Shown piece by piece: positions 1 to 64,000 of a DNA stretch of 64,000 bases (position 1 is its first letter; each line of letters begins with the position of its first letter). The notes under the pieces were generated by a model. The model did no database searches. It saw nothing but the letters and a program-made list of their open reading frames with translations, and had not been told where the DNA came from. The stretch is from contig CAIQGE010000035.1 in assembly GCA_903871335.1 (NCBI GenBank), positions 1-64,000 of the forward strand, read 5' to 3'. The stretch is from an uncultured Actinomycetes bacterium. GTDB taxonomy: Bacteria > Actinomycetota > Acidimicrobiia > Acidimicrobiales > RAAP-2. The position numbers and the translations under genes were made by a program.

Positions 1-645
1 AGCCAGAGTGGCGACCGTCCCCGCCAAGCCGACCACGCGCACTCTCCCGACGAGCCGCTCAAAGTCCGGCACGTGCGACCACGCTCGCTGTATTTCGGCC
101 TCGATCATCTCGTTCGCTCGCTCGCGCGCCGCCGTCGTGAGCACGCCGACGCCCAGAGCCCGCTCGGTCACGCGCACACAGCCCAGTTGCATGGAAAAGG
201 CCAACAACGTACCGTTGATCATGGCGGCCATCTCCGTGGAGCCGCCTCCGATATCGAGGATCATGGTGGGCACGTCGACGTCGGGCAGGTCCGCGGTGGC
301 TCCGCGCAACGAGAGCTGCGCTTCTTCGTTCCCGCTGAGCAACGCGACGCGGGCGCCGGTAATTTCGGCGGCTCGTTCCAGGAAAAAGGCGCCATTCGCG
401 GCATCCCGCGCCGCGGACGTCGCGATCAGTCGTGACCTCGTCACGCGCGCGTCGTCCATGAATCTCGCGTACTGCGTCAGAACGTCGAAATTCCTCTGGA
501 GTGCCTCGTCGGCCAGAGTGCCCGTCGCGTCGACGTCTTGACCGAGACGAGTGATGCGCATTTCGCGGCGGAGCGCTCGACCCGTATCGTCGGCGATCAG
601 AAGTCGAGTGGAATTGGTTCCACAGTCAATCGCCGCGACGCTCAT
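1..645 (-). CDS. ppx: Ppx/GppA exopolyphosphatase, C-terminus cut by window edge
   Basis: This protein would hydrolyse polyphosphate or pppGpp in the cytoplasm. I read 215 codons from ATG at 645 to the window edge with no stop. The N-terminus MSVAAIDCGTNSTRLLIADD is the phosphate-1 loop of the sugar kinase/actin fold. It is followed by an ATSAARDA segment and by ILDIGGGSTE, the second phosphate loop typical of Ppx/GppA. The family is usually about 300-500 residues, so a third or more is missing only because the window ends. Its ATG overlaps the stop of the DUF501 gene (ATGA), so it is the distal member of the eno-ftsB-DUF501-ppx operon, a common actinobacterial order. Whether it prefers polyphosphate or pppGpp cannot be told from this part. 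Confidence 0.9.
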   Translation of the reverse strand, partial: MSVAAIDCGTNSTRLLIADDTGRALRREMRITRLGQDVDATGTLADEALQRNFDVLTQYARFMDDARVTRSRLIATSAARDAANGAFFLERAAEITGARVALLSGNEEAQLSLRGATADLPDVDVPTMILDIGGGSTEMAAMINGTLLAFSMQLGCVRVTERALGVGVLTTAARERANEMIEAEIQRAWSHVPDFERLVGRVRVVGLAGTVATLA

Positions 646-1124
646 CGCACCTCGCAGATCACCACGGGTGGCACGCGGACAGCCTCGGCCACCAGTGCAC
701 CAACGGGATCGCTCCCACCCACCAAGAAGTACGCCAAATGAGCGTGCAGGCACTTCACGCCCACGCGCGTGCCACCCACGCCACCGGAAGGTTGAACGAG
801 ATCGTGCCGAACGACGGCTTTTTCTCGAAGGGCGGCGTACTCGCGATGGGTGGCGGCTAATTCGTCGGCGTCCACGAGATCTTCGAATCGGTGGACGCCG
901 CTCTCACCTTCGAGTCGACTCACCGCGTCGTGTAATTCGGCGTCGACCAACCAGAACAGCGTGGGCAGTGGGGTGCCGTCGCGCAAGTGCGGTTCGTTCT
1001 CGATCACGACAGGTGACCCGCTCGCGCGGCGCACCACGACCGCGAAGCGCGCCGCGACCGGTCGCCCGAGCAATCCCGCTACTACCTCGTGGTCGTCACT
1101 CGACGCGTCGAAAAAAGTGCTCAA
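642..1124 (-). CDS. DUF501 family protein
   Basis: A 160-residue protein of unknown function that matches the actinobacterial DUF501 family. The recognisable segments are a middle stretch with TPLPTLFWLVD and a C-terminal CLHAHLAYFLVGGSDPVG, which is the family's most conserved motif with its Cys-His-His cluster. No signal peptide or membrane segment is visible. Both ends overlap neighbours by 4 nt: its start overlaps the ftsB stop and its stop overlaps the ppx start, so translation is probably coupled. The constant position between ftsB and ppx suggests a link to cell division or phosphate/nucleotide metabolism, but that is inference. Confidence 0.9.
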   Translation of the reverse strand: MSTFFDASSDDHEVVAGLLGRPVAARFAVVVRRASGSPVVIENEPHLRDGTPLPTLFWLVDAELHDAVSRLEGESGVHRFEDLVDADELAATHREYAALREKAVVRHDLVQPSGGVGGTRVGVKCLHAHLAYFLVGGSDPVGALVAEAVRVPPVVICEVR

Positions 1125-1537
1125 CGCCAGAATTCGAGAGTGTGCACGACGCGAGACCAGAATCCCGCGCCGTGATGAACACTGTGTTGACTGCCCGACG
1201 TGACGCCGCTCGTCCCGAGGGGAGACGCCAACGGCGAGTCACCCGGGTCACCGGCCGTGCCGTCTCCATTGTTCAAGACTTGGATGAGACGCTGGCCGGG
1301 TTGGACCAACTGGTACTCCTGGCGAGCGAGTTCTTCCGTCGCCTGCGCCGTGGACAGCGCCTTTTGTTGAACTTGGAGGACGTGACCTTGTTGGTGCAGC
1401 AGAGCGATCTGTTGCGACACCGCGTTCATCTGCGTTCGTTGGCTCAGCAGGGTCGAAAAGGGGAACCACACGACGATCATGCCTACCGCGGTCACCACCG
1501 CGAGAGGCATCACGAGACGATGGGTCACCCGATTCAT
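1121..1537 (-). CDS. ftsB: FtsB/DivIC-type septum formation initiator
   Basis: A 138-residue bitopic divisome protein. A single membrane segment at about residues 9-27 (LVMPLAVVTAVGMIVVWF) is preceded by a short basic N-terminus. It is followed by a Gln-rich stretch predicted to form a coiled coil (about 33-70), and then the conserved pattern ELARQEYQLVQPGQ, typical of the DivIC family where the outside domain begins. The tail after residue 90 is Gly/Ser/Thr-rich and looks disordered. In bacteria FtsB works with FtsL and FtsQ to activate septal peptidoglycan synthesis. It lies 3 nt after the enolase stop, and its stop overlaps the DUF501 start. The location next to eno is the usual actinobacterial one. 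Confidence 0.88.
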   Translation of the reverse strand: MNRVTHRLVMPLAVVTAVGMIVVWFPFSTLLSQRTQMNAVSQQIALLHQQGHVLQVQQKALSTAQATEELARQEYQLVQPGQRLIQVLNNGDGTAGDPGDSPLASPLGTSGVTSGSQHSVHHGAGFWSRVVHTLEFWR

Positions 1538-1540
1538 GCT

Positions 1541-2887
<1,347 letters not shown>

Positions 2888-4273
2888 TCAAGGTGTGTCG
2901 TTCGTAGGACCGTGACCCTCAGCGACGCGAATGTCGTCGCGAAGTCGTAACGCTCGCTCCCGCAAGACGCCTTCGAGATCAACACCCGCAATACGGGCCA
3001 TGTCCTCAACGGCGCTGAGCAAATCTCCCCACGCCGGGTCGGCGTCGGTCACCACCGCGTCGCTCACCACGTCCATGGGAATGACGATGTGGTCGAGCGC
3101 TCGCGCCGCTCGGTGTCGCGCCGTGTCACCGTCATCGAGAGGCAGCCCGACCGAGAGGGCCTTTCGTCGCATTTTCGCGTACAGCGTGAGGGCGGGCAGT
3201 TGGAGGGCCACGCCGTCGGTGACGCTCGAACGCTTCTTCTCCACTCGCTTGATTTCTTCCCAGCGGGATGCCACGTCGTCCGCACCGTCGACCTCGACGT
3301 CGCCGAAGACGTGTGGATGGCGACCAATGAGTTTCTCCCGTACGCCGTCGGCGATGGTGACGAGATCAAACCTCTCGTCCTCGCTGCCCAGTTCGGCGTG
3401 GAAGACAATTTGGAACAAGACGTCACCGAGTTCCTCCATCACGTGGCGGGCGTCGGCGTGCGGATCATCGGCGTCGTACGCGTCGAGTGCGTCCAGAGCT
3501 TCGTAAGCCTCTTCCAGTAAGTGCCGCGTGAGCGACGAGTGGGTTTGCTCCTGGTCCCAAGGACACTGCGCGCGCAACGTGCGCATCAAATCAACGAGGT
3601 CGTCCATCGCTTCGCCCGCGGTGCGCAGCGACGGGACCCACAGCGACGTGAGGTGGTCTGCGGCGGTGAACGAGGGTAGAGATCGCGCCACTATCGATTC
3701 GATGTGCTCGTCCGGCAAGCCGACGTGATGCAACACGATCACCTCGGTCGACGGAGGCAGGCGATCCGCCACGGTGGCCAAAATCTCCGCACTGTACGTC
3801 TGAAGCACGAGTAAGGGACCGGGGCCTCGCAGCGGTTCGCTCGAGGACAACGCGTCCACGACCCGCAGCGACTGAGCCATCGGATCGCAGCCGAGAGCCG
3901 CGCACGCGACGTCAATCACGGACACGGCGGGTTGACAGCGAACGTCGATATCGGTGTACCCGAAGAGCAATTCGACAGTCCTCTCCGCGACGACCGGGGA
4001 ACCAGGAACCGCGTAGACCACGGTGTTGTTCGGAGACTCCGCGGCGAGCTGGATCAGATCTCTCACGATGTTCTCGTAGAGCTCGTCGAAGGAGGATGCC
4101 GTCTCGTACCACTCGTCGTAGCTCGGCACCATGGCGAATTCCTGCGCCGCCGGATGACGTCGTGTCCGCAATCGCGCGACGGGCGCGTTCAGTAGAGCGT
4201 CGCGCGCCGCGGCCGTGAGAAGTGACGAGTCACCCGGACCCAGACCGACGATGAGAATCGTCGGTGGGATCAC
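2888..4273 (-). CDS. mazG: MazG nucleotide pyrophosphohydrolase fused to a tetrapyrrole-methylase-like domain
   Basis: A 461-residue fusion. Residues about 1-210 form a tetrapyrrole (SAM-dependent) methylase-like domain that begins ILIVGLGPGDSSLLT and contains VVYAVPGSPVVAERTV. The rest is MazG, with LMRTLRAQCPWDQEQTHSS and the acidic metal-binding motif EEAYEALDALD followed by HVMEELGDVLFQIVFH. MazG hydrolyses NTPs to NMP and PPi, which cleans the nucleotide pool. The same architecture occurs in YabN-type proteins of Gram-positive bacteria; the substrate of the methylase half is unknown. The GTG start follows the PPIase stop with no gap, and the gene precedes enolase. Confidence 0.92.
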   Translation of the reverse strand: MIPPTILIVGLGPGDSSLLTAAARDALLNAPVARLRTRRHPAAQEFAMVPSYDEWYETASSFDELYENIVRDLIQLAAESPNNTVVYAVPGSPVVAERTVELLFGYTDIDVRCQPAVSVIDVACAALGCDPMAQSLRVVDALSSSEPLRGPGPLLVLQTYSAEILATVADRLPPSTEVIVLHHVGLPDEHIESIVARSLPSFTAADHLTSLWVPSLRTAGEAMDDLVDLMRTLRAQCPWDQEQTHSSLTRHLLEEAYEALDALDAYDADDPHADARHVMEELGDVLFQIVFHAELGSEDERFDLVTIADGVREKLIGRHPHVFGDVEVDGADDVASRWEEIKRVEKKRSSVTDGVALQLPALTLYAKMRRKALSVGLPLDDGDTARHRAARALDHIVIPMDVVSDAVVTDADPAWGDLLSAVEDMARIAGVDLEGVLRERALRLRDDIRVAEGHGPTNDTP

Positions 4274-5329
4274 CTAGAAACCCAGCGCCGCGCCGCCGCC
4301 CGGCGTCACCGTGGGTGACGGCGTGGACAGCGCGTTCACCTTGAGACTCGAAGTGGACCAACGACCCAAGTTGGGATTGACATACACGCCGGCGAGAGAC
4401 AGGAGCGCCTTTTGCTCGTCGGACGCGAGGCTCGCGTTATACGAGCGAACGTCGGCGAGTACGACCGTCTGGGCGTCGGCGAAGGAGTTGGGTGTGCGCT
4501 TGGTGGGTGCGACGTAGAGAGCCACGTTCGCGCCCGCGTAGTTCACCGTACTGAACGTGGTGGGGAACGTATTCAGGGGTGTTCCGTAGGTGTCTTTGCG
4601 CACTTCCGAATAACCCTGTGACGACGGGGTGTAACACCCGTACGCGCCGCCCTTGGAGCCGCTCGGGTCTTCGGAGTACTTCGCGGCCAGTTCCGATACG
4701 GACTTCCCAGCGGCCAGGTCGCTCTGGAAAGCACTCAGATTGGAATAATTGACGACGGCGACCGAGATACAGATCGTGTCGTAGAAGTCCTTGTGGCTGT
4801 TGTAATACGACTCGAGACCCGCGGACGTGAGCGGATATGTTCCGGGCGTTGACTTGAGCAACCACACCGAAGCGGCCTCATTGACGAGGATATTCTTCAC
4901 GAACCATTTCGGCAGTGCCGCCACGACCGAGGCTGGAGAAGCGGTGCACGTCGCCGAATGAGCCTGCGCGGCGCTGGAGAGTTCATTGACGAATTCCGTC
5001 GTGGCCTGCGGGATGTTCACTTTCGATGGCGTCCAGTGATCGTGTCGACTCACCCAATCCGTGATCGCCAAACCTTCCACCTGAATCTGGGTCCACGACG
5101 CCGTCCCGGTCGCGTTGAAGGCGACCGACGACGATGCCGTATTCATCCCGTACAGCGCATTGAGATAACACGCGAGCTGCGGATGATCGTGGATGACTTG
5201 CAATTCGGCTCGCAAGGTGACCGAGGAGATCGACGACCCGTTGACGCGAGTGGCGTCGGCGCTCACGAAGCGACCAGCGAGACCGGCACCCACTAGGGCG
5301 ACGGCGAGAAGTACGACGAGACGGCGCAT
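4274..5329 (-). CDS. Exported PpiC-type peptidyl-prolyl isomerase
   Basis: A 351-residue extracytoplasmic folding factor of the parvulin/SurA kind. An N-terminal signal segment (MRRLVVLLAVALVGAGLAG) has no cysteine lipobox, so it is probably released or anchored by the uncleaved segment. A SurA-like N-domain follows, then the parvulin core with YYNSHKDFYDTICISVAVV, the SELAAKYSEDPSGSKGGAYG turn and SQGYSEVRK. It starts one nucleotide inside the mfd stop (TAATG) and is followed immediately by mazG, so the three genes look co-transcribed. The mfd-PPIase-mazG-eno order is seen in other actinobacteria. The substrate is unknown. Confidence 0.85.
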   Translation of the reverse strand: MRRLVVLLAVALVGAGLAGRFVSADATRVNGSSISSVTLRAELQVIHDHPQLACYLNALYGMNTASSSVAFNATGTASWTQIQVEGLAITDWVSRHDHWTPSKVNIPQATTEFVNELSSAAQAHSATCTASPASVVAALPKWFVKNILVNEAASVWLLKSTPGTYPLTSAGLESYYNSHKDFYDTICISVAVVNYSNLSAFQSDLAAGKSVSELAAKYSEDPSGSKGGAYGCYTPSSQGYSEVRKDTYGTPLNTFPTTFSTVNYAGANVALYVAPTKRTPNSFADAQTVVLADVRSYNASLASDEQKALLSLAGVYVNPNLGRWSTSSLKVNALSTPSPTVTPGGGAALGF

Positions 5330-8300
5330 TAGACCATGCTACCGATCGAACTCGGGTCGTCAGAGTCGACGGGAGGCACCACATCCCGCAACAGGGCGAT
5401 AAGCGGTGCGGGACTCGTCTCGTTCGGCGCGAGTTCGAGTCGCAACTGTTTCGTGTTTTCGTCGTACGCCTTGGGTCCGTAAAGACGACGGAGTCGCAGG
5501 GCTTGGGACAGCGGCAGAGTGAGTGGCCCGAGTCGCGCCACGGCTTTGGACCGGACGCCCACCTTGGCGGGCTGCACGACGATCTCACTCACGCCCACGC
5601 GTAGGCATTCCACGCGCAGTTCACTGAGTGCCAGCAGCCCTTCGGCCGACGTGGGCAATGGCCCGTAACGGTCGATCCATTCGGCTCGTACGTCGTCGAG
5701 GTGCGCGAGCGTGGTGACCGACGCGAGCCGCCGGTACGCCTCGAGACGATCGTCGTCGGCCTCGATATAGGTAGTCGGCAGATGTGCCTCTCCGGGCACG
5801 TCCAATGACACGGTGACCACTTCGCGCGGTATTTCGCCCTTGGCTTCGGCGACCGCTTCGGCGACCAATTGCACGTACAGGTCGTATCCCACCGCGGCCA
5901 CCGGACCGGACTGATCGTGGCCGAGCAGGTTGCCGGCACCCCTGATCTCGAGATCTCGCATCGCGATCTTGAAACCGCTGCCGAGCGCGGTGTTGTCCCC
6001 AATAGTGCGCAACCGTTCGTAGGCCGTCTCGGACAGGACACGATCGGCGGGGTGGAATAGGTACGCGTACGCCCTCGCACCGGCCCGTCCAACGCGACCG
6101 CGCAACTGATGAAGTTGTCCGAGGCCCAACAAATCGGCGCGATCCACGATCAACGTATTGACAGTAGGCATATCGATGCCCGACTCCACGATCGTCGTGC
6201 ACACGAGCACGTCGTAGTGACGATGCCAAAAATCATTGACAATCGTCTCGAGCGACCCTTCGTCCATCTGTCCGTGCGCCACGGCGATGCGGGCGTCCGG
6301 CACCAAACTCGCTAAACGTCGCGCCACCTCATCAATGTCAGCCACTCGGTTATGAACGAAGAAGACTTGACCCTCTCGCAACAGCTCGCGACGCACCGCC
6401 TCAATCACCGCGGCTTCGTCGTATTCACCGACGTGCGTGAGAATCGGACGTCGTTCGGCGGGCGGCGTTGTCACCATCGATAGGTCTCTAATACCGGTGA
6501 AGGCCATCTCGAGGGTCCGCGGAATCGGGCTGGCCGACAGAGTGAGAACGTCCACACCCACGGCGCGCCGCTTGATGGCCTCTTTGTGATTCACGCCAAA
6601 TCGCTGTTCTTCGTCCACGACGAGAAGACCAAGGTCCTTGTAGACAATCTTCTCGTCGAGCAGGCGATGGGTCCCGACCACCACGTCGACGGAACCATCC
6701 GCCAAACCGGCAATCGTGCGGCGCACGTCCACGTCTTCGACGAAACGACTCAACAGCGCCACGTTGACCGGGAAACCCGCGAAGCGTTCGCTCAGCGTGG
6801 CGTGATGTTGGCTCGCCAGCAGAGTGGTGGGAACCAAGAACGCCACCTGTTTGTTGTCCTGCACCGCTTTGAAAACCGCACGTAGGGCGATCTCGGTCTT
6901 CCCGAAACCGACGTCCGCACAGACCAGTCGATCCATGGGTCGCGGCCGCTCCATGTCCTCTTTCACCTCGGCGATCGCGCGTAGTTGATCGGCCGTCTCG
7001 GTAAACGGAAAGAGCGATTCCATCTCGTGCTGCCACGTCGTGTCGGGGCTGAACGCGAATCCCGTCGCCACGGTTCTCTCTCGGTAGAGAGCCACGAGTT
7101 CTTGGGCCACGATGGTCGCGGCGGCGCGTGCTTTGGCGCGGGACTTTTGCCACTGCTCGGAACCCATCTTGGACAACGTGGGTGCGTCGCCGCCGCTGTA
7201 GGGGGTGAGGGCGTCAATTTGGTCCGTCGGCCAATAACTCCGTCCGTCCTTGAATTCGAGGATCAGGTAGTCGCGAGTCGTGCCGTTGATGACTCGCGTC
7301 GTCGAGCCAGAAAATTTCGCGACGCCGTGCTGGCGATGGACCACGTAGCTACCAATGGCGAGGCCGTCAAAGAAGCCATCCACCGATCGCGAGCGCGTGC
7401 GCGGTGCGCGGTGCACCGCGCGCCGCCCGGTCACGTCCGACTCGCTCCACACCGTGAGTCCCGCTTCGTCCAGGCTGAAGCCGTGAGGCAGTGGAGCGAC
7501 GACGACGCTCACCCGTACGTCGAGCAGCGCCTCCGGGTTCGTCGAGACGTCGACGCCTTCGGCCGACAAGAGTTCCGCGATGCGACTCGCGGACGCGTGC
7601 GACGTGGCGGCAATCACCCCTCGATGGTGAGGACCCCAGGAACGCACGTGTTGGGCCAACCGGCCGGGATCACCCTGGACGACCGGTGGGCTCACGGCCG
7701 GCCAGTTGAAGGAACCGGGTTGCAACGAGCCGCCGACCGTGAGCGCGACGTCGCGATGGCCGAAGACCGTCTCGTAGTCGACGTGGATGAGTGGCAGTTC
7801 GCTCTCCACGCCCCACGTGCGGCCGACGGCCGTGACGAGGTCACGTTCTTCGTCGAGCAAGTCAGAGAGCCGGTCACGCACGCGCTGCGGTTCAAACAGG
7901 ACGATCGAGGCGTCCTGTGGCACGTCATCGACGACGGTGCGGGCGGCGGGCGCGAACCACGGCAGCCAGCCCTCCATACCGTCAAACAGAATTCCGTCGG
8001 CGAGACGTTGGAATGCCTCTCGCCCCCAGGGGAATTCTCGGGCCAACTCGTGCGCTCGCGACGTGGTCGCGGCGTCGGGACGCCACTCGCGCGCGGCGAA
8101 AATCGACACGAGATCGACGTCACGAGTGCTGCGCTGGTCGGCGACGTCAAAGACGCAGAGGCGTTCCACCTCGTCGCCGAAGAGATCGAGTCGCACCGGT
8201 TCATCCGCGGCCGCGGGCCACACGTCGACGATGCCCCCGCGCACTGCGAATTCGCCGCGGTGCTCGACCGCGTGCTCCCGTCGATAACCGAAGTCAACCA

Positions 8301-8763
8301 GCGCGGCGAGAAGATCGTCGCGCTCGACAATGTCACCCACCCCCATCGTGATGGGAGCGCTCACTCGTTCCGGTGGCACGAGCTGGGTGAGAGCACGCAC
8401 GCTCGCGACGATGACCCGCGGGACATCGAGGCCGTCGTGGAGTCGCCAGCGGAGCTCGTGGCGCTGGCCCATCACGGTCAGATCCGGGCTCACTCGCTCT
8501 AAGGGGTGCGTATCCCACGCCGGGAGCAGCACTACATCACCATCCACCAGGACGCGTAAGGCATCAAGGAACTCTTCGGCCGCGCTCTGGGTGGCGGTCA
8601 CCACGACCGTGCAGGCCGCCTGCGACGCGTGAAGCGCGATCGCCGCCGGTGCCGCGAAGCCACCCACGACGATGTTCGTGGCGTTCCCCGCGGTACCGAG
8701 GGACTGACGAATCCTGGTGAGAAGGGGGGCGAGGACCCCGCGTTCACTCACCCTTCGCTGCAT
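5329..8763 (-). CDS. mfd: Transcription-repair coupling factor Mfd
   Basis: A 1144-residue ATP-dependent translocase that removes stalled RNA polymerase and recruits UvrA. In order it has a degenerate UvrB-like domain containing GGIVDVWPAAADEPVRLDLF, the RNA-polymerase-interaction domain starting near GSYVVHRQHGVAKF, the helicase motor with Walker A DVGFGKTE (about residue 617), DEEQRFG (about 716), and motifs such as TLSASPIPRTL and QLRGRVGRAG. A TRCF C-terminal domain then contains LPTTYIEADDDRLEAYRRL. Length and motifs are typical. The ATG overlaps the end of pth by 20 nt. A GTG four codons downstream would shorten the overlap and is an alternative start. Confidence 0.98.
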   Translation of the reverse strand: MQRRVSERGVLAPLLTRIRQSLGTAGNATNIVVGGFAAPAAIALHASQAACTVVVTATQSAAEEFLDALRVLVDGDVVLLPAWDTHPLERVSPDLTVMGQRHELRWRLHDGLDVPRVIVASVRALTQLVPPERVSAPITMGVGDIVERDDLLAALVDFGYRREHAVEHRGEFAVRGGIVDVWPAAADEPVRLDLFGDEVERLCVFDVADQRSTRDVDLVSIFAAREWRPDAATTSRAHELAREFPWGREAFQRLADGILFDGMEGWLPWFAPAARTVVDDVPQDASIVLFEPQRVRDRLSDLLDEERDLVTAVGRTWGVESELPLIHVDYETVFGHRDVALTVGGSLQPGSFNWPAVSPPVVQGDPGRLAQHVRSWGPHHRGVIAATSHASASRIAELLSAEGVDVSTNPEALLDVRVSVVVAPLPHGFSLDEAGLTVWSESDVTGRRAVHRAPRTRSRSVDGFFDGLAIGSYVVHRQHGVAKFSGSTTRVINGTTRDYLILEFKDGRSYWPTDQIDALTPYSGGDAPTLSKMGSEQWQKSRAKARAAATIVAQELVALYRERTVATGFAFSPDTTWQHEMESLFPFTETADQLRAIAEVKEDMERPRPMDRLVCADVGFGKTEIALRAVFKAVQDNKQVAFLVPTTLLASQHHATLSERFAGFPVNVALLSRFVEDVDVRRTIAGLADGSVDVVVGTHRLLDEKIVYKDLGLLVVDEEQRFGVNHKEAIKRRAVGVDVLTLSASPIPRTLEMAFTGIRDLSMVTTPPAERRPILTHVGEYDEAAVIEAVRRELLREGQVFFVHNRVADIDEVARRLASLVPDARIAVAHGQMDEGSLETIVNDFWHRHYDVLVCTTIVESGIDMPTVNTLIVDRADLLGLGQLHQLRGRVGRAGARAYAYLFHPADRVLSETAYERLRTIGDNTALGSGFKIAMRDLEIRGAGNLLGHDQSGPVAAVGYDLYVQLVAEAVAEAKGEIPREVVTVSLDVPGEAHLPTTYIEADDDRLEAYRRLASVTTLAHLDDVRAEWIDRYGPLPTSAEGLLALSELRVECLRVGVSEIVVQPAKVGVRSKAVARLGPLTLPLSQALRLRRLYGPKAYDENTKQLRLELAPNETSPAPLIALLRDVVPPVDSDDPSSIGSMV

Positions 8764-9373
8764 TCACGCGACGTTGCGCTTCGTCGAAGGGAACGCTCAG
8801 GAGTTCCTCCAGCGCATCCGCGGCGGCCGCGACGTCGCTGGCGAGAGCCGCCTTGCGCGCTCCGGTCGGTGGTCGCAGCACCCAGTCGGCACCTTGTTCT
8901 TTCGTGGGCGGTTTGCCCACGCCGATCCTCAGGCGCCCAAATTCTTGCGTGCCGAGAACACTTGCGATGGATCGCAGTCCGTTATGACCCGCGAGACCAC
9001 CACCCCACTTGAGACGAAGACGTCCGGGTTCGAGATCGAGTTCATCGTGGGCCACCACGAGTCCGGAGAGGTCCGTGAGTGAGACGCGGCGCAACAGGGG
9101 TGGGAGCGCGGCTCCGGACTCGTTCATGAACGTCGTGGGCACCGCCAATGTCACGCGTCCCACCGGAGTGGTGATCGTGGCGCTCACGCAGCGCTGACGA
9201 CTTTCGAGGACGAGTTTTGTCCCGTGACGCGAGGCAAGTAGCCGCACGGCGTCGCCGCCCACGTTGTGACGAGAGCCTTCGTATTGCGTACCGGGGTTGG
9301 CAAGTCCCAGCAGAACCAGGTCGCTCGGGCTACCCCGCCGTTCGCCGGCGTCGCGTGGCCGCCGAAGCGCCAC
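8744..9373 (-). CDS. pth: Peptidyl-tRNA hydrolase
   Basis: Pth releases peptides from peptidyl-tRNA that has dropped off the ribosome. The 209 residues include the family signature GLANPGTQYEGSRHNVGGDA with catalytic His, and VAHDELDLEPGRLRLKWGGG with catalytic Asp, followed by GHNGLRSI. About 16 residues precede the usual start of the domain, so a later start is possible, though no better site is obvious. It lies 6 nt after the rplY stop, and rplY-pth is a widespread bacterial pair. Confidence 0.96.
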   Translation of the reverse strand: MALRRPRDAGERRGSPSDLVLLGLANPGTQYEGSRHNVGGDAVRLLASRHGTKLVLESRQRCVSATITTPVGRVTLAVPTTFMNESGAALPPLLRRVSLTDLSGLVVAHDELDLEPGRLRLKWGGGLAGHNGLRSIASVLGTQEFGRLRIGVGKPPTKEQGADWVLRPPTGARKAALASDVAAAADALEELLSVPFDEAQRRVNAAKGE

Positions 9374-9379
9374 CGTGGA

Positions 9380-9964
9380 CTAGGCCTGCGCGGTGGCGGT
9401 CTTCGCCGCGCGACCGGCGCGCGTCGCGACGACCGGCAGACCGTGGTCACCCGCGGCCACCACGCCCTCGGGAAGAATCACGTCGCCGACCTTGATCGAT
9501 CCACCCACCGTGAGGTCCGAAATGTCCACGTCAACGTGCGTCGGAATCTGGTCGGGACGAGCGGTCACGAGCAGGGCGAAGGCCTGCTGGTCGACTTCGT
9601 AGTCGGCGTGACGCACTTCAACGGCGTCACCAATGAGGTGCAGCGGTACTTCGACCGTCACGCCCTTGTTGGGGTCGACGACCTGGAAGTCAACGTGGGA
9701 GACGGTGTTGCGGAAGGGGTGGCGCTGGATTTCGCGCGCCATGACGGTGTAGCTCGTGCCGTCGGCTTCCAGCGTGATCAGAGTGTTGAGTCCCTGTTCG
9801 CCCGACACGGCGGTGCGGAACTCCTTGGCGTTGACCGACACGGGCAGAGGCGTCACACCTTCGCCGTAGACGACACCGGGAATGAGACCCTCGGCGCGCA
9901 GACGGCGCACGGGGCGCGAACCGATCTCACGGTTCGTCGATGCACTCAAAGCGACCTGCGACAT
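9380..9964 (-). CDS. rplY: 50S ribosomal protein bL25 (CTC form)
   Basis: The product is 194 residues. I chose the ATG at 9964 because AGAGGAG stands just upstream and the protein then begins MSQVALSASTNREIGSRPVR, as the family does; a longer reading frame upstream has no such features. The N-terminal domain, which binds 5S rRNA, contains RRLRAEGLIPGVVYGEG and a SHVDFQVVD motif. A C-terminal TL5/CTC-type domain follows, with HVDVDISDLTVGGSIKVGDV and an Ala-rich tail. It precedes pth by 6 nt. Confidence 0.96.
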   Translation of the reverse strand: MSQVALSASTNREIGSRPVRRLRAEGLIPGVVYGEGVTPLPVSVNAKEFRTAVSGEQGLNTLITLEADGTSYTVMAREIQRHPFRNTVSHVDFQVVDPNKGVTVEVPLHLIGDAVEVRHADYEVDQQAFALLVTARPDQIPTHVDVDISDLTVGGSIKVGDVILPEGVVAAGDHGLPVVATRAGRAAKTATAQA

Positions 9965-10052
9965 GACAACTCCTCTAGGAATCTGGGGCGCGACAGCGAT
10001 GCCCGCGCACAGGGAGACAAGTCTAGCCGAGGACGCGGAGGCCCGAAAAGAG

Positions 10053-11027
10053 CTAGAGGAGATTCTCGCCGCCGAAGATCTCCGACACCGAGGAGTCCTC
10101 AAAAATGGCGGAAATTGCGGTCGCGATGATGGGCGCCACCGAGAGAATCTCCAATTTCGGGAATCGGCGCTCCGGGGGCAACGGCAGGGTATCGGTCACG
10201 ACGACACGGCTGACGGGAGCATTGGTGAGCCGTTCAATCGCCGGATCCGAGAAAATCGCGTGCGTCGTCATCACCCAGATATCCGCGGCGCCCGAGGCTT
10301 TCAGGAGATCACACGCCGCCACAATCGTGCCGGCGGTGTCAATCATGTCGTCAATCAAAACGCAGTGTCGCCCATCAACATCACCAACGATGTGGCGCGC
10401 TTCGGAGACGTTGGCGGTGCCGCGCGGCCGCGTCTTGTGGACCAAGGCCAATTGGCTGCCGAGGTGCTGGGAGTAGCGCTCCGCCACTTTGACCCGCCCG
10501 GCGTCCGGCGCGACGACCACCAGTTCATGGGGGTCCGTATTGGCCTTGAGGTAGTCCTCCAGGACCGGTGCGGCGACCAAGTGGTCTACGGGCACGTCGA
10601 AGAAACCTTGAATCTGGCCCGAGTGAAAGTCCACCGACAACACGCGGTCAGCTCCGGCGACCTGCAGCATGTCGGCGACCAACTTCGCGGTGATGGGTTC
10701 GCGCCCCTGGGACTTGCGGTCTTGTCGGGCGTAACCAAAGTTCGGGCACACGGCCGTGATGCGCTTGGCCGAGGCACGCTTGGCCGCGTCGATCATGATC
10801 AGCTGTTCCATCACCGTGTCGTTCACGGGTGAACAGTGGGTTTGCACAATGAACACGTCCGCGCCACGAATTGACTCGTCGTATCGGCAGTGAATCTCGC
10901 CGTTGGCGAATTCCCGCAAGTTGGGTTCCGCAAGATTCACGCCCAACTGGTCAGCGATGTTCTGCGCCAGCTCCCGGTGGGCTCGTCCTGATGCAACAAT
11001 CAACCGACGCTTCGACAGTGACTCCAC
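10053..11027 (-). CDS. prs: Ribose-phosphate pyrophosphokinase
   Basis: Prs makes PRPP from ribose 5-phosphate and ATP for nucleotide, His and Trp synthesis. The 324-residue protein has LREFANGEIHCRYDESIRG, the metal/ATP loop SVDFHSGQIQGFFDVPVDHL, and the PRPP-binding signature VLIDDMIDTAGTI. It lies downstream of glmU, a common pairing since both feed nucleotide-sugar and nucleotide pools. The GTG start at 11027 lies 6 nt after a TACGCT hexamer in the 30-nt gap, so prs probably has its own leaderless promoter as well as any glmU read-through. Confidence 0.97.
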   Translation of the reverse strand: MESLSKRRLIVASGRAHRELAQNIADQLGVNLAEPNLREFANGEIHCRYDESIRGADVFIVQTHCSPVNDTVMEQLIMIDAAKRASAKRITAVCPNFGYARQDRKSQGREPITAKLVADMLQVAGADRVLSVDFHSGQIQGFFDVPVDHLVAAPVLEDYLKANTDPHELVVVAPDAGRVKVAERYSQHLGSQLALVHKTRPRGTANVSEARHIVGDVDGRHCVLIDDMIDTAGTIVAACDLLKASGAADIWVMTTHAIFSDPAIERLTNAPVSRVVVTDTLPLPPERRFPKLEILSVAPIIATAISAIFEDSSVSEIFGGENLL

Positions 11028-11033
11028 GTCGTC

Positions 11034-11039
11034 AGCGTA
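11034..11039 (-). promoter_or_regulatory. Candidate -10 hexamer of prs (leaderless)
   Basis: TACGCT on the minus strand is followed by six bases and then the GTG start of prs. No Shine-Dalgarno fits in between. The arrangement repeats at many genes in this window. Confidence 0.6.
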
Positions 11040-11057
11040 GTGGTTGGCAAGGACTCC

Positions 11058-12149
11058 CTAGAGAGTCCGGTGCTCGCCGCCGACCACGTGCGCGCCATTG
11101 GGAACGAGCGTGCCGGGTTCGAGAACACAAAATGAGTTCACGCGAGCGTCGTCACCAATGCGGACATTGGTCGCCTCCACCGCACCCACCTGCACGTTGG
11201 TACCAATCACCACGTCGGTCAAAAAGGCGTGAGGACCGACTTGGGAACCAGCGCCGACGACACATCGACCCTTCAGCACCGTGCCGGGAAGCAGCGAGAC
11301 GTCGGCGGACAGCTCGACGTCGGAGTCGATGTAGGTTGCCGCGGGATCCCACATCGTCACGCCACGACGCATCCATTCGTGATTAATCCGGCGACGCAAT
11401 TCCACCTCCGCGGTGGCCAGTTGGGCCCGGTCGTTCACCCCGGCGGCTTCGGTCGGATCGGCGAGGACGTAGGAGGCCGTGACGTGTCCCGCGGAATACA
11501 GGACGCTCACCAGGTCGGTGAGGTAGTACTCGTTCTGCGCGTTCTGTCGGCCCACGAGACGAAGGGCCGGACCGAGGAGAGATTGACGTACCACCATGAT
11601 CGACGTGTTGATCTCGTCGATGAGTCGCTCCGAATCCGTCGCGTCGCGCTCCTCAACGATGCGGGCGATCTTGTCGTCCTTGCCGTGGACCACTCGCCCG
11701 TAACCAGTCGGGTCATCGACCACGGCCGTCAGAACGGTCAAGCCGGCGTTCTTTTCTCGGTGCGCTTCCAGCAGGGCACGAATAGTGCTCGCGCGAAGAA
11801 GAGGGGCGTCGCCCGGCATGATCAGCACGTCGCCGTCGGTGGCGCCCAACGCGTCGTCGATCGTCGGTACCGCGACGAGAACGGCGTGACCCGTCCCGAG
11901 CTGTTCGCTCTGTTCCACAAACGTGAGCGGCGCATCCGCGTTCGCTCGGGTCAACAGTGACTTTTCGACCCACGTCGCTCCGTGCCCGACGACGACGACG
12001 GTGGCGCGGACCTCGTCGTGGCGCGCCGCCTCGAGAACGTGCTGCACCATGGGTCGACCGCACAAGTGGTGGAGAGGCTTCGGGCGCGTCGAGCGCATTC
12101 TCGTACCCTCGCCGGCGGCGAGCACGACTACACACATGGGTCGATTCAC
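11058..12149 (-). CDS. glmU: GlmU-type N-acetylglucosamine-1-phosphate uridyltransferase lacking the acetyltransferase core
   Basis: The N-terminal pyrophosphorylase domain is intact: VVVLAAGEGTRMRSTRPKPL, then an IMPGDAPLL segment and GYGRVVHGKDD. After about residue 245 comes the start of the left-handed beta-helix (RRINHEWMRRGVTMWDPAATY). The protein then ends at residue 363 with LEPGTLVPNGAHVVGGEHRTL. GlmU is normally about 450-480 residues, and its acetyl-CoA site and catalytic His lie in the part absent here. Only 30 nt separate the stop from prs, so the missing part is not simply frameshifted. It should still form UDP-GlcNAc from GlcNAc-1-P; GlcN-1-P acetylation must come from elsewhere. 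Start GTG 12149; an ATG four codons later is possible. Confidence 0.88.
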   Translation of the reverse strand: MNRPMCVVVLAAGEGTRMRSTRPKPLHHLCGRPMVQHVLEAARHDEVRATVVVVGHGATWVEKSLLTRANADAPLTFVEQSEQLGTGHAVLVAVPTIDDALGATDGDVLIMPGDAPLLRASTIRALLEAHREKNAGLTVLTAVVDDPTGYGRVVHGKDDKIARIVEERDATDSERLIDEINTSIMVVRQSLLGPALRLVGRQNAQNEYYLTDLVSVLYSAGHVTASYVLADPTEAAGVNDRAQLATAEVELRRRINHEWMRRGVTMWDPAATYIDSDVELSADVSLLPGTVLKGRCVVGAGSQVGPHAFLTDVVIGTNVQVGAVEATNVRIGDDARVNSFCVLEPGTLVPNGAHVVGGEHRTL

Positions 12150-12174
12150 CCCTCTATCTCTACCAGCCGTGCCC

Positions 12175-12180
12175 TACGAT
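12175..12180 (+). promoter_or_regulatory. Candidate -10 hexamer of the alpha/beta hydrolase gene (leaderless)
   Basis: TACGAT is followed by six bases and the ATG at 12187. It lies in the 37-nt space between the divergent glmU and hydrolase genes. Confidence 0.6.
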
Positions 12181-12186
12181 GCGGGC

Positions 12187-13071
12187 ATGGTGATCATCCC
12201 GTACGACGAGTTCTCCTATTTCCACGAGAATCTGTCCGAATGGGGACTCGAGGTTCCCGTTCCTTCGGTGACGCGGCAGTTCTTTGACGTCGACAACGGA
12301 CGTTGCGTGAGTGCGCTGGTGTGGGGATCGACACCGCCCGAGCTCGCGATGGTCCACGGTGGCGCTCAAAACGCTCACACTTTCGACACCGTCGCCCTCG
12401 CTCTCCAACATCCTCTTGTCGCGTTCGACCTTCCGGGACACGGCCACTCCGACGCTGGTCCTTTCGGCAACACGTCCGTCGCCCAGCACGCCACAGATCT
12501 CGCCTGCGCCATGGCGCAGGCCTTCAACGCACCGGTTCCCCTCGTCGGAATGTCGCTCGGCGGACTGACGTCCCTCATCATCGCGCACGATCACCCGGAA
12601 CTCGTTCGCTCCCTGCTGCTGGTGGACATCACCCCGGGCGTCAACGCCGACAAAGCGAAGCACATCACGAACTTCGTCAACGGACCCACCAGTTTTGAAG
12701 ATTTTGACGCTCTGTTGGCTCGGACCATCGAGCACAACCCGACGAGGTCCGTCTCCTCACTGCGACGCGGCATCCTGCACAATGCCCAACAGCAAGAGGA
12801 CGGCACCTGGATCTGGCGACACCAGCGGCACCCCCGCAGTGAGTTGAGCGCACCCGACCCCGGAAATCTCTGGGACGCTCTCGGCGAACTGACGATGCCC
12901 GTCACTCTGGTTCGAGGCATGGCCGCTGGTTCGGTCGTGGATGACGCCGATGAATCAGAACTCCTCCGTCGCTGCCCCTCAGCGCGGGTGATCCACGTGG
13001 AGGGCGCCGGACACTCGGTGCAGGGCGATGCGCCCCTTCAGTTAGCGCAGATCATCGCCACATTGATCTAG
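12187..13071 (+). CDS. Alpha/beta hydrolase
   Basis: A 294-residue soluble hydrolase. The oxyanion region MVHGGAQNAHTFDTV is followed by FDLPGHGHSD, the nucleophile elbow GMSLGG, and a C-terminal VEGAGHSVQGD that supplies the catalytic His. A cap-like insertion follows the nucleophile. I chose ATG 12187 because TACGAT lies 6 nt before it and because upstream codons would run into glmU. The gene is divergent from glmU and its stop overlaps the convergent GyrI-like gene by 4 nt. The substrate is unknown; esterase, epoxide hydrolase and meta-cleavage hydrolase members all share these motifs. Confidence 0.88.
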   Translation: MVIIPYDEFSYFHENLSEWGLEVPVPSVTRQFFDVDNGRCVSALVWGSTPPELAMVHGGAQNAHTFDTVALALQHPLVAFDLPGHGHSDAGPFGNTSVAQHATDLACAMAQAFNAPVPLVGMSLGGLTSLIIAHDHPELVRSLLLVDITPGVNADKAKHITNFVNGPTSFEDFDALLARTIEHNPTRSVSSLRRGILHNAQQQEDGTWIWRHQRHPRSELSAPDPGNLWDALGELTMPVTLVRGMAAGSVVDDADESELLRRCPSARVIHVEGAGHSVQGDAPLQLAQIIATLI

Positions 13072-13550
13072 GACCGCGAGAATCGATACGGAGCACCCAC
13101 CGTCATCACGGAAGTCGCATCATGAGTGAATCGCTGGTCGTACATTTCGACGTGTGCGCCGTCGATCAGTTCGTACGGGGCCGTGAGCAAGTACTCGCCG
13201 TAGAACCACCGCACGGTGTCGGCCAAGGCTTCGAGCGTCCCTTCGTGCTCGACGCACACGTAGCGACCGCCCGGAAACGAGACCGACGACAGAGCCGAGG
13301 TGTCGCCACCGGTAGGAAGAATGCACGCGTCGTAGCGCATCACACCGGGAACATCGTTCACGGTGATGAGTCCGAATCGTCGATCACCGAGAATCCGTCC
13401 GGCAGCTACCTGATCATCGAGGCGCTGCCAGAGGGCGGGGATCACGACGTCGTAGTCCGCGTCCGGTTCCATAGCTCCGCGAAAGTGTGTCGTGAGTCCC
13501 ACGAGTTCCATGGGCGAGATGTAATAGTCCTCAATCTTCGGCGTCGACAC
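13068..13550 (-). CDS. Stand-alone GyrI-like (AraC effector-binding) domain protein
   Basis: About 160 residues. The family pattern is visible: MELVGLTTHFRG at the start, YDVVIPALWQRLDDQ, then SFPGGRYVCVEHEGTLEALADTVRWFYGEYL and a closing Y-rich strand with VEMYDQRF. Such domains bind small hydrophobic or cationic molecules; here no DNA-binding domain is attached. Two starts are possible. GTG 13550, chosen, lies 6 nt after TATTTT and gives MSTPKIEDYYISPMELVG. ATG 13511 would give a 147-residue protein. Reading further upstream would translate the tRNA-Gln and is wrong. Confidence 0.7.
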   Translation of the reverse strand: MSTPKIEDYYISPMELVGLTTHFRGAMEPDADYDVVIPALWQRLDDQVAAGRILGDRRFGLITVNDVPGVMRYDACILPTGGDTSALSSVSFPGGRYVCVEHEGTLEALADTVRWFYGEYLLTAPYELIDGAHVEMYDQRFTHDATSVMTVGAPYRFSRS

Positions 13551-13587
13551 GACGACAAAATACCAAGGGGCTACATGACCCCGTGAG

Positions 13588-13660
13588 CTGGCGAGGGAGG
13601 GCTCGAACCTCCAACCTTCGGATCCAAAATCCGCTGTTCTGCCGATTGAACTACTCGCCA
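13588..13660 (-). tRNA. tRNA-Gln (anticodon TTG)
   Basis: The minus-strand sequence folds as a tRNA. The acceptor TGGCGAG (13660-13654) pairs with CTCGCCA (13595-13589), with G as discriminator at 13588. The anticodon loop is TTTTGGA, giving TTG, and the T arm contains GGTTCGAGCC. The 3' CCA is not encoded. The base of the anticodon stem has a G-A mismatch, which I judge tolerable. Confidence 0.93.
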
Positions 13661-13769
13661 CCGAATGTCTGGAACAATCTTCTCAGATTCTTACGAAGAC
13701 ACAACGGACGGCTTACGCCGAACCTGAACACTAGAGGGCGCAGCAGCACGCCAGGAACAAAGAGGAATC

Positions 13770-14471
13770 GTGACTCAAACACCCAGCAGTAATTCCTACG
13801 TCGCCATCGTCGACGACGACCCCGCGATCCGTTCAGCCCTGGGCCGAGCCCTGCGCATGGAGAATTACGACGTCGACATGTTCGAAGACGGCACCAGTGC
13901 TCTGCGCGCGGTGCAATTACGTGCTCCGGACGCGATCGTGCTGGACCTGCAACTGCCCGACATCGACGGCCTGGAAATTTGCCGGAGGATCCGGCGGGCG
14001 GGCGACGCCACGCCCATTTTGATGCTCACCGCCCGTGACGCGGTGAACGACCGCGTGGAGGGGCTGGACGCCGGAGCGGATGACTACCTCGTCAAGCCCT
14101 TCGATTTGGCCGAATTATTGGCCCGGTTGCGTGCGCTTCTTCGTCGACGCACCTTCGCCGAGGGTGACGAGACGGTCCTGCGATTCGAAGACCTCACGCT
14201 CAACCCCCAAACCCGCGAGGTCACGAGAGGTGAGCGGTCCATCGAGCTCACCAGAATTGAATTCGACCTTCTCGAACTCTTCCTCAACCACCCCCGTCAA
14301 GTGCTGACGCGTGATCAGATTCTCGATCTGGTGTGGGGATACAACTTCGACTCCGGGACTAACTCCCTCGCGGTGTACGTGGGCTACCTGCGTCGCAAGC
14401 TCGAAGAAGGGGGCGAAGCCCGACTCCTGCAAACCGTGCGGGGTGTGGGCTACGCCCTTCGAACGTCGTGA
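13770..14471 (+). CDS. OmpR-family response regulator
   Basis: A 233-residue DNA-binding response regulator. The receiver domain has the acidic pocket VDDDP (15-17), phospho-acceptor Asp59 in IVLDLQLP, Thr87 and Lys109 (YLVKPFD). The winged helix contains [33 protein letters not shown] and a [13 protein letters not shown]-like recognition region. Start is GTG 13770 after AGAGGAA. It overlaps the kinase gene by GTGA, so the pair is co-translated. The closest well-known relatives by layout are MprA-type regulators. The genes immediately downstream are its probable targets. Confidence 0.95.
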
Positions 14472-15829
14472 CCTTTCGTCTTCGACTCATCATCACGACC
14501 ACCGTGGCGGTCGCGTTCGCGGTGCTGCTCGCGTGCACGGCGTCGTTCTTTTCGACCCGCAACGCCGTGTTGCGATCGGTCGATGAATCCTTATACGCCG
14601 CCGCGCGCGGACCGCACGGCAACGCCGGGGAGGGCCGACCCGGTGAGGGCGAGAGTGTCGCTGGTGTGTCCTTCCAAATTGTCCTCGCCAGTGGAGCCGC
14701 GTTTCCCGACGCCGACCTCCCGGTGGACGCCACGGTGCTCAAGGTGGCCAATCAAAAATCCGGCACCACGCTGCGGACGATCTACGTCAAGGGCAACGCG
14801 TACCGCGAACTCCTCGTACCGATTCGCGCGGGTACGACGTTGCAGTGCGGAACTCAACCCTGCGTTATCCCAACGAACGCCGCACAGGTGTTCAGCGTCA
14901 ACATCACCGGTCAGCAGCACCAGTTGCACGTCTTGGAATACACCCTGCTCGTGCTGGCGCTGTTGGGCGTCATTCTCGCGGTGATGCTGGGGTACTTGGC
15001 CGCCACGGCGGCACTCGGACCCCTCGAGGACGTGACCAACGAAATTGAAGGCGTGGCGGAAACGACCAATGTCGCACACCGTCTGGTCGAAGGACGCAAT
15101 GACGAACTCGGGCGGCTGCGGCGCGTCTTCAATCAGCTCCTCGCGTCCGTTGATCAGTCACAGCGCCTCCAGCGCCAACTCGTTCTCGACGCCAGCCACG
15201 AACTCCGCACTCCCCTCACGTCGCTACGCACCAACGCGCAAGTGCTCGCCCACGCCGACCGCCTCACCAACGACGAGTTGCAGCAGATAACGACCGACAT
15301 GGTCGCCCAGGTAGACGAGTTGGCGGCCCTCATCACCGACCTCGGGGAGCTCGCTCGTGGCGAGGGCATTGACGGCACCACGGAGCCACTGCGGTGGGAT
15401 GACCTCGTGGACGAAGTAGTGGACGTGGCGCGCACGCACGCTCGCACGCGCGGGGTCACCATCGAGGCCACACTCTCACCGACCACGGTCGAGGGTCGAC
15501 GCGATCGGCTGACACGTGCGGTCAACAACCTGATCACCAACGCCATCAAATTCTCACCCGAGAACGGCAGCGTGGTCATCACCTTGGATGGCGGAACCCT
15601 CACCGTCGAGGACAATGGACCCGGCGTCGCCGTGGAAGATCGGCCCTTCGTCTTCGACCGATTCTGGCGTTCGGCCCGCTCCCGCGGACTTCCTGGTTCG
15701 GGTCTCGGGCTCGCCATCGTGAGCCAGGTGGCCGAGGAAATGGGGGGCACGGTGACGGTGGACTCGTCGCCCAACCTCGGTGGAGCCTTGTTCGCGCTCA
15801 CCCTGCCCACCATCGACGAGGAAAATTAA
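14468..15829 (+). CDS. Sensor histidine kinase
   Basis: A 453-residue membrane kinase and partner of the preceding regulator. The first membrane segment is at about residues 7-27 and the second at about 157-178, enclosing an external domain of about 125 residues with one Cys pair (LQCGTQPCV). A HAMP linker follows, then HisKA with [18 protein letters not shown] (His244), and the ATPase domain with [16 protein letters not shown] and GSGLGLAIV. The GTG start overlaps the regulator stop. The Cys pair in the sensor could report redox or metal state, which would suit the electron-transfer genes downstream; that is inference. Confidence 0.95.
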
Positions 15830-15883
15830 AGACTTTCTTAGAGTTTTCGCAGGGTCACATCACCTGAGACGACAAGACTCATT

Positions 15884-15901
15884 GGTGAAAGGAACTTCAC
15901 C
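15884..15901 (+). promoter_or_regulatory. Short hairpin with the Shine-Dalgarno in its loop
   Basis: GGTGAA (15884-15889) and TTCACC (15896-15901) are perfect inverted repeats with AGGAAC between them, directly before ATG 15902. The purine loop is the likely ribosome site. It may be a translational control element, or a small operator. Confidence 0.4.
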
Positions 15902-16210
15902 ATGAAACCAGTCCGCCGCACCCTCGAACAGCGCGATCGCCGATTCCTTCGCGTGCGTCGGGTCAGTCAAGCCACCTTGGTGGTGGCCGTCGCTTCGACC
16001 GGCGGGCTCGTTGCGTACGCCAGCCAGTTGCCCAAGACCCTCACCACGGTGCCGTCAACGACGACGACGCCCACGACCGCTCCGGCCACCACAACGACCA
16101 CGCCGGGACAGACGACAACGTCGTCGCCGAACACCACCACCACCACGGTTCCGGTGACGACCACGACGACCTGTTACACCTCGCCTTCGGGCAACGTGAC
16201 GTGCTACTGA
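15902..16210 (+). CDS. Thr-rich membrane-anchored small protein
   Basis: A 102-residue protein. A basic N-terminus (about 1-21) is followed by one membrane segment (about 23-43). A Thr/Pro tail then fills residues 47-90, and the end is CYTSPSGNVTCY with two cysteines nine residues apart. The tail would lie outside the cell and may be O-glycosylated. The N-terminal half resembles the anchor-plus-linker of exported FMN-binding proteins that often precede apbE, but no FMN-binding domain follows. It sits between the two-component pair and apbE, 1 nt before apbE, so it belongs to that operon. Function unknown. Confidence 0.75.
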   Translation: MKPVRRTLEQRDRRFLRVRRVSQATLVVAVASTGGLVAYASQLPKTLTTVPSTTTTPTTAPATTTTTPGQTTTSSPNTTTTTVPVTTTTTCYTSPSGNVTCY

Positions 16211-16211
16211 G

Positions 16212-17111
16212 ATGATCCGCTTCTCTACGTGGGGCATGAGCGGCACCATCGCCACGGCGGACGCGAGAACCGAAGACTTTGCGCGAGAACGACTCGATCA
16301 CTGGATCAACGAGTTCGATCGATGCGTGAACCGTTTCCTCTCGACGTCCGAGCTCTCTCGGATCAATGAACGAGGTGCGTGCGATCACGTCATGTCCCCC
16401 ACCTTCGAATTGGTCCTGCGGGCGTCACTCGAGGCGGCGGACATGACCGGTGGCCTGTGCGACCCCACCATTCTCAACGCCCTCGCAGCGCTCGGTTACG
16501 ACCGCGATTACGACGAACTCGCCGGCGGCACGCCGGACTCGGGCACCACTGCGGCGGTGCCGGGCGTCGGAGCGATCTCCTACGATCCCGCCCGCCACTT
16601 CCTGACCCTCTCCCCCGGTGTCCGTTTGGACTTCGGCGCGACGGCCAAGGCTCTCTTGAGTGATCTCCTCGTGCGCGAACTCGCCCCCTTCGGTGGAGTT
16701 CTCGTCGAGGTCGGTGGGGACGTGGCAGTCGACGGCGAAGGGCCGAATGGTCCCTTCGTCATTGGTCTCGCGACGTCACTCAACGTCACGGGCGACGAGC
16801 CTCGGATCTCCATAACCCGCGGTGGCGTCGCGACGTCGTCGTCGACCACGCGCACCTGGCGTCACGGGGAGCGCCTCGTGAATCACGTCATCGATCCGCG
16901 CACTGGCGATTGTGCTCTAGGTTCCCTGGTGGTCGCGACCGTCGCGGCACCCTCGTGCGTTATCGCCAATGCTCTTGCGACCGCCGCCCTTTTGTGGGAC
17001 GAGGATGCGGCCTATTACATCGCCCAAGCCGGATACGCGGCGCGTCTCGTCTTTCGTGACGGCCGCGTTGACGTCGTCGGTGGCTGGAGCCGCGACGAGG
17101 TGGCCGCGTGA
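16212..17111 (+). CDS. apbE: FAD:protein FMN transferase (ApbE family)
   Basis: ApbE attaches FMN from FAD to a Thr/Ser of exported flavoproteins. The 299 residues carry the family landmarks: MTGGLCDPTILNALAALGYDR, VRLDFGATAKALLSD, VLVEVGGDVAVDG, NHVIDPRTG and a metal-site SCVIANALATAALL. No signal peptide or lipobox is visible, so it is either cytoplasmic or exported in an unusual way. Its stop overlaps the GTG of the next gene. No protein with the usual acceptor pattern (a [ST]GAT-type motif in an FMN-binding domain) is encoded nearby, so its substrate must lie elsewhere or be unrecognised. Confidence 0.88.
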   Translation: MIRFSTWGMSGTIATADARTEDFARERLDHWINEFDRCVNRFLSTSELSRINERGACDHVMSPTFELVLRASLEAADMTGGLCDPTILNALAALGYDRDYDELAGGTPDSGTTAAVPGVGAISYDPARHFLTLSPGVRLDFGATAKALLSDLLVRELAPFGGVLVEVGGDVAVDGEGPNGPFVIGLATSLNVTGDEPRISITRGGVATSSSTTRTWRHGERLVNHVIDPRTGDCALGSLVVATVAAPSCVIANALATAALLWDEDAAYYIAQAGYAARLVFRDGRVDVVGGWSRDEVAA

Positions 17112-17797
17112 TTGCCTTCACCACGCCGTATCTCTGGTACTCCTCACGTGCGACCGGCATCGTCTCACTCGTCCTCTTGACCGTCATGATCGTCCTGGGC
17201 GCTCTCGTGTCCACACGCGTGGGCGGACGGGCCGTGGGTCGTTTCGAGATCAACGAAATCCACCGTTCCATCTCGATGATCACGATGTTGTTCGTCGTTG
17301 TCCACGTCGGTACCACCGTCGTGGACTCGTATGTTCCGATCGGTTTCTTCTCCGCCCTCGTGCCCTTCACGTCGGGATACCGACGCATTCCGGTCGCCAT
17401 AGGCACCATCGCCATTGACCTCATGTTGACCGTGTGGGTATCGAGCCTCGTCAAAGACCGCATCCGCAACGTCACCTGGCGCTACTTGCACTGGTTGAGC
17501 TGGGGCTGTTTCGCCGCCGCCGCTCTCCACGGATTCCTCGTGGGTTCCGACTCGCATCGACCTTGGATGATCATCCTGCAGGCCGTCTGTGTGGCCGCCG
17601 TGATCATGGCGGCCATCTGGAGGATCACTCAACGACCGACGAGAGCTGCCGGTCGTACGGCCCACTCGCCACTGGCGGGTTCCGGACAAGTGGCGACGAA
17701 GAAGACGTCCCCGACGTCGGGACCTCGACCACTCGCCAAGACGGGCGGGCGAGCAATTCCGCCCTCGGCCCCTCTCGCCAAAGGACCTCGCCGATGA
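17108..17797 (+). CDS. Ferric-reductase-like transmembrane protein
   Basis: A 229-residue membrane protein with five or six helices. Helices with haem-type His residues are recognisable: EIHRS and VVVHVGTT in the early helices, and YLHWLSWGCFAAAALHGFL near the end. This is the ferric reductase/NOX/cytochrome b pattern without the flavin and NAD domains. The C-terminal 50 residues are basic, Pro/Ala-rich and probably cytoplasmic. GTGA overlap with apbE and ATGA overlap with the NuoF-like gene imply a single translation-coupled operon. It probably moves electrons across the membrane, with flavin and NADH partners encoded next to it. Confidence 0.8.
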   Translation: MIAFTTPYLWYSSRATGIVSLVLLTVMIVLGALVSTRVGGRAVGRFEINEIHRSISMITMLFVVVHVGTTVVDSYVPIGFFSALVPFTSGYRRIPVAIGTIAIDLMLTVWVSSLVKDRIRNVTWRYLHWLSWGCFAAAALHGFLVGSDSHRPWMIILQAVCVAAVIMAAIWRITQRPTRAAGRTAHSPLAGSGQVATKKTSPTSGPRPLAKTGGRAIPPSAPLAKGPRR

Positions 17798-19071
17798 GCA
17801 TCGCCACCCACACACTCCCTCGCGTGCTGACCGGAGCCGGCCCTCGGCCCCTGACTCTGCAGCAGCACGAAGAGTTCTTTGGCCCCGCGCGGATGCGACG
17901 GGACCTGCTCGATGAACTCGGACGATCCGGCTTGACCGGACGCGGGGGCGCCGCTTTTCCCACCGCCGTCAAGGCCGCGCTACTGCGTGACCAACACGCC
18001 CGGAAGAAATTTGTCGTGGTCAACGCCATGGAGGGTGAGCCCGCCGCCCACAAGGACTACACATTGGCCTCGGTGAACCCCCATCTCGTCTTGGACGGCG
18101 CTCTGGCCCTGGCGGGTGCCATCGGCGCGAGCCACGTCGCTATCTGCGTCGCTCGCGAGAAAACCGTGATGATCAACCACTTCGAACGAGCGGTTCACGA
18201 GCGCGAACGTCGTGGTTCCCTCGGGGTCACGGTCGAAATTCACACGCCGCCCGGTCGCTACATCGCGGGCGAGGAGTCCGCGCTCGTCCACTGGCTGGAC
18301 GACAACGAGACCCTGCCCCAGTTCCGACCGGAACGTCCGAGCATCCTGTCGATCGGTCGTGCTCCCGTACTCGTCGATAACACCGAAACGCACGCTCACG
18401 TCGGCCTGATCCTGCGCTACGGCGCCGACTGGTTCCGCTCGATCGGCACGACCGCGTCGCCGGGTTCGACTTTGGTGTCGGTGTCCGGTGCCGTGGCTCG
18501 TCCGGTCGTTCTCGAAATTGCTCTCGGAACGCCGATCCGAGAGATTCTCGCGGCCGCGGGTGCCGACACGGCGCCACGCGCACTCTTGCTCGGTGGCTAC
18601 GGGGGCACCTTCGTCGACGGCAGTGCGGTGTCCACTCCGTACGCGAATGAACTACTTCGACCACTCGGCGCTTCCGTTGGCGCCGGCGTCATCGTGGTTC
18701 TTCCCCAACAGAGTTGCGGCATCACCGAGACCTTCAATATCGCCCGTTGGATGGCGAATGAGTCAGCCCGTCAGTGCGGACCGTGCGCCTTCGGTCTTCC
18801 GGCGCTCGCCGAAAGTCTGGGGCATCTCGCGGTGGGAGGTCGCGACGCCAAGGATGCGCTCGCCCTCATCCGCGAACGCAGCGGCGTCATCAATGGTCGC
18901 GGAGCCTGTCGGCACCCCGACGGCGTGGTGCGACTCGTCCAAAGCGCGCTCAGCGTCTTTGCCGACGACGCCGAGCGACACGCGGCGGGGCACCCCTGCG
19001 CGCACGCGGGTCACTCCCGATTTGCCTCAGTGCCCCGCTTGGAACTGGAACACGAGTTGGTGTGGGAATGA
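17794..19071 (+). CDS. NuoF-like NADH-binding flavoprotein with SLBB and Fe-S regions
   Basis: A 425-residue protein like the 51-kDa subunit of complex I and related dehydrogenases. It has GRGGAAFPTAVKAALL and VVNAMEGEPAAHKDY (FMN/NADH site), GRYIAGEESALVHWL, an SLBB segment around VSVSGAVARPVVLEIALG, and the Cys region SARQCGPCAFG followed by GACRHPDG and HPC, which would hold a [4Fe-4S] cluster. The start ATG 17794 overlaps the previous stop (ATGA), and its own stop overlaps the ferredoxin start. No NuoE or NuoG partner is nearby, so it probably feeds electrons to the ferredoxin and the membrane protein of this operon rather than to complex I. Confidence 0.82.
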   Translation: MSIATHTLPRVLTGAGPRPLTLQQHEEFFGPARMRRDLLDELGRSGLTGRGGAAFPTAVKAALLRDQHARKKFVVVNAMEGEPAAHKDYTLASVNPHLVLDGALALAGAIGASHVAICVAREKTVMINHFERAVHERERRGSLGVTVEIHTPPGRYIAGEESALVHWLDDNETLPQFRPERPSILSIGRAPVLVDNTETHAHVGLILRYGADWFRSIGTTASPGSTLVSVSGAVARPVVLEIALGTPIREILAAAGADTAPRALLLGGYGGTFVDGSAVSTPYANELLRPLGASVGAGVIVVLPQQSCGITETFNIARWMANESARQCGPCAFGLPALAESLGHLAVGGRDAKDALALIRERSGVINGRGACRHPDGVVRLVQSALSVFADDAERHAAGHPCAHAGHSRFASVPRLELEHELVWE

Positions 19072-19304
19072 AGCGACGTAACGAAACTTTGATCCTGCGA
19101 GCGGATCCCATCTTGTGTGACGGATTCGGCCACTGCGCCGAGCTCGCGCCGGAAATCGTGACGCTGGATGAATGGGGATATCCCATCATCAGCACCACGC
19201 CGCTCGGGGCCGCACGCTCGACGTCCCTGCGCTCAGCGCAACTCGCGGTGCGCGGCTGTCCTCGTCAGGCACTGTGGATCGAGAAAGTCGAACAGCGGAG
19301 CTAG
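19068..19304 (+). CDS. Small ferredoxin
   Basis: A 78-residue ferredoxin. It has ILCDGFGHCAELAPEIV and, near the end, VRGCPRQAL. The spacing CxxxxxC plus a distant CP fits the three-cysteine ferredoxins that carry a [3Fe-4S] cluster, as found beside actinobacterial P450s. The ATG at 19068 overlaps the stop of the NuoF-like gene (ATGA). It is the last gene of the redox operon and overlaps the convergent VOC gene by 4 nt. Confidence 0.85.
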   Translation: MKRRNETLILRADPILCDGFGHCAELAPEIVTLDEWGYPIISTTPLGAARSTSLRSAQLAVRGCPRQALWIEKVEQRS

Positions 19305-19660
19305 TTTCGGATCATCTCCAAGCGATTGCCGAAGGGATCATCGACGTAGAAGCGGTCCACCCCTTCGATCTCGAAATCGTCGCGTACCTCACGCCCGGAG
19401 TTCACCAGCGCTGCGCGTAATTCGTCGTAGCCACTCACGCGGAAGGCGGGGTGCGCCTTGCGGGCGGGTCGAAAATCTTCTTCCACGCCGAGATGGACCT
19501 GGAGATTGGTCGTGGCGTACCAGCGTCCGCCCCGTGCCGCGAGGGCCGGTGGTTTGACCAGTGGTTGTAGCCCGAGGAGGTCGATGTAGAAGAGATCCGC
19601 CTCGTTCTCACCACCCGGCGGCATGGCGAGTTGGACGTGATCGAGAGCGAGCGACACCAA
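19301..19660 (-). CDS. VOC-fold (glyoxalase/bleomycin-resistance) protein
   Basis: A 119-residue single-domain protein of the vicinal oxygen chelate superfamily. The start LDHVQLAMPPGGENEADLFYIDLLGLQPL is typical, as is the final strand VDRFYVDDPFGNRLEMIRN whose Glu is a metal ligand. The substrate cannot be told from sequence. It is convergent with the redox operon and its 5' end faces the bS22-like gene. Confidence 0.85.
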   Translation of the reverse strand: MVSLALDHVQLAMPPGGENEADLFYIDLLGLQPLVKPPALAARGGRWYATTNLQVHLGVEEDFRPARKAHPAFRVSGYDELRAALVNSGREVRDDFEIEGVDRFYVDDPFGNRLEMIRN

Positions 19661-19714
19661 TTCGACCTCCCAAGTGGCGGCTGGTGACCCAAACCTAGTA
19701 GCGTCATTCGGGCC

Positions 19715-19816
19715 ATGGGATCACTGATTAAGAAGCGCCGCAAGCGCATGCGCAAGAAGAAGCACAAGAAGATGCTGAAGCGAACTCGCTGGCAGCGTCG
19801 CGCCGCCGGCAAGTAG
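19715..19816 (+). CDS. bS22-like ribosomal small protein (AURKAIP1/COX24 domain)
   Basis: A 33-residue, extremely basic peptide: MGSLIKKRRKRMRKKKHKKM is followed by LKRTRWQRRAAGK. It matches the short actinobacterial protein annotated as AURKAIP1/COX24-domain protein, known as bS22 in mycobacterial ribosomes. It is too short for ordinary gene finding. It lies between the VOC gene (divergent) and ispE (convergent, 3 nt apart). A TAGCGT at 19699-19704 lies 10 nt upstream and may be its -10. Confidence 0.88.
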   Translation: MGSLIKKRRKRMRKKKHKKMLKRTRWQRRAAGK

Positions 19817-19819
19817 TCC

Positions 19820-20590
19820 CTAGTCGCCCTCAGCGGGCGTCGTCACGGTACGAACGAAGCGAAGCGTCCCTGCGGGACCCGTCTCGTCCCAGCTCGCCTC
19901 GTCGCGCCAATGCCCTTCGATAAAGAGCGTCGAACCGGATCCGCATAGCTCAACGGACCGACCCGTTCGCTCCGCCACGGCGTCGGCGACAGCGGCCAGA
20001 CGAGGCTCCACGCGACACGCGGGTTCAAAGAGATGGTTGCGTCCACTCGGACGCCAACCCGACGCCCACATCTCGTCAAAGGCCTGGTAGCAGGCGGGCG
20101 TCGAGACGCCAAATGACGGAAGCACGAGGGTGATCTCTCGGCGCTCATAGCTCAGAGGCGTCACCACGTCTCCAATTCCCTCCACGAGCGCTCGCCCCCC
20201 GATGACACAGAAGGGCACGTCGCCGCCCAGGGTGGCCGCGACGGACAGGTCACGGACATTGGCCCAGCGCAGGATGGCGGCGGCGTCACTCGATCCGCCG
20301 CCGAGCCCACCACCGACCGGAATGCGCTTGTGGAGCACGACGGCGGCGGACTTCCCCGCGAGTTCGAGCGCTCGCGTGACGAGATTGTCGCGCTCTCTCA
20401 GGACCACATCACGCAGGAGACCATCCCCGTCGCGTACCACCACGCCGGACCCGGCAGCGTCGACTTCCAGCGTGTCGGCGAGATCTAGCGACACCATCTC
20501 ACTGCGTAAGAGGTGGTAGCCGTCGTCTCGACGTCCCGTGATCTCGAGCGACCAGGTCAATTTGGCGGGCGCCCGCAGCGTTACGCTCAC
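19820..20590 (-). CDS. ispE: 4-diphosphocytidyl-2-C-methyl-D-erythritol kinase
   Basis: IspE phosphorylates CDP-ME in the MEP isoprenoid pathway. The 256 residues contain the GHMP kinase motifs: APAKLTWSLEITGRRDDGYHLL at the start, the ATP loop IPVGGGLGGGSSDAAAILR, and a C-terminal CGSGSTLF. At 256 residues it is slightly short for the family (about 280-320), with the loss in the C-terminal half. The GTG overlaps the ksgA stop (GTGA). ksgA-ispE is a conserved actinobacterial pair. Confidence 0.95.
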   Translation of the reverse strand: MSVTLRAPAKLTWSLEITGRRDDGYHLLRSEMVSLDLADTLEVDAAGSGVVVRDGDGLLRDVVLRERDNLVTRALELAGKSAAVVLHKRIPVGGGLGGGSSDAAAILRWANVRDLSVAATLGGDVPFCVIGGRALVEGIGDVVTPLSYERREITLVLPSFGVSTPACYQAFDEMWASGWRPSGRNHLFEPACRVEPRLAAVADAVAERTGRSVELCGSGSTLFIEGHWRDEASWDETGPAGTLRFVRTVTTPAEGD

Positions 20591-21402
20591 CGGGCCGCCG
20601 CCAGCCGTGCGAATTCCTCGAGCGTCAAGTCCTCCGGCCGGCGGGTCGGATCGATACCCGAGCGTTCGTACGCATCGGCGGGCACCAGGTGTTCCAGACT
20701 TCGACGGAGCATCTTGCGACGGTGTTGAAACGCGGTACGAATCACGGCGAAAAGGTCGGCTTCACTTACCACCGACGGATCAATCGCCACCTCGGGTCGC
20801 CGAGTCACCGCGACCAAGCCCGAATCGACCTTCGGGCGGGGCAAGAAGACCGACGGGGGTACCTTGCCCACCACTTTGGCCTGCGCGAAGTACTGGAGTC
20901 GCAGCGACGCCGCGCCGTAGGCCTCGTCGCCGGCGGACGCGGCCAGTCGCTCGCCCACCTCGAGTTGCACCATCACGAGCATCCGCGTGATGAGCGGCAC
21001 GGTCTCCAGTAGGTGGAGCACGAGGGGTGTGGCGATGTTGTACGGGAGGTTGGCGACGACCGTCATGGCCTCGCCCTCGGTCAGCGCGTCGTAGTCCGCG
21101 TGCAGGGCATCCGCGTGCACCACCGTTGCACCCGCGGGCACGACGACTTCGCGTAACGGCTCGAGGAGGTGCCGGTCCACTTCCATCGCCGTGACGCTCG
21201 CACCCGTTTCGAGAAGAGCCAGCGTCAACGAGCCGAGTCCCGCCCCGATCTCCAGCACGCGATCACCCTCACCAACGTCCGCCAACCGAGCAATGCGTCG
21301 GACCGTGTTCGGGTCAACGACGAAGTTTTGTCCGAGCGCTCGCGACGGCGACAGCCCGTGGGACGTCAACAGCGCGGAAAGAGATGTTCGGCTGTGGGTC
21401 AC
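20587..21402 (-). CDS. rsmA: 16S rRNA (adenine1518/1519-N6)-dimethyltransferase
   Basis: RsmA/KsgA dimethylates two adenines near the 3' end of 16S rRNA. It has ALGQNFVVDPNTVRRI, the SAM motif VLEIGAGLGSLTLALL and the catalytic VVANLPYNIATPLVLHLL. About 271 residues from GTG 21402, which overlaps the stop of the upstream RlpA-like gene (GTGA); a TTG one codon earlier is the alternative. Its position before ispE is typical. Confidence 0.96.
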   Translation of the reverse strand: MTHSRTSLSALLTSHGLSPSRALGQNFVVDPNTVRRIARLADVGEGDRVLEIGAGLGSLTLALLETGASVTAMEVDRHLLEPLREVVVPAGATVVHADALHADYDALTEGEAMTVVANLPYNIATPLVLHLLETVPLITRMLVMVQLEVGERLAASAGDEAYGAASLRLQYFAQAKVVGKVPPSVFLPRPKVDSGLVAVTRRPEVAIDPSVVSEADLFAVIRTAFQHRRKMLRRSLEHLVPADAYERSGIDPTRRPEDLTLEEFARLAAAR

Positions 21403-22166
21403 CAAGTAACAATGACACGAACCACACCACGTCCCAGCGGTGCGAGGGCGCTAAAGCTGCCCTCGTTGAGGTCCACGACACGTCCGGGTCGACGGGCCTG
21501 TCGGTCCGTGACGACGCAGGAGATCACTCGGTTCGTGCCCACCACCCGCACGTAGATGCGCGTGCCGCGAGGCAGGTACGACGTCGCGCACTGGCCGGGA
21601 CGCCACGAGTACCACGTCGCCACGCCCACCCGGAATCGGCCGTGAACGGCGGCGGGAATGGGATGATGGTGATGGCGAGCGGCGGCGGCGCGAGCCGCAC
21701 GGGCACGAGCCGCACGAAGCGCGGCGGCGTGCGCCACGCGACGCTCATAGGCCAGGTGGGCCGCGGCGCGGTGCTGCGCGGCGCGAACCAGGGCGGCCCG
21801 TCGAACGAGGAATCGTTGGTGAGCCGCTCGGCGCTGCGCCAGGAGGGCGGTCGAGGAGTGGGCCACCGCACGGGAACCTGGGGCGACGGCGCGGGTCCGC
21901 GGAGTCACCCGATGGACCACGTGGTGGGTCGCCGCCGGTGTCGTCGTCGGGGTCGCCGAAGGACCCACGTTCGCGGAGACGAGCTCCTGACGTGGCGCTG
22001 CGGTCAGCGTCGCGTGCGGTCGGGGTGACGGTGCGCCCAAGAGCACCAACGGCACCACCAACAGCATCACGGCTGCGATTAGTAGGAGCGTCCGCCGATG
22101 CGAACGCTGAACAACAGTCCTCAGAACTCCACCCTTCTCCGGGGACACGAGGCGAGCACAACTCAC
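21399..22166 (-). CDS. Exported RlpA-like double-psi beta-barrel protein
   Basis: A 255-residue protein. A membrane or signal segment (about residues 26-45, LLLIAAVMLLVVPLVLLG) is followed by a long Ala/Arg/His-rich stretch (about 85-170) likely to be helical. The C-terminal 75 residues begin FRVGVATWYSWRPGQCATSYLPRGT and include VVTDRQARRPGRVVDLNEGSFSALAPLGRG, the RlpA/expansin-like barrel. The conserved Asp of the peptidoglycan-active RlpA group is present in VVDLNEGSF. It occupies the tatD-ksgA slot where many actinobacteria carry rpfB, so a peptidoglycan role is likely. Start GTG 22166 lies 9 nt after a TAGCGT hexamer. Confidence 0.75.
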   Translation of the reverse strand: MSCARLVSPEKGGVLRTVVQRSHRRTLLLIAAVMLLVVPLVLLGAPSPRPHATLTAAPRQELVSANVGPSATPTTTPAATHHVVHRVTPRTRAVAPGSRAVAHSSTALLAQRRAAHQRFLVRRAALVRAAQHRAAAHLAYERRVAHAAALRAARARAARAAAARHHHHPIPAAVHGRFRVGVATWYSWRPGQCATSYLPRGTRIYVRVVGTNRVISCVVTDRQARRPGRVVDLNEGSFSALAPLGRGVVRVIVTW

Positions 22167-22175
22167 CGCCCTACA

Positions 22176-22204
22176 ACGCTAGGCGGGCTGACTCGTGGTC
22201 GCAA
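22176..22204 (-). promoter_or_regulatory. Candidate promoter of the RlpA-like gene
   Basis: On the minus strand TTGCGA (22204-22199) and TAGCGT (22181-22176) are separated by 17 bases, and the GTG start is 9 nt further on. The rest of the 80-nt gap towards tatD is AT-rich and holds a weak CAGTAG/CTACTG inverted repeat. Confidence 0.5.
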
Positions 22205-22246
22205 CTTCAGTAGAATTTATTTCTATAACTACTGGTCAGAGGAAAT

Positions 22247-23041
22247 TTATTGGGGTAGTCCGAAGAGTCGTGCGGTGTTCGCTCGAGTCTGAATTTTCAA
22301 TTCCTCCGGATCGATCTGAAGCAGCTCAGCGACGAAGGTTCCCACCACTGCGACGTACGCCGGCTCGTTGGTGCGACCCCGGAAAGGCACAGGCGCGAGG
22401 AACGGGCTGTCGGTCTCGACGTGCAACCGCTCCAGCGGGGTGCGCACCACGGCGTCACGAACGTCCTGAGCGTTCTTGAAGGTCACCACCCCGGAGATCG
22501 ACAGGTCGCACCCAAGCGCGAGACACTCCTCGGCCTCCTCCGGGCCGCCGGTGAAGCAGTGGATGACCGTCCTCGGAGGCACTCCCTCACTGCGCAGAAT
22601 GGAAAAGAGGTCGTCCCAGGCGTCACGAGCGTGGATCACGAGGGCGAGGTCGTAGCGGTGAGCGAGCCCGATTTGTTCGGCGAAGGCCGCCCGCTGGGTG
22701 TCACGAGGGGCGTGCTCGTAGTAGTAATCGAGGCCGCATTCCCCAATGCCCACAAGGGTGCTGGCGCCTCGCTCGGCTAGCGCGGCCACCCCCGCCACGC
22801 CCGCCGCCGCGTCGTGGGGGTGGATGCCGATGGTGGCGAAGAGCTCGACCTCGTGGTCCGATTCCTGAGTCAGCGCCAGCGCTTCTCGCGACGTGGTCTC
22901 GTCTGTTCCAATGACCACCACCCGGTCGACCCCGGCGCTCAGGGCGCGATCGAGAGTGGCGACCACGTCCGCACGCACCGAGGCGTCATTCGAGAGGTAG
23001 CGCTCCTGCAGGTGGCAGTGAGCATCCGTCCAACCTCTCAC
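22247..23041 (-). CDS. tatD: TatD-family metal-dependent DNase
   Basis: A 264-residue TIM-barrel hydrolase. It has the metal-binding WTDAHCHL at the start, IGIHPHDA, GIGECGLDYYYEHAPRDTQRAAF, LVIHARDAWDD, VIHCFTGG and HVETDSPFLAPVPFRGRTNEP near the end, all TatD landmarks. I chose GTG 23041, which overlaps the metG stop (GTGA); the longer reading frame upstream simply shadows metG. TatD enzymes act as 3'-5' exonucleases or tRNA/DNA repair nucleases. Confidence 0.95.
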   Translation of the reverse strand: MRGWTDAHCHLQERYLSNDASVRADVVATLDRALSAGVDRVVVIGTDETTSREALALTQESDHEVELFATIGIHPHDAAAGVAGVAALAERGASTLVGIGECGLDYYYEHAPRDTQRAAFAEQIGLAHRYDLALVIHARDAWDDLFSILRSEGVPPRTVIHCFTGGPEEAEECLALGCDLSISGVVTFKNAQDVRDAVVRTPLERLHVETDSPFLAPVPFRGRTNEPAYVAVVGTFVAELLQIDPEELKIQTRANTARLFGLPQ

Positions 23042-24567
23042 GCGTCGGACTTGATCCTCGGGAAGAGGGGTTCTCCCTTTTCGACCTGATGCCCACCGAC
23101 GTAGCCACCCCACGTCGAACCGGCGAGCCCCACGTCCTCTGGCGAACCAGCCAGGCCGATGCGGCGCCAGATTTCGCCCGCCGTTGCCGGCATGGCCGGA
23201 GCGATCAAGAGGGTCACGATACGGATCGCTTCGAGGGCGTCCCCCATGACGGCGTCCACCTCGGGCCCCGCGTCCATCTTCCACGGCGCGTGATTCTCCA
23301 AGTGCGCGTTGGCGGCACCGATGAGTCGCCACGCGTTTTCCAGCGCCAGGTGCGGCTGAAAGTTCTCCCACGCCGCGTTGGAAGCGGACACGTAGTTCGC
23401 CGACAGCTCCGCTAACTCACTCGAAGGGGTCGGGGTCGGACCTACTCCTCCGCACTTGGACCCAACGACGGTCGCTACTCGAGCCACCAAGTTCCCGAGA
23501 TTGTTCGCCAGATCACTGTTGTAGCGGGCGGTCAACGCCTCCAGAGAGAACTCACCATCAGTTCCGAGCGGCGTATCGCGCAGCAGAAAGTATCGGACCG
23601 CGTCGACCCCAAATTCGTCGACCAGGGAACGCGGAGATATGTCGGTGAGCTTCACCGTTCCCGAGGAGCCCATGGTCTTGCCCAGTTTTTGACCACCGAC
23701 GAGCAACCATCCGTGCACTTGGACGTGCGCCGGCGGTTCCATGCCGGCCGCCATGCACATCGCCGGCCACCAGACCGAGTGGAATCGGATGATTTCCTTG
23801 CCAATGAGGTGGTTGACGTGAGGCCACCAGGCCGCCACCATTTCGTCATCGTGCCCGTAGCCGATCGCCGTGAGGTAATTGATCAGCGCGTCGTACCAGA
23901 CGTAAAAGACGTGCTTGTCGTCCCACGGCACAGGAATACCCCACGAGATCGAGGTGCGCGTAATCGAAATGTCGTTCAGCCCGCCCTTGATGAACGCGAG
24001 CGCCTCATTGCGCTTCGTTTCCGGCGTCGTGAATCGAGGATTCTTCTCGAAATAGTCGAGCAATCGGTCCTCGAAGGCACTGAGACGAAAGAACCAGTTC
24101 TCTTCTTCCATTTCCACGACCGGACGGTGGTGGATGGGGCACTTACCGTCGTCGAGGGATTCCGCGGTGTAGTAGTCCTCGCAACTCACGCAGTACGGAC
24201 CCCGGTAGGTGTCTTTGTAGATGTACCCGTTGTCGTAGATCGTCGTCAGGAACTTCTGTACAGCCACACGGTGGCGGTCCTCGGTCGTGCGTAGGAAGTC
24301 GTCGTTGGAGATGTTGAGCATCGCCCAGGCCTCGGTGAATCGCTTCGAGGTTTCGTCGGTCCAGGCTTGCGGCGTGACGTTGTGGGCGGCCGCGGTGTCG
24401 GCAATTTTCTGGCCGTGCTCGTCGGTACCGGTGAGAAAAAGGACCTGATCACCAGCCATTCGGTGGTAACGAGCGAGTGCGTCGGCGTTGATCGTGCTGT
24501 ACGCGGTACCGACGTGCGGTGCGTCGGTGACGTAGTAAATCGGCGTCGTGATATAGAAGCGGCCCAC
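23038..24567 (-). CDS. metG: Methionyl-tRNA synthetase
   Basis: A 509-residue class I synthetase. The start FYITTPIYYVTDAPHVGTAYSTINAD has the HIGH-type signature (HVGT). A zinc knuckle region with YCVSCEDYY and KCPIHHRP follows. The KMSKS loop is written QKLGKTMGSSG, an unusual variant at 23674-23688. GTG 24567 is chosen as start because TACCCT lies 6 nt before it and because upstream codons do not belong to the family. It is followed by tatD with a GTGA overlap. No C-terminal tRNA-binding EMAP domain is present, as in short actinobacterial forms. Confidence 0.96.
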   Translation of the reverse strand: MGRFYITTPIYYVTDAPHVGTAYSTINADALARYHRMAGDQVLFLTGTDEHGQKIADTAAAHNVTPQAWTDETSKRFTEAWAMLNISNDDFLRTTEDRHRVAVQKFLTTIYDNGYIYKDTYRGPYCVSCEDYYTAESLDDGKCPIHHRPVVEMEEENWFFRLSAFEDRLLDYFEKNPRFTTPETKRNEALAFIKGGLNDISITRTSISWGIPVPWDDKHVFYVWYDALINYLTAIGYGHDDEMVAAWWPHVNHLIGKEIIRFHSVWWPAMCMAAGMEPPAHVQVHGWLLVGGQKLGKTMGSSGTVKLTDISPRSLVDEFGVDAVRYFLLRDTPLGTDGEFSLEALTARYNSDLANNLGNLVARVATVVGSKCGGVGPTPTPSSELAELSANYVSASNAAWENFQPHLALENAWRLIGAANAHLENHAPWKMDAGPEVDAVMGDALEAIRIVTLLIAPAMPATAGEIWRRIGLAGSPEDVGLAGSTWGGYVGGHQVEKGEPLFPRIKSDA

Positions 24568-24573
24568 ACGACA

Positions 24574-24579
24574 AGGGTA
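24574..24579 (-). promoter_or_regulatory. Candidate -10 hexamer of metG (leaderless)
   Basis: TACCCT, then six bases, then the GTG of metG. The 11-base string TACCCTTGTC plus G/C is shared with the PfkB gene promoter at 29392-29403. Confidence 0.6.
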
Positions 24580-24583
24580 CTGA

Positions 24584-25429
24584 CTAGACCGGTTCACCTC
24601 GTCGCAGTGACAAAGCCAACTCGTAGGTGCGTCGATGGGGCACGTCGAGAGCGCTCGCGACCGACGCGGCGGCGTCACGCACGCTGACGCCGCGTTCCAA
24701 TTCGTCCGCGAGGGCGGCACGAATGTCGTCGTCGTCGCGCACCTGCACCGAGACGTCGCCACCGACGACCACCACAATCTCACCCCGCGCGTCGTGAGCA
24801 TCAAAGTGCTCCGCCAATGACTGCACCGTGCCCCGCAGAACTTCTTCGTGCATTTTGGTTAATTCGCGCACCACGACCGCGGGACGATCCCCGAGGACGT
24901 CGCACATCTCCCGCAGAGTGGTCGCGAGGCGTTGTGGTGATTCGTACGCCACGATGGTGCGCTTCTCCGAGCGCCAGCTACGAAAAAGAGACGAACGCTC
25001 GCCGGCCTTGCGCGGAATGAAACCCTCAAAACAGAATCGTTCCATCGGGAGGCCGCTCACGCTGAGCGCGCCAATGACCGCCGACGGTCCCGGCGTCGTG
25101 GAGACCGTGAGCCCGGCGTCCGCGACGGCCGCGATCACCCGCGCTCCGGGATCACTGACCCCGGGCGTGCCGGCGTCACTCACGAGAGCAATCGTTCGCC
25201 CCTCACGAATGGCGGCGACGACCGCGTCGCACAGGGAAGCCTCGTTGTGCTCGTGCAGCGCGCGAAGTCGCCCGCTCGTGCTCAGGCCCTTTGCCGAAAA
25301 GATCTGACGAGTGTGGCGGGTGTCTTCGCAGTACACGACGTCCGCCGACGCGAGAATCTCGAGAGCGCGAGGTGAGATGTCCGCCAAATTCCCAATCGGT
25401 GTGGCAACGATCACCAGGGCACCGCTCAC
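24584..25429 (-). CDS. rsmI: 16S rRNA (cytidine1402-2'-O)-methyltransferase
   Basis: RsmI methylates C1402 in the decoding centre using SAM. It has the tetrapyrrole-methylase fold: LVIVATPIGNLADISPRALEIL, VYCEDTRHTRQIF, ALVSDAGTPGVSDPGARV and VVVRELTKMHEEV. About 281 residues from GTG 25429, chosen because it overlaps the upstream stop (GTGA); an ATG at 25444 would add five residues. It is followed, 16 nt later, by metG, which appears to have its own promoter. Confidence 0.94.
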   Translation of the reverse strand: MSGALVIVATPIGNLADISPRALEILASADVVYCEDTRHTRQIFSAKGLSTSGRLRALHEHNEASLCDAVVAAIREGRTIALVSDAGTPGVSDPGARVIAAVADAGLTVSTTPGPSAVIGALSVSGLPMERFCFEGFIPRKAGERSSLFRSWRSEKRTIVAYESPQRLATTLREMCDVLGDRPAVVVRELTKMHEEVLRGTVQSLAEHFDAHDARGEIVVVVGGDVSVQVRDDDDIRAALADELERGVSVRDAAASVASALDVPHRRTYELALSLRRGEPV

Positions 25430-25731
25430 GTCACCGACCGCCACCGGACATCACTCGCTCGCTGTGCTCGCTCGGCGACCTCACGCTTCAACACCAGCCG
25501 ACGTCCGGCGGGCAGAAAATGCACCCCGTGGCCGAGTGAGATCCCGATCACGGTGTCGTCTTCGCGAACCTCCGCCGCACAGAGGCCAAAGCAAATCGCG
25601 GGTCCGCTGACGAGCGCCGCGCCCACCTGATCGGAGAGGTCCGAAGGGGTCACGAATCGAGCGCGCCACCCCGAGGGGGTGGTCGCCGAAGCGATCACGT
25701 CGCCGTCACCCAAAAGCCAGCCCGATTCCAC
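25426..25731 (-). CDS. Small protein, possibly a degenerate DUF192 member
   Basis: A 101-residue protein with no clear catalytic motif. The order GWLLGDGDVIASATTPSGW, GAALVSGPAICFGLCAAEV, a hydrophobic VHFLPAGRRLVLK strand and a polar end recalls short DUF192 proteins, but the match is weak. I placed the start at GTG 25731, which has GAGGAGAG just upstream. Its stop overlaps the start of rsmI (GTGA), so the two are co-translated. Function unknown. Confidence 0.5.
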   Translation of the reverse strand: MESGWLLGDGDVIASATTPSGWRARFVTPSDLSDQVGAALVSGPAICFGLCAAEVREDDTVIGISLGHGVHFLPAGRRLVLKREVAERAQRASDVRWRSVT

Positions 25732-25768
25732 AACTCTCCTCGCTTGGCGTCCGTCACCTTCCAACCAC

Positions 25769-25774
25769 TAACAT
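25769..25774 (+). promoter_or_regulatory. Candidate -10 hexamer of the bL37-like gene
   Basis: TAACAT lies 8 nt before ATG 25783, with no Shine-Dalgarno between. Confidence 0.5.
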
Positions 25775-25782
25775 TGTCACCT

Positions 25783-25866
25783 ATGTCAAAGCGGACGGTG
25801 AAGCGCAAGCTGCGCGCAAAGAAGAAGGCCAACCACGGCAAGAAGCCGAACTGCGGCCGCGGCTAG
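25783..25866 (+). CDS. bL37-like ribosomal small protein
   Basis: A 27-residue basic peptide that begins MSKRTVKRKLRAKKKANHG and ends KKPNCGRG. The run KANHGKKPN is almost the same as the end of the 24-residue mycobacterial ribosomal protein bL37 (KANHGKRPN, from memory). Here three or four extra residues with a Cys follow. It is far below usual gene-finding limits. It is divergent from the DUF192-like gene and 9 nt from the convergent GDPD gene. Confidence 0.72.
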   Translation: MSKRTVKRKLRAKKKANHGKKPNCGRG

Positions 25867-25875
25867 ACCTTCGGT

Positions 25876-26736
25876 CTAGAGTCGCCCGTCCCAACGGCAC
25901 CCACGGCGCGTGAGTAACGCGACCAGGGGCGTTGGTACATCGGTAATGATTCCGTCGACGCCGAGATCAATCAGGCGCGACATTTCATCTTCTTCATTAA
26001 TGGTCCATACGTGGACCGCGATTCCGGCTGCGTGCGCGGCCGTGACGAATCGTTCGTCGACGACGGTGACATCTCCGTAGGACGCGGGAACCTGGAACGC
26101 GCACACGGGAGATTCCTCTGGTATCGCACCCTCCTGTACCGCGAAGTAGAACGCCGCAGTTTCCGCGGTCGCGGCGGAGGTGAGGACTTCGGGCGCGATC
26201 GCCCGAAATGCTCCAATCGCGTCATCGCTGAATGAGGCCACGATCACCGAGTCCGTCCGCTCCAATCGCCGCAGTTCATCGGCGAGGAGTTGCTCGTAGG
26301 GTTCCACCTCCGGAGCCGTTCGCTTGATGTCCATGTTCAAGGGAACACCCGGGAAAGCCCTCGACACCTCTTCGAGCGTGGCGATGCCGAACGCGCGATT
26401 CTGCGGAGCCTGCCCGCGCCACGGGTATTCCTCGGCCGGACGATCGGGGGTGACGGCATCTCCGGGGATGAACCAGTAGGCATTGTCCATCTCACGAAGC
26501 TCGGCCAACGTGAAATTGGCGATCTCACCGCGCGCGTTGGTCGTCCGGTCAACCGTTTCGTCGTGGCACACGACGATCTGTCGGTCCTGGGTGGCGTGCA
26601 CATCAAGTTCGATGGCCGTCGCACCACGTTCAATGGCCTGGCCGATGGCAAACAGGGTTGACGACGGCCCTTCGTGGGATCCGCCTTGGTGGGCGAACGC
26701 GACCACTCTGCGGTCCAGCCACGGGTTGTCCTTCAT
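25876..26736 (-). CDS. Glycerophosphodiester phosphodiesterase
   Basis: A 286-residue TIM-barrel enzyme that releases glycerol 3-phosphate from glycerophosphodiesters. It has FAHQGGSHEGPSSTLFAI (catalytic His), ATAIELDVHATQDRQIVVCHDETVDRTT, NMDIKR and, near the end, VHVWTINEEDEMSRLIDLGVDGIITDVP, the family landmarks. No signal peptide is visible. The ATG overlaps the DUF3817 stop (ATGA). Confidence 0.94.
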   Translation of the reverse strand: MKDNPWLDRRVVAFAHQGGSHEGPSSTLFAIGQAIERGATAIELDVHATQDRQIVVCHDETVDRTTNARGEIANFTLAELREMDNAYWFIPGDAVTPDRPAEEYPWRGQAPQNRAFGIATLEEVSRAFPGVPLNMDIKRTAPEVEPYEQLLADELRRLERTDSVIVASFSDDAIGAFRAIAPEVLTSAATAETAAFYFAVQEGAIPEESPVCAFQVPASYGDVTVVDERFVTAAHAAGIAVHVWTINEEDEMSRLIDLGVDGIITDVPTPLVALLTRRGCRWDGRL

Positions 26737-27077
26737 GCCGTCACCTCCGTTCGTGGGAATCCGTAGGTCTTTTCAATCCAGTGCTCCATGTAAAACGCGA
26801 GACCGGGGATGAAACCGGCCAGGAGCATCAACACGAGCGTGGAGACCTTGAGTCGAGCTTGAATCGCGAAGATGCTGGCCAAGACCAAATAGATCGGATA
26901 CAGCACCACGCCGTGCCCAATGCCCAAGATGCGGTCGAGCGCTTGAAAAACGGCTTCGTGTTGGAACTGCTTGGACGTCGTCCACTTCAAGATCAAGATG
27001 ACAAAGAGCAGCAGCAGCGTCGTGCCACACACGTACGACATCACGCGGTACCGGAGAAACGCGGCGTTTACCTTCAT
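26733..27077 (-). CDS. DUF3817 membrane protein
   Basis: A 114-residue protein with three membrane helices. RYRVMSYVCGTTLLLLFVILIL and GHGVVLYPIYLVLAS are the conserved DUF3817 features. I chose ATG 27077 because it overlaps the previous stop (TAATG). It is sandwiched between another small membrane protein and GDPD in a three-gene run. Function unknown; the family is common in actinobacteria. Confidence 0.82.
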   Translation of the reverse strand: MKVNAAFLRYRVMSYVCGTTLLLLFVILILKWTTSKQFQHEAVFQALDRILGIGHGVVLYPIYLVLASIFAIQARLKVSTLVLMLLAGFIPGLAFYMEHWIEKTYGFPRTEVTA

Positions 27078-27457
27078 TAATGTCCCCACAGTTTCTTCTT
27101 CGGCGCCTGGCTGAGCGAATTCAGGTGATCGTTGTACGCCGCGAGCGTCGGATCTTCGGGCTCATCTAATTGGCGCGCGATCTGAGCCTCCGCTCGCATC
27201 TTTTCTTCGTATTCCTGTCGAGCCTTGACCTGGTGCTCGGTCACCTCTTCGAGGTGCAGGAGGGCCCACCAGCCGATAATGCCGATGAGGGCGAAGACGG
27301 GCCATTCCACGGCGTACAAGAAACTCAGCGCATTTCCCTGCGCCGCGCGACCGACCTGCCAGTACGCGGCCGTGGCGCACCCACCCACCCACACGACGAG
27401 GGCCACGTGCAGGAAGAGTGCCCGCGGCGAGAACCATCGCGACCGAGTGGAGGACAT
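27077..27457 (-). CDS. Small two-helix membrane protein, actinobacterial
   Basis: A 126-residue protein with helices at about 13-33 (ALFLHVALVVWVGGCATAAYW) and 47-65. A charged, probably coiled-coil cytoplasmic tail (EEVTEHQVKARQEYEEKMR) ends in a basic KKKLWGH. I recognise a widespread actinobacterial type found beside DUF3817 and CtaG genes but know no function. It is the first gene of a three-gene minus-strand run and is divergent from ctaG. Confidence 0.7.
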   Translation of the reverse strand: MSSTRSRWFSPRALFLHVALVVWVGGCATAAYWQVGRAAQGNALSFLYAVEWPVFALIGIIGWWALLHLEEVTEHQVKARQEYEEKMRAEAQIARQLDEPEDPTLAAYNDHLNSLSQAPKKKLWGH

Positions 27458-27488
27458 GAGCAGGATCCTACCGAAGCCGAGTTCTACT

Positions 27489-27513
27489 ACTACATGTCGT
27501 AGTCAGGTACGCT
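27489..27513 (+). promoter_or_regulatory. Palindrome and -10 in the ctaG promoter
   Basis: A 15-bp imperfect palindrome ACTACATGTCGTAGT (27489-27503) is followed by TACGCT (27508-27513), then six bases and the GTG of ctaG. The palindrome would lie in the -35/-10 spacer. It resembles BlaI/CopY-type boxes (ACTACANNTGTAGT) with one extra base. Confidence 0.45.
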
Positions 27514-27519
27514 ACAGAC

Positions 27520-28353
27520 GTGATGCCTGGGCCGCCGCTGCCATTTTCGTGGCAGCACCTCAACTATTGGAACGTCAGCCTCGTCCCACTGGTGATCATG
27601 GTGATCGCGTGCCTCCTGTACGCCGAGGGCATGCGACGGGTAACCACGTGGCCGACGTTGCGCGCGGTGTGGTTCGTGCTCGCGATCGTGGTGACCTTTT
27701 TCGCCACCCAATCAGTCATCGGCGCCTACGACATGGTGCTCTTCAGTGATCACATGATCGAACACCTGATGTTGATCATGGTGGCAGCACCCATCTTCTG
27801 TTTCGCCGCTCCCCTGGACCTACTGCGAGAAGCGGGCGGTCCGCGCGTGGATGCGTTCTTCGAGACGCGCCCCCTGCGCGTTCTCCTCCACCCGCTGTTC
27901 GCCTTCGCGCTCTACGCCGTGGTCATTCCCCTCACGCACCTGACGGGCTTTTTCAATCTCATGCTGACGCACGAGTGGATTCACCACAGTGAACAAGTGC
28001 TGTTCCTCGTCGTGGGATACCTCTTCTTCCGACCGGCGTTCGGGGTGGAAAAAGGAACCCAGATGCACCCGGGGTTGCGCATTGTCTACGTAATGGCGGC
28101 CGTGCCCGTCGACACGATTACGGGACTGACCCTAAATCTGCAGACCCACAATCCTTTTCCGGCCTACAGCACGATGGACGTGGGAACCTCAACATCGATT
28201 CTCCAGAGCCTCCACCTGGGTGGCGGCATCATGTGGATTGGTGGAGATGCACTCATGCTTCTGTGGTGTATTCCCATTGCGCTCACCTGGGTGCGATACG
28301 AGACGAAGCGCACCGGCGAGCTCGACGCCGAACTCGACGCCCTGGGTATTTAG
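27520..28353 (+). CDS. ctaG: CtaG-type cytochrome c oxidase assembly factor
   Basis: A 277-residue polytopic membrane protein of the caa3-type CtaG family (PF09678-like). There are seven or so helices, with His-rich conserved segments: LFSDHMIEHLMLIMVAAP, MLTHEWIHHSEQVLFLVVGYLFF, a HPG turn in GTQMHPGLRIVYV, and LHLGGGIMWIGGDALML. Such proteins are tied to copper handling and oxidase assembly. Start GTG 27520, or ATG one codon later. It is convergent with the PfkB gene without any gap. Confidence 0.85.
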   Translation: MMPGPPLPFSWQHLNYWNVSLVPLVIMVIACLLYAEGMRRVTTWPTLRAVWFVLAIVVTFFATQSVIGAYDMVLFSDHMIEHLMLIMVAAPIFCFAAPLDLLREAGGPRVDAFFETRPLRVLLHPLFAFALYAVVIPLTHLTGFFNLMLTHEWIHHSEQVLFLVVGYLFFRPAFGVEKGTQMHPGLRIVYVMAAVPVDTITGLTLNLQTHNPFPAYSTMDVGTSTSILQSLHLGGGIMWIGGDALMLLWCIPIALTWVRYETKRTGELDAELDALGI

Positions 28354-29391
28354 TTACAACAGGCCGGCGTTGATGGCCAGTTCTTCGAGGTCCGCTTCGG
28401 GTCGCGCTCCCAGGTGCGTGATGACCTCACCCGCACAGAGCGATCCCAACGCGGCGGCCTCCACCGGATCGGCACCAACCGCCAGACCGTAGAGAAAACC
28501 GGAAGCGAATAGATCGCCCGCTCCGTTTTGGTCGACCACGTCCTCGACCTCGGCGGCGGGGACGTGGACCACGCCGTGCACCGTGGACACTTCGGCGCCG
28601 CGCGGCCCCGTGGTCACGACCGTGAGAATACCCAAGTCCTCAACGGATTCAAATGCTGCGGCCAGCGTTGGGGTGCGAAAGAGCGCCAGCGCCTCGCCTT
28701 CGTTCGCCAACAGCACGTCGACGTCATTGGTGACCAGGTCCAGGAAGTCGTCGTAGTGCCGCTCCACACAAAACGTGTCGGACAATGACAGCGCGACCAG
28801 AGTTTCGTGTTCGTGAGCGCGCGCGACGAGCCGACGAATGGCTTCCTTCGAGGGGGGCAGGTCGAAGAGGTAGCCCTCGATGTAGAGGATCTCTGACCGG
28901 GCGACCAGATCCTCGCGAACGTCCTCGGCCTCCAATTGGTTCGAGGCGCCAAGATACGTCGCCATCGTCCGCTGCGCGTCGTCGGAGACAAAAACGTGGC
29001 ATCGTCCGGTCGCGATCTGTTGACGGGACGCAATCGCGAGGTCGAGTTCGACACCCAGCGATCGCATGTCGTGCGCGAAGACGTCACCGAATTCATCGTC
29101 CGACACTTTGCCAATGAACCCGGAGGTCCCGCCGAGGGCGGCGACGCCGGCGATGGAGTTGGCGACCGAACCTCCCGACATTTGAATGGTGGGACCCATG
29201 GCGCTGTAGATATCGGCTGCTCGTTCGAGATCCACCAAGGTCATGATCCCCTTGGTCAGATCCAGCCGGGCGTGCAGGTCATCGTGATCGCGCACAATGA
29301 CGTCGAGCAGGGCATTGCCGATTCCGGTGACGGCGAGGCGGCCGGGTGCCGGCTTGGCACGGAGTGAGACGGGCGTCGGGGTGGAAGTCAC
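28354..29391 (-). CDS. PfkB-family carbohydrate/nucleoside kinase
   Basis: A 345-residue ribokinase-fold kinase, most like actinobacterial adenosine kinases. It has VTGIGNALLDVIV at the start, SGGSVANSIAGVAALGG, FIGKVSDDEFGDVF, and the catalytic signature VVDQNGAGDLFASGFLYGL. The chosen start GTG 29391 lies 6 nt after TACCCT. The purine or sugar substrate cannot be fixed from sequence alone. Confidence 0.88.
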   Translation of the reverse strand: MTSTPTPVSLRAKPAPGRLAVTGIGNALLDVIVRDHDDLHARLDLTKGIMTLVDLERAADIYSAMGPTIQMSGGSVANSIAGVAALGGTSGFIGKVSDDEFGDVFAHDMRSLGVELDLAIASRQQIATGRCHVFVSDDAQRTMATYLGASNQLEAEDVREDLVARSEILYIEGYLFDLPPSKEAIRRLVARAHEHETLVALSLSDTFCVERHYDDFLDLVTNDVDVLLANEGEALALFRTPTLAAAFESVEDLGILTVVTTGPRGAEVSTVHGVVHVPAAEVEDVVDQNGAGDLFASGFLYGLAVGADPVEAAALGSLCAGEVITHLGARPEADLEELAINAGLL

Positions 29392-29397
29392 CGGACA

Positions 29398-29422
29398 AGG
29401 GTAGATGGTTTCGTCGTAATGT
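29398..29422. promoter_or_regulatory. Compact divergent leaderless promoters
   Basis: Only 39 nt separate the start codons of the PfkB kinase (29391, minus) and the first aminopeptidase (29431, plus). TACCCT (29403-29398, minus) lies 6 nt before the kinase GTG, and TAATGT (29417-29422, plus) lies 8 nt before the aminopeptidase ATG. The two -10 regions are 13 nt apart, back to back. Confidence 0.55.
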
Positions 29423-29430
29423 GGCGAACT

Positions 29431-31950
29431 ATGACAACAAACCCGTACCGCCTCCCTTCGACGGTGGTCCCGTCGGCCTATCGCATCTTTCTGACGCCGG
29501 ACCTCGAGAACTTCACGTTCAGTGGACGGGTGGAGATTGATGTGCACGTGCACGAGAGCGTCACGTCCTTTGCGCTCAACGCCATTGAGTTGGAGTTAGG
29601 TGGCGCCACGCTGACCAGCGGTGGCGTGGCGCATCACTCGACGGACCTGAGCACCAACGAGGAATACCAGACCGCTACGTTCACCTTCGACTCACCCCTC
29701 CCCGTTGGTGACGCCACCATCGAGCTCGCCTTCAAGGGCATCCTGAACGACCAACTCCACGGTTTCTACCGATCCACCTACACCGACGAGTCGGGCACGA
29801 CGCACACGATCGCGACCACGCAGTTCGAATCCACCGACGCGCGTCGAGCCTTCCCCTGTTGGGACGAACCGTCGTTCAAGGCGACCTACCAGGTCAATCT
29901 CACGATTCCGAGCCACCTCGCTGCGTATTCCAATTCCGCGGCCGTGTCCGATACGGATCTCGGGAACGGACAGCGTTCGGTGGTCTTTGCGCCCACGATG
30001 AAGATGTCGACGTACCTGGTTGCGTTCGTGGTCGGTCCCTTTGAGGCCACTGAGCCCATCGACGTCGGCGGCGTGCCCGTGCGCGTCATCTTCCCCATCG
30101 GCAAGGGACGTCTCGCCACGTACGCCCTCGAGGTCGCCGAACACGCACTGTCGTTCTTTAGTGAGTACTTCGATATTCCCTATCCCGGTGACAAGTTCGA
30201 CCTCATCGCCATTCCCGACTTCGCCGCCGGCGCCATGGAGAATCTGGGTCTCGTCACCTTCCGCGAGACCGACTTGCTCATTGACCCCGAGCGCGCGAGC
30301 TTCGCGCAGATTGAGCGCGTCGCGCTCGTCATCAACCACGAGACCGCTCACATGTGGTTCGGTGACCTCGTCACCATGGACTGGTGGGAGGGCATCTGGC
30401 TCAACGAGGCGTTTGCGACCTTCATGGAATCCATTTGCACCGACCACTTCCGCCCCCAGTGGAAGAAGTGGGTCGGATTCAACGCACTGCGCGACATGGC
30501 GATGGCGGTGGACTCCCTTCACTCGACACGACCCATTGAGTACGAAGTCGTCTCGCCCGACGATTGCCGAGGCATGTTCGACGTGCTCACCTATATGAAG
30601 GGTTGCGCCGTGCTGCGCATGCTTGAGCAGTACCTCGGCGAAGAGACCTTCCGTGACGGTATCCGCGCCTACCTGCGCAAGCACAGTTACGCCAACACGG
30701 TCACCCAGGACCTCTGGAACGCCCTGGAGGAGGCCTCGGGCCAACCGGTGGGAACCATCATGAACACGTGGATCCTGCAAGGTGGTTTCCCGCTCGTCTC
30801 CGTGTCCGGTGGAACGGTGCGTCAGGAGTCCTTCCACTTCACCGAGGCTTCGGGCCCTTCGAACATTGGCGAACTCTGGCAGGTCCCAATCCTGTCGCGC
30901 CCGTTGGGAGGCGACAGTGTCGCCAAGCAGTTGCTCAGCGAGTCGAGTGCGTCACTGGCAACGTCCGGCAGCGCCATCGTGAACGCCGGCGGATCGGGCT
31001 TCTACCGCGTGGCCTACGGAACTGCAGAATTGGCCGAGATTTCAGCACACCTGAGCGACCTGTCCGACATCGAGCGTGTACAACTGTTCTCCGACACCAA
31101 TGCGGCGCTGCTCATGGGTCACACCTCGATCGCCGACCTCTTGCGCCTCGCGGCTGGTCTCGGCGACCTGAACGAACCCTCCGCCTGGACGGTCGTGGAG
31201 AACGCCCTCATGATGGTTCGTCGATTGGTCGACGAGGAGGGCGCCGACGTTCTCGCGACCGTCGTTCGACAACTCCTGCGTCCGCAATTCGAGCGTCTCG
31301 GCTGGGACCCCGCTGAGGGTGAGAGCGAGCAGGCGGGCGAGCTGCGTGGGCTCGTCATCCGCCTGCTTGGGGACATCGGCAATGACCGCGAGATCGTAGA
31401 AGAGGCCCTACGTCGTTTCGACGCGAACGAGGTGACCGGCGATTTGGCGCAGGCCATCATGGGCATCGCGGTGCGTGAGAATCGCCCCGGCGACCTCGAC
31501 GTCATGGAGGAGCGACGTCGCTCGGCTGCGACCCCGCAGGACGAGCAGCTCTACCTCTTCGGTCCGGCCGCCACGCCTGATCCCCAGGCCGCGCTCGCGC
31601 TCTTCGAGCGGTGCTTCACCGACATTCGTAACCAGGACGCCCCGTACGTGATCGCCGTTCTCATTCGCAGCCGTATCAACGGCGAGATGATCTGGCGCAA
31701 GTTCCGCGACCGGTTCGACGAGGCCGTGGCGCTGTTCCCCATGGGAATGCCCGCGGCGTCCGTCAGTGGCGTCGCCTCGCTCATCGCCGACCCGGCCCTC
31801 GCGGCGGAGATCCGCACCTTTCACACCGAGCACCCCCTCCCCGTGGCCCAGCGCCAGGTCGAGCAAGTACTCGAACGAATGGACATCGGTGTCGCGTTCG
31901 GCCAGAAGGTCCGGACGCAGTTGACCGCTCAACTTCGGACGCTTCTGTAG
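29431..31950 (+). CDS. pepN: M1 family aminopeptidase N (first copy)
   Basis: An 839-residue zinc aminopeptidase. The N-terminal beta domain starts NPYRLPSTVVPSAYRIFLTP. The substrate-binding GAMENLGLVTFRE precedes the zinc motif HETAHMWFGD (His303, His307) and the downstream Glu in WLNEAFATFME. An ERAP1-like helical C-terminal domain follows. I chose ATG 29431 over one four codons earlier because TAATGT stands 8 nt before it and because the second copy aligns from there. It lies head to tail with a close paralogue. Confidence 0.95.
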   Translation: MTTNPYRLPSTVVPSAYRIFLTPDLENFTFSGRVEIDVHVHESVTSFALNAIELELGGATLTSGGVAHHSTDLSTNEEYQTATFTFDSPLPVGDATIELAFKGILNDQLHGFYRSTYTDESGTTHTIATTQFESTDARRAFPCWDEPSFKATYQVNLTIPSHLAAYSNSAAVSDTDLGNGQRSVVFAPTMKMSTYLVAFVVGPFEATEPIDVGGVPVRVIFPIGKGRLATYALEVAEHALSFFSEYFDIPYPGDKFDLIAIPDFAAGAMENLGLVTFRETDLLIDPERASFAQIERVALVINHETAHMWFGDLVTMDWWEGIWLNEAFATFMESICTDHFRPQWKKWVGFNALRDMAMAVDSLHSTRPIEYEVVSPDDCRGMFDVLTYMKGCAVLRMLEQYLGEETFRDGIRAYLRKHSYANTVTQDLWNALEEASGQPVGTIMNTWILQGGFPLVSVSGGTVRQESFHFTEASGPSNIGELWQVPILSRPLGGDSVAKQLLSESSASLATSGSAIVNAGGSGFYRVAYGTAELAEISAHLSDLSDIERVQLFSDTNAALLMGHTSIADLLRLAAGLGDLNEPSAWTVVENALMMVRRLVDEEGADVLATVVRQLLRPQFERLGWDPAEGESEQAGELRGLVIRLLGDIGNDREIVEEALRRFDANEVTGDLAQAIMGIAVRENRPGDLDVMEERRRSAATPQDEQLYLFGPAATPDPQAALALFERCFTDIRNQDAPYVIAVLIRSRINGEMIWRKFRDRFDEAVALFPMGMPAASVSGVASLIADPALAAEIRTFHTEHPLPVAQRQVEQVLERMDIGVAFGQKVRTQLTAQLRTLL

Positions 31951-31962
31951 ATCCACGTGGCC

Positions 31963-31998
31963 GGACATGGTGTCGGGGGTAGCCTCGACACCATGTCC
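31963..31998 (+). promoter_or_regulatory. Perfect 13-bp inverted repeat over the start codon of the second aminopeptidase gene
   Basis: GGACATGGTGTCG (31963-31975) and CGACACCATGTCC (31986-31998) pair perfectly across a 10-nt loop. The loop ends in TAGCCT (31980-31985), which lies 7 nt before ATG 31993, so the 3' arm contains the start codon. The repeat begins 12 nt after the stop of the first copy. No U-run follows, so a simple terminator is less likely. Confidence 0.75.
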
Positions 31999-34500
31999 GC
32001 TACGAAAACCAACCCGTACCGCCTGCCGACCGACGTCATTCCGACGAATTATCGTCTGGCGCTCACGCCCAATATCGACGCCGCCACTTTCGACGGTTCG
32101 GTCACGATCGCGATCGAGATCGCCATTCCCGGCTCCAGCCTCCGGTTCAATGCCGTCGACCTCGAACTCTCGTCCATCACGCTGACCGACGCATCGGGCG
32201 CGAGCCACGTGGGTTCCGCGGAACTGGACAACGACTTCGAGTGGGCGACGGTCACCTTCGCCGCACCCTTCGTTGCGGGTCCCGCCACGTTGGACATCAC
32301 GTATACGGGAGAATTGAACGACAAACTGGTCGGCTTTTACAAGTCGACCTACGTCGACGCGGCAGGCGAGACCCAGTCAATCGCCACGACGCAGTTTGAG
32401 GCCACCGACGCCCGTCGCGCCTTCCCCTGTTGGGACGAGCCCACGTTCAAGGCGACCTACGACATCACCTTGACCATTCCGAGCGAGTTGTCGGCGTACT
32501 CCAACTCCCCCGTCGTGGCCGACCGTGACCTCGGCGACGGGCGACGCGAAGTCACTTTTGGTACCACGATGAAGATGTCGACGTACCTCGTCGCCTTCGT
32601 CGTTGGTCCGTTTGAAGAAACACACGTGGTCGACGTGCGCGGTACGCCATTGCGGGTGGTGTACCCCGTGGGCAAGGGCCACTTGGCCCCGTTCGCCCTC
32701 GAGATCGGCGAGTTCGCCCTCGGGTTCTTCACCGACTATTTCAATATTCCCTACCCCGGCGAAAAGCTCGACCTCATTGCCATTCCCGACTTCGCGTTCG
32801 GGGCCATGGAAAACCTCGGTTGCGTCACGTTCCGGGAGACCGCCCTCTTGGTCGACCCCAGCTCCGCGTCGCTCGCCGAAATCGAGCGAGTCGCCGACGT
32901 CGTCGCTCACGAAATTGCGCACATGTGGTTCGGTGACCTCGTCACGATGCAGTGGTGGGAAGGCATCTGGCTGAACGAGGCCTTCGCCACGTTCATGGAG
33001 ACGCTCTGCGTCCACCATTTCCGTCCCCAGTGGAAGAAGTGGTTGTCCTTCGGCACGTTCAAGGACATGGCCCTTCAGATCGACGGCCTGCACTCGACTC
33101 GACCCATTGAGTACGAAGTGATCGCGCCGGCGGATATGCGCGGCATGTTCGACTTGTTGACCTACGAAAAGGGTGGATCTGTCCTGCGCATGCTGGAGCA
33201 GTACCTCGGCGAGGAAACCTTCCGCGACGGCATTCGCCTGTACCTCACTCGTCACGCCTACGGCAACACGGTGACAACCGACCTGTGGGACGCGCTCGAG
33301 GAATCCTCCGGCCAACCGGTTCGCGACATGATGAACACCTGGATCCTTCAGGGTGGGCACCCTCTCGTGACCTACGCCGACGGACACCTCACGCAGGCAC
33401 CCTTCGCCTACGGCCCACGCACGGGCGAGAGCGCCATCGGGACGCACTGGCTCACCCCGGTGCTCACGCGACCCATTGAGTCGCACGAGATCACCAAGCA
33501 CCTCCTCGCCAACGACGCCATCGCGGTGCCGACCGATGGTCCCCTCGTCGTCAACGCCGGAGGATCGGGCGTGTACCGCACCCGCTACGGCACCGCCGAG
33601 CTCGCGGGCATCGCCGCACACCTGTCCGAACTCGACGAACTCGAACGCACGGTCCTGGTGGCCGACGGATGGGCCGCCTTGTTCGCCAATCAGATCACGT
33701 GGAATGATTTCCTCGCTCTCGCGCGCGGCCTTCGAGATCAGAATGAACCCGCCACCTGGACCACGGTCGCCCAAGCCTTCGACTACGCGTTGCGCGTCGC
33801 CAGCGATGCGCAACGTGACGGACTCGTCGTCGTGGTGCGTGAGATCTTTGGTCCCCAATTCGACCGCCTCGGTTGGGACGCGGTGGCGGGCGAGAGCGAA
33901 CTCGCTCCCCAGGTGCGCGCCATCGCCATTGGCGCTCTGGGCACCCACGGACGCGTCAGTGAGATTCAAGAGGAAGCCCAGCGCCGATTCGACGCGGGCG
34001 CTCTCGACGGTGACCTCGCTCGAGCGATCCTCCGCATCGTCGCGGGCTCGGGACGCGACGGCGTCTACGACCTGTTCCTCGACGGTTATCGCCACGCCGC
34101 GAACCCCCAGGACAAGCAGCGATTCCAGTGGGGCCTTGCGGACTTCGACGACGAAGGCCTCGCTCTCGACGCGGCCGAAAAGTGTTTCAGCGAATTCCGA
34201 GGGCAGGACGCCCCCATTGTGCTCGGCCTCCTGTCGCGCAACCGCGTCACGGGACCTGCGGTGTGGCGTTACTTGACCTCCCGCTGGGACGACGCGCTCG
34301 CGCTGTTTCCGCCGAATGTGCATTCGCGCATGTGCGGGGGCATCAGTACGTTCATTGCGGATCGGAACTTCGCGGCCGAGGTGGAAGCCTTCCACGGCGC
34401 CCACCCGATCGCGGGTGAACAGCGCACCATTGACCAGGGTCTCGAGCGCATGCGCGTGGGCTTGGACTTTGGTGACGCACTGCGCTCCCAGTTGGGCTAG
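31993..34500 (+). CDS. pepN: M1 family aminopeptidase N (second copy)
   Basis: An 835-residue paralogue of the preceding protein, alike throughout. Shared strings include ATDARRAFPCWDEPTFKATY (one residue differs in copy one), GAMENLG, HEIAHMWFGD (His306) and WLNEAFATFME. The C-terminal ERAP1-like domain diverges more. The ATG at 31993 sits in the 3' arm of a perfect inverted repeat and 7 nt after TAGCCT. The next gene starts directly after its stop. Two copies may differ in substrate range or expression. Confidence 0.95.
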   Translation: MSATKTNPYRLPTDVIPTNYRLALTPNIDAATFDGSVTIAIEIAIPGSSLRFNAVDLELSSITLTDASGASHVGSAELDNDFEWATVTFAAPFVAGPATLDITYTGELNDKLVGFYKSTYVDAAGETQSIATTQFEATDARRAFPCWDEPTFKATYDITLTIPSELSAYSNSPVVADRDLGDGRREVTFGTTMKMSTYLVAFVVGPFEETHVVDVRGTPLRVVYPVGKGHLAPFALEIGEFALGFFTDYFNIPYPGEKLDLIAIPDFAFGAMENLGCVTFRETALLVDPSSASLAEIERVADVVAHEIAHMWFGDLVTMQWWEGIWLNEAFATFMETLCVHHFRPQWKKWLSFGTFKDMALQIDGLHSTRPIEYEVIAPADMRGMFDLLTYEKGGSVLRMLEQYLGEETFRDGIRLYLTRHAYGNTVTTDLWDALEESSGQPVRDMMNTWILQGGHPLVTYADGHLTQAPFAYGPRTGESAIGTHWLTPVLTRPIESHEITKHLLANDAIAVPTDGPLVVNAGGSGVYRTRYGTAELAGIAAHLSELDELERTVLVADGWAALFANQITWNDFLALARGLRDQNEPATWTTVAQAFDYALRVASDAQRDGLVVVVREIFGPQFDRLGWDAVAGESELAPQVRAIAIGALGTHGRVSEIQEEAQRRFDAGALDGDLARAILRIVAGSGRDGVYDLFLDGYRHAANPQDKQRFQWGLADFDDEGLALDAAEKCFSEFRGQDAPIVLGLLSRNRVTGPAVWRYLTSRWDDALALFPPNVHSRMCGGISTFIADRNFAAEVEAFHGAHPIAGEQRTIDQGLERMRVGLDFGDALRSQLG

Positions 34501-35091
34501 ATGACGCTCGCCTCCTTCGCCGGGATCTTCGCGCTGATCTTCGTCCTCGAGCTTCCGGACAAGACGATGATCGCGACGATCGTCATGAGCGCACGCGCTC
34601 GGGCGGTGGCGGTGTTCCTCGGGGCCTCGGCGGCGTTTATCGCGCAGATGGCGATTGCCGCCTTGATAGGTGGCGTGCTGGCGTTGCTTCCCCACGCGCT
34701 CAAGGAGTCGGTCATTGCGGTGCTCTTCCTCGGTGGCGCCGCCTATCTCCTCTTTGTTCCCCAGAAGCACGAAGAAGAAGAAGGTGCAGTCGAAGCGACC
34801 GCCGAAGAAAGCAGTAAGCCGTGGCGTGAAGCCTTGACCGCCTTCACCGTGATCTTCATTGGCGAGTTCGGTGACCTGACTCAAATTCAGGCCGCCAATC
34901 TCGTGGCCCGCACCCACCAACCACTCTTCGTGTTCTTGGCGTCCTCCAGCGCCCTGGTGTGCGTGGCGGCCCTCGGCGCTTTCGCGGGTCAGGTGCTGGT
35001 GCGCTACGTACCCTTGGCACGGATCCGTTTGCTCGGAGGGTTGATCTTCCTCGGACTCGGGATCTACACGCTGATTAGCCTGTTCGTCTGA
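34501..35091 (+). CDS. GDT1/TMEM165 (UPF0016) family cation transporter
   Basis: A 196-residue membrane protein with two homologous halves of three helices each. The family repeats the motif ExGD[KR][ST] in each half; here the motifs read ELPDKT and EFGDLT, each with one deviation. A charged central loop (HEEEEGAVEATAEESS) separates the halves. Relatives move Mn2+ or Ca2+ out of the cytoplasm. Its ATG follows the second aminopeptidase stop with no gap; since M1 enzymes are metal-dependent the link could be functional. It overlaps the next gene (TGATG). Confidence 0.88.
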   Translation: MTLASFAGIFALIFVLELPDKTMIATIVMSARARAVAVFLGASAAFIAQMAIAALIGGVLALLPHALKESVIAVLFLGGAAYLLFVPQKHEEEEGAVEATAEESSKPWREALTAFTVIFIGEFGDLTQIQAANLVARTHQPLFVFLASSSALVCVAALGAFAGQVLVRYVPLARIRLLGGLIFLGLGIYTLISLFV

Positions 35092-35723
35092 TGACACGTC
35101 GCGACGAACTTCTGGCTTACGCCCACACCGTCAAGGGCTTCATGCCGCCCCATGAAGGGGAGGCGCTGACGAACGCGGGCCTCGCCGCGGGTGACGTGAC
35201 GCCCGGCGGGACATGGCTCGAAGTCGGAGCGTGGTGCGGAAAATCTGCGGTCTTCCTCGGCGCGGCGGCGGAAGAAACCCGCTCGGTGCTGTACTCCCTC
35301 GATCACCATCACGGCAGCGAAGAGAACCAGGCCGGCTGGGAGCACTTTGATGCGACGTTGGTGGACTCGGCGGACGGACGTCTTAATACATTGCCGACCT
35401 GGCAGCGCACGATCGCGGACGCGAAACTCGAGGAGACCGTGATCGGACTCGTCGGACCCTCTCTCGTGGTCGCCCGACACTTCGCCCAGGGCCTCGATCT
35501 GCTCTTCATTGACGGTGGCCACGGTCACGACGTGGCGTGGATGGACTACGAGGCGTGGACACCGAAAGTCGTTCCGGGTGGAACATTGTTGATTCACGAC
35601 GTCTTCGAGAATCCCGCCGACGGTGGCCGACCCCCCTACGAGATCTACTGCGCCGCCCGTGACAGTGGCCGCTTCGGCGACGTTGCCGCCGTGGGCTCCT
35701 TGCGCGTTCTTCGTCGCCTCTAA
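35091..35723 (+). CDS. Class I SAM methyltransferase (Methyltransf_24 type)
   Basis: A 210-residue Rossmann-fold protein. The SAM motif is TWLEVGAWCGKSAVFLG, followed by SLDHHHGS and, further on, LDLLFIDGGHGHDVAWMDYEAW and GGTLLIHDVF. No substrate can be assigned. Its TGATG overlap with the transporter gene suggests the same operon. The stop overlaps the convergent toroid gene by 4 nt. Confidence 0.8.
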   Translation: MTRRDELLAYAHTVKGFMPPHEGEALTNAGLAAGDVTPGGTWLEVGAWCGKSAVFLGAAAEETRSVLYSLDHHHGSEENQAGWEHFDATLVDSADGRLNTLPTWQRTIADAKLEETVIGLVGPSLVVARHFAQGLDLLFIDGGHGHDVAWMDYEAWTPKVVPGGTLLIHDVFENPADGGRPPYEIYCAARDSGRFGDVAAVGSLRVLRRL

Positions 35724-36817
35724 CGCTCTTCGCACTCGGCGTTGAGCCCGAGCGGACAGTCGGGCTCGGCGAGATCAACGACGGCGGGCAAGTTTTCGTG
35801 TCGAAACAGGCCGGCGGCCGGCGAATGCGAACTCAAGGCGTCCGCGGCGAGGATGATCGCTCCCGCGGTGTAGCACGAGGTCTCGAGGTGAGGAAAGGTC
35901 ACGTTCTCGGGATACGCGATGCCCGTCCAGTACGAGCCGTCGTCGCGGCGATGCCGTTGCGCCAATTCGAAGAGATCGCGAGCGCGGTCCGTCCATCCGA
36001 CGGCGTCCAGGGCAATGACGCACTCGGCGGTCTCGGCGGCCGTGACCCAGTCATTGGTCGACACGCAGCGCACGCCGTAGTTCTCCATGACGTGACGATC
36101 CCAACCGTCGCGCAGTCGCCGCTGGGACGCGTCGATCGAGAGGGCACCCGACAGAATCGGGTAATACCAGTCCATGGCGAATTCGTTCTTCGGCGCGAAC
36201 GCACCCTTGTGGTGCGCGATGGCGTGACCGAGGCGCCCGGCCGCGAGTTCCCACGACGGCTTCACGCGATCCAGACGTTCGGCCAGCGCGACTCCGCAGC
36301 GCAACGAGTGGAAAATTGACGAGGACCCCGTGAGGAGGGCGTAACTCTCGGGGCGTCCCGTGGCGTCGACCGACCAGCGAATCGTGCCGTCGTCGAGTTG
36401 CCAGCGCAGCACGAACTCGAGAGCTCGTTCCATCATGGGCCACATGTCCACGACGAAGTCCACATCCTCGGTGACGAGGAGGTAGTGATAGAGACCGGCG
36501 GCCACGTACGCGCAGACATTCGTGTCCAGCCGTGTGTCCTTCGGAGTCTCACCGACGTAGTAGTTGAACCACGAGCCGTCGCCCAGTTGCCGCTGCGCCA
36601 ACCAGCCAAAGGCCGCGCGAGCGGCGTCACGGTGACCAGTGACCGTGAGCGCCATGGCGGCTTCCACGTGATTCCAGGCGTCGGCGTGGCCACCTTCGAA
36701 CCAAGGAATCTGACCACTCGGTCGTTGCAGAGCAACGAGCGACTCCGCCGTGCGCGCGATCTCTTCCGGACTCAGAATCCCCGGAACGCCGGGCAGGGCG
36801 TCGACGCGTCGACTCAC
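35720..36817 (-). CDS. Alpha/alpha-toroid (prenyltransferase/squalene-oxidase-repeat-like) protein
   Basis: A 365-residue soluble protein with repeated helical hairpins marked by QxxxG-W patterns: LVALQRPSGQIPWFEGGHADAW, LAQRQLGDGSWFNYY, LRWQLDDGTIRWSV and LAQRHRRDDGSYWTG. These recall terpene-cyclase/prenyltransferase toroids and glycosidase-like six-hairpin proteins. It lacks the DXDD cyclase motif. It is the last of three co-oriented overlapping genes (GT4, methyltransferase, this), a set I believe recurs in actinobacteria. Function unknown; action on an envelope glycan or lipid is plausible. Confidence 0.6.
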   Translation of the reverse strand: MSRRVDALPGVPGILSPEEIARTAESLVALQRPSGQIPWFEGGHADAWNHVEAAMALTVTGHRDAARAAFGWLAQRQLGDGSWFNYYVGETPKDTRLDTNVCAYVAAGLYHYLLVTEDVDFVVDMWPMMERALEFVLRWQLDDGTIRWSVDATGRPESYALLTGSSSIFHSLRCGVALAERLDRVKPSWELAAGRLGHAIAHHKGAFAPKNEFAMDWYYPILSGALSIDASQRRLRDGWDRHVMENYGVRCVSTNDWVTAAETAECVIALDAVGWTDRARDLFELAQRHRRDDGSYWTGIAYPENVTFPHLETSCYTAGAIILAADALSSHSPAAGLFRHENLPAVVDLAEPDCPLGLNAECEER

Positions 36818-37539
36818 GTCGAGGCCAGGGGCTTTTCGAGGTAGACGATCAGGGACTTGCCCATCAGCGGCGCGAGAATCTTCTCGGCGTATCGAGTGGT
36901 CTTGGGACCCTTCACGATGTCCCAGACCAAGAGCTTGTGGTACGCGTTCACGTACTTGTTGTTCTCATTGGTCGTGCCGACGAGACACTTGAGCCACCAG
37001 TAGGGCGAGTGCAGGCCGTGCGCGTAGGCGTGTCCCTTCACCTTCATGCCGGTGGACGACAAGCGGCCTTCGACGACGCTGCGGCGATAGATGCGAACGT
37101 GCCCGCCCGGCACCATGTGGTACTCGTCGGACAGCGCCCAGTTGATCAGTTCGGGACCAAAGCGCGGGATCGTGATGGCCATGGTGCCCCCCGGACGAAG
37201 AACGCGAGCGAGCTCGCTCATCGCTCCGACGTCATTGGGAATGTGTTCGAGGACCTCGGAACAGATCACGCGATCGAAAGTGCCGTCGGGGAACGGCAGG
37301 TGCATGGCGTCACCCTGCACGACGCCGACCGAGATCTTCTTCGGGTCAATCTCCCCCGCTTCGGCCATGGCGGCGAAGGTGCCGAGAACGCCTTCGACTT
37401 CGTCGCGTCCGGCGTCGAGCGCCACCACGTTCGCGCCGCGTCGGGCCGCTTCGTAGGCGTGTCGACCGAAGCCGCAGCCCAGGTCAAGAATCTTGTCGCC
37501 GGGCTTCAGCCCGAGCTTGTCGTAATCAGCAGTCAGCAT
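36814..37539 (-). CDS. Class I SAM methyltransferase
   Basis: A 241-residue methyltransferase. It has KILDLGCGFGRHAYEAARRGANVVALD (SAM motif), GDAMHLPFPDGTFDRVICSEVLEHI and RVLRPGGTMAITIP, the UbiE/COQ5-like set. The ATG overlaps the glycosyltransferase stop (TAATG) and its stop overlaps the toroid gene start. It probably methylates the glycan or lipid made by the neighbouring glycosyltransferase. Confidence 0.85.
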   Translation of the reverse strand: MLTADYDKLGLKPGDKILDLGCGFGRHAYEAARRGANVVALDAGRDEVEGVLGTFAAMAEAGEIDPKKISVGVVQGDAMHLPFPDGTFDRVICSEVLEHIPNDVGAMSELARVLRPGGTMAITIPRFGPELINWALSDEYHMVPGGHVRIYRRSVVEGRLSSTGMKVKGHAYAHGLHSPYWWLKCLVGTTNENNKYVNAYHKLLVWDIVKGPKTTRYAEKILAPLMGKSLIVYLEKPLAST

Positions 37540-38909
37540 TAGTCGAATTTCATTGACTCGGGCAGGGCTTCGCCCCGCAGGATGGCGTCATAACAAGCGG
37601 CAGTACCACGGGCCGTCACTTCCCACGTGAATCGCTCCATCACCCGTTCGCGTCCCGCGGCGCCCAGGCGCTCACGGAGTTCCGCGTCGTCGAGCAGACG
37701 ACGAATGGCGCCAACCAGAGCGTCCGGATTATTGGGCTCGACGAGCAGGCCGGTTTCCTCGGACACACCGACGACTTCTGGCAGGGCGCCACCCGTCGTG
37801 GCGACCACCGGGACGCCGCAACTCATGGCTTCAATGGCCGGCAGCGAGAATCCCTCGTAGAGACTCGGAACAATGGCGACCTCGGCTTCGCCGTAGAGGC
37901 GAGCGAGCTCTTCGTCGGACACGCCGGAGATCGTCGACACGATGTCGTTGAGACCTAAGCGATCGAGCGTTGTCGCCACGCGGCCCTTCGGACGAGGATT
38001 GCCGATCACCACGAGATCAATGTCGCGCTCCACGCGCAACTTCGCAATGGCTTCGAGCAACGGAACGAGACCCTTCATGGGAACGTCGCTAGAGGAGGTC
38101 ACCATTAAGCGACCCTTCTTCTTCACGACGTCGTCGTAGGGACGGAAGACCTCGTGGTCCACACCCACCGGTACGACGGTGAGGCGCTCGAGCGGTACAC
38201 CCATTTGTGCGTTGATGTCCACCTTGGAGTTCTGCGAAACGGTCAAAACGGCGGGCATCTGCTTGGCGACCCGGACCTGCATGCGCAGGAAACCGAACCA
38301 CCGGTTGGTCGTGAACCTCTTCCACGCGTTCTCCGCGTGATCGAGGGCGATCGAGCGGTCCACCGTGATCGGGTGGTGCAGGGTCTCGAGAATCGGCCAT
38401 CCCTGTTGGGAGAGTTCCAAGATGCCGGTGCCGAGACACTGGTTGTCGTGAATGATGTCGAAGTCGCCGCGCCGATTCTTCAGCACCTTGGCGATGCGCT
38501 TCGAGTAGGCGAGGGGCTCGGCAAAACCCGCCGTCATCATGACGCCGAATTCGGTCAGGTCAGCCCACGAAGTGAACTCCGACAGCGCGGGAACTCGGAA
38601 GGGATCCGGATCGCGGTAGAGATCCAGTCCCCGAATGGGCACGAAACCGACACCTTCGTCAAGTTCCGGCCACGGAGGACCCGCGAAGACGGTCACGCTG
38701 TGGCCCAGGTTGACGAGCTCGCGCGTGAGGTGACGCGTGTAGACACCCTGTCCGCCGCAACGTGGATTTCCGCGATAGATCAAGAACGCGACGCGATACC
38801 CGCCGGGTTCGGCCGGCTTCGCCGGCCGCAGTCCGGGAATCTCGATCGTCTTCGACCGGGCCCAGGATTCCTTGGTATCGGCGATGGTCTTCTTCAGGGA
38901 ACGGGGCAC
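37539..38909 (-). CDS. GT4-type glycosyltransferase
   Basis: A 456-residue GT-B fold enzyme. The N-terminus includes VAFLIYRGNPRCGGQGVYTRHLTRELVNLGHSVTVF, and the C-terminal donor domain has VVPVGVDHEVFRP, VTSSSDVPMKGLVPLLEAI, VPSLYEGFSLPAIEAMSCGVPVVAT and GLLVEPNNPDAL, the GT4 nucleotide-sugar site. Start GTG 38909. It heads the three-gene run with a methyltransferase and a toroid protein, and is divergent from the acyl-CoA dehydrogenase gene. Confidence 0.88.
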   Translation of the reverse strand: MPRSLKKTIADTKESWARSKTIEIPGLRPAKPAEPGGYRVAFLIYRGNPRCGGQGVYTRHLTRELVNLGHSVTVFAGPPWPELDEGVGFVPIRGLDLYRDPDPFRVPALSEFTSWADLTEFGVMMTAGFAEPLAYSKRIAKVLKNRRGDFDIIHDNQCLGTGILELSQQGWPILETLHHPITVDRSIALDHAENAWKRFTTNRWFGFLRMQVRVAKQMPAVLTVSQNSKVDINAQMGVPLERLTVVPVGVDHEVFRPYDDVVKKKGRLMVTSSSDVPMKGLVPLLEAIAKLRVERDIDLVVIGNPRPKGRVATTLDRLGLNDIVSTISGVSDEELARLYGEAEVAIVPSLYEGFSLPAIEAMSCGVPVVATTGGALPEVVGVSEETGLLVEPNNPDALVGAIRRLLDDAELRERLGAAGRERVMERFTWEVTARGTAACYDAILRGEALPESMKFD

Positions 38910-38963
38910 GCGGGAGTCTTCTTCGTCTCTTTAGGGGTCCTTTATTCTCCCCCACATGGCCTC

Positions 38964-38984
38964 AGGGGCACAAATGCCCCTTTT
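38964..38984 (+). terminator. Perfect 7-bp stem with T run, or operator
   Basis: AGGGGCA (38964-38970), loop CAAA, TGCCCCT (38975-38981), then TTT. On the plus strand this looks like an intrinsic terminator. It lies between two divergent genes, where a terminator would only stop antisense transcription, so an operator is the other reading. Confidence 0.4.
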
Positions 38985-39016
38985 CGCTCATTTGGAAGCC
39001 ACCGGCCTCCACTGAC

Positions 39017-39022
39017 TACGCT
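39017..39022 (+). promoter_or_regulatory. Candidate -10 hexamer of the acyl-CoA dehydrogenase gene (leaderless)
   Basis: TACGCT is followed by seven bases and ATG 39030. Confidence 0.6.
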
Positions 39023-39029
39023 GCGATCT

Positions 39030-40262
39030 ATGGATCTGAACTACCCCGCCGAAGCTGAAGAATTCCGTACCGTCATTCGTGGCTGGTTGGAGGAAAACCT
39101 GCCCCAGGGCTGGTTCGACGACGGCTTTTCGATGACCGACGAGGACCGCAAGGCATTCAACGAGAGTTGGACGGAAAAGCTGTTTTCCGGTGGCTGGATT
39201 TGCGCCGGTTGGCCGAAGGAATACGGCGGCAAGGGCCTCACCCTGCTCGAGCAGGTGGTTCTGAACGAAGAATTCGCTCGCGCGAGCGCGCCGCTGCGCG
39301 CCGACTTCTTCGGCGACACCCTCGTCGGCCCGACCATTCTGCAGTGGGGCACCGAGGAGCAGAAGCAGGAGTTCATTCCTGGCATCCTGCAGGGCAAGAT
39401 CGCGTGGTGCCAGGGATTCTCGGAGCCGAACTCCGGATCGGACCTCGCCAGCTTGAAGACGACAGCCGTGCTGGACGGTGACGAGTGGGTGATCAATGGT
39501 CAGAAAGTTTGGACCACTCAGGCCCAGTACGCCGACTACGTGTTCTTGATGGTCCGCACCGATCCGAACGCCCCGCAGCACGCGGGCATCAGTTACCTGC
39601 TCGTGCCGATGCACCAGGAAGGTGTCGAAGTTCGACCGATCATCCAGGTCGACGGTTCGGCGGAGTTCAACGAAGTCTTCTTCACCAACGCCCGTTGCCC
39701 GAAGGCCAATGTCGTCGGCGGCCTCAACAACGGTTGGAAAGTCGCCATGACCACCCTCGGCTTCGAGCGTGGTTCGTCCTCGACGACCGGGTACCGCCGC
39801 TTCCTGAAGGAATGGGAGCAGATCGTTCACGAAGTGCAGCGCAAGGGTAAGGACAAGGATCAGTTGGTGCGCGACCAGTTGATCCGCAGTTGGCAGAAGG
39901 TCAAGATCATGGAGATCAATGGCTACCGGTCTCTCACCGACGCCCTCTACGGCACACACAACGCGGCGCTGCTCGGTGCGTGCAACAAGATGTTCTGGTC
40001 CGAGACGCACCGCGCCACTATGGAACTCGCCATCGACACGCTCGGTCTCGAAGGCCAGATCCTGACGGGCAAGGGCGACGCCGAGGGCACGCTGCCCGGT
40101 AATCGTCGTGGGCGTGCGGACTACCCCGTCTCGGACCTGCAGGCGTCGTTCTTCTTCTCGCGCTCTGAGACCATCTGGGGTGGCACCGCGGAGATCCAGC
40201 GCAACATTATTGGTGAGCGCGCGCTCGGTTTGCCGAAGGAACCAAAGGTCCAGAACGCCTAG
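39030..40262 (+). CDS. Acyl-CoA dehydrogenase
   Basis: A 410-residue FAD enzyme. It starts MDLNYPAEAEEFRTVIRGWL and has WCQGFSEPNSGSDLASLKTTA and WVINGQKVWTTQAQYADY (FAD and substrate site). The C-terminal segment FFFSRSETIWGGTAEIQRNIIGERALG carries the pattern around the adenine and catalytic region. Alongside the P450 at 42400 it recalls steroid or branched-lipid catabolism enzymes (FadE and CYP125/142 types), but no dedicated cluster is present. Upstream codons are not family-like, and TACGCT lies 7 nt before this ATG. Confidence 0.92.
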   Translation: MDLNYPAEAEEFRTVIRGWLEENLPQGWFDDGFSMTDEDRKAFNESWTEKLFSGGWICAGWPKEYGGKGLTLLEQVVLNEEFARASAPLRADFFGDTLVGPTILQWGTEEQKQEFIPGILQGKIAWCQGFSEPNSGSDLASLKTTAVLDGDEWVINGQKVWTTQAQYADYVFLMVRTDPNAPQHAGISYLLVPMHQEGVEVRPIIQVDGSAEFNEVFFTNARCPKANVVGGLNNGWKVAMTTLGFERGSSSTTGYRRFLKEWEQIVHEVQRKGKDKDQLVRDQLIRSWQKVKIMEINGYRSLTDALYGTHNAALLGACNKMFWSETHRATMELAIDTLGLEGQILTGKGDAEGTLPGNRRGRADYPVSDLQASFFFSRSETIWGGTAEIQRNIIGERALGLPKEPKVQNA

Positions 40263-41494
40263 GCCGCAACGACGTCGCCCAGACGGCGGCGAAACGTAAC
40301 CCACAGCCAGCCGCACGTCGCCATCGTCAGCAACGAGCCCACAGCAATCCCCACGCGCGGGTTGGTCGCCGACACGATTGCGCCCACGAGGGGTGCGCCA
40401 ATGGGCGTCGTTCCGAGGAACGCGATGGCGTAGAGACTCATCACGCGCCCGCGCATGGCCTCGGCCGAATTCATTTGCAAAGTGGCGTTCGCGGTCGCGA
40501 TGAACATGATTGAACACGCCCCCATGGGAATGGCCGCCACTTGTGCCACGATCAAGGTCGGCGACAGCGCGACGACGGTGGCGGCGACCCCGAAGCTCGT
40601 GCCGATGACGGCCAGAAAGTGCACCGTCGGCCGAGACCGCCACGCCACGTAGAGGCCGCCCACGACGGCGCCGAGCCCCATGGCCGCCACGAGGATGCCG
40701 TAGGCGGCGGCGCTGGACTGGTGAAAGGTGGTTCGGGTGAGCTCGGGCAAGGTCACCGTGAAGTTGTAGGCGAAGGTACCCACCACCGCCACCACGGCAA
40801 TCACATCACGAATGACCGGGGTCCCGTAGGCGTATCGAAGTCCCAAGCGCAATTGACCCTTGGCGCGGTGGACGGTGTTGATGGGGCGCAATTCACTCGC
40901 ACGCATCAAGAACAGGGCCACTAGGACCGCCACGTACGATCCGGCGTTCACGTAGAAACACGTCGCGATACCCACGCCCGTGATCAAGCCCGCGGCGAGC
41001 GCGGGACCGATCAATCGGCCGCCGTTCATCAGCACGCTATTGAGGGACACGGCATTGGGAATGAGTTCTCGCCCCACCATCTCCTGAACGAAGGCTTGAC
41101 GTGCGGGATTATCAAAGAGGTTGACGACTCCGAGCAACAGCGCGAGAACGTAGACCGCCTCGATCGTCGCGTGGTGCGTCGACACGAGAAGTCCGAGGGC
41201 GAGAGCCAGCAACCCGGCCGAGATCTGTGTCGCGTACAGAATCCTTCGCTTTTCGTTGCGATCGGCGTACAAGCCGCCAAAGGAACCGAGTAGCAACATC
41301 GGCAGAAACTGAAGCGCGACCACGATGCCGAGGTCAAATGAGGAGTTGGTGATTTGCAGAACAAGCCAACCCTGCGCGACGGATTGCATCCACGTGCCGG
41401 ATTGCGAGATCAACTGGCCAATGAAGTAAAGGCGGAAATTCCGCTCGTGAAGAGCAGCAAACATGCGACCGGTTGCGACGCGGGTGGCGCTCAC
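40259..41494 (-). CDS. MFS transporter (EntS/MFS_3 type)
   Basis: A 411-residue, 12-helix exporter. It opens FAALHERNFRLYFIGQLISQSGTWMQSVAQGWLVL, the hallmark of MFS_3/EntS-like permeases, then has the loop motif GLYADRNEKRRILY, FDNPARQAFVQEMV and later AMRGRVMSLYAIAFLGTTPIGA. Its ATG overlaps the MarR stop (ATGA), so the regulator probably controls it. Cargo is unknown. Confidence 0.9.
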   Translation of the reverse strand: MSATRVATGRMFAALHERNFRLYFIGQLISQSGTWMQSVAQGWLVLQITNSSFDLGIVVALQFLPMLLLGSFGGLYADRNEKRRILYATQISAGLLALALGLLVSTHHATIEAVYVLALLLGVVNLFDNPARQAFVQEMVGRELIPNAVSLNSVLMNGGRLIGPALAAGLITGVGIATCFYVNAGSYVAVLVALFLMRASELRPINTVHRAKGQLRLGLRYAYGTPVIRDVIAVVAVVGTFAYNFTVTLPELTRTTFHQSSAAAYGILVAAMGLGAVVGGLYVAWRSRPTVHFLAVIGTSFGVAATVVALSPTLIVAQVAAIPMGACSIMFIATANATLQMNSAEAMRGRVMSLYAIAFLGTTPIGAPLVGAIVSATNPRVGIAVGSLLTMATCGWLWVTFRRRLGDVVAA

Positions 41495-41937
41495 TGATCA
41501 CCCAGCAATTGCTCGAGTAGCGCGACCAACTCTTCGACTCGTTCTTGGTCCGCCGGAGCGAGCGCCCGGAGTTTCTGCGCCAAGAACTCGTTCTTACGTT
41601 CACGGATTTCGCGGACCTCACGACGGCCCGCTGGTGTCAGGGAGACCCTCGTACAGCGCCGATCGTGTTCATCCTCACTCGTGAGCACCCAACCAGCGTC
41701 CGCCAATGTCCGCACCATTCGAGTCACCGACGGAGGTTGAATCTGTTCGGCGACGGCGAGATCACCGAGGGACGGCGAACCGAGCTTGTTCACCACGGCG
41801 AGCATCGACGCCTGCGCGGGAGAAATGCCGCCCAGGGAGGAGTGTCGGAGCCGCCGGTTGAGTCGTGTGATCGCTCGACGGAGCCGCGCGGCCGTGTCGG
41901 GTGTGTCGGGTGTGTCGGGTGTCGCAGAATTCTTCAT
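41491..41937 (-). CDS. MarR-family transcriptional regulator
   Basis: A 148-residue winged-helix repressor. After a low-complexity start with three Pro-Asp-Thr repeats (a 9-bp DNA tandem repeat near 41897-41925) comes LNRRLRHSSLGGISPAQASML, the recognition region LAVAEQIQPPSVTRMVRTLADAGWV and the wing EDEHDRRCTRVSLTPAGRREV, all MarR landmarks. The coding start lies at the edge of a TTAGTT/AACTAA inverted repeat, which is its likely autoregulatory operator. It is co-translated with the MFS exporter. Confidence 0.92.
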   Translation of the reverse strand: MKNSATPDTPDTPDTAARLRRAITRLNRRLRHSSLGGISPAQASMLAVVNKLGSPSLGDLAVAEQIQPPSVTRMVRTLADAGWVLTSEDEHDRRCTRVSLTPAGRREVREIRERKNEFLAQKLRALAPADQERVEELVALLEQLLGDQ

Positions 41938-41959
41938 TAGTTCGCCTAACTAAATAATA
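41937..41959 (-). promoter_or_regulatory. MarR operator and -10 region
   Basis: TTAGTT-CGCCT-AACTAA (41937-41953) is a perfect 6-bp inverted repeat next to the marR ATG. TATTAT (41959-41954 on the minus strand) lies directly upstream and serves as a good -10. The operator would cover the transcription start. Confidence 0.65.
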
Positions 41960-41995
41960 CTGTCCACAACGACGTCCCTGACGAGCCGGGAAAAA

Positions 41996-42352
41996 TTAGA
42001 TCTCGCGGTAGCGAGGGACGTAGCCGCCGGTGCCGAGAGCGGCGGACGACTCGAAATCTTCGGTGTCGTCCACGCCACCGATGACCTCGGTGACCCAGTC
42101 GAGACGGTCCTTCAGAATTCGTTCCACGCCGCCCTGCAACGTGGAGGAGGAAATCGCGCACGTGGAACACGCGCCTTGAAGCTGGACTTCCACCACGCCC
42201 GCGTCGACGTCCGCGCGAACGAGGACCAGATCACCTCCGTCGGCCTGCACGGAGGGGCGCATGAGATTAATCAACGAGTTCAGCGCGGACAACCGCGTGG
42301 CACGTTCCTGCTCGTTCACGACATCGGTCACTCCTACAGTCTGCCGTGTCAT
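41996..42352 (-). CDS. NifU C-terminal-domain iron-sulfur scaffold protein
   Basis: A 118-residue protein of the Nfu type. It has LMRPSVQADGGDLVLV and GACSTCAISSSTLQGGVERIL, with the CxxC that binds a [4Fe-4S] cluster for transfer to target proteins. The first 10-15 residues may be excess; GTG at the VTDVV position is an alternative start. It is divergent from the P450 gene, whose haem partner proteins need Fe-S electron donors; that link is inference. Confidence 0.9.
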   Translation of the reverse strand: MTRQTVGVTDVVNEQERATRLSALNSLINLMRPSVQADGGDLVLVRADVDAGVVEVQLQGACSTCAISSSTLQGGVERILKDRLDWVTEVIGGVDDTEDFESSAALGTGGYVPRYREI

Positions 42353-42385
42353 TCATCAATCGTGACCGCACGCCTCCAGGTTCAC

Positions 42386-42391
42386 TACGAT
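42386..42391 (+). promoter_or_regulatory. Candidate -10 hexamer of the P450 gene (leaderless)
   Basis: TACGAT is followed by eight bases and ATG 42400. GTGACC 18 nt upstream (42362-42367) could be a -35. Confidence 0.55.
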
Positions 42392-42399
42392 GCGAACTC

Positions 42400-43665
42400 A
42401 TGGAACCACAGCCCGTTTTGGCCGTCGACGATATCGACCTGTCCGCCCTGGACTTCTGGGAGCGTCCGTGGAGCGAGCGCGACGCCGCCTTCGCCACTCT
42501 CCGACGCGAGCGCCCGATGCCCTTTTTCGAGGAGCCGCCGCTCGAGAACATGACGATCGAAATGCCCGTCGGGCCCGGTTACTACGCGCTGACTCGCCAT
42601 TGCGACGTCGCCGAGGCCAGCCGACACCCGGAAGTCTTTCTGTCGGGTCCCGGAGCCGTCTCCATCATGGACATGCCCCCCGAGATGGTGGAGTACTTCT
42701 CCGGCATGATTTCGACCGACAATCCCAAGCACGCGCGGCTGCGTCGCATTGTGTCCAATGCCTTCAATCCTCGCAATGTCCGGTCCGTCGAGGACTCGAT
42801 CGAACGCGTGGCGCGCGAGACGGTCGATCGGGCAGCGACGAGTGGTACCGGTGACTTCATTACCGATATTGCGGCACCGTTCCCCTTGCAGATCATCTGC
42901 GAAATGATGGGAGTTCCGCCGAGCGAGTACGCGACGGCCCTGCAGTGCTCCAACGTGATTCTCTCCATGGGCGACCCCGACATCATCCCCGAGGGCACCG
43001 ACCCCGTACTCGCCTTCCTCGAGGCCGGCGCGACGTTGACCGGCATCATGGAGGAGTTGGGTCGGTTCCGGGTGGCCAACCCCATCGACGACATCACGAG
43101 CGCTCTCGTGAACGCCGAGATCGAGGATGAGAAGCTCACCCAGCAGGAACTGGCGTCTTTCTTTGTTCTTCTCGTGACGGCTGGTAACGAGACCACCCGC
43201 ACCGCCATCGCGCACGGGCTGAACGCTCTCACCAACAACCCGGACCAGCGTTCGATCCTGCTCACCGACTACGACGCCCACGCCAAGACGGCCGTCGACG
43301 AAATTGTTCGCTGGGCGTCACCGGTGACCTGGATGCGGCGCACCCTGGCGACGGATTACGTCTTGTCAGACCAAGAACTAAAGGCCGGCGACAAGGTCCT
43401 GTTGTTCTACAACTCGGCGAACCGAGATGACGAGGCGTTCGTTGATCCGTTCCGTTTTGACGTCACCCGCACGCCGAATGATCACTACGGATTCGGCGCA
43501 CCGGGTCCCCACTTTTGCCTCGGGGCTCACTTGGCTCGTCGCGAGATCAACGTGATGTTCAAGGAGTTGTTGCAGCGATTCCCCACTATTGCTGCCACCT
43601 CCGCGCCGAGCCAACTGCGCAGCAGCTTCGTAAATGGCATCAAACGCCTCGACTACGCGCTGTAG
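42400..43665 (+). CDS. Cytochrome P450
   Basis: A 421-residue soluble bacterial P450. The I-helix motif is LLVTAGNETTRTAIAHG, the K-helix has EIVRWASP, and the haem loop FGAPGPHFCLGAHLARRE places the ligand Cys at residue 373. It resembles actinobacterial CYP124/125/142-type enzymes that hydroxylate branched lipids and sterols. Substrate is unproven. I took ATG 42400 because TACGAT lies 8 nt upstream and the protein then starts MEPQPVLAVDDIDLSALDFW. A possible electron donor is the ferredoxin at 19068. Confidence 0.94.
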   Translation: MEPQPVLAVDDIDLSALDFWERPWSERDAAFATLRRERPMPFFEEPPLENMTIEMPVGPGYYALTRHCDVAEASRHPEVFLSGPGAVSIMDMPPEMVEYFSGMISTDNPKHARLRRIVSNAFNPRNVRSVEDSIERVARETVDRAATSGTGDFITDIAAPFPLQIICEMMGVPPSEYATALQCSNVILSMGDPDIIPEGTDPVLAFLEAGATLTGIMEELGRFRVANPIDDITSALVNAEIEDEKLTQQELASFFVLLVTAGNETTRTAIAHGLNALTNNPDQRSILLTDYDAHAKTAVDEIVRWASPVTWMRRTLATDYVLSDQELKAGDKVLLFYNSANRDDEAFVDPFRFDVTRTPNDHYGFGAPGPHFCLGAHLARREINVMFKELLQRFPTIAATSAPSQLRSSFVNGIKRLDYAL

Positions 43666-43668
43666 ATC

Positions 43669-44577
43669 TTGCTCCAGCCCCTTCGTCGCGCCACCCGGGC
43701 ATTCGATGAATGGCAGCGGCGTCATCGCGTCACTGGCATTCTCTTCGGCGTAACGAAAAGGTACGGCGACGACAAGGCGGGGCAACTGGCGGCGTTGACG
43801 ACCTTCTACGGATTCTTGTCGGTGTTCCCCCTGCTGCTCCTGCTGCTCACGTTCGCTGGTCTGTTCCTGAAGGACTCCAAGCTTCAAAACGACATCGTGA
43901 ATTCCGCGTTGTCGCAGTTCCCTGTCGTCGGGGACAAGATTCGAGAGAATCTCCACGCGATCGCCAAGACCAATCCTTTCGCCATCGTGGCCTCCCTGCT
44001 CGGTCTTACGTGGGGTGCGCTCGGTGTGACTTCATCACTGCAAAACGCGTCCCATCGGATCTGGCGTCTCCCCGAGGAACAAAGCCCGGGACTGTGGCCC
44101 CGCACCTGGAAGGGACTGCAAATACTCGCCACCCTGGGGTTCGTGGTCGTGTTGTCCACCGTGGCGGCCGGCATGTCCACCATTGGCACGGAGTATTTCG
44201 GCGGTAGTTCACTCGCTCCGCGACTCTTGGTCTTAGGTGGCGCTTTGCTCGTCAATGTCTTTGGTTACTTCGTCGCCCTCTGGCTCCTCGCCCCCAAGCC
44301 CGTGGCGGCCCGCATCCTGTTGCCGGGCACCGCGCTCGGTGCCGTTGGTTGGACGATCCTGCAGGCGCTCAGCGGCTACCTGATTGGCCACCAATTTCAT
44401 CACGCGAGCCAGATCTACGGATTCTTCGCCGTGGTGCTGGGTATGACGTTTTGGATCAATCTCGGCGCGCAATTGTTCCTGTACGCCAATGAACTCAATG
44501 TGGTGCTCGCCCGGCACGAATGGCCCCGCTACGTCTTTGGAGAGCCTTCGTCCGACGAACGAGACGCCACGATCTGA
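43669..44577 (+). CDS. YihY/BrkB family membrane protein
   Basis: A 302-residue membrane protein with six helices. Conserved features are DDKAGQLAALTTFYGFLSVFPLLLLLLTFAGL near the N-terminus, LGLTWGALGVTSSLQNASHRIW, and IYGFFAVVLGMTFWINLGAQLFLYANELN near the end. The start TTG 43669 is only 3 nt after the P450 stop, so it may be co-transcribed. Despite older labels it is not a ribonuclease. Its 3' end overlaps the convergent broken AhpD-like gene by 49 nt. Confidence 0.9.
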   Translation: MLQPLRRATRAFDEWQRRHRVTGILFGVTKRYGDDKAGQLAALTTFYGFLSVFPLLLLLLTFAGLFLKDSKLQNDIVNSALSQFPVVGDKIRENLHAIAKTNPFAIVASLLGLTWGALGVTSSLQNASHRIWRLPEEQSPGLWPRTWKGLQILATLGFVVVLSTVAAGMSTIGTEYFGGSSLAPRLLVLGGALLVNVFGYFVALWLLAPKPVAARILLPGTALGAVGWTILQALSGYLIGHQFHHASQIYGFFAVVLGMTFWINLGAQLFLYANELNVVLARHEWPRYVFGEPSSDERDATI

Positions 44578-44898
44578 TCGAACGCGGCGAGCGCGCGAGG
44601 GCCCCACACCGTGCCCGGGCCGCCGTTCATGACGATGACCACACCCGCGACGTCGGCGATCTCCTCGCGGGTTGCACCCACTCGAACAAGATTGCGCGTG
44701 CGCCACGATGCAGCCGTCGCATTCCCGGGTCATCGCTATCGCCAACGCGATGAATTCTTTGGTCTTCTCCGAAAGTGCTCCGTCGCTCATGGCCGCTCGT
44801 GACATTTCCCCGAAGGCTCGCATCACCTCAGGAATCTCTCGGCGCAGCGAGAGGGCCGGCCCGCGAAGTTCCTCGCGTATGTGATCTGCGTGTTCCAT
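44529..44898 (-). pseudogene. AhpD/carboxymuconolactone-decarboxylase-like gene with a frameshift
   Basis: The first part starts at ATG 44898 after a strong GGAGGA site and reads MEHADHIREELRGPALSLRR, then KTKEFIALAIAMTRECDGCIVAHA with the CxxC redox motif. The expected continuation TRNLVRVGATREEIADVAGV, then VIVMNGGPGTVWGPRALAAFDQ, is present in another frame and ends at 44529. Reading HTRNLV requires two extra bases near 44697-44703 (CACACGCG instead of CACGCG). A loss of 2 nt, real or from sequencing, therefore breaks the gene. An intact version would be about 120 residues, an antioxidant-type thiol protein. Confidence 0.75.
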
Positions 44899-44932
44899 AG
44901 ATCCTCCGTGGTGCAGCGTACCGAGTGGGTCG

Positions 44933-44938
44933 TACACT
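44933..44938 (+). promoter_or_regulatory. Candidate -10 hexamer of the carbonic anhydrase gene (leaderless)
   Basis: TACACT is followed by eight bases and GTG 44947. Confidence 0.55.
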
Positions 44939-44946
44939 CATTCGCT

Positions 44947-45453
44947 GTGAGCGTGATCGATAATCTCCTGTCCAACAATCGTGACTACATCGAGCGTCAC
45001 GGACATCGCGAGATGCCGACGGAGCCCCAACGTCACCTCGCTGTCGTCACCTGCATGGACTCGCGCCTTGACCTCTTTGGCGCGCTTGGTTTGGACCTTG
45101 GCGAGGCACACCTCATCCGAAACGCCGGAGGTATCGCGACCGACGACGTGGTCCGCAGCCTTCTTTTGAGTCAGCGCCTGCTCGGGACCAACGCGGTCAT
45201 GGTGATTCACCACACGCGCTGCGGCCTTGAGACCTTCGAGGAAGAACAACTGCAGGACGAACTGGAGCGCGACCTCGGGGCGCGTGCACCGTTCCGACTC
45301 GGGGCCTACCGTGACGTTCGAGCGGACGTCCGGGCCACGGTGCGCACGCTTCGCGCGAGCCCCTTCGTGAATCCCGTCGAGATTCGTGGCTTCGTCTTTA
45401 ACGTCGACGATGGCGACCTCTTCGAAGTGCCCGTTAACGAAGAGATTTCTTGA
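44947..45453 (+). CDS. Beta-class carbonic anhydrase
   Basis: A 168-residue zinc enzyme that interconverts CO2 and bicarbonate. Zinc ligands are Cys36 in VVTCMDSR (with the Asp-Arg dyad), His89 and Cys92 in IHHTRCG. The strand HLIRNAGGIATDDVVRSLLLS is characteristic of the small actinobacterial beta class. The start GTG 44947 was chosen because TACACT lies 8 nt before it; longer frames upstream do not resemble the family. It overlaps the convergent GNAT gene by 20 nt. Confidence 0.9.
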   Translation: MSVIDNLLSNNRDYIERHGHREMPTEPQRHLAVVTCMDSRLDLFGALGLDLGEAHLIRNAGGIATDDVVRSLLLSQRLLGTNAVMVIHHTRCGLETFEEEQLQDELERDLGARAPFRLGAYRDVRADVRATVRTLRASPFVNPVEIRGFVFNVDDGDLFEVPVNEEIS

Positions 45454-45883
45454 AGCCCTTGTGCGAGGCGCTATATCCCATGCGTTCGTAGAAACGATGC
45501 GCGTCGTGGCGCGCCACGTTGCTCGTGAGCTGTAGTCGGTAACAACCGCGATCGCGGGCCCACGATTCCGCAGCTCGCATCAATTGCTCACCGAAGCCTC
45601 GCGATCGCAGGTCGGCGCGAACGTGCACACTTTCGACTTCGGCGCATTTTGCTCCGCGGTGCTGCAGGTGGGTAAAGACAATCACCTGGCACACACCGAC
45701 GACTTCACCGTCGAGTTCAACGACCAGGATCTCGCCACCTTCGGCTCGCGTAGCGGCCACCGCCGGTACGTACCATTCGGGGTGGTTCGCGTCGTCATCC
45801 GTGTCGCCGAGAGCTCCCGCCACCAGAATGTCTATCGCCGCGGGAACATCTTCGTCTCGCAGTGCACGAACAACTGAATTCAC
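45434..45883 (-). CDS. GNAT family N-acetyltransferase
   Basis: A 149-residue acetyltransferase. It has EVVGVCQVIVFTHLQHRGAKCAEVESVHVRADLRSRGFGEQLMRAA, where RSRGFG is the acetyl-CoA pyrophosphate loop, and a final HRFYERMGYSASHKGFKKSL. The acceptor is unknown. Its start overlaps the stop of acs (ATGA). Since acs activity in many actinobacteria is controlled by lysine acetylation from a neighbouring GNAT, this could be such a regulator; that is inference. Confidence 0.87.
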   Translation of the reverse strand: MNSVVRALRDEDVPAAIDILVAGALGDTDDDANHPEWYVPAVAATRAEGGEILVVELDGEVVGVCQVIVFTHLQHRGAKCAEVESVHVRADLRSRGFGEQLMRAAESWARDRGCYRLQLTSNVARHDAHRFYERMGYSASHKGFKKSLR

Positions 45884-47850
45884 TCGTCGTCGTTTCCGTG
45901 CTGGCCCATGAGGGTGTCAATGACGCCCACGATGGACGGATCGGTCAGAGTCGTGACGTCGCCGAGCGCCCGATGTTCCGCCACGTCGCGGAGCAGGCGC
46001 CGCATGATCTTGCCGGACCTCGTTTTCGGAAGGTCTGGTGTGATCACGATTTGGCGAGGACGCGCGATGGGGCTGATCACGCGCGCGACGTGATCACGTA
46101 AGTCCGCGATGATTTCTTCGTGGCTGACACCATCCTCATCGGCGCGCAGGGTCAGGGTGACAAAGGCCACGATGGCCTGCCCCGTCGTCTCGTCGGACGC
46201 CCCGACCACCGCGGCTTCCGCCACCCCGTCGTGACCCACGAGGGCGTGTTCGACTTCGGTGGTGGAGAGGCGGTGTCCCGAAATATTCATCACGTCGTCC
46301 ACGCGTCCGAGCAGCCACAGGTCGCCGTCATCGTCGCGCTTGGCTCCATCGCCCGCGAAGTATCGACCTTCGAAGCGCGACCAGTACGTCTCTTGGAAAC
46401 GCTCGGGATCACCCCAGATACCGCGAGTCATGCCGGGCCACGGAGCCGACAGGGTCAGGTACCCACCTTCGCCATTGCCGACGGACGCCCCTTCGTTATC
46501 GACGACGTCAACCGAAATTCCGGGGAACGCTGCCGACGCTGCTCCGGGCTTGGTGTGCGTGATGCCCGGTAGCGGTGTCACCATGATCCCGCCGGTCTCG
46601 GTCTGCCACCACGTGTCCACGATGGGGCAGCGATTCTGACCGACGTATTCTCGGTACCACATCCACGCTTCCGGATTGATGGGCTCCCCGACAGATCCGA
46701 GGAGTCGCAGGGACGACAAATCGTGGGCCTGGGGAAGATCGGCGCCCCACTTCATGAGGGTTCGAATTGCCGTCGGCGCCGTGTACAGAATCGTGACCTT
46801 GTAGCGCTCCACAATTCGCCACCAGCGATCACGTCCGCCCGCGTCGGGCGTTCCCTCATAGAGGACCTGCGTGACGCCATTCGCCAGGGGGCCGTAGACA
46901 ATGTACGTATGTCCGGTGATCCATCCAATGTCCGCCGACGTCCAACACACGTCGCTCTCGGGCTTGACGTCAAAGACGTAATAGTGAGTGGTGACGGCGT
47001 GGGTTAAATACCCCGCGGTGGTGTGCAAGATTCCCTTCGGTCGCGCCGTGGTGCCCGAGGTGTACATCAAGAACAACGGCTGTTCGGCGGGAAAACTTTC
47101 CGGCACGTGTACGGGTGATTGGCGATCGACGACCTCGTGCCACCAGTGGTCCCTCCCTTCATGCCACGCCACGTCTTGACCCGTGCGCCGAACAACGAGA
47201 ACTCCCCGCACGCCCGCGCAGCGTTCCACGGCGGCGTCCACTTGTGCCTTGAGGGGGCTAGCGACGCCGCGGCGATAGCCACCGTCGGCGGTAATCACAA
47301 AGGTGCAGTCCGCGTCGAGAATCCGGTCCACCAGTGCCTCGCTCGCGAATCCACCAAAGATCACCGAGTGGGCGGCGCCCACCCGGGCGCACGCGAGCAT
47401 GGCGGTGACCGCCTCCGGGATCATCGGCATATAGATCGCCACACGATCTCCAGCCCGCACGCCGAGTTCGGTCAGCGCGTGAGCGGCGCGCGAGACCCGG
47501 GCGAGCAGGTCCGCGTAGGTGACATCCAATGTGTCGTCCTCGGGTTCACCGACCCAGTGAAACGCGACGCGATCCCCGTGGCCCGCTTCCACGTGACGGT
47601 CAACGCAATTCACACTCGCGTTCAGACGACCATCGGCGAACCAGGTCGCGAACGGTGGCGTCCATTCGAGGGCCGTAGTGGGCTCGACGTCCCACGTGAG
47701 GCGACGCGCTTGTTGCGCCCACCACGCCTCCGGATCAGCCGCGGCCTCCTCGTAAATGGACGGCTGGGCGTTGGCTTGTGCGGAAAAGTCGCTCGAGGGC
47801 GCAAAGGAACGCGTCTCGCTTAAGAATGCTTCCAACTCGCCATCAACCAT
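45880..47850 (-). CDS. acs: Acetyl-CoA synthetase
   Basis: Acs makes acetyl-CoA from acetate, ATP and CoA. The 656-residue length is normal. It has LFLMYTSGTTARPKGILHTTAGYL (AMP-binding loop), VDTWWQTETGGIMVTPLPG, and near the C-terminus DVMNISGHRLSTTEVEHALV with the hinge and DLPKTRSGKIMRRLLR, whose Lys is the acetylated, regulatory one. I chose ATG 47850 with the strong site GAGGGGGAATC before it; upstream codons are not family-like. A GNAT gene follows with an ATGA overlap. Confidence 0.97.
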   Translation of the reverse strand: MVDGELEAFLSETRSFAPSSDFSAQANAQPSIYEEAAADPEAWWAQQARRLTWDVEPTTALEWTPPFATWFADGRLNASVNCVDRHVEAGHGDRVAFHWVGEPEDDTLDVTYADLLARVSRAAHALTELGVRAGDRVAIYMPMIPEAVTAMLACARVGAAHSVIFGGFASEALVDRILDADCTFVITADGGYRRGVASPLKAQVDAAVERCAGVRGVLVVRRTGQDVAWHEGRDHWWHEVVDRQSPVHVPESFPAEQPLFLMYTSGTTARPKGILHTTAGYLTHAVTTHYYVFDVKPESDVCWTSADIGWITGHTYIVYGPLANGVTQVLYEGTPDAGGRDRWWRIVERYKVTILYTAPTAIRTLMKWGADLPQAHDLSSLRLLGSVGEPINPEAWMWYREYVGQNRCPIVDTWWQTETGGIMVTPLPGITHTKPGAASAAFPGISVDVVDNEGASVGNGEGGYLTLSAPWPGMTRGIWGDPERFQETYWSRFEGRYFAGDGAKRDDDGDLWLLGRVDDVMNISGHRLSTTEVEHALVGHDGVAEAAVVGASDETTGQAIVAFVTLTLRADEDGVSHEEIIADLRDHVARVISPIARPRQIVITPDLPKTRSGKIMRRLLRDVAEHRALGDVTTLTDPSIVGVIDTLMGQHGNDDE

Positions 47851-47882
47851 GATTCCCCCTCGACGTGACGTGTACAGCGAAT

Positions 47883-49541
47883 TTATCGAACGCCCTGCGT
47901 GGGCGTCGGCGACAGCATCAGGGGCTCGGCGTAGCAATTGAGGCCAATGATCGCAAAGCCGGCGTCACGCCATCCTTCTTGGGTCAACTGACCGTGCGTG
48001 ATGGATGCCATGGGTAACCCCGCGGCGTACTCGCGGTCAACGACGTACGGATTCCACACGCCGAGCGTGTAACCGATGTACCACACGCGTCGGAAATGTT
48101 CACCAAGGTGGGCCAATTGCGGATCGAAGCTCGCGTAACTTTCGGGCAAAATGACAACCGGGATACTGGGTAGTTGTCTCACGCGAAATCCTTGCGGCCA
48201 CGTGCCGTGCGTAGCGAAATCAACCCGCCACGGCGACAAGTCGGCCTCAGCCCAGGAGAATGAGAGAAAACTGGGGATGACAATCACATCGCCCGCGCGC
48301 AACTGCGGGCGCAGTTCGGCGTAGAGCCCGTTGAGATTGAGTTCGGGATACCGCGCCACGTTGCCGACGAGATTCGCCACGCCCACGCCGGCGATGAAGA
48401 CCGCCCCCGCCACGATCACGACCGACCGCTCACGGGCCCTCGCGCGAAACGTGGTGGCCACCCACTCGCACCCGAAAGCCAGCGCGAGAAAGACGGCGGG
48501 ATAGAGCACCTCGTCGGTACGACCGTCACCCCACGGCAGAAGGTCAGCCATGGCGGCTCCCACGGCGATGAGGAGACTGGCACCGACCGGGACGAGAGCA
48601 CCCCGACTCGACCACTTTGACGGTCGGGCGGTGCACCACACGAGAACGCCCACAAGGAAAAAACTGGCGACGGACACTGCCATGTCCCATGAGTTGACCT
48701 GATTCTGGAGAAAGTTGTATCCGACGGAGATGCCGGTGACCCCGTGAGCGAATCCCGCGAACATCGCAGCGAGGTTGTGACCAAATCCGTGCAGGCCGGC
48801 GTAGTCCGCCATGAATCCTCGCCGAACCCAGCGATCCCCTAACGAGGCGGGGCTCGCGAGGAGAAAGGGAATCCCCACTACGAGGATGCCCGCCCCCGTG
48901 ACGCCGGCGGACCGCAGGGTGTGACGGCGCGACGAGGGGTCATTCCACGACCACAGCACGACCGCTATCCACACCCCCACCATCACCGACGCGGTCGAAA
49001 ACGAAATGAAGAAAGCCGTGATGGAGCCCACCATCAGCCACCGCACGGTGTGGCTCTTCGGAGAACGACGCACGTTTTCGCCCAAAGCCAAAATGAGCAG
49101 AGCGAGCAAGATCTCCACCGTGTAAGGCTTGACACGGGTGGCGTAGGTCATCGACGTGGGATTAGCGACGAACAGAATGGTGGCGAGCGCCGCCGGCCAG
49201 GGACGGACGCGAAAATAGCGAGCCACGCCGTAGAAGGAAAAGCCCGCGATCACTACCGCGACGAATGCGGGTACTTGCGCCCACCAGGTGGCCGTGGATC
49301 CCGCCTTGATCCACTCACGTAGTAACAAGGTCCACCCCGGCGTTGACACGGTCATGCGCAGAGCGTCAAAGAGGTGGACGTGTGACGGCAGCGCCGCCCA
49401 CGCGTCGTCGAAGAACATGTCGGTGCGTGTGAACCCAGCGCTCTGACGCCACGCGGTCGCGACGATCATCAACGTGACCACCGCGAGGGGTGCCCACGTG
49501 AGTGGTCGCCGTCGAGCGATATCAGTCGATGACGTAGTCAG
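47883..49541 (-). CDS. GT-C fold membrane glycosyltransferase-like protein (copy 1)
   Basis: About 552 residues with ten or more helices. Landmarks are MFFDDAWAA in the first external loop, an acidic motif typical of GT-C enzymes, WWAQVPAF, a helix with FVANPTSMTYATRVKPYTVEILLAL, and a soluble C-terminal part with YIGYTLGVWNPYVV. It is homologous throughout to the protein at 56373-58022. The only canonical start, GTG 49481, would cut the first helix. CTG 49541, 6 nt after AGGA, restores an N-terminus (MTTSSTDIARRRPLTW) that lines up with the paralogue and a matching length. It probably uses polyprenyl-phosphate sugars outside the membrane. Confidence 0.72.
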   Translation of the reverse strand: MTTSSTDIARRRPLTWAPLAVVTLMIVATAWRQSAGFTRTDMFFDDAWAALPSHVHLFDALRMTVSTPGWTLLLREWIKAGSTATWWAQVPAFVAVVIAGFSFYGVARYFRVRPWPAALATILFVANPTSMTYATRVKPYTVEILLALLILALGENVRRSPKSHTVRWLMVGSITAFFISFSTASVMVGVWIAVVLWSWNDPSSRRHTLRSAGVTGAGILVVGIPFLLASPASLGDRWVRRGFMADYAGLHGFGHNLAAMFAGFAHGVTGISVGYNFLQNQVNSWDMAVSVASFFLVGVLVWCTARPSKWSSRGALVPVGASLLIAVGAAMADLLPWGDGRTDEVLYPAVFLALAFGCEWVATTFRARARERSVVIVAGAVFIAGVGVANLVGNVARYPELNLNGLYAELRPQLRAGDVIVIPSFLSFSWAEADLSPWRVDFATHGTWPQGFRVRQLPSIPVVILPESYASFDPQLAHLGEHFRRVWYIGYTLGVWNPYVVDREYAAGLPMASITHGQLTQEGWRDAGFAIIGLNCYAEPLMLSPTPTQGVR

Positions 49542-49549
49542 GAGGTTTC

Positions 49550-50947
49550 CTATCGAGGGTCGATCGGAGTGATCACGCCAACCGCCGTCTCAATGACCTC
49601 CGCGGCGTCGAGGCACAGGTCCTCACGAAAACGCGACGAAATGATCTGAGCTCCCGTCGGTAGTCCGTGGGCGACCCCCGTGGGAACGCTCGCGGCGGGC
49701 AAACCCATGAGGTTCGCGGGCAGGACAAATCGGAAGAGTTCGACCACCTGCATGGCATTCTCACGACTCTCGATATCCCAACCCAGGGGGAACGGAGGTT
49801 GTGTCCACGTGGGGCCGACGATAATCGGATAGGTCGCAAAGAACTCCTGGAAGCTCTTTGCGACGCCGTATCGAGTCTGGTGGAGCACGTCCATGCTCGC
49901 GGCCGTGGGCGAGGGGAAATCGAAGGAGGTGTACTCGAGGAACTTCTTGCCCCCCTCCCCCATCAGCATGTCCATGAGGGGAGCGAGCGCCTCGAGTCCG
50001 GAGGTCATGAACTCGCTCCAAGCGACGTAGGCGTCGAACAGAGCGGGCGGACTGACTTCTTCGACGACGTACCCCGCCGCCTCCAATGCTCGTCCGGCGA
50101 TCCGCACGCCTTCGGCGATGTCGGGGTGGGTTGAACCGCCCACGGGCTCGGGGATGAGGGCCGCTCGGCGCGGTCGCGGCGGTCCGTCGAGAGGCGCGTC
50201 AATGGCGTGCGGGTCACGCGAGTCCGAACCCGCCAGGACGGCCAGCGCGGCACGTAGGTCGCGGACGTGACGTGCCATCGGACCCTGGGCGAGCATCAAC
50301 TGTGAAGAAAGGAGAGGATTCAACGGCGAGGACTCGTTGCCCTGGGCAATACGCCCAAAGCTGGGCTTGATCGACGTGATACCGCAACAGAAGGCTGGAT
50401 TGCGAACGGAGCCGCCGATGTCGTTACCGAGCCCGAGGGGGCTCATTCCCGACGCAATGGCGGCACCCTCGCCGCCGCTCGAACCGCCGGCGGTGCGAGT
50501 GACGTCCCACGGGTTGCCGGTGGATCCGTAGAGAGACGATTCCGAATTGATGCGCAGCCCGAAATCCGGCATATTCGTCCGGCCCAGAATGATGCCTCCG
50601 GCGCCACGCATGCGCTTGACCACGGGAGCGTCGGACGGAGCGACGAGGTCTTTGAGTGACGTCGCCCCTTCCGTTGTGGGCTGACCCGCGACATCAATGT
50701 TCGTCTTCACCGTAAAGGGAACTCCGTGGAACGCCCCGTCAGCCCGTCCCTTCGCCGTCGCCGCATCCGCGGCGTCCGCCGCTCGGCGAGCGTCATCGGC
50801 GAGCACTTCGACAACCGCGTTAACGCGCGAGTTCACTGCCTCGATACGGCCCAAGTGGGCGTCAATGACCTCTCGCGACGACACCGACTTTGCGCGAATA
50901 AGTCCGGCCAATTCCGTAGCGGACTTGGTCCACAATTCTTCACTCAT
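49550..50947 (-). CDS. Amidase-signature enzyme
   Basis: A 465-residue amidase. The Ser-cisSer-Lys triad is visible: Lys81 in PFTVKTNIDVAGQ, Ser156 in RTAGGSSGGEGAAIASG and Ser180 in GNDIGGSVRNPAFCCG. GatA has the same core, but no gatC or gatB is nearby, so this is likely a stand-alone amidase acting on a small amide. The ATG is preceded by GAGGGGGATTC. Its stop lies 8 nt before the probable CTG start of the GT-C gene. Confidence 0.9.
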   Translation of the reverse strand: MSEELWTKSATELAGLIRAKSVSSREVIDAHLGRIEAVNSRVNAVVEVLADDARRAADAADAATAKGRADGAFHGVPFTVKTNIDVAGQPTTEGATSLKDLVAPSDAPVVKRMRGAGGIILGRTNMPDFGLRINSESSLYGSTGNPWDVTRTAGGSSGGEGAAIASGMSPLGLGNDIGGSVRNPAFCCGITSIKPSFGRIAQGNESSPLNPLLSSQLMLAQGPMARHVRDLRAALAVLAGSDSRDPHAIDAPLDGPPRPRRAALIPEPVGGSTHPDIAEGVRIAGRALEAAGYVVEEVSPPALFDAYVAWSEFMTSGLEALAPLMDMLMGEGGKKFLEYTSFDFPSPTAASMDVLHQTRYGVAKSFQEFFATYPIIVGPTWTQPPFPLGWDIESRENAMQVVELFRFVLPANLMGLPAASVPTGVAHGLPTGAQIISSRFREDLCLDAAEVIETAVGVITPIDPR

Positions 50948-51022
50948 GAATCCCCCTCTCGGACGTGGTCGTAGTCTGCCACGGCGCCCCGACGAGGCGA
51001 AATTTTCAGTGAAAGAACGTGA

Positions 51023-51901
51023 TCAACCGAAGCGGCCCTGGATGTAGTCCAACGTGCGCTTGTCCGACGGCTTGGTGAAGATCTTCTCCGTAGACGCAAA
51101 CTCGATCAACTCACCCGCGCGGTCCTCGCCCATGAGCAAGAACGCACAATTGTCCGAGACTCGCGCCGCCTGTTGCATGTTGTGGGTGACGATGATGATC
51201 GTGACGATCTCCTTGAGCGAACTCATGAGATCTTCGATGTGCTGCGTCGATACCGGGTCCAGCGCCGATGTCGGTTCGTCCATCAACAGAATTTCGGGTT
51301 CCACGGCCAACGCGCGGGCGATACACAGACGCTGCTGCTCACCGCCCGACAACGTGCTCGCGGCGACCTTCAATCGGTGCGAGACCGAATCCCACAGCGC
51401 GGCTGACTGGAGCGCGTGCTCCACCGCCTCGTCAACAACTGACTTCTTCTTGACGCCATTGAAACGAAGCCCGGACGCCACGTTGTCGTAGATCGACATC
51501 GTGGGAAAAGGGTTCGGACGCTGGAAGACCATGCCAATGCGGCTGCGCAACAAGGTCGTCGGAATTCCGCCGTTGTAGATGTCTTCACCATCCAGCGTGA
51601 TCTCACCAGTGACCTTGGCACCCTTGGTGAGGTCGTGCAAACGGTTGATAGCGCGCAGGAGTGTCGTCTTACCGGAGCCCGAGGGCCCAATCATCGACGT
51701 CACCCGGTTCTTGGCGATGTCGAAAGTGGCGTCACGAACAGCGACTTTGCCGCTGAAGGAGACCGCCACGTTCTTCAAACTCATGATCGTCACCTGCGGA
51801 CCATTGTCCGTGATCTCTTCAATCATGTTCGGCAACGACGCCTCCGGTGGAGTCAGTGAAGGTGCAGAGAAGTTCTCGCCGCCCGTGGTGGTGCTTTCCA
51901 T
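51023..51901 (-). CDS. pstB: Phosphate ABC transporter ATP-binding protein
   Basis: A 292-residue ABC ATPase. Walker A is [22 protein letters not shown], the signature is [33 protein letters not shown], and the PstB-specific [22 protein letters not shown] is present. About 35 extra residues precede the domain ([20 protein letters not shown]) compared with the usual length of about 250-260. It lies 2 nt after pstA and ends the pst operon. No phoU or phoR gene is nearby. Confidence 0.96.
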
Positions 51902-51903
51902 AG

Positions 51904-52824
51904 CTATAGACCCCGCTTACTGGATCGCGCCACTACGAGTCGCGCGAGAAGGTTGAAGAAGAAGACGATGATCATCAAGATCAGGGCCATGCCCCACAGG
52001 GACTTGATGATGTACGGATTACTACCTTGAAGATACGTGAACATCATGGTCGGAAGGGTGGTCACGGGACTCATGGGGTTCCACGACGTGAGCGAACTCG
52101 CGCCAATAACGAAGAGCACGGGCGCGGTCTCACCAACGGCGCGCGAGGTGGACAACATGACGGCGGTCACCATGCGCGGCGCGGCGTACGGGAGGATCAC
52201 GCGCAGCATCACTCGCGACTTACGAGCGCCGAGAGCCAGTGCCGCTTCTTTGAGCGTGTCCGGTACGTCGCGCAATGCGGCTTCTGAGGCAATGGCGATG
52301 AGTGGCACCATCAAGATCGCCAGGGCGAGCGAGCCCGCGAGCGCCGTCATTCGGTACCCCATTGGTGTGACCACGAAGGTGAAGATGAAGATTCCGAGCA
52401 AGATCGACGGGAGTCCGATCATGACTTCGGTCGTCACGCGCAAGAAGTGCATCACGCGGCCGTCAGATTCGTACAGCGACACGGCCAACAAGACGGCGAT
52501 AGGAACCGCAATCAGCACGGCGAGCCCGTCCACCAGGATCGTGCCGGTGATCGCGTTCGAGAAGCCGCCAATATTCGCGAGATCGAAAGCAAAAGGCGTC
52601 TGCTGTGGCTTCGACAAGTAGCCCCACGTGAGGTAGTGGGCACCCTTGGAGATCACCGACTGCAGAATGGAAAAAAGTGGAATGAAGGCGATCACGAGAG
52701 CCGTCGCCATCATGCCGAGGAAGAATTTCGACGTGAACTCCCGCTTTCGCAGCGAACTCTTCGCGGCTTTCTGCACGAATTCGCGTCGCTCGTCAATGGT
52801 CATGATGTGCTGCAGTTCGCTCAT
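51904..52824 (-). CDS. pstA: Phosphate ABC transporter permease PstA
   Basis: A 306-residue, six-helix permease. The N-terminal region is charged ([12 protein letters not shown]). [26 protein letters not shown] and the coupling-helix region [41 protein letters not shown], with the EAA motif, are typical of PstA. The ATG overlaps the pstC stop (ATGA). It pairs with PstC to form the channel. Confidence 0.95.
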
Positions 52825-53810
52825 GCGCCCAACAACTTTCGACGACTACGTGAGGTAATAGCACGAGCCAAGAGGTTCACGGCCCCGACGATGACCATCA
52901 GCACGAGGGCCAGACACGACAGAATGCCGAAACCCTGCGTGCCGGAATAGTTGCCGAAGTTGGCGGCAATTTCCGACGCCAGCGTCGCGCCCGTGTTGAA
53001 AGGGTTGAAAGGCCACGGGTGTGCCGCGTTGACGCCTCCCAACAGGAACACCATGGCAATGGTCTCGCCGAGCGCACGACCGGTGGCTAATACCGCGGCG
53101 CCGAGGAGTCCCGTTCGTGAGGAGGGGAGCACCACCTTCAGCAGGACCTGGCTTCGTGTGGCGCCGACTGACAGTCCACCCTCGATGAGCTCGTTGGGGA
53201 CCGCCATGAAGACGTCACGCGAGATGGCAGCCATCGTCGGCAAAATCATGACGCCGAGCACGATGACGCCGAGCAGAAGATTGGAGCCACTCTGCGCGAT
53301 GCCGTTAAAGGGCCAACGACCACCCGTCAAACTGGCCAGCCACGGCTGCAGGTGGTTACCGAGCCACGGGCCGATAACGAGGAATCCCCACGTGCCGTAG
53401 ATGATCGAGGGTACGACGGCCAGCAACTCGACCAGTGAAGAAATAACCAAACGGAAGCGCCGAGGAATGAGGTAGGTAATGGCGAGAGCGGAGCCGATGC
53501 CAATGGGTACGGCAAACACCAGGGCGAATCCGGTCGTAACGAAAGTACCGAGGATCAGGGGGAGCGCGCCGTATTGGCCGGCGCTGAAGTTCCAGTCGGA
53601 TCCGTAGAAGAAGTGCCAACCCACGATTCGCCAACCGGGAATCGAGGCCTTGACGATCGAGACAAAAAACAACGCCAGAATGGCAGCTACAGCAATCGCG
53701 ATCCCGATGAGGATCGAACGATACGGAGTATCAGAACTGGTCGGGAGCTTGCGCTCCCGACCAGTTCTGTTCTCCAGAGGTTCAGTCGGAGAAGCAACAT
53801 CTACTGACAT
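52821..53810 (-). CDS. pstC: Phosphate ABC transporter permease PstC
   Basis: A 329-residue, six-helix permease. It has LILGTFVTTGFALVFAVPIGIGSALAITYL, LLAVVPSIIYGTWGFLVIGPWL and an EAA region PNELIEGGLSVGATRSQVLLKVVLPSSRTGLLGAAVLATGRALGETIA. The cytoplasmic N-terminus (about 1-28) is encoded over a perfect 17-bp inverted repeat with a GCAA loop at 53732-53769. It lies 41 nt after pstS. Confidence 0.95.
   Translation of the reverse strand: MSVDVASPTEPLENRTGRERKLPTSSDTPYRSILIGIAIAVAAILALFFVSIVKASIPGWRIVGWHFFYGSDWNFSAGQYGALPLILGTFVTTGFALVFAVPIGIGSALAITYLIPRRFRLVISSLVELLAVVPSIIYGTWGFLVIGPWLGNHLQPWLASLTGGRWPFNGIAQSGSNLLLGVIVLGVMILPTMAAISRDVFMAVPNELIEGGLSVGATRSQVLLKVVLPSSRTGLLGAAVLATGRALGETIAMVFLLGGVNAAHPWPFNPFNTGATLASEIAANFGNYSGTQGFGILSCLALVLMVIVGAVNLLARAITSRSRRKLLGA
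53732..53769 (-). promoter_or_regulatory. Perfect 17-bp hairpin with GNRA loop in the start of pstC
   Basis: On the plus strand CAGAACTGGTCGGGAGC (53732-53748), TTGC, GCTCCCGACCAGTTCTG (53753-53769). In the pst mRNA the loop reads GCAA, a GNRA tetraloop closed by C-G. It spans codons about 14-26 of pstC. There is no U-run after it, so a simple terminator is unlikely. Confidence 0.85.
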
Positions 53811-53851
53811 TGAATGTTCCGACCAATTCCCTTAAATTCCAGTGAGTCTGA

Positions 53852-55108
53852 CTAGTTCGTCGCGCTCAGGATGGACTTGCCGCCGTTCTGCACACCCGTG
53901 ATGAGCGTACGAGCCAGCGTCTGCATGGCAGCCGGCAGGGCCGCGTAGCCCGTGAGGTCCGCAAAGTCCTGACCGAAGGTCTTGGAGCTGGCGCTCGAGG
54001 ACGGCGCGCCGCCACCCTGGTGCGTCAGGAAGTCCAGGAACTTGACAATGGCGATGCCGTTGTTGAGGTCGGTCTGGTTCTTCTTCACGATGGCGTAGCT
54101 GAAGCCGGCGATCGGGTAGACCGTCGCGCCCAACTCGTTGTTGATGCTGAAGTTGTTCAGCGTCGTCGTGTTGAAGCCACCGTGCTTGGTGATGTAAGCG
54201 AGACCAACAGTCGCGGCCTGCGCAATGCCCGCACCGGAGACCGAAACGGCCTTACCGGAAGCGTTCACCACGGAAGCGGTCGTCGAGCTGTTCTCGATGG
54301 CGTAGCCGTATTCCACGTAGCCAATGGCACCGTTGGTCGCGTGAACCGCCGAGTCCAACAGCGCGGAGTTCGCCGACTGCGTGGCAGCCTTCGCGAAAGC
54401 ACCAGCCGAAGGGGTAGCGAAGTCCGTCTTGTCGACGCGGCTCAGGTAGTCCTGGAACATGAAGGTCGTTCCCGAACCGGCGGTGCGGCTCTCGACAACG
54501 ATCGGCAGGTTCGGGAGCAACGACTTCTTGTTCGCCGAGAGGGCCGGGTTGGACTTGGCGATTGCCGGGTCGTCCCAGTTCGTGATCTTGCCCGCGAAGA
54601 TCTGGCCGAGCTCAGAGCCCGTCAGCTGCAGCGGGTTCTTCTTCAGCAGGTTCGCCAGCGTGCCGCTGATGCCCGAGCCGAAGTGGTAGATGATCGCGAC
54701 GCCACCGAGGGCGACGGGAACCTGCACGTAGTTGGCAGTGGTCTCGCTCGTGTCCGAGCTACCGGCGCCCACGTCCGCACCCGCGATGTTGAGCGGGAAG
54801 TCCGAGAAACCGATGTTGTACGAACCCGAGATGGCGCCCGCACGGCCCGTACCCGACTTGGTCACGGCGTAGTTGTTGAACGGCGTCTTCTTGACGTCGG
54901 TGTTCCACTGCTGCTGCGCAGCCTGGAGCAACGGACCATCGAAGCTCGAACCACCCATGTTGAGTCCGCTCGTGGCGGCCTTAATGGTGAGGTCGTTCTT
55001 CATGATTGAGTCAATCTTGAAGGACACGGCACCCGCAGGCACCATTGTGGCCAAAAGACCGGCGGCGACCATAGCGGTCCCGACAGTCCCCCGAAGGGTC
55101 TTCTTCAT
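53852..55108 (-). CDS. pstS: Phosphate-binding protein PstS
   Basis: A 418-residue solute-binding protein. A signal peptide (MKKTLRGTVGTAMVAAGLLATMVPAGAVS) ends in an AxA-type site. The binding fold has GSSFDGPLLQAAQQQWN, an IGFSDFPL loop, VPVALGGVAIIYHF, ESRTAGSGTTFMFQDYLS and ATNGAIGYVEYGYA, typical of PstS. There is no cysteine anywhere, so it is not a lipoprotein, unlike most Gram-positive PstS. The ATG has a strong AGGAGG site, and 11-bp repeats resembling PHO boxes lie upstream, so phosphate starvation control is likely. Confidence 0.95.
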   Translation of the reverse strand: MKKTLRGTVGTAMVAAGLLATMVPAGAVSFKIDSIMKNDLTIKAATSGLNMGGSSFDGPLLQAAQQQWNTDVKKTPFNNYAVTKSGTGRAGAISGSYNIGFSDFPLNIAGADVGAGSSDTSETTANYVQVPVALGGVAIIYHFGSGISGTLANLLKKNPLQLTGSELGQIFAGKITNWDDPAIAKSNPALSANKKSLLPNLPIVVESRTAGSGTTFMFQDYLSRVDKTDFATPSAGAFAKAATQSANSALLDSAVHATNGAIGYVEYGYAIENSSTTASVVNASGKAVSVSGAGIAQAATVGLAYITKHGGFNTTTLNNFSINNELGATVYPIAGFSYAIVKKNQTDLNNGIAIVKFLDFLTHQGGGAPSSSASSKTFGQDFADLTGYAALPAAMQTLARTLITGVQNGGKSILSATN

Positions 55109-55211
55109 TTACTTTCCTCCTGAGAAAGTGAAACTTTGGTTTGGTTGGGCTTCCCATTCCCGCCCCGTGGAGAAGTCATTCTCAACGCGGTGGCTTGCTG
55201 ACCCGAGGAGC

Positions 55212-55266
55212 AAGTTAGGAGGCGCAGGTAACCGGAGTGTGAAGGCCGGCTCTGCGAGAGGTGAAT
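55212..55266 (-). promoter_or_regulatory. Candidate PHO box and -10 of pstS
   Basis: On the minus strand, four 11-bp units run without gaps from 55266 to 55223: ATTCACCTCTC, GCAGAGCCGGC, CTTCACACTCC, GGTTACCTGCG. Units 1, 3 and 4 share the TTCACC-like core of actinobacterial PhoP sites; unit 2 is degenerate. TAACTT (55217-55212) follows as a plausible -10, so the repeats would cover the -35 region. The predicted leader to ATG 55108 is about 95 nt with an AGGAGG site. I see no riboswitch in it. Confidence 0.5.
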
Positions 55267-55307
55267 TCTTGGGTGTCTTTCTGTCGAAATAACTTCGAGA
55301 AATCCCG

Positions 55308-56177
55308 TTATTCCTGATGGCCGGTGACGTTTGGCGTATCGGACATCAATTTTGTCGATAATTTCACCGCTTTCACCGACGTCACGCTGGCTGCGTAGAG
55401 GGCGGAACCGACCGACAGGACAATGATGCCGAAGACTTTGAGCCCGTGAATGCTCAACATCAAGAGACCCAAACGGTTGAGCAGGTACCCCGGCGCCATC
55501 GCGATGCCGCTGAGCAGCCCGCCGAACGCTGCCCCACCGATCTTTTGACGCAAGTCGGCCTTATTGGCTTGACGGCGGTTAAGGAGTCGCACCGGGAGTG
55601 CGACAAAGGAGAAGACCATCGCCACCACCACGAGCGACAAGATGACGGCGAAGGGACCGAGTCCAAAGTGCGGCGCCACAATCACCGCGGCCGCAACGAT
55701 CAGGCCGGCCACTCCTCCTACCGAGACAATGAGCCGGCGCTGTTCGAGCGATCGTCGAACAGCCCTTCGGAGCTCCGGTGGCGGAGGTTCGTCGAACGAG
55801 AACGCGAACACGGCGTTGCACCAGGTCGCCAGGATCGACAACGCAACGATGAAGATCGCGAGCGCGATATCCCGCAAAGCGAAACTTGACCTCAGGGGCG
55901 CACCCCGAAAGACGTGCACCTTGAGGTCGTAGGTCGCCAACCAAATCCATACCACCGGAATGACTTCAATGATGAGGAGCCGCCAACTAGTCAGCATTCG
56001 ACGGACGCCCGCGATGAACAAGACAATGCTGCCGGCGGCCCAACTCAAGGGTGCCAAATAGCCGTGCGCCTGCGCGATCGTCGCGAGTGCTTCTTCAACG
56101 ACCTCAGGATCGGAGTCAATGACGGCTCGACCCATGAGGATGATCTTGTCCCGCCTTCGCGGTGTCGATTCGCTCAT
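55308..56177 (-). CDS. Polytopic membrane protein of unknown function
   Basis: A 289-residue protein with about seven hydrophobic segments (for example about 42-58, 65-82, 104-124, 149-167, 171-194 and, after a GGAAFGGLLSGIAMAPGYLLNRLGLL hairpin, 245-265). A basic linker (LNRRQANKADLRQK) separates two helix groups. No transporter motif is recognised. The start ATG 56177 lies 2 nt after the zinc-ribbon gene, so they form a pair. Its location next to pst may be accidental. Confidence 0.65.
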   Translation of the reverse strand: MSESTPRRRDKIILMGRAVIDSDPEVVEEALATIAQAHGYLAPLSWAAGSIVLFIAGVRRMLTSWRLLIIEVIPVVWIWLATYDLKVHVFRGAPLRSSFALRDIALAIFIVALSILATWCNAVFAFSFDEPPPPELRRAVRRSLEQRRLIVSVGGVAGLIVAAAVIVAPHFGLGPFAVILSLVVVAMVFSFVALPVRLLNRRQANKADLRQKIGGAAFGGLLSGIAMAPGYLLNRLGLLMLSIHGLKVFGIIVLSVGSALYAASVTSVKAVKLSTKLMSDTPNVTGHQE

Positions 56178-56179
56178 TG

Positions 56180-56335
56180 TCAGTCACAGCACGAGTCGCG
56201 CCAGCCGCATCCCCGGCACTTGAAGTGTGCGTGTTCGGGATGCAGGGGCGAGCCGCAGTGGGGGCACTCTTGGAAGACGGCCAGCGGATTGGTGCACGTG
56301 ACCGTCGTCTCGAGGGTGTCCTCAATTTCCTTCAT
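56180..56335 (-). CDS. Small zinc-ribbon protein
   Basis: A 51-residue peptide. It reads MKEIEDTLETTVTCTNPLAV at the start, then ECPHCGSPLHPEHAHFKCRGCG, two CxxC knuckles that would bind one zinc, and ends WRDSCCD. The ATG 56335 was chosen because GATAAT lies 6 nt before it and codons further upstream look random. It is translated just ahead of the membrane protein gene. Function unknown. Confidence 0.65.
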   Translation of the reverse strand: MKEIEDTLETTVTCTNPLAVFQECPHCGSPLHPEHAHFKCRGCGWRDSCCD

Positions 56336-56372
56336 GACGTCATTATCGCCGATGAAAGAGATTAACTTCGGG

Positions 56373-58022
56373 TTATCGCCCGGCGCGCTCCAAGAGTTGC
56401 GCGAACACATTTGTCGAGGAAAGTCGCGAGCCGGTGCCAGGCACCACCTTCCATCCATTCGCGTAGAGGACTCCGAGAAGACTGGTCATCGCGGGCACGT
56501 GCGCGAGCCGAGGTGACAAAGCGTCAAAGGTGCCATAGGTGTACCCCACGTACCACAGCTGCTTTCTGCCCTTCAGCGCGGCAATGACGTCTTGGTACTG
56601 ACCGGAGTAACTCTCCGAGATGATGACGTGCCGATTCATCGACTGAGGACGAAAGCCCTGGGGCCATACCGGATCGCCCCCAATGACATACCGGCACGGC
56701 GACAATTGGTAGTAGCACCAGCCGAACGAATTGAACGTGTCGACCACGATCGGTGCGTGATCGACTCGACTCGAGTGATCGAGAGAGACCGAGAGCGTTC
56801 GTAAATCGAGAGTCGGGTACACGGCTTCGTTGCGAACTCCCACCGCTACTGCACCCACCACCGCCGCCGTCGCGGCCGCCAACAAAAGTGATCGCTGGAC
56901 CGCCGGCGCAAAATTGCGTGCACGACACCACGCAGCAGCTGCGGACACGATCACGGCCGAGGCGATCACAACGGCCGGGTAGAGAACTTCGTCGGTGCGT
57001 CCGTCCCCAAAGGGGACTTGGTCGGCGAATGCCAGAACGATGGCTACTCCCAAGGTCAGCGCCGCCGCGACTCCCCGACCCACCTGGTGTCGGCGCCACG
57101 ACAACCACAAGGGACCTAGAACAAGGACGCTCACGATGATGGCACCTGCTGCGACTGGTGACAGTGCTTGAGAAATATGTCCCGTTCGATAGAAGTTCTT
57201 GGGCACGGGATACGCCCAACCCGTATGGGCAAAACCGCCGAAAATGAGGCGCACGGTTCGCTCGAAAAGGTGGGTGGTGCGGTAGTCGGCAAGGTAACCC
57301 CTACGTCGCCAATTGAAATTGAGGACAGAGGGAACATGCCGATAGAAGAGGACATACAACGCGCCCAGACATGCCGCCACCGCGCCCCCCCACAACACGA
57401 AATTCTTCCGACCGCTCGAAGATCTCACGGTCAGGGCGAGGACGAAAAGCCACACGCCACCAACGACCACGATCATGGAGGCCGAAAAGGCCAGCGCCAC
57501 CGCCGAGGCGAGCGCGAGTCGACACCAGGGAGGGTTCGCGGGCTCGCGGCGAGCGACCTCGGCAAGAGCGAAGAGTCCGAGCGCCATTAAGAGGTCGAAG
57601 GGATACTCCTTGACCCTTGTGGAGTACAGGACCAAAGTGGGGTTCACGGCCATGAACAGCGCCCCGCCCATGGCGACCCAGGGTGCGAACTTCATCCACT
57701 TCAACAGCCACCACGTCGCCGGAATGGCCGCGAGACCGAAGATGTACGCCGGTATCTGCGCCCACCACGTCGTCAATGGATTGACTCGAATCCATTCGCG
57801 TTGGAAGAACCCGTAGCCGGGAGCCGTCAAGAACATATGGACGGCCTGCGAGAGATTGGTCCGAGCCGAGCTGGCCGCCCACGCGTCATCGAACCAGAGA
57901 TCCTTGGTCGTGAATCCGTGAGCGCGAATCACTGCGCCAAAGACAATCAGTAGGCAGAGGGCTGGCAGTTCCCAGCGCCTTGTTCGCGTCGACCTTGTCT
58001 CATCTACCTCAAGGGAAGTCAC
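56373..58022 (-). CDS. GT-C fold membrane glycosyltransferase-like protein (copy 2)
   Basis: A 549-residue polytopic protein, paralogous to the one at 47883. It shares DLWFDDAWAA, REWIRVNPLTTWWAQIPAY, AVNPTLVLYSTRVKEYPFDLLMAL, GDGRTDEVLYPAVV and a soluble end with LWYVGYTYGTFDALSP. The Asp pair in the first loop is the usual GT-C catalytic site. Start GTG 58022 gives MTSLEVDETRSTRTRRWELP. Sugar donor and acceptor are unknown. Confidence 0.75.
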   Translation of the reverse strand: MTSLEVDETRSTRTRRWELPALCLLIVFGAVIRAHGFTTKDLWFDDAWAASSARTNLSQAVHMFLTAPGYGFFQREWIRVNPLTTWWAQIPAYIFGLAAIPATWWLLKWMKFAPWVAMGGALFMAVNPTLVLYSTRVKEYPFDLLMALGLFALAEVARREPANPPWCRLALASAVALAFSASMIVVVGGVWLFVLALTVRSSSGRKNFVLWGGAVAACLGALYVLFYRHVPSVLNFNWRRRGYLADYRTTHLFERTVRLIFGGFAHTGWAYPVPKNFYRTGHISQALSPVAAGAIIVSVLVLGPLWLSWRRHQVGRGVAAALTLGVAIVLAFADQVPFGDGRTDEVLYPAVVIASAVIVSAAAAWCRARNFAPAVQRSLLLAAATAAVVGAVAVGVRNEAVYPTLDLRTLSVSLDHSSRVDHAPIVVDTFNSFGWCYYQLSPCRYVIGGDPVWPQGFRPQSMNRHVIISESYSGQYQDVIAALKGRKQLWYVGYTYGTFDALSPRLAHVPAMTSLLGVLYANGWKVVPGTGSRLSSTNVFAQLLERAGR

Positions 58023-58139
58023 GCCAACTTCTCGCTATCGACGATGCAGTGAGATACGCGAGAACTGACGCTCGCATTAAACCTCGCCACCCGATAATCC
58101 TACCGGTGTGGATCGCTCACTTTCAGTGCCCCCGAGAAC

Positions 58140-59675
58140 TCATACGCCGGTGAGGATCTCGGCCCAGATCGCCATGCCTGCGTCCTCGGGCTCATATTGC
58201 CACGTGCGAGTTGCTTGATAAATCGAGTTTTCCTGCGCCACCGCGGTACTCGCCACGCTGGCATTGCCGTTTATCGCATTGAACACTCCCACCCAATACA
58301 GGGGTGAGGGATAGGCGCCGCTCGGAGTTGGAAAGTTCCAGTACGCCGACGCGGTCGTCGCGTTCGGCCCAAAAGTGGCGTCGAACGTCGAGGTGACGGA
58401 CGCCGCGTTCGTCGCTGACGCGATCCCCCACATCGCGGCCCACGCGTTCTGCTGCGGATCGCTGTAAATCTGATTCGTTGATCCCGACGGATTCGTCCAG
58501 TTGGTCTGCTGCACATAGCCACTCGGAAAGACCGCCCACCCGTATCCCGCTCCACCCGTCGACGCGGTAGCGCTCCAGAGATTGTTCACGGCCGTTGACA
58601 TGGCACTCGCCATGGCCGACGCCTGGCTCCCAATGGCGGATTCGGCAGTCCGCTGAGACGATGATGACGTTGACGAAGCCAGGACGCTCTCGAGATTCGC
58701 CGCGGCGCGCAGACCGGCGTAGGTCTCGGAAAGATCCTCAAGATATTTCGCTTGGTACCAGGGCTGAGCCCACGTCAAACCATCAGTGTCCAAAGTCGAG
58801 TGAATGGCGATGACGGCCTCGTTGATGACGTCGGTCCCGCACGTTGTCGTACGACAGCTGGGAACCAAAGTGTTCAACGAAGCCAACATGTTCACCGCAC
58901 GGGTGCGATTGGTCGCACCGGCTCCGGGGGCGCTCAACTCATTGTTGTACGCCGCTTGGAGAGCCACGAGAAACATTCCCGCGGTCGCGTCGGTGGAATC
59001 CATGAAGGGGTGCGTCACGGACGAATTGGGATAACTCTCGACGACCGGGGCGTAGTTCAGTCCGGCGACTCCCGTACAGGAACGTGCGTCGTTGGCACCG
59101 TACGGGTAGGCCGTCACGCCCGCTGCGATATTGGCGCAGTACGCCGGGGTGTAGAAACACGACACGTTCGACGTGGGCGACTCGATGTTTGCCACGTCCT
59201 GGGTCGAGCACGTCTTCAGTTGGCCGCTCGTCAGTGGCGCATTCGCCGCCATCTGAGCCTTGTCCCAGGCGAGCCAATTCCACGCCGCGGTGTCGTACGC
59301 AGTCGTCTCCGTGGCCCCGAAGGCGTCCGATAGTCCCATCGACGCGTACGCCGCGGCGTAGGGCTGAATGAGTAGGCCCGTCGTGGTGGTGGGTGGGGCC
59401 ATTCCAATCCAACCCGACGCGTCTTGGTTCTTCAGAATCCAATCGGCGTCCGACGTCACATTGGTGACGCACGTACTCGAACACAGCGAGCCCTCACTGA
59501 CGATGTACATCAAGGGTGACACCACCGTCGAGTTGGTGCCGTGACCAGCTCCGTTCGCGATGGGCGAGGCAACACTGGCGTCCGCGACGACCGGAATGGT
59601 GAGTGATGCGCCCGCGATAACACCAGCGGTCACGACCAGACGAACCGACCACCGAACTTGAGTGGAAACGCGCAT
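58140..59675 (-). CDS. Large secreted protein of unknown function
   Basis: A 511-residue exported protein. The signal peptide (about 1-34, WSVRLVVTAGVIAGASLTIPVVADASVA) is followed by a Ser/Thr/Ala/Asn-rich domain with several Cys pairs (SLCSSTCV, CSTQDV, SCFYTPAYC, CRTTTC). Helical, Trp-rich segments such as DWILKNQDASGWIGM, NWLAWDKAQM, LTWAQPWYQAKYLEDLSETYAGLRAA and DPQQNAWAAMWGIAS hint at a helical-toroid glycosidase fold, but no catalytic signature is clear. ATG 59675 follows an AGGAGG site. A TTGCAC-17-TACACT promoter lies just upstream. Confidence 0.7.
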   Translation of the reverse strand: MRVSTQVRWSVRLVVTAGVIAGASLTIPVVADASVASPIANGAGHGTNSTVVSPLMYIVSEGSLCSSTCVTNVTSDADWILKNQDASGWIGMAPPTTTTGLLIQPYAAAYASMGLSDAFGATETTAYDTAAWNWLAWDKAQMAANAPLTSGQLKTCSTQDVANIESPTSNVSCFYTPAYCANIAAGVTAYPYGANDARSCTGVAGLNYAPVVESYPNSSVTHPFMDSTDATAGMFLVALQAAYNNELSAPGAGATNRTRAVNMLASLNTLVPSCRTTTCGTDVINEAVIAIHSTLDTDGLTWAQPWYQAKYLEDLSETYAGLRAAANLESVLASSTSSSSQRTAESAIGSQASAMASAMSTAVNNLWSATASTGGAGYGWAVFPSGYVQQTNWTNPSGSTNQIYSDPQQNAWAAMWGIASATNAASVTSTFDATFGPNATTASAYWNFPTPSGAYPSPLYWVGVFNAINGNASVASTAVAQENSIYQATRTWQYEPEDAGMAIWAEILTGV

Positions 59676-59719
59676 GTCGTCCTCCTGGATCACTTCATCT
59701 GGGGAAGTTCTCTAATCGG

Positions 59720-59748
59720 AGTGTAGGAACTCTCTTAATTAAGTGCAA
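59720..59748 (-). promoter_or_regulatory. Promoter of the large secreted protein gene
   Basis: On the minus strand TTGCAC (59748-59743) and TACACT (59725-59720) are separated by exactly 17 bases, close to the housekeeping-sigma consensus. The leader of about 40 nt then includes AGGAGG before ATG 59675. Confidence 0.6.
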
Positions 59749-60080
59749 TAGATTTCTTACAGAAAGAATTTCATTCACTTAAGAGAATTTTTCTATTCGT
59801 GGTGAAGATAACTCGAAGTTTCGAAAATCCTTGTAAAACAGGCACTAATCAATATTGTTTGTGTGTCAACAATTGAAGATGAAGAAGTTTTATTAGGCAC
59901 GCTCAGTTGTTATCGATTTCAATTAGAGAAAATTTCTATGTGACTATTTACCCTACTTATCGTGATCAAAAGTCAATGATCTTGCCGCGAAGCGGCCACA
60001 GTCATTGGCCCGTACCCGCTCGACAAGGGCCCGGAAACATTTCCCAAGGGAACACGCCATCCCCCAGTACGATCGACGAT
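59749..60080 (+). other. AT-rich intergenic stretch with no gene
   Basis: The only gap above 300 nt. Its left half (59749-59960) is strikingly AT-rich compared with the rest of the window. It holds the repeated word AGAATTT/AGAGAATTT and a short CTTAATTAAG palindrome near 59733. A frame open from 59907 has no family-like residues before GTG 60081, so I do not annotate it. It serves two divergent genes. Confidence 0.6.
60068..60073 (+). promoter_or_regulatory. Candidate -10 hexamer of the 60081 gene (leaderless)
   Basis: TACGAT is followed by seven bases and GTG 60081. Confidence 0.6.
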
Positions 60081-61487
60081 GTGACATGGTTGTCGACATC
60101 CCGTCACTCCTCGGCGTCGCACGCCGCACTGATTGCCCTACTTCTGGGTATTGCCTTCACTCAGGGGGCCATCCTTAATTCCGACATGGCGCACGAACTG
60201 TCCCTCGCGACGCAAATCCTGCACGGCAACACTGCGGGCGCCTGGCACCATTCCCACTTTCCCCTCTTGCCCTCGGTCGTGCTTCTACCGGCGGCCCTCA
60301 TCGGTGAGATCCTCGGGCGAGGACTAGGCACCCTGGCCGCGGCGCTCGAATTCGTGGTTCTGGGGAGTGCCATGGTCTGGATGGGCGTCACGTGGGGGGC
60401 GCTTCTCACGCCCGGACGCACGGGTGCTTGGCGAGCTCGCTTGATCTTCGTCGCCTTCGTGGCGACCCCGCTATGGGTCTACGTCCTCAAAGTCCCTATG
60501 GACGTCGTCATCGGCACCGCACTCTGCCTGCTCGCCGTGCTCGCTATTGAACGTAATCAGGTCGCACTCGGGGGTGCGGCCCTCGGACTGGTCCTTCTGT
60601 CGCGCGACCAATTGATCCCCGTGGCACTCGTGGGCGTCGGGGTGATGGCGGTCCGATATCTCTGGTTACGACAGTGGCGATCATCCGTTGTGGTGATCGG
60701 ACCCGCACTCACCGCTCTTGGCGCGATGGCGTTGATCAACAACGCGCGGTTCGGTTCACCCACCAACTTTGGACCGGGATACCAATCGTCCTTCGGTGTC
60801 AACATCAAGGTTCTGGCCGAACTCCTGTTTTCTTTTCGCAGCGGGCTTGTGTTCTTCATGCCTCTCGCAATTTTCGGAGCGTTCTTCCTGTGGCGAAATC
60901 TGCATCCCGCACACCGTCCGACAGTGTCGGTGATTTTGGCGGGAGCGCTGTCGATCACGATCTTTCTGACCGCTTTCTTGATTCATCCCAACCAGAACCC
61001 CGATCTATTACAGCAATGGATTGGTTGGGGCGGAGGTTGCCGCTTCCTCATTCCCGCTATCCCCCTCGTCCTCTTCGCTATGCCGCCGCTTCGAGGTCGC
61101 GTCGTGACTTCATTGGCCTCACTCGCTGTGGCGGTGGGCACATTCTTCTCCGGATCCATGCTCTTTGTCGCCTACGACGCGCAGGAACGAATTGCTCCCG
61201 TCGCCGGCAATCACCCACCGAGCCCCTTTCGACAATGGGAACTCGTGCCCACGATTTTCCACAATACGTGGGAACTCGTGGCACACGGCGTTGTGAACTT
61301 TCACTCTTCCGCCTACTACTTGCCGCTGTGGCAAATAGAAGTCGCGCGCCTCCATGGTCGAGTCACGTTGTTAGCGACGGTGCCGGCAACACTGCTTCTG
61401 TTAGGCCTCGCGGGTTACTTGATTCGCCCATTACGTGAAGCTCCCGCCGTGCCCGCCATCGTGGTCACCACCGACGTTGCCCCGTAG
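60081..61487 (+). CDS. Polytopic membrane protein, possibly GT-C type
   Basis: A 468-residue protein with about ten helices. The first loop has NSDMAHELSLATQIL and an HHSHFPLLPS element, which resembles the acidic first loop of GT-C enzymes, and later there is LLSRDQLIPVALVGVG. A large external loop (about 385-430) precedes the last helix. It does not align with the two GT-C paralogues nearby in an obvious way. GTG 60081 was chosen because TACGAT lies 7 nt before it. It is convergent with fhs. Function inferred only by fold hints. Confidence 0.6.
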   Translation: MTWLSTSRHSSASHAALIALLLGIAFTQGAILNSDMAHELSLATQILHGNTAGAWHHSHFPLLPSVVLLPAALIGEILGRGLGTLAAALEFVVLGSAMVWMGVTWGALLTPGRTGAWRARLIFVAFVATPLWVYVLKVPMDVVIGTALCLLAVLAIERNQVALGGAALGLVLLSRDQLIPVALVGVGVMAVRYLWLRQWRSSVVVIGPALTALGAMALINNARFGSPTNFGPGYQSSFGVNIKVLAELLFSFRSGLVFFMPLAIFGAFFLWRNLHPAHRPTVSVILAGALSITIFLTAFLIHPNQNPDLLQQWIGWGGGCRFLIPAIPLVLFAMPPLRGRVVTSLASLAVAVGTFFSGSMLFVAYDAQERIAPVAGNHPPSPFRQWELVPTIFHNTWELVAHGVVNFHSSAYYLPLWQIEVARLHGRVTLLATVPATLLLLGLAGYLIRPLREAPAVPAIVVTTDVAP

Positions 61488-61502
61488 CCTCGTCGGACTG
61501 AC

Positions 61503-63206
61503 TCAATAGAGACCGACGATATTGCCGTCGTCATCGAGATCGATGTTCTCCGCCGCCGGATGCAAACTGAGTCCCGGCATCGTTCGCATGTCCCCGCAGA
61601 TCGCGTAAATGAATCCCGCGCCCGCGGACGCCCGAACCTCGCGTACCGGAAGCCGCCATCCCGTGGGCGCACCCTTCAATTGTGGATTCGATGAAATGGA
61701 CAAGTGCGTTTTGGCGATGCACACCGAAAAGTGACCGAATCCGACCTTTTCGAAGAGATCCAATCGTTTCGCCGCTTGCGGTGAGTAGTCCACGCCCTCG
61801 GCACCGTACACACGTTGCGCAATTGTCTCGATCTTCTCGCGTAGGGAGGCGTTGCTGTCGTAGAGCATGCGGAATGAACTTGGTTCCTTCGTCGCTGCAA
61901 TGACCTCGCGGGCGAGATCCACGGCGCCTGCTCCGCCTTCAGCAAAGTGGCGAGTGACCGCGCAACGAACACCCAGTGAGGACGCGATCGAAAAGATCGC
62001 TTCGTATTCGGACGCATGGTCCTCCGGAAACGCGTTAATGGCGACGACCGGCGTCACGCCGTGCAGTTGCACGTTTTCGATTTGCTTGCGTAGGTTCTCG
62101 CCACCTTGCAGTACTTCTTCAGGGTTTTCGGCCAAGAGTGCGGGAGGGAGCGGACGTCCCGCCACGATGCGGTGCGCTCCGGAGTGTGCCTTGAGGGCCC
62201 GAACGGTCACAACGATCACCGCGGCGTCCGGGGTCAGTCCGGACACCCTCGACTTGATATTGAAGAATCGTTCGGCACCCATATCGGCACCGAAGCCCGC
62301 CTCGGTGACGAGGTAATCGGCTGTGTGAATACCGAGTTGATCAGCGACCACTGAAGAATTCCCGTGGGCAATATTCCCGAACGGGCCCGCGTGCACCAAC
62401 ACGGGTGTGTTCTCAAGTGTTTGCAAGAGATTGGGCTTGAGCGCATCACGCATGATGACGGCCATCGCACCACCTGCCCGCAATTGTTCTGCCGTCACGG
62501 GTTCACCCGCTTTCGTGAAGCCAACAACAATGCGGCCGAGACGACTGCGCATGTCGCGCAGGGAGGTCGACAGGGCGAGTATCGCCATCACCTCCGACGC
62601 CGCCGTGATGTCGAATCCACTTTGCCGCGGCACGCCGTCTTCACCGGAACCCAGGCCCACGACAATATTGCGCAGAGCGCGGTCGTTGACGTCCAAACAC
62701 CGGCGCCACGTGATCGCGTCGGTGGCGAGACCTAATTCGTTCCCGTGGTAAATGTGGTTATCTACCATCGCAGCCAGTTGATTATGGGCGGCCGTGACGG
62801 CGTGCATGTCACCCGTTAGGTGCAAGTTGAGTGCCTCGAAGGGTGCCGCTTGGCTGTAGCCACCGCCCGCCGCGCCGCCCTTGATGCCAAACGTAGGGCC
62901 CATCGACGACTGGCGTATCGCGGCCGTCGCGGTGGCGCCCACGTGATGAAGGCCTTGGGCCAAGCCCAACACCGTGGTCGTCTTTCCTTCGCCCAATGGA
63001 GTCGGCGTTACCGCTGTCACGACGATGTACTTGCCCCGTGGCCGTTCGGCCAGGGCCTCAATGGCGTCCAGTCGAACCTTGGTGACGTACCGTCCGTAGG
63101 GTTCTAGATATTCATCGCTGATGCCCATTGCGGCCGCAATATCAGCAATTGGTCGAAGCGTCGCTGCGCGAGCAATAGTGAGTGCCGAATCCATCTGTGG
63201 TGTCAT
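61503..63206 (-). CDS. fhs: Formate--tetrahydrofolate ligase
   Basis: Fhs forms 10-formyl-THF from formate, THF and ATP in one-carbon metabolism. The 567-residue protein has the P-loop VTPTPLGEGKTTTVLGLAQGL, RQSSMGPTFGIKGGAAGGGYSQ, NLHLTGDMHAVTAAHN, DITAASEVMAILALSTSL and VTEAGFGADMGAE, all family signatures. Length is normal. The ATG is preceded by GCGGAGGC. It sits alone, convergent with a membrane protein gene. It would let the cell use formate or supply formyl units for purines. Confidence 0.98.
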   Translation of the reverse strand: MTPQMDSALTIARAATLRPIADIAAAMGISDEYLEPYGRYVTKVRLDAIEALAERPRGKYIVVTAVTPTPLGEGKTTTVLGLAQGLHHVGATATAAIRQSSMGPTFGIKGGAAGGGYSQAAPFEALNLHLTGDMHAVTAAHNQLAAMVDNHIYHGNELGLATDAITWRRCLDVNDRALRNIVVGLGSGEDGVPRQSGFDITAASEVMAILALSTSLRDMRSRLGRIVVGFTKAGEPVTAEQLRAGGAMAVIMRDALKPNLLQTLENTPVLVHAGPFGNIAHGNSSVVADQLGIHTADYLVTEAGFGADMGAERFFNIKSRVSGLTPDAAVIVVTVRALKAHSGAHRIVAGRPLPPALLAENPEEVLQGGENLRKQIENVQLHGVTPVVAINAFPEDHASEYEAIFSIASSLGVRCAVTRHFAEGGAGAVDLAREVIAATKEPSSFRMLYDSNASLREKIETIAQRVYGAEGVDYSPQAAKRLDLFEKVGFGHFSVCIAKTHLSISSNPQLKGAPTGWRLPVREVRASAGAGFIYAICGDMRTMPGLSLHPAAENIDLDDDGNIVGLY

Positions 63207-63326
63207 GTCGTGCCTCCGCTACGCATCGCTGGCGACCTATTCGATTCAACCACAGTGGCGCGTTTCTTCGTCTCTCTCGGCGTCGAGGCCTTCCGGTAGC
63301 AGCGAGGATGAATTCAAGTTCTCGGC

Positions 63327-63332
63327 TACTTT
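63327..63332 (+). promoter_or_regulatory. Candidate -10 hexamer of the ABM-domain gene (leaderless)
   Basis: TACTTT is followed by six bases and ATG 63339, with no Shine-Dalgarno. Confidence 0.55.
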
Positions 63333-63338
63333 GAACCA

Positions 63339-63650
63339 ATGCCGATCGTCACGATATTTCGCAGTCGACTTCGCGCCGGCGTCGAGGAGGAATACGGTCC
63401 CGTCGCCCTCGCGATGAGTGACCTTGTTCAGCAGATGGACGGATTTGTTTCGCACAGCTTCTACGCCTCGCCCGACGGCGAGAGGGTCACCATCGTGACG
63501 TTCGCGGATGAAGAATCTCAACGAGCGTGGGCCTCCCACCCACTTCATCAGGCGGCGCAACGGCGGGGACGAAGCGAGTTCTACGCATCATTCGAACTCA
63601 CGGTTTGTGAACAGATGCGACATTCGTCGTACGAGGCGAGCAAGCTGTAG
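63339..63650 (+). CDS. Antibiotic-biosynthesis-monooxygenase (ABM) domain protein
   Basis: A 103-residue protein of the dimeric ferredoxin-like ABM fold. The first strand IVTIFRSRLRAGVEEEYGPV, the DGFVSHSFYASPDGERVTIVTFADEESQRAWASHP segment and the HxAAQRRGRSEFY helix fit the family. Such proteins include quinone-forming monooxygenases and haem-degrading enzymes, but many have no known activity. It is divergent from fhs with 132 nt between them. Confidence 0.8.
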   Translation: MPIVTIFRSRLRAGVEEEYGPVALAMSDLVQQMDGFVSHSFYASPDGERVTIVTFADEESQRAWASHPLHQAAQRRGRSEFYASFELTVCEQMRHSSYEASKL

Positions 63651-63683
63651 GCGTAGGGGCAGATCTTTGGATTGCCGAAAAAG

Positions 63684-63755
63684 TGCCCCCGGCAGGATTC
63701 GAACCTGCGCTCACGGTTTAGGAAACCGATGCTCTATCCCCTGAGCTACGAGGGC
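63684..63755 (-). tRNA. tRNA-Arg (anticodon CCT)
   Basis: The minus strand gives acceptor GCCCTCG (63755-63749) pairing with CGGGGGC (63691-63685), discriminator A at 63684, D arm with TAGCTCAGGGGATAGAGC, anticodon loop TTCCTAA (CCT) and a T arm with GGTTCGAATCC. CCA is not encoded. Confidence 0.93.
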
Positions 63756-64000
63756 GGACTGGACTTCTTCGAAGCCTTGCGTGCCATTCGAGTTCTTCGA
63801 GGCACGACATCGCTCGCGCGACCATGCTAATTCGGAAGTTTGCACCAATTCCTGAATGAGATCCTCGAGAGAATCCACAATTTCCAGGTAGCGCTGGGAT
63901 CTTGGCGCCTTCAAAGAATAATCAAGTCGAGGCGCCACGATGATTCCTCCAGTGGCTATTCGCATCCAACTGCCCTGGCGAGTCACTAGGAATCTTGCTA
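63756..64000 (-). other. Terminal stretch without a supported gene
   Basis: A 91-codon frame runs through here on the minus strand, but its last residues are the tRNA-Arg translated and the rest matches no family. I see nothing else. Confidence 0.5.

Follow-up and report, generated by a model that had tools for sequence, protein, structure and literature searches.

The start codon of a presumably leaderless aminopeptidase gene is situated in one arm of a long, perfect inverted repeat that begins just past the stop codon of an upstream paralogue. The dyad is real, and in our judgement the chances are about even that the hairpin which it could form acts as an insulator, i.e. that it would shield the downstream gene (copy 2) from transcription that reads through from the upstream gene (copy 1). 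The locus, from an uncultured actinobacterium, lies in a window of 64,000 nucleotides, by which we mean the whole stretch of DNA that was analysed, and its features are collected in Table 1.

Table 1. Features at the junction of the two aminopeptidase genes (window coordinates).
Feature	Coordinates	Strand	Basis
Copy 1, M1-family aminopeptidase paralogue	29431..31950	+	Pfam domains; 55% identical to copy 2
Intergenic spacer, 42 nt, with 5' arm and -10 box	31951..31992	+	sequence
5' arm, perfect 14 bp	31962..31975	+	sequence; RNA stem uses 31963-31978 and 31956-31961
TAGCCT, presumed -10 box of copy-2 promoter	31980..31985	+	sequence; TANNNT enriched 6-9 nt before the genome's starts
3' arm with ATG 31993 and codon 2	31986..31999	+	sequence; RNA stem 31983-32004
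Copy 2, M1-family aminopeptidase, ATG 31993	31993..34500	+	Pfam; homologues align from this ATG

Results

Dyad and RNA fold at the start of copy 2

The original prediction described a perfect 13-bp inverted repeat with the arms GGACATGGTGTCG (31963-31975) and CGACACCATGTCC (31986-31998). Both arms are present and the repeat is in fact longer than claimed, since the outer pair C31962/G31999 is also perfect; the arms thus extend to 14 bp and are separated by a 10-nt spacer. TAGCCT was likewise found where it had been placed, 7 nt upstream of the ATG. The statement that this -10 box is held in the loop is correct for TAG, but in the RNA fold CCT forms the top of the 3' arm.

When the segment 31955-32005 is folded as RNA, a single stem of 22 pairs is predicted, with one bulge (C31962) and a 4-nt GUAG loop. 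Positions 31963-31978 pair with 31983-31998, including one G.U, and 31956-31961 pair with 31999-32004, so that the AUG at 31993 is paired within the predicted stem. The fold energy is -42.1 kcal/mol (z -9.07), and none of 200 shuffles was as good. Perfect stems (loop 3-20) reached at most 12 bp in 20 copies of the window simulated by a second-order Markov model.

The exact dyad is present in a single copy in the 2.23-Mb genome, which speaks against a repeat element. An Rfam search covering 31800-32200 gave no match at the gathering score, and one chance-level match (14 bits versus 80). A loose pattern search with CATGGYG..CRCCATG in 99 genomes and a 3-mismatch search for the start region both gave many matches; those listed, a part of the total, resembled noise or coding sequence and were not used as evidence. 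By eye, CATGGYG..CRCCATG (spacer 4-34 nt) is commoner than the reversed pattern in many of the 99 genomes, an excess that is perhaps due to codon usage. The genus-wide pattern search also returned a palindrome, CATGGTGTGTCTCCC..GGGAGACACACCATG, whose 15-bp arms match perfectly around a 3-nt spacer, at G012:C69:7752-7784.

One perfect stem in the window exceeds the dyad. It is a 17-bp hairpin with a 4-nt loop at 53732-53769, within the 5' portion of the reading frame of an ABC-transporter permease (PF00528; 52821-53810, minus strand) whose gene directly follows a binding-protein gene (PF12849). This hairpin may separate the expression of the permease and the binding-protein genes.

The two peptidase genes

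Both copies carry the Pfam domains Peptidase_M1_N, Peptidase_M1 and ERAP1_C. Copy 1 ends with the stop codon TAG at 31948-31950, and the perfect dyad starts 11 nt downstream of it. A homologue is present in 96 of the 99 genomes of the genus that were searched. A tree was calculated for 49 homologues, comprising the members of nine tandem pairs (18 genes), 7 dispersed second copies, 19 genes that are single-copy or lie at the main locus, and 5 outgroups, and here copy 1 and copy 2 fall into two old clades. Copy 1 clusters with the second copies that are dispersed in other genomes (15 tips, support 1.0). The tandem second copies of the eight pairs other than G001 form a 9-tip clade with the single-copy gene of G013 (support 0.98). 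This clade nests within that of the widespread gene, where the two G001 copies occupy another position.

By eye, the region upstream of copy 1 looks like its counterpart at the single-copy genes, which suggests that copy 1 has kept the ancestral promoter and that a separate promoter within the 42-nt gap serves copy 2. We note that a block of the form GTCAC..TAGCGAGCGTAG is seen about 12-30 nt upstream of the -10 box in most of the aminopeptidase rows read from the genus, and that a diverged version precedes copy 1 (about 29380-29433), where there is also a divergent pfkB-type kinase gene. This block may be a regulatory site.

A conserved N-terminal extension of copy 2 from GTG 31957 was considered and rejected. 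The frame is open in the window, yet a 1-nt indel between the 5' arm and the ATG shifts it in the relative G006 when compared with the window genome (G000), so it is not as coding sequence that the 5' arm is preserved.

The presumed leaderless promoter of copy 2

Promoter spacing was surveyed in 160 genes, taken with a simple gene caller from the window and from 12 other stretches of the same genome. TANNNT stands exactly 6 nt before the start in 21 of them (13.1%), and 7, 8 and 9 nt before the start in 3, 3 and 4 genes, respectively; among 1036 internal ATGs, 0.1% have the motif at 6 nt. Judged by TANNNT spacing in these 160 genes, leaderless-type promoters are common in the source genome. 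A leaderless-type start was defined as TANNNT placed 6 or 7 nt before the ATG or GTG of an ORF of at least 150 codons, and copy 2 belongs to this class with a gap of 7 nt, as compared with 6 nt for the genome's main peak. The spacing is compatible with a message that would be leaderless or would have a leader of one base. No Shine-Dalgarno-like sequence was read close to the copy-2 AUG, so internal initiation might be poor even in the absence of the hairpin.

As regards published signals, one report gives TANNNT, located some 12 bp ahead of the translation start, as the mark of bacterial leaderless genes (PMC3160421), and leaderless transcripts are described as common in M. tuberculosis (PMC3898074). 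Actinobacterial leaderless genes are thus similar to copy 2 in having TANNNT before the start. Ordinary leaderless starts differ from copy 2, however, in having no such hairpin. This was seen in a sample of 69 leaderless-type starts from 562 kb, comprising the window, 12 stretches of its own genome and 20 stretches of eight relatives: perfect enclosing stems were at most 9 bp long at 68 starts, and the one start with a longer stem is the window locus. In the same sample 30 of the 69 starts lie directly downstream of a same-strand ORF. In the folding comparison described below, leaderless starts close behind a same-strand gene have a mean z of -0.67 (n=9), none being below -2. The idea that such hairpins are a general habit of the leaderless genes of the genus is therefore unsupported in the sample.

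Conservation of the arms in the nearest relative

The nearest relative, G006 (CAIQPR010000057.1), has a perfect 19-bp stem at the same place. Covariation of the two arms in relatives with both copies had been proposed as a check, and in G006 the outcome is positive, on two sequences only. In the two-row alignment of the window and G006, 15 of the 19 pairs are invariant, three are changed on both sides, one is unpaired in the window and none is changed on one side only. Two of the double substitutions are secure and the outermost of the three hinges on the alignment of the flank; similarly, one of the 15 invariant pairs (A-U in G006) aligns with a gap on the window side, where it would read G.U if the indel were put in the loop. 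Pairing stands at 97% in register and falls to 27-49% when the partner is slid by 1-3 columns. With two sequences shuffling is a weak control, as 58 of 500 shuffles match the covariation count. The four-fold sites of copy 2 are 45.6% identical between G000 and G006 (n=371), against which the arms and the -10 box are strongly kept. Codon 2, which is part of the 3' arm, differs by a synonymous change (TCC to TCT).

Hairpins at the other tandem pairs

The start of the second copy was read in nine tandem pairs, i.e. G000 (the window), G006, G016, G070, G079, G105, G116, G122 and G001. Perfect 13-bp arms are present in G122, and an interrupted stem of at least 16 pairs in G016. In both cases the arms are unrelated in sequence to those of the window, they are placed around TAGCCT and the start, and the start is situated at or in the hairpin loop.

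Folding of 66-nt segments gave z values below -3 at four of the nine tandem second-copy starts (G006 -8.9, G000 -7.2, G122 -4.5, G016 -3.7), as compared with one of 75 other homologue starts and two of 160 genes of the window's own genome. The 75 comparison starts are a part of the homologues other than tandem second copies, mostly single-copy or main-locus genes, and they include genes from genomes with a dispersed second copy, the first copy of G001 and a few contig-end fragments, which were not scored as tandem as their upstream neighbour is unknown. The set excludes dispersed second copies, the first copies of tandem pairs other than G001, and the genes of G064, G066 (which has N), G112, G117 and G119. 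The results for G000, G006 and G122 are stable across five segment sizes. The value of G016 depends on the segment, with z between -2.5 and -4.3 across five sizes and -1.67 in an 85-nt segment.

An unusual hairpin was not found by folding z against shuffles at the second copies of G070, G079, G105 and G001, and G116 is marginal (z -1.2 to -2.6). Imperfect hairpins that had been picked out by eye in G105, G116, G079 and G070 proved no stronger than shuffles or swapped arms, G116 again being marginal. As four of the nine pairs show nothing and one is marginal, the hairpin is not universal. In a second collection an M1 gene was found upstream at 4 of 28 loci (L032, L033, L041 and L044). Two of these, L032 and L033, are the contigs of G006 and G070 again; at the two more distant ones, L041 and L044, no unusual hairpin was found (0 of 2).

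The fit between the arms was examined by swapping them among eight tandem second copies, G001 being left out. The mean energy was -22.4 kcal/mol with own arms versus -15.0 kcal/mol with swapped arms (permutation p 0.0018, n=8), and the own arm was the best in both row and column in only four of the eight. The p value becomes 0.013 without G006, 0.088 without both G000 and G006, and 0.37 if G122 is left out as well. These drops, together with the z values of the individual loci, confine the evidence to two lineages, G000/G006 and G122/G016, which flank the copy-2 clade on either side.

Discussion

Selection or template switching

The strongest alternative to insulation is a mutational origin, i.e. 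a palindrome that was created and is kept perfect by template-switch (quasi-palindrome) mutation and has little or no function. If one arm served as the template for the other when the DNA is replicated, the arms would be perfect and would show apparent double substitutions, with no need for selection. Template switching has been reported to produce and preserve hairpins and to account for compensatory changes of several bases (PMC8794818). Such a process would fit the fact that the arms are perfect, and not merely stable, in G000, G006 and G122, and that the stems are replaced from one lineage to the next and absent from several tandem pairs. Nevertheless, we hold it to be unlikely as the explanation. 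The arms and the -10 box were kept between G000 and G006 in spite of the low identity of the four-fold sites, the change in codon 2 is synonymous, and strong stems concentrate at tandem second copies, being nearly absent from the other homologue starts and the genomic starts scored above.

Terminator, operator and coupling

The hairpin might also belong to copy 1, as a factor-independent terminator or 3'-end stabiliser that overlaps the copy-2 promoter by chance in the short gap. The 5' arm starts 11, 6, 5 and 6 nt past the copy-1 stop in G000, G006, G016 and G122, respectively, and by eye seven of nine other perfect stems of at least 14 bp in 272 kb of the genome are at or just after a called stop, so the position of the stem would suit a terminator as well. 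The base composition points the other way. A clear T-run is missing from the ends of all four stems, where any 8 bases contain at most 2-3 T, which makes a terminator less likely. In 14 other long hairpins, picked from 20 listed, 13 have 3-7 T in 8 bases and one has 2 (5 on the reverse strand); these are forward-strand counts whichever strand terminates, and the two ranges touch at 3. A terminator scan found none at the dyad. On this evidence we consider a role in the termination or stabilisation of the copy-1 message quite improbable.

A dyad operator had been offered as a second possibility in the original prediction. Here a dimeric regulator would bind the dyad over the -10 box and repress copy 2. 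The perfect symmetry centred near the -10 box is what one would expect of such a site, and G006 keeps a similar half site with symmetric changes. An operator shared by the pairs is made less likely, however, by the arms of G122 and G016, which have no sequence in common with those of G000 and G006. Moreover, operator half sites are usually shorter than 14-19 bp, the dyad has no second copy in the genome and the 12-base half site GACATGGTGYCG occurs once outside it. We regard an operator as very improbable.

Translational coupling seems the least credible of these readings, to the point that we hardly expect it to hold. A ribosome that finishes copy 1 would melt the base of the hairpin, open copy 2 and thereby tie its translation to that of copy 1, which the short distance between the copy-1 stop and the 5' arm (5-11 nt in the four hairpin-bearing pairs) would allow. 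The footprint of a terminating ribosome, however, would reach only the base of a stem of 17-22 bp, and coupling has no need for copy 2 to carry a -10 box of its own at the tip of the hairpin.

A proposed insulator between the two copies

We return to the insulator as the preferred reading. In a message entering from copy 1, the segment just past the copy-1 stop would fold onto the start of copy 2, and the folded RNA would hide the AUG, also from ribosomes re-initiating after termination on copy 1. With the -10 box at the tip of the hairpin, the gene's own transcript would begin at or beside the AUG, would not contain the 5' arm and would stay open, so that copy-2 protein would be made only from its own leaderless message. 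We infer the transcription start, the existence of the read-through RNA and the effect on translation.

The predicted folds agree with this AUG switch, which the original prediction had put forward, in pairing the AUG on the read-through RNA and freeing it on the leaderless RNA; the switch does not extend to the several tandem pairs that have no hairpin. In G000 the three AUG bases are predicted to be unpaired with a probability of 0.001 or less on the read-through RNA, and of 1.0, 1.0 and 0.99 on the leaderless RNA. The corresponding predictions for G006 are 0.001 or less and 1.0, 0.80 and 0.36. For the read-through RNA of G122 and G016, the prediction has firm pairing at the G of the AUG alone and leaves the A and U mostly unpaired, so it is only in G000 and G006 that the expression "hides the AUG" can be taken literally.

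A broader version of the insulator would be a recurrent, sequence-free device for leaderless genes, in which the architecture is kept and the letters of the stem turn over. Lineages would rebuild the 5' arm at tandem aminopeptidase pairs, perhaps by template-switch copying of the start region; any message from the upstream paralogue would then mask the downstream start, and the -10 box at the tip would let the leaderless message escape. We put this forward tentatively and think it doubtful.

Comparison with known systems

The logic of insulation is already known, and the leaderless setting between tandem paralogues is a variant of it. In T4, the longer early transcripts of gene e, soc, 49 and I-TevI fold and sequester the Shine-Dalgarno sequence and/or the AUG; for gene e the structure in the longer transcripts cuts lysozyme synthesis 100-fold, whereas the late-promoter transcripts, in which the 5' part of this structure is missing, are translated well (PMC3014915). 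Gene e and, by prediction, copy 2 are alike in that a hairpin of the long transcript pairs the start region; the transcript from the presumed promoter of copy 2, with TAGCCT 7 nt before the ATG, may likewise be free of the 5' arm. Copy 2 differs in being a cellular gene with a tandem paralogue upstream, in being presumably leaderless without a Shine-Dalgarno sequence, in having a housekeeping-type -10 box in place of a phage late promoter, and in being known from sequence alone. For B. subtilis sigG the same logic has been proposed, with a hairpin of 20 bp or more on the read-through RNA (PMC5942855). Unlike copy 2, sigG is equipped with a ribosome-binding site and an additional short hairpin, and the genes upstream are spoIIGA-sigE. 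Another parallel is the fold-back inhibition of IS10 and IS50, in which read-through RNA from outside hides the transposase start. The likeness to copy 2 ends there, as these are mobile elements with a Shine-Dalgarno start. Among the titles listed in a literature search on leaderless starts, read-through and sequestering hairpins, whose scope left out most subscription journals, no such leaderless case was found. The esxB-esxA paper PMC11728522 proved irrelevant to the present locus.

Significance

The unrelated stems in the same place are a natural case that is useful for weighing selection against template-switch upkeep of perfect hairpins. If the insulator reading is true, a leaderless gene without a ribosome-binding site would be kept silent on the messages of its upstream neighbour. 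With the 5' arm encoded directly upstream of the -10 box, protein output would depend on nothing but which promoter is used, and two diverged tandem paralogues would be controlled separately within a gap of 42 nt.
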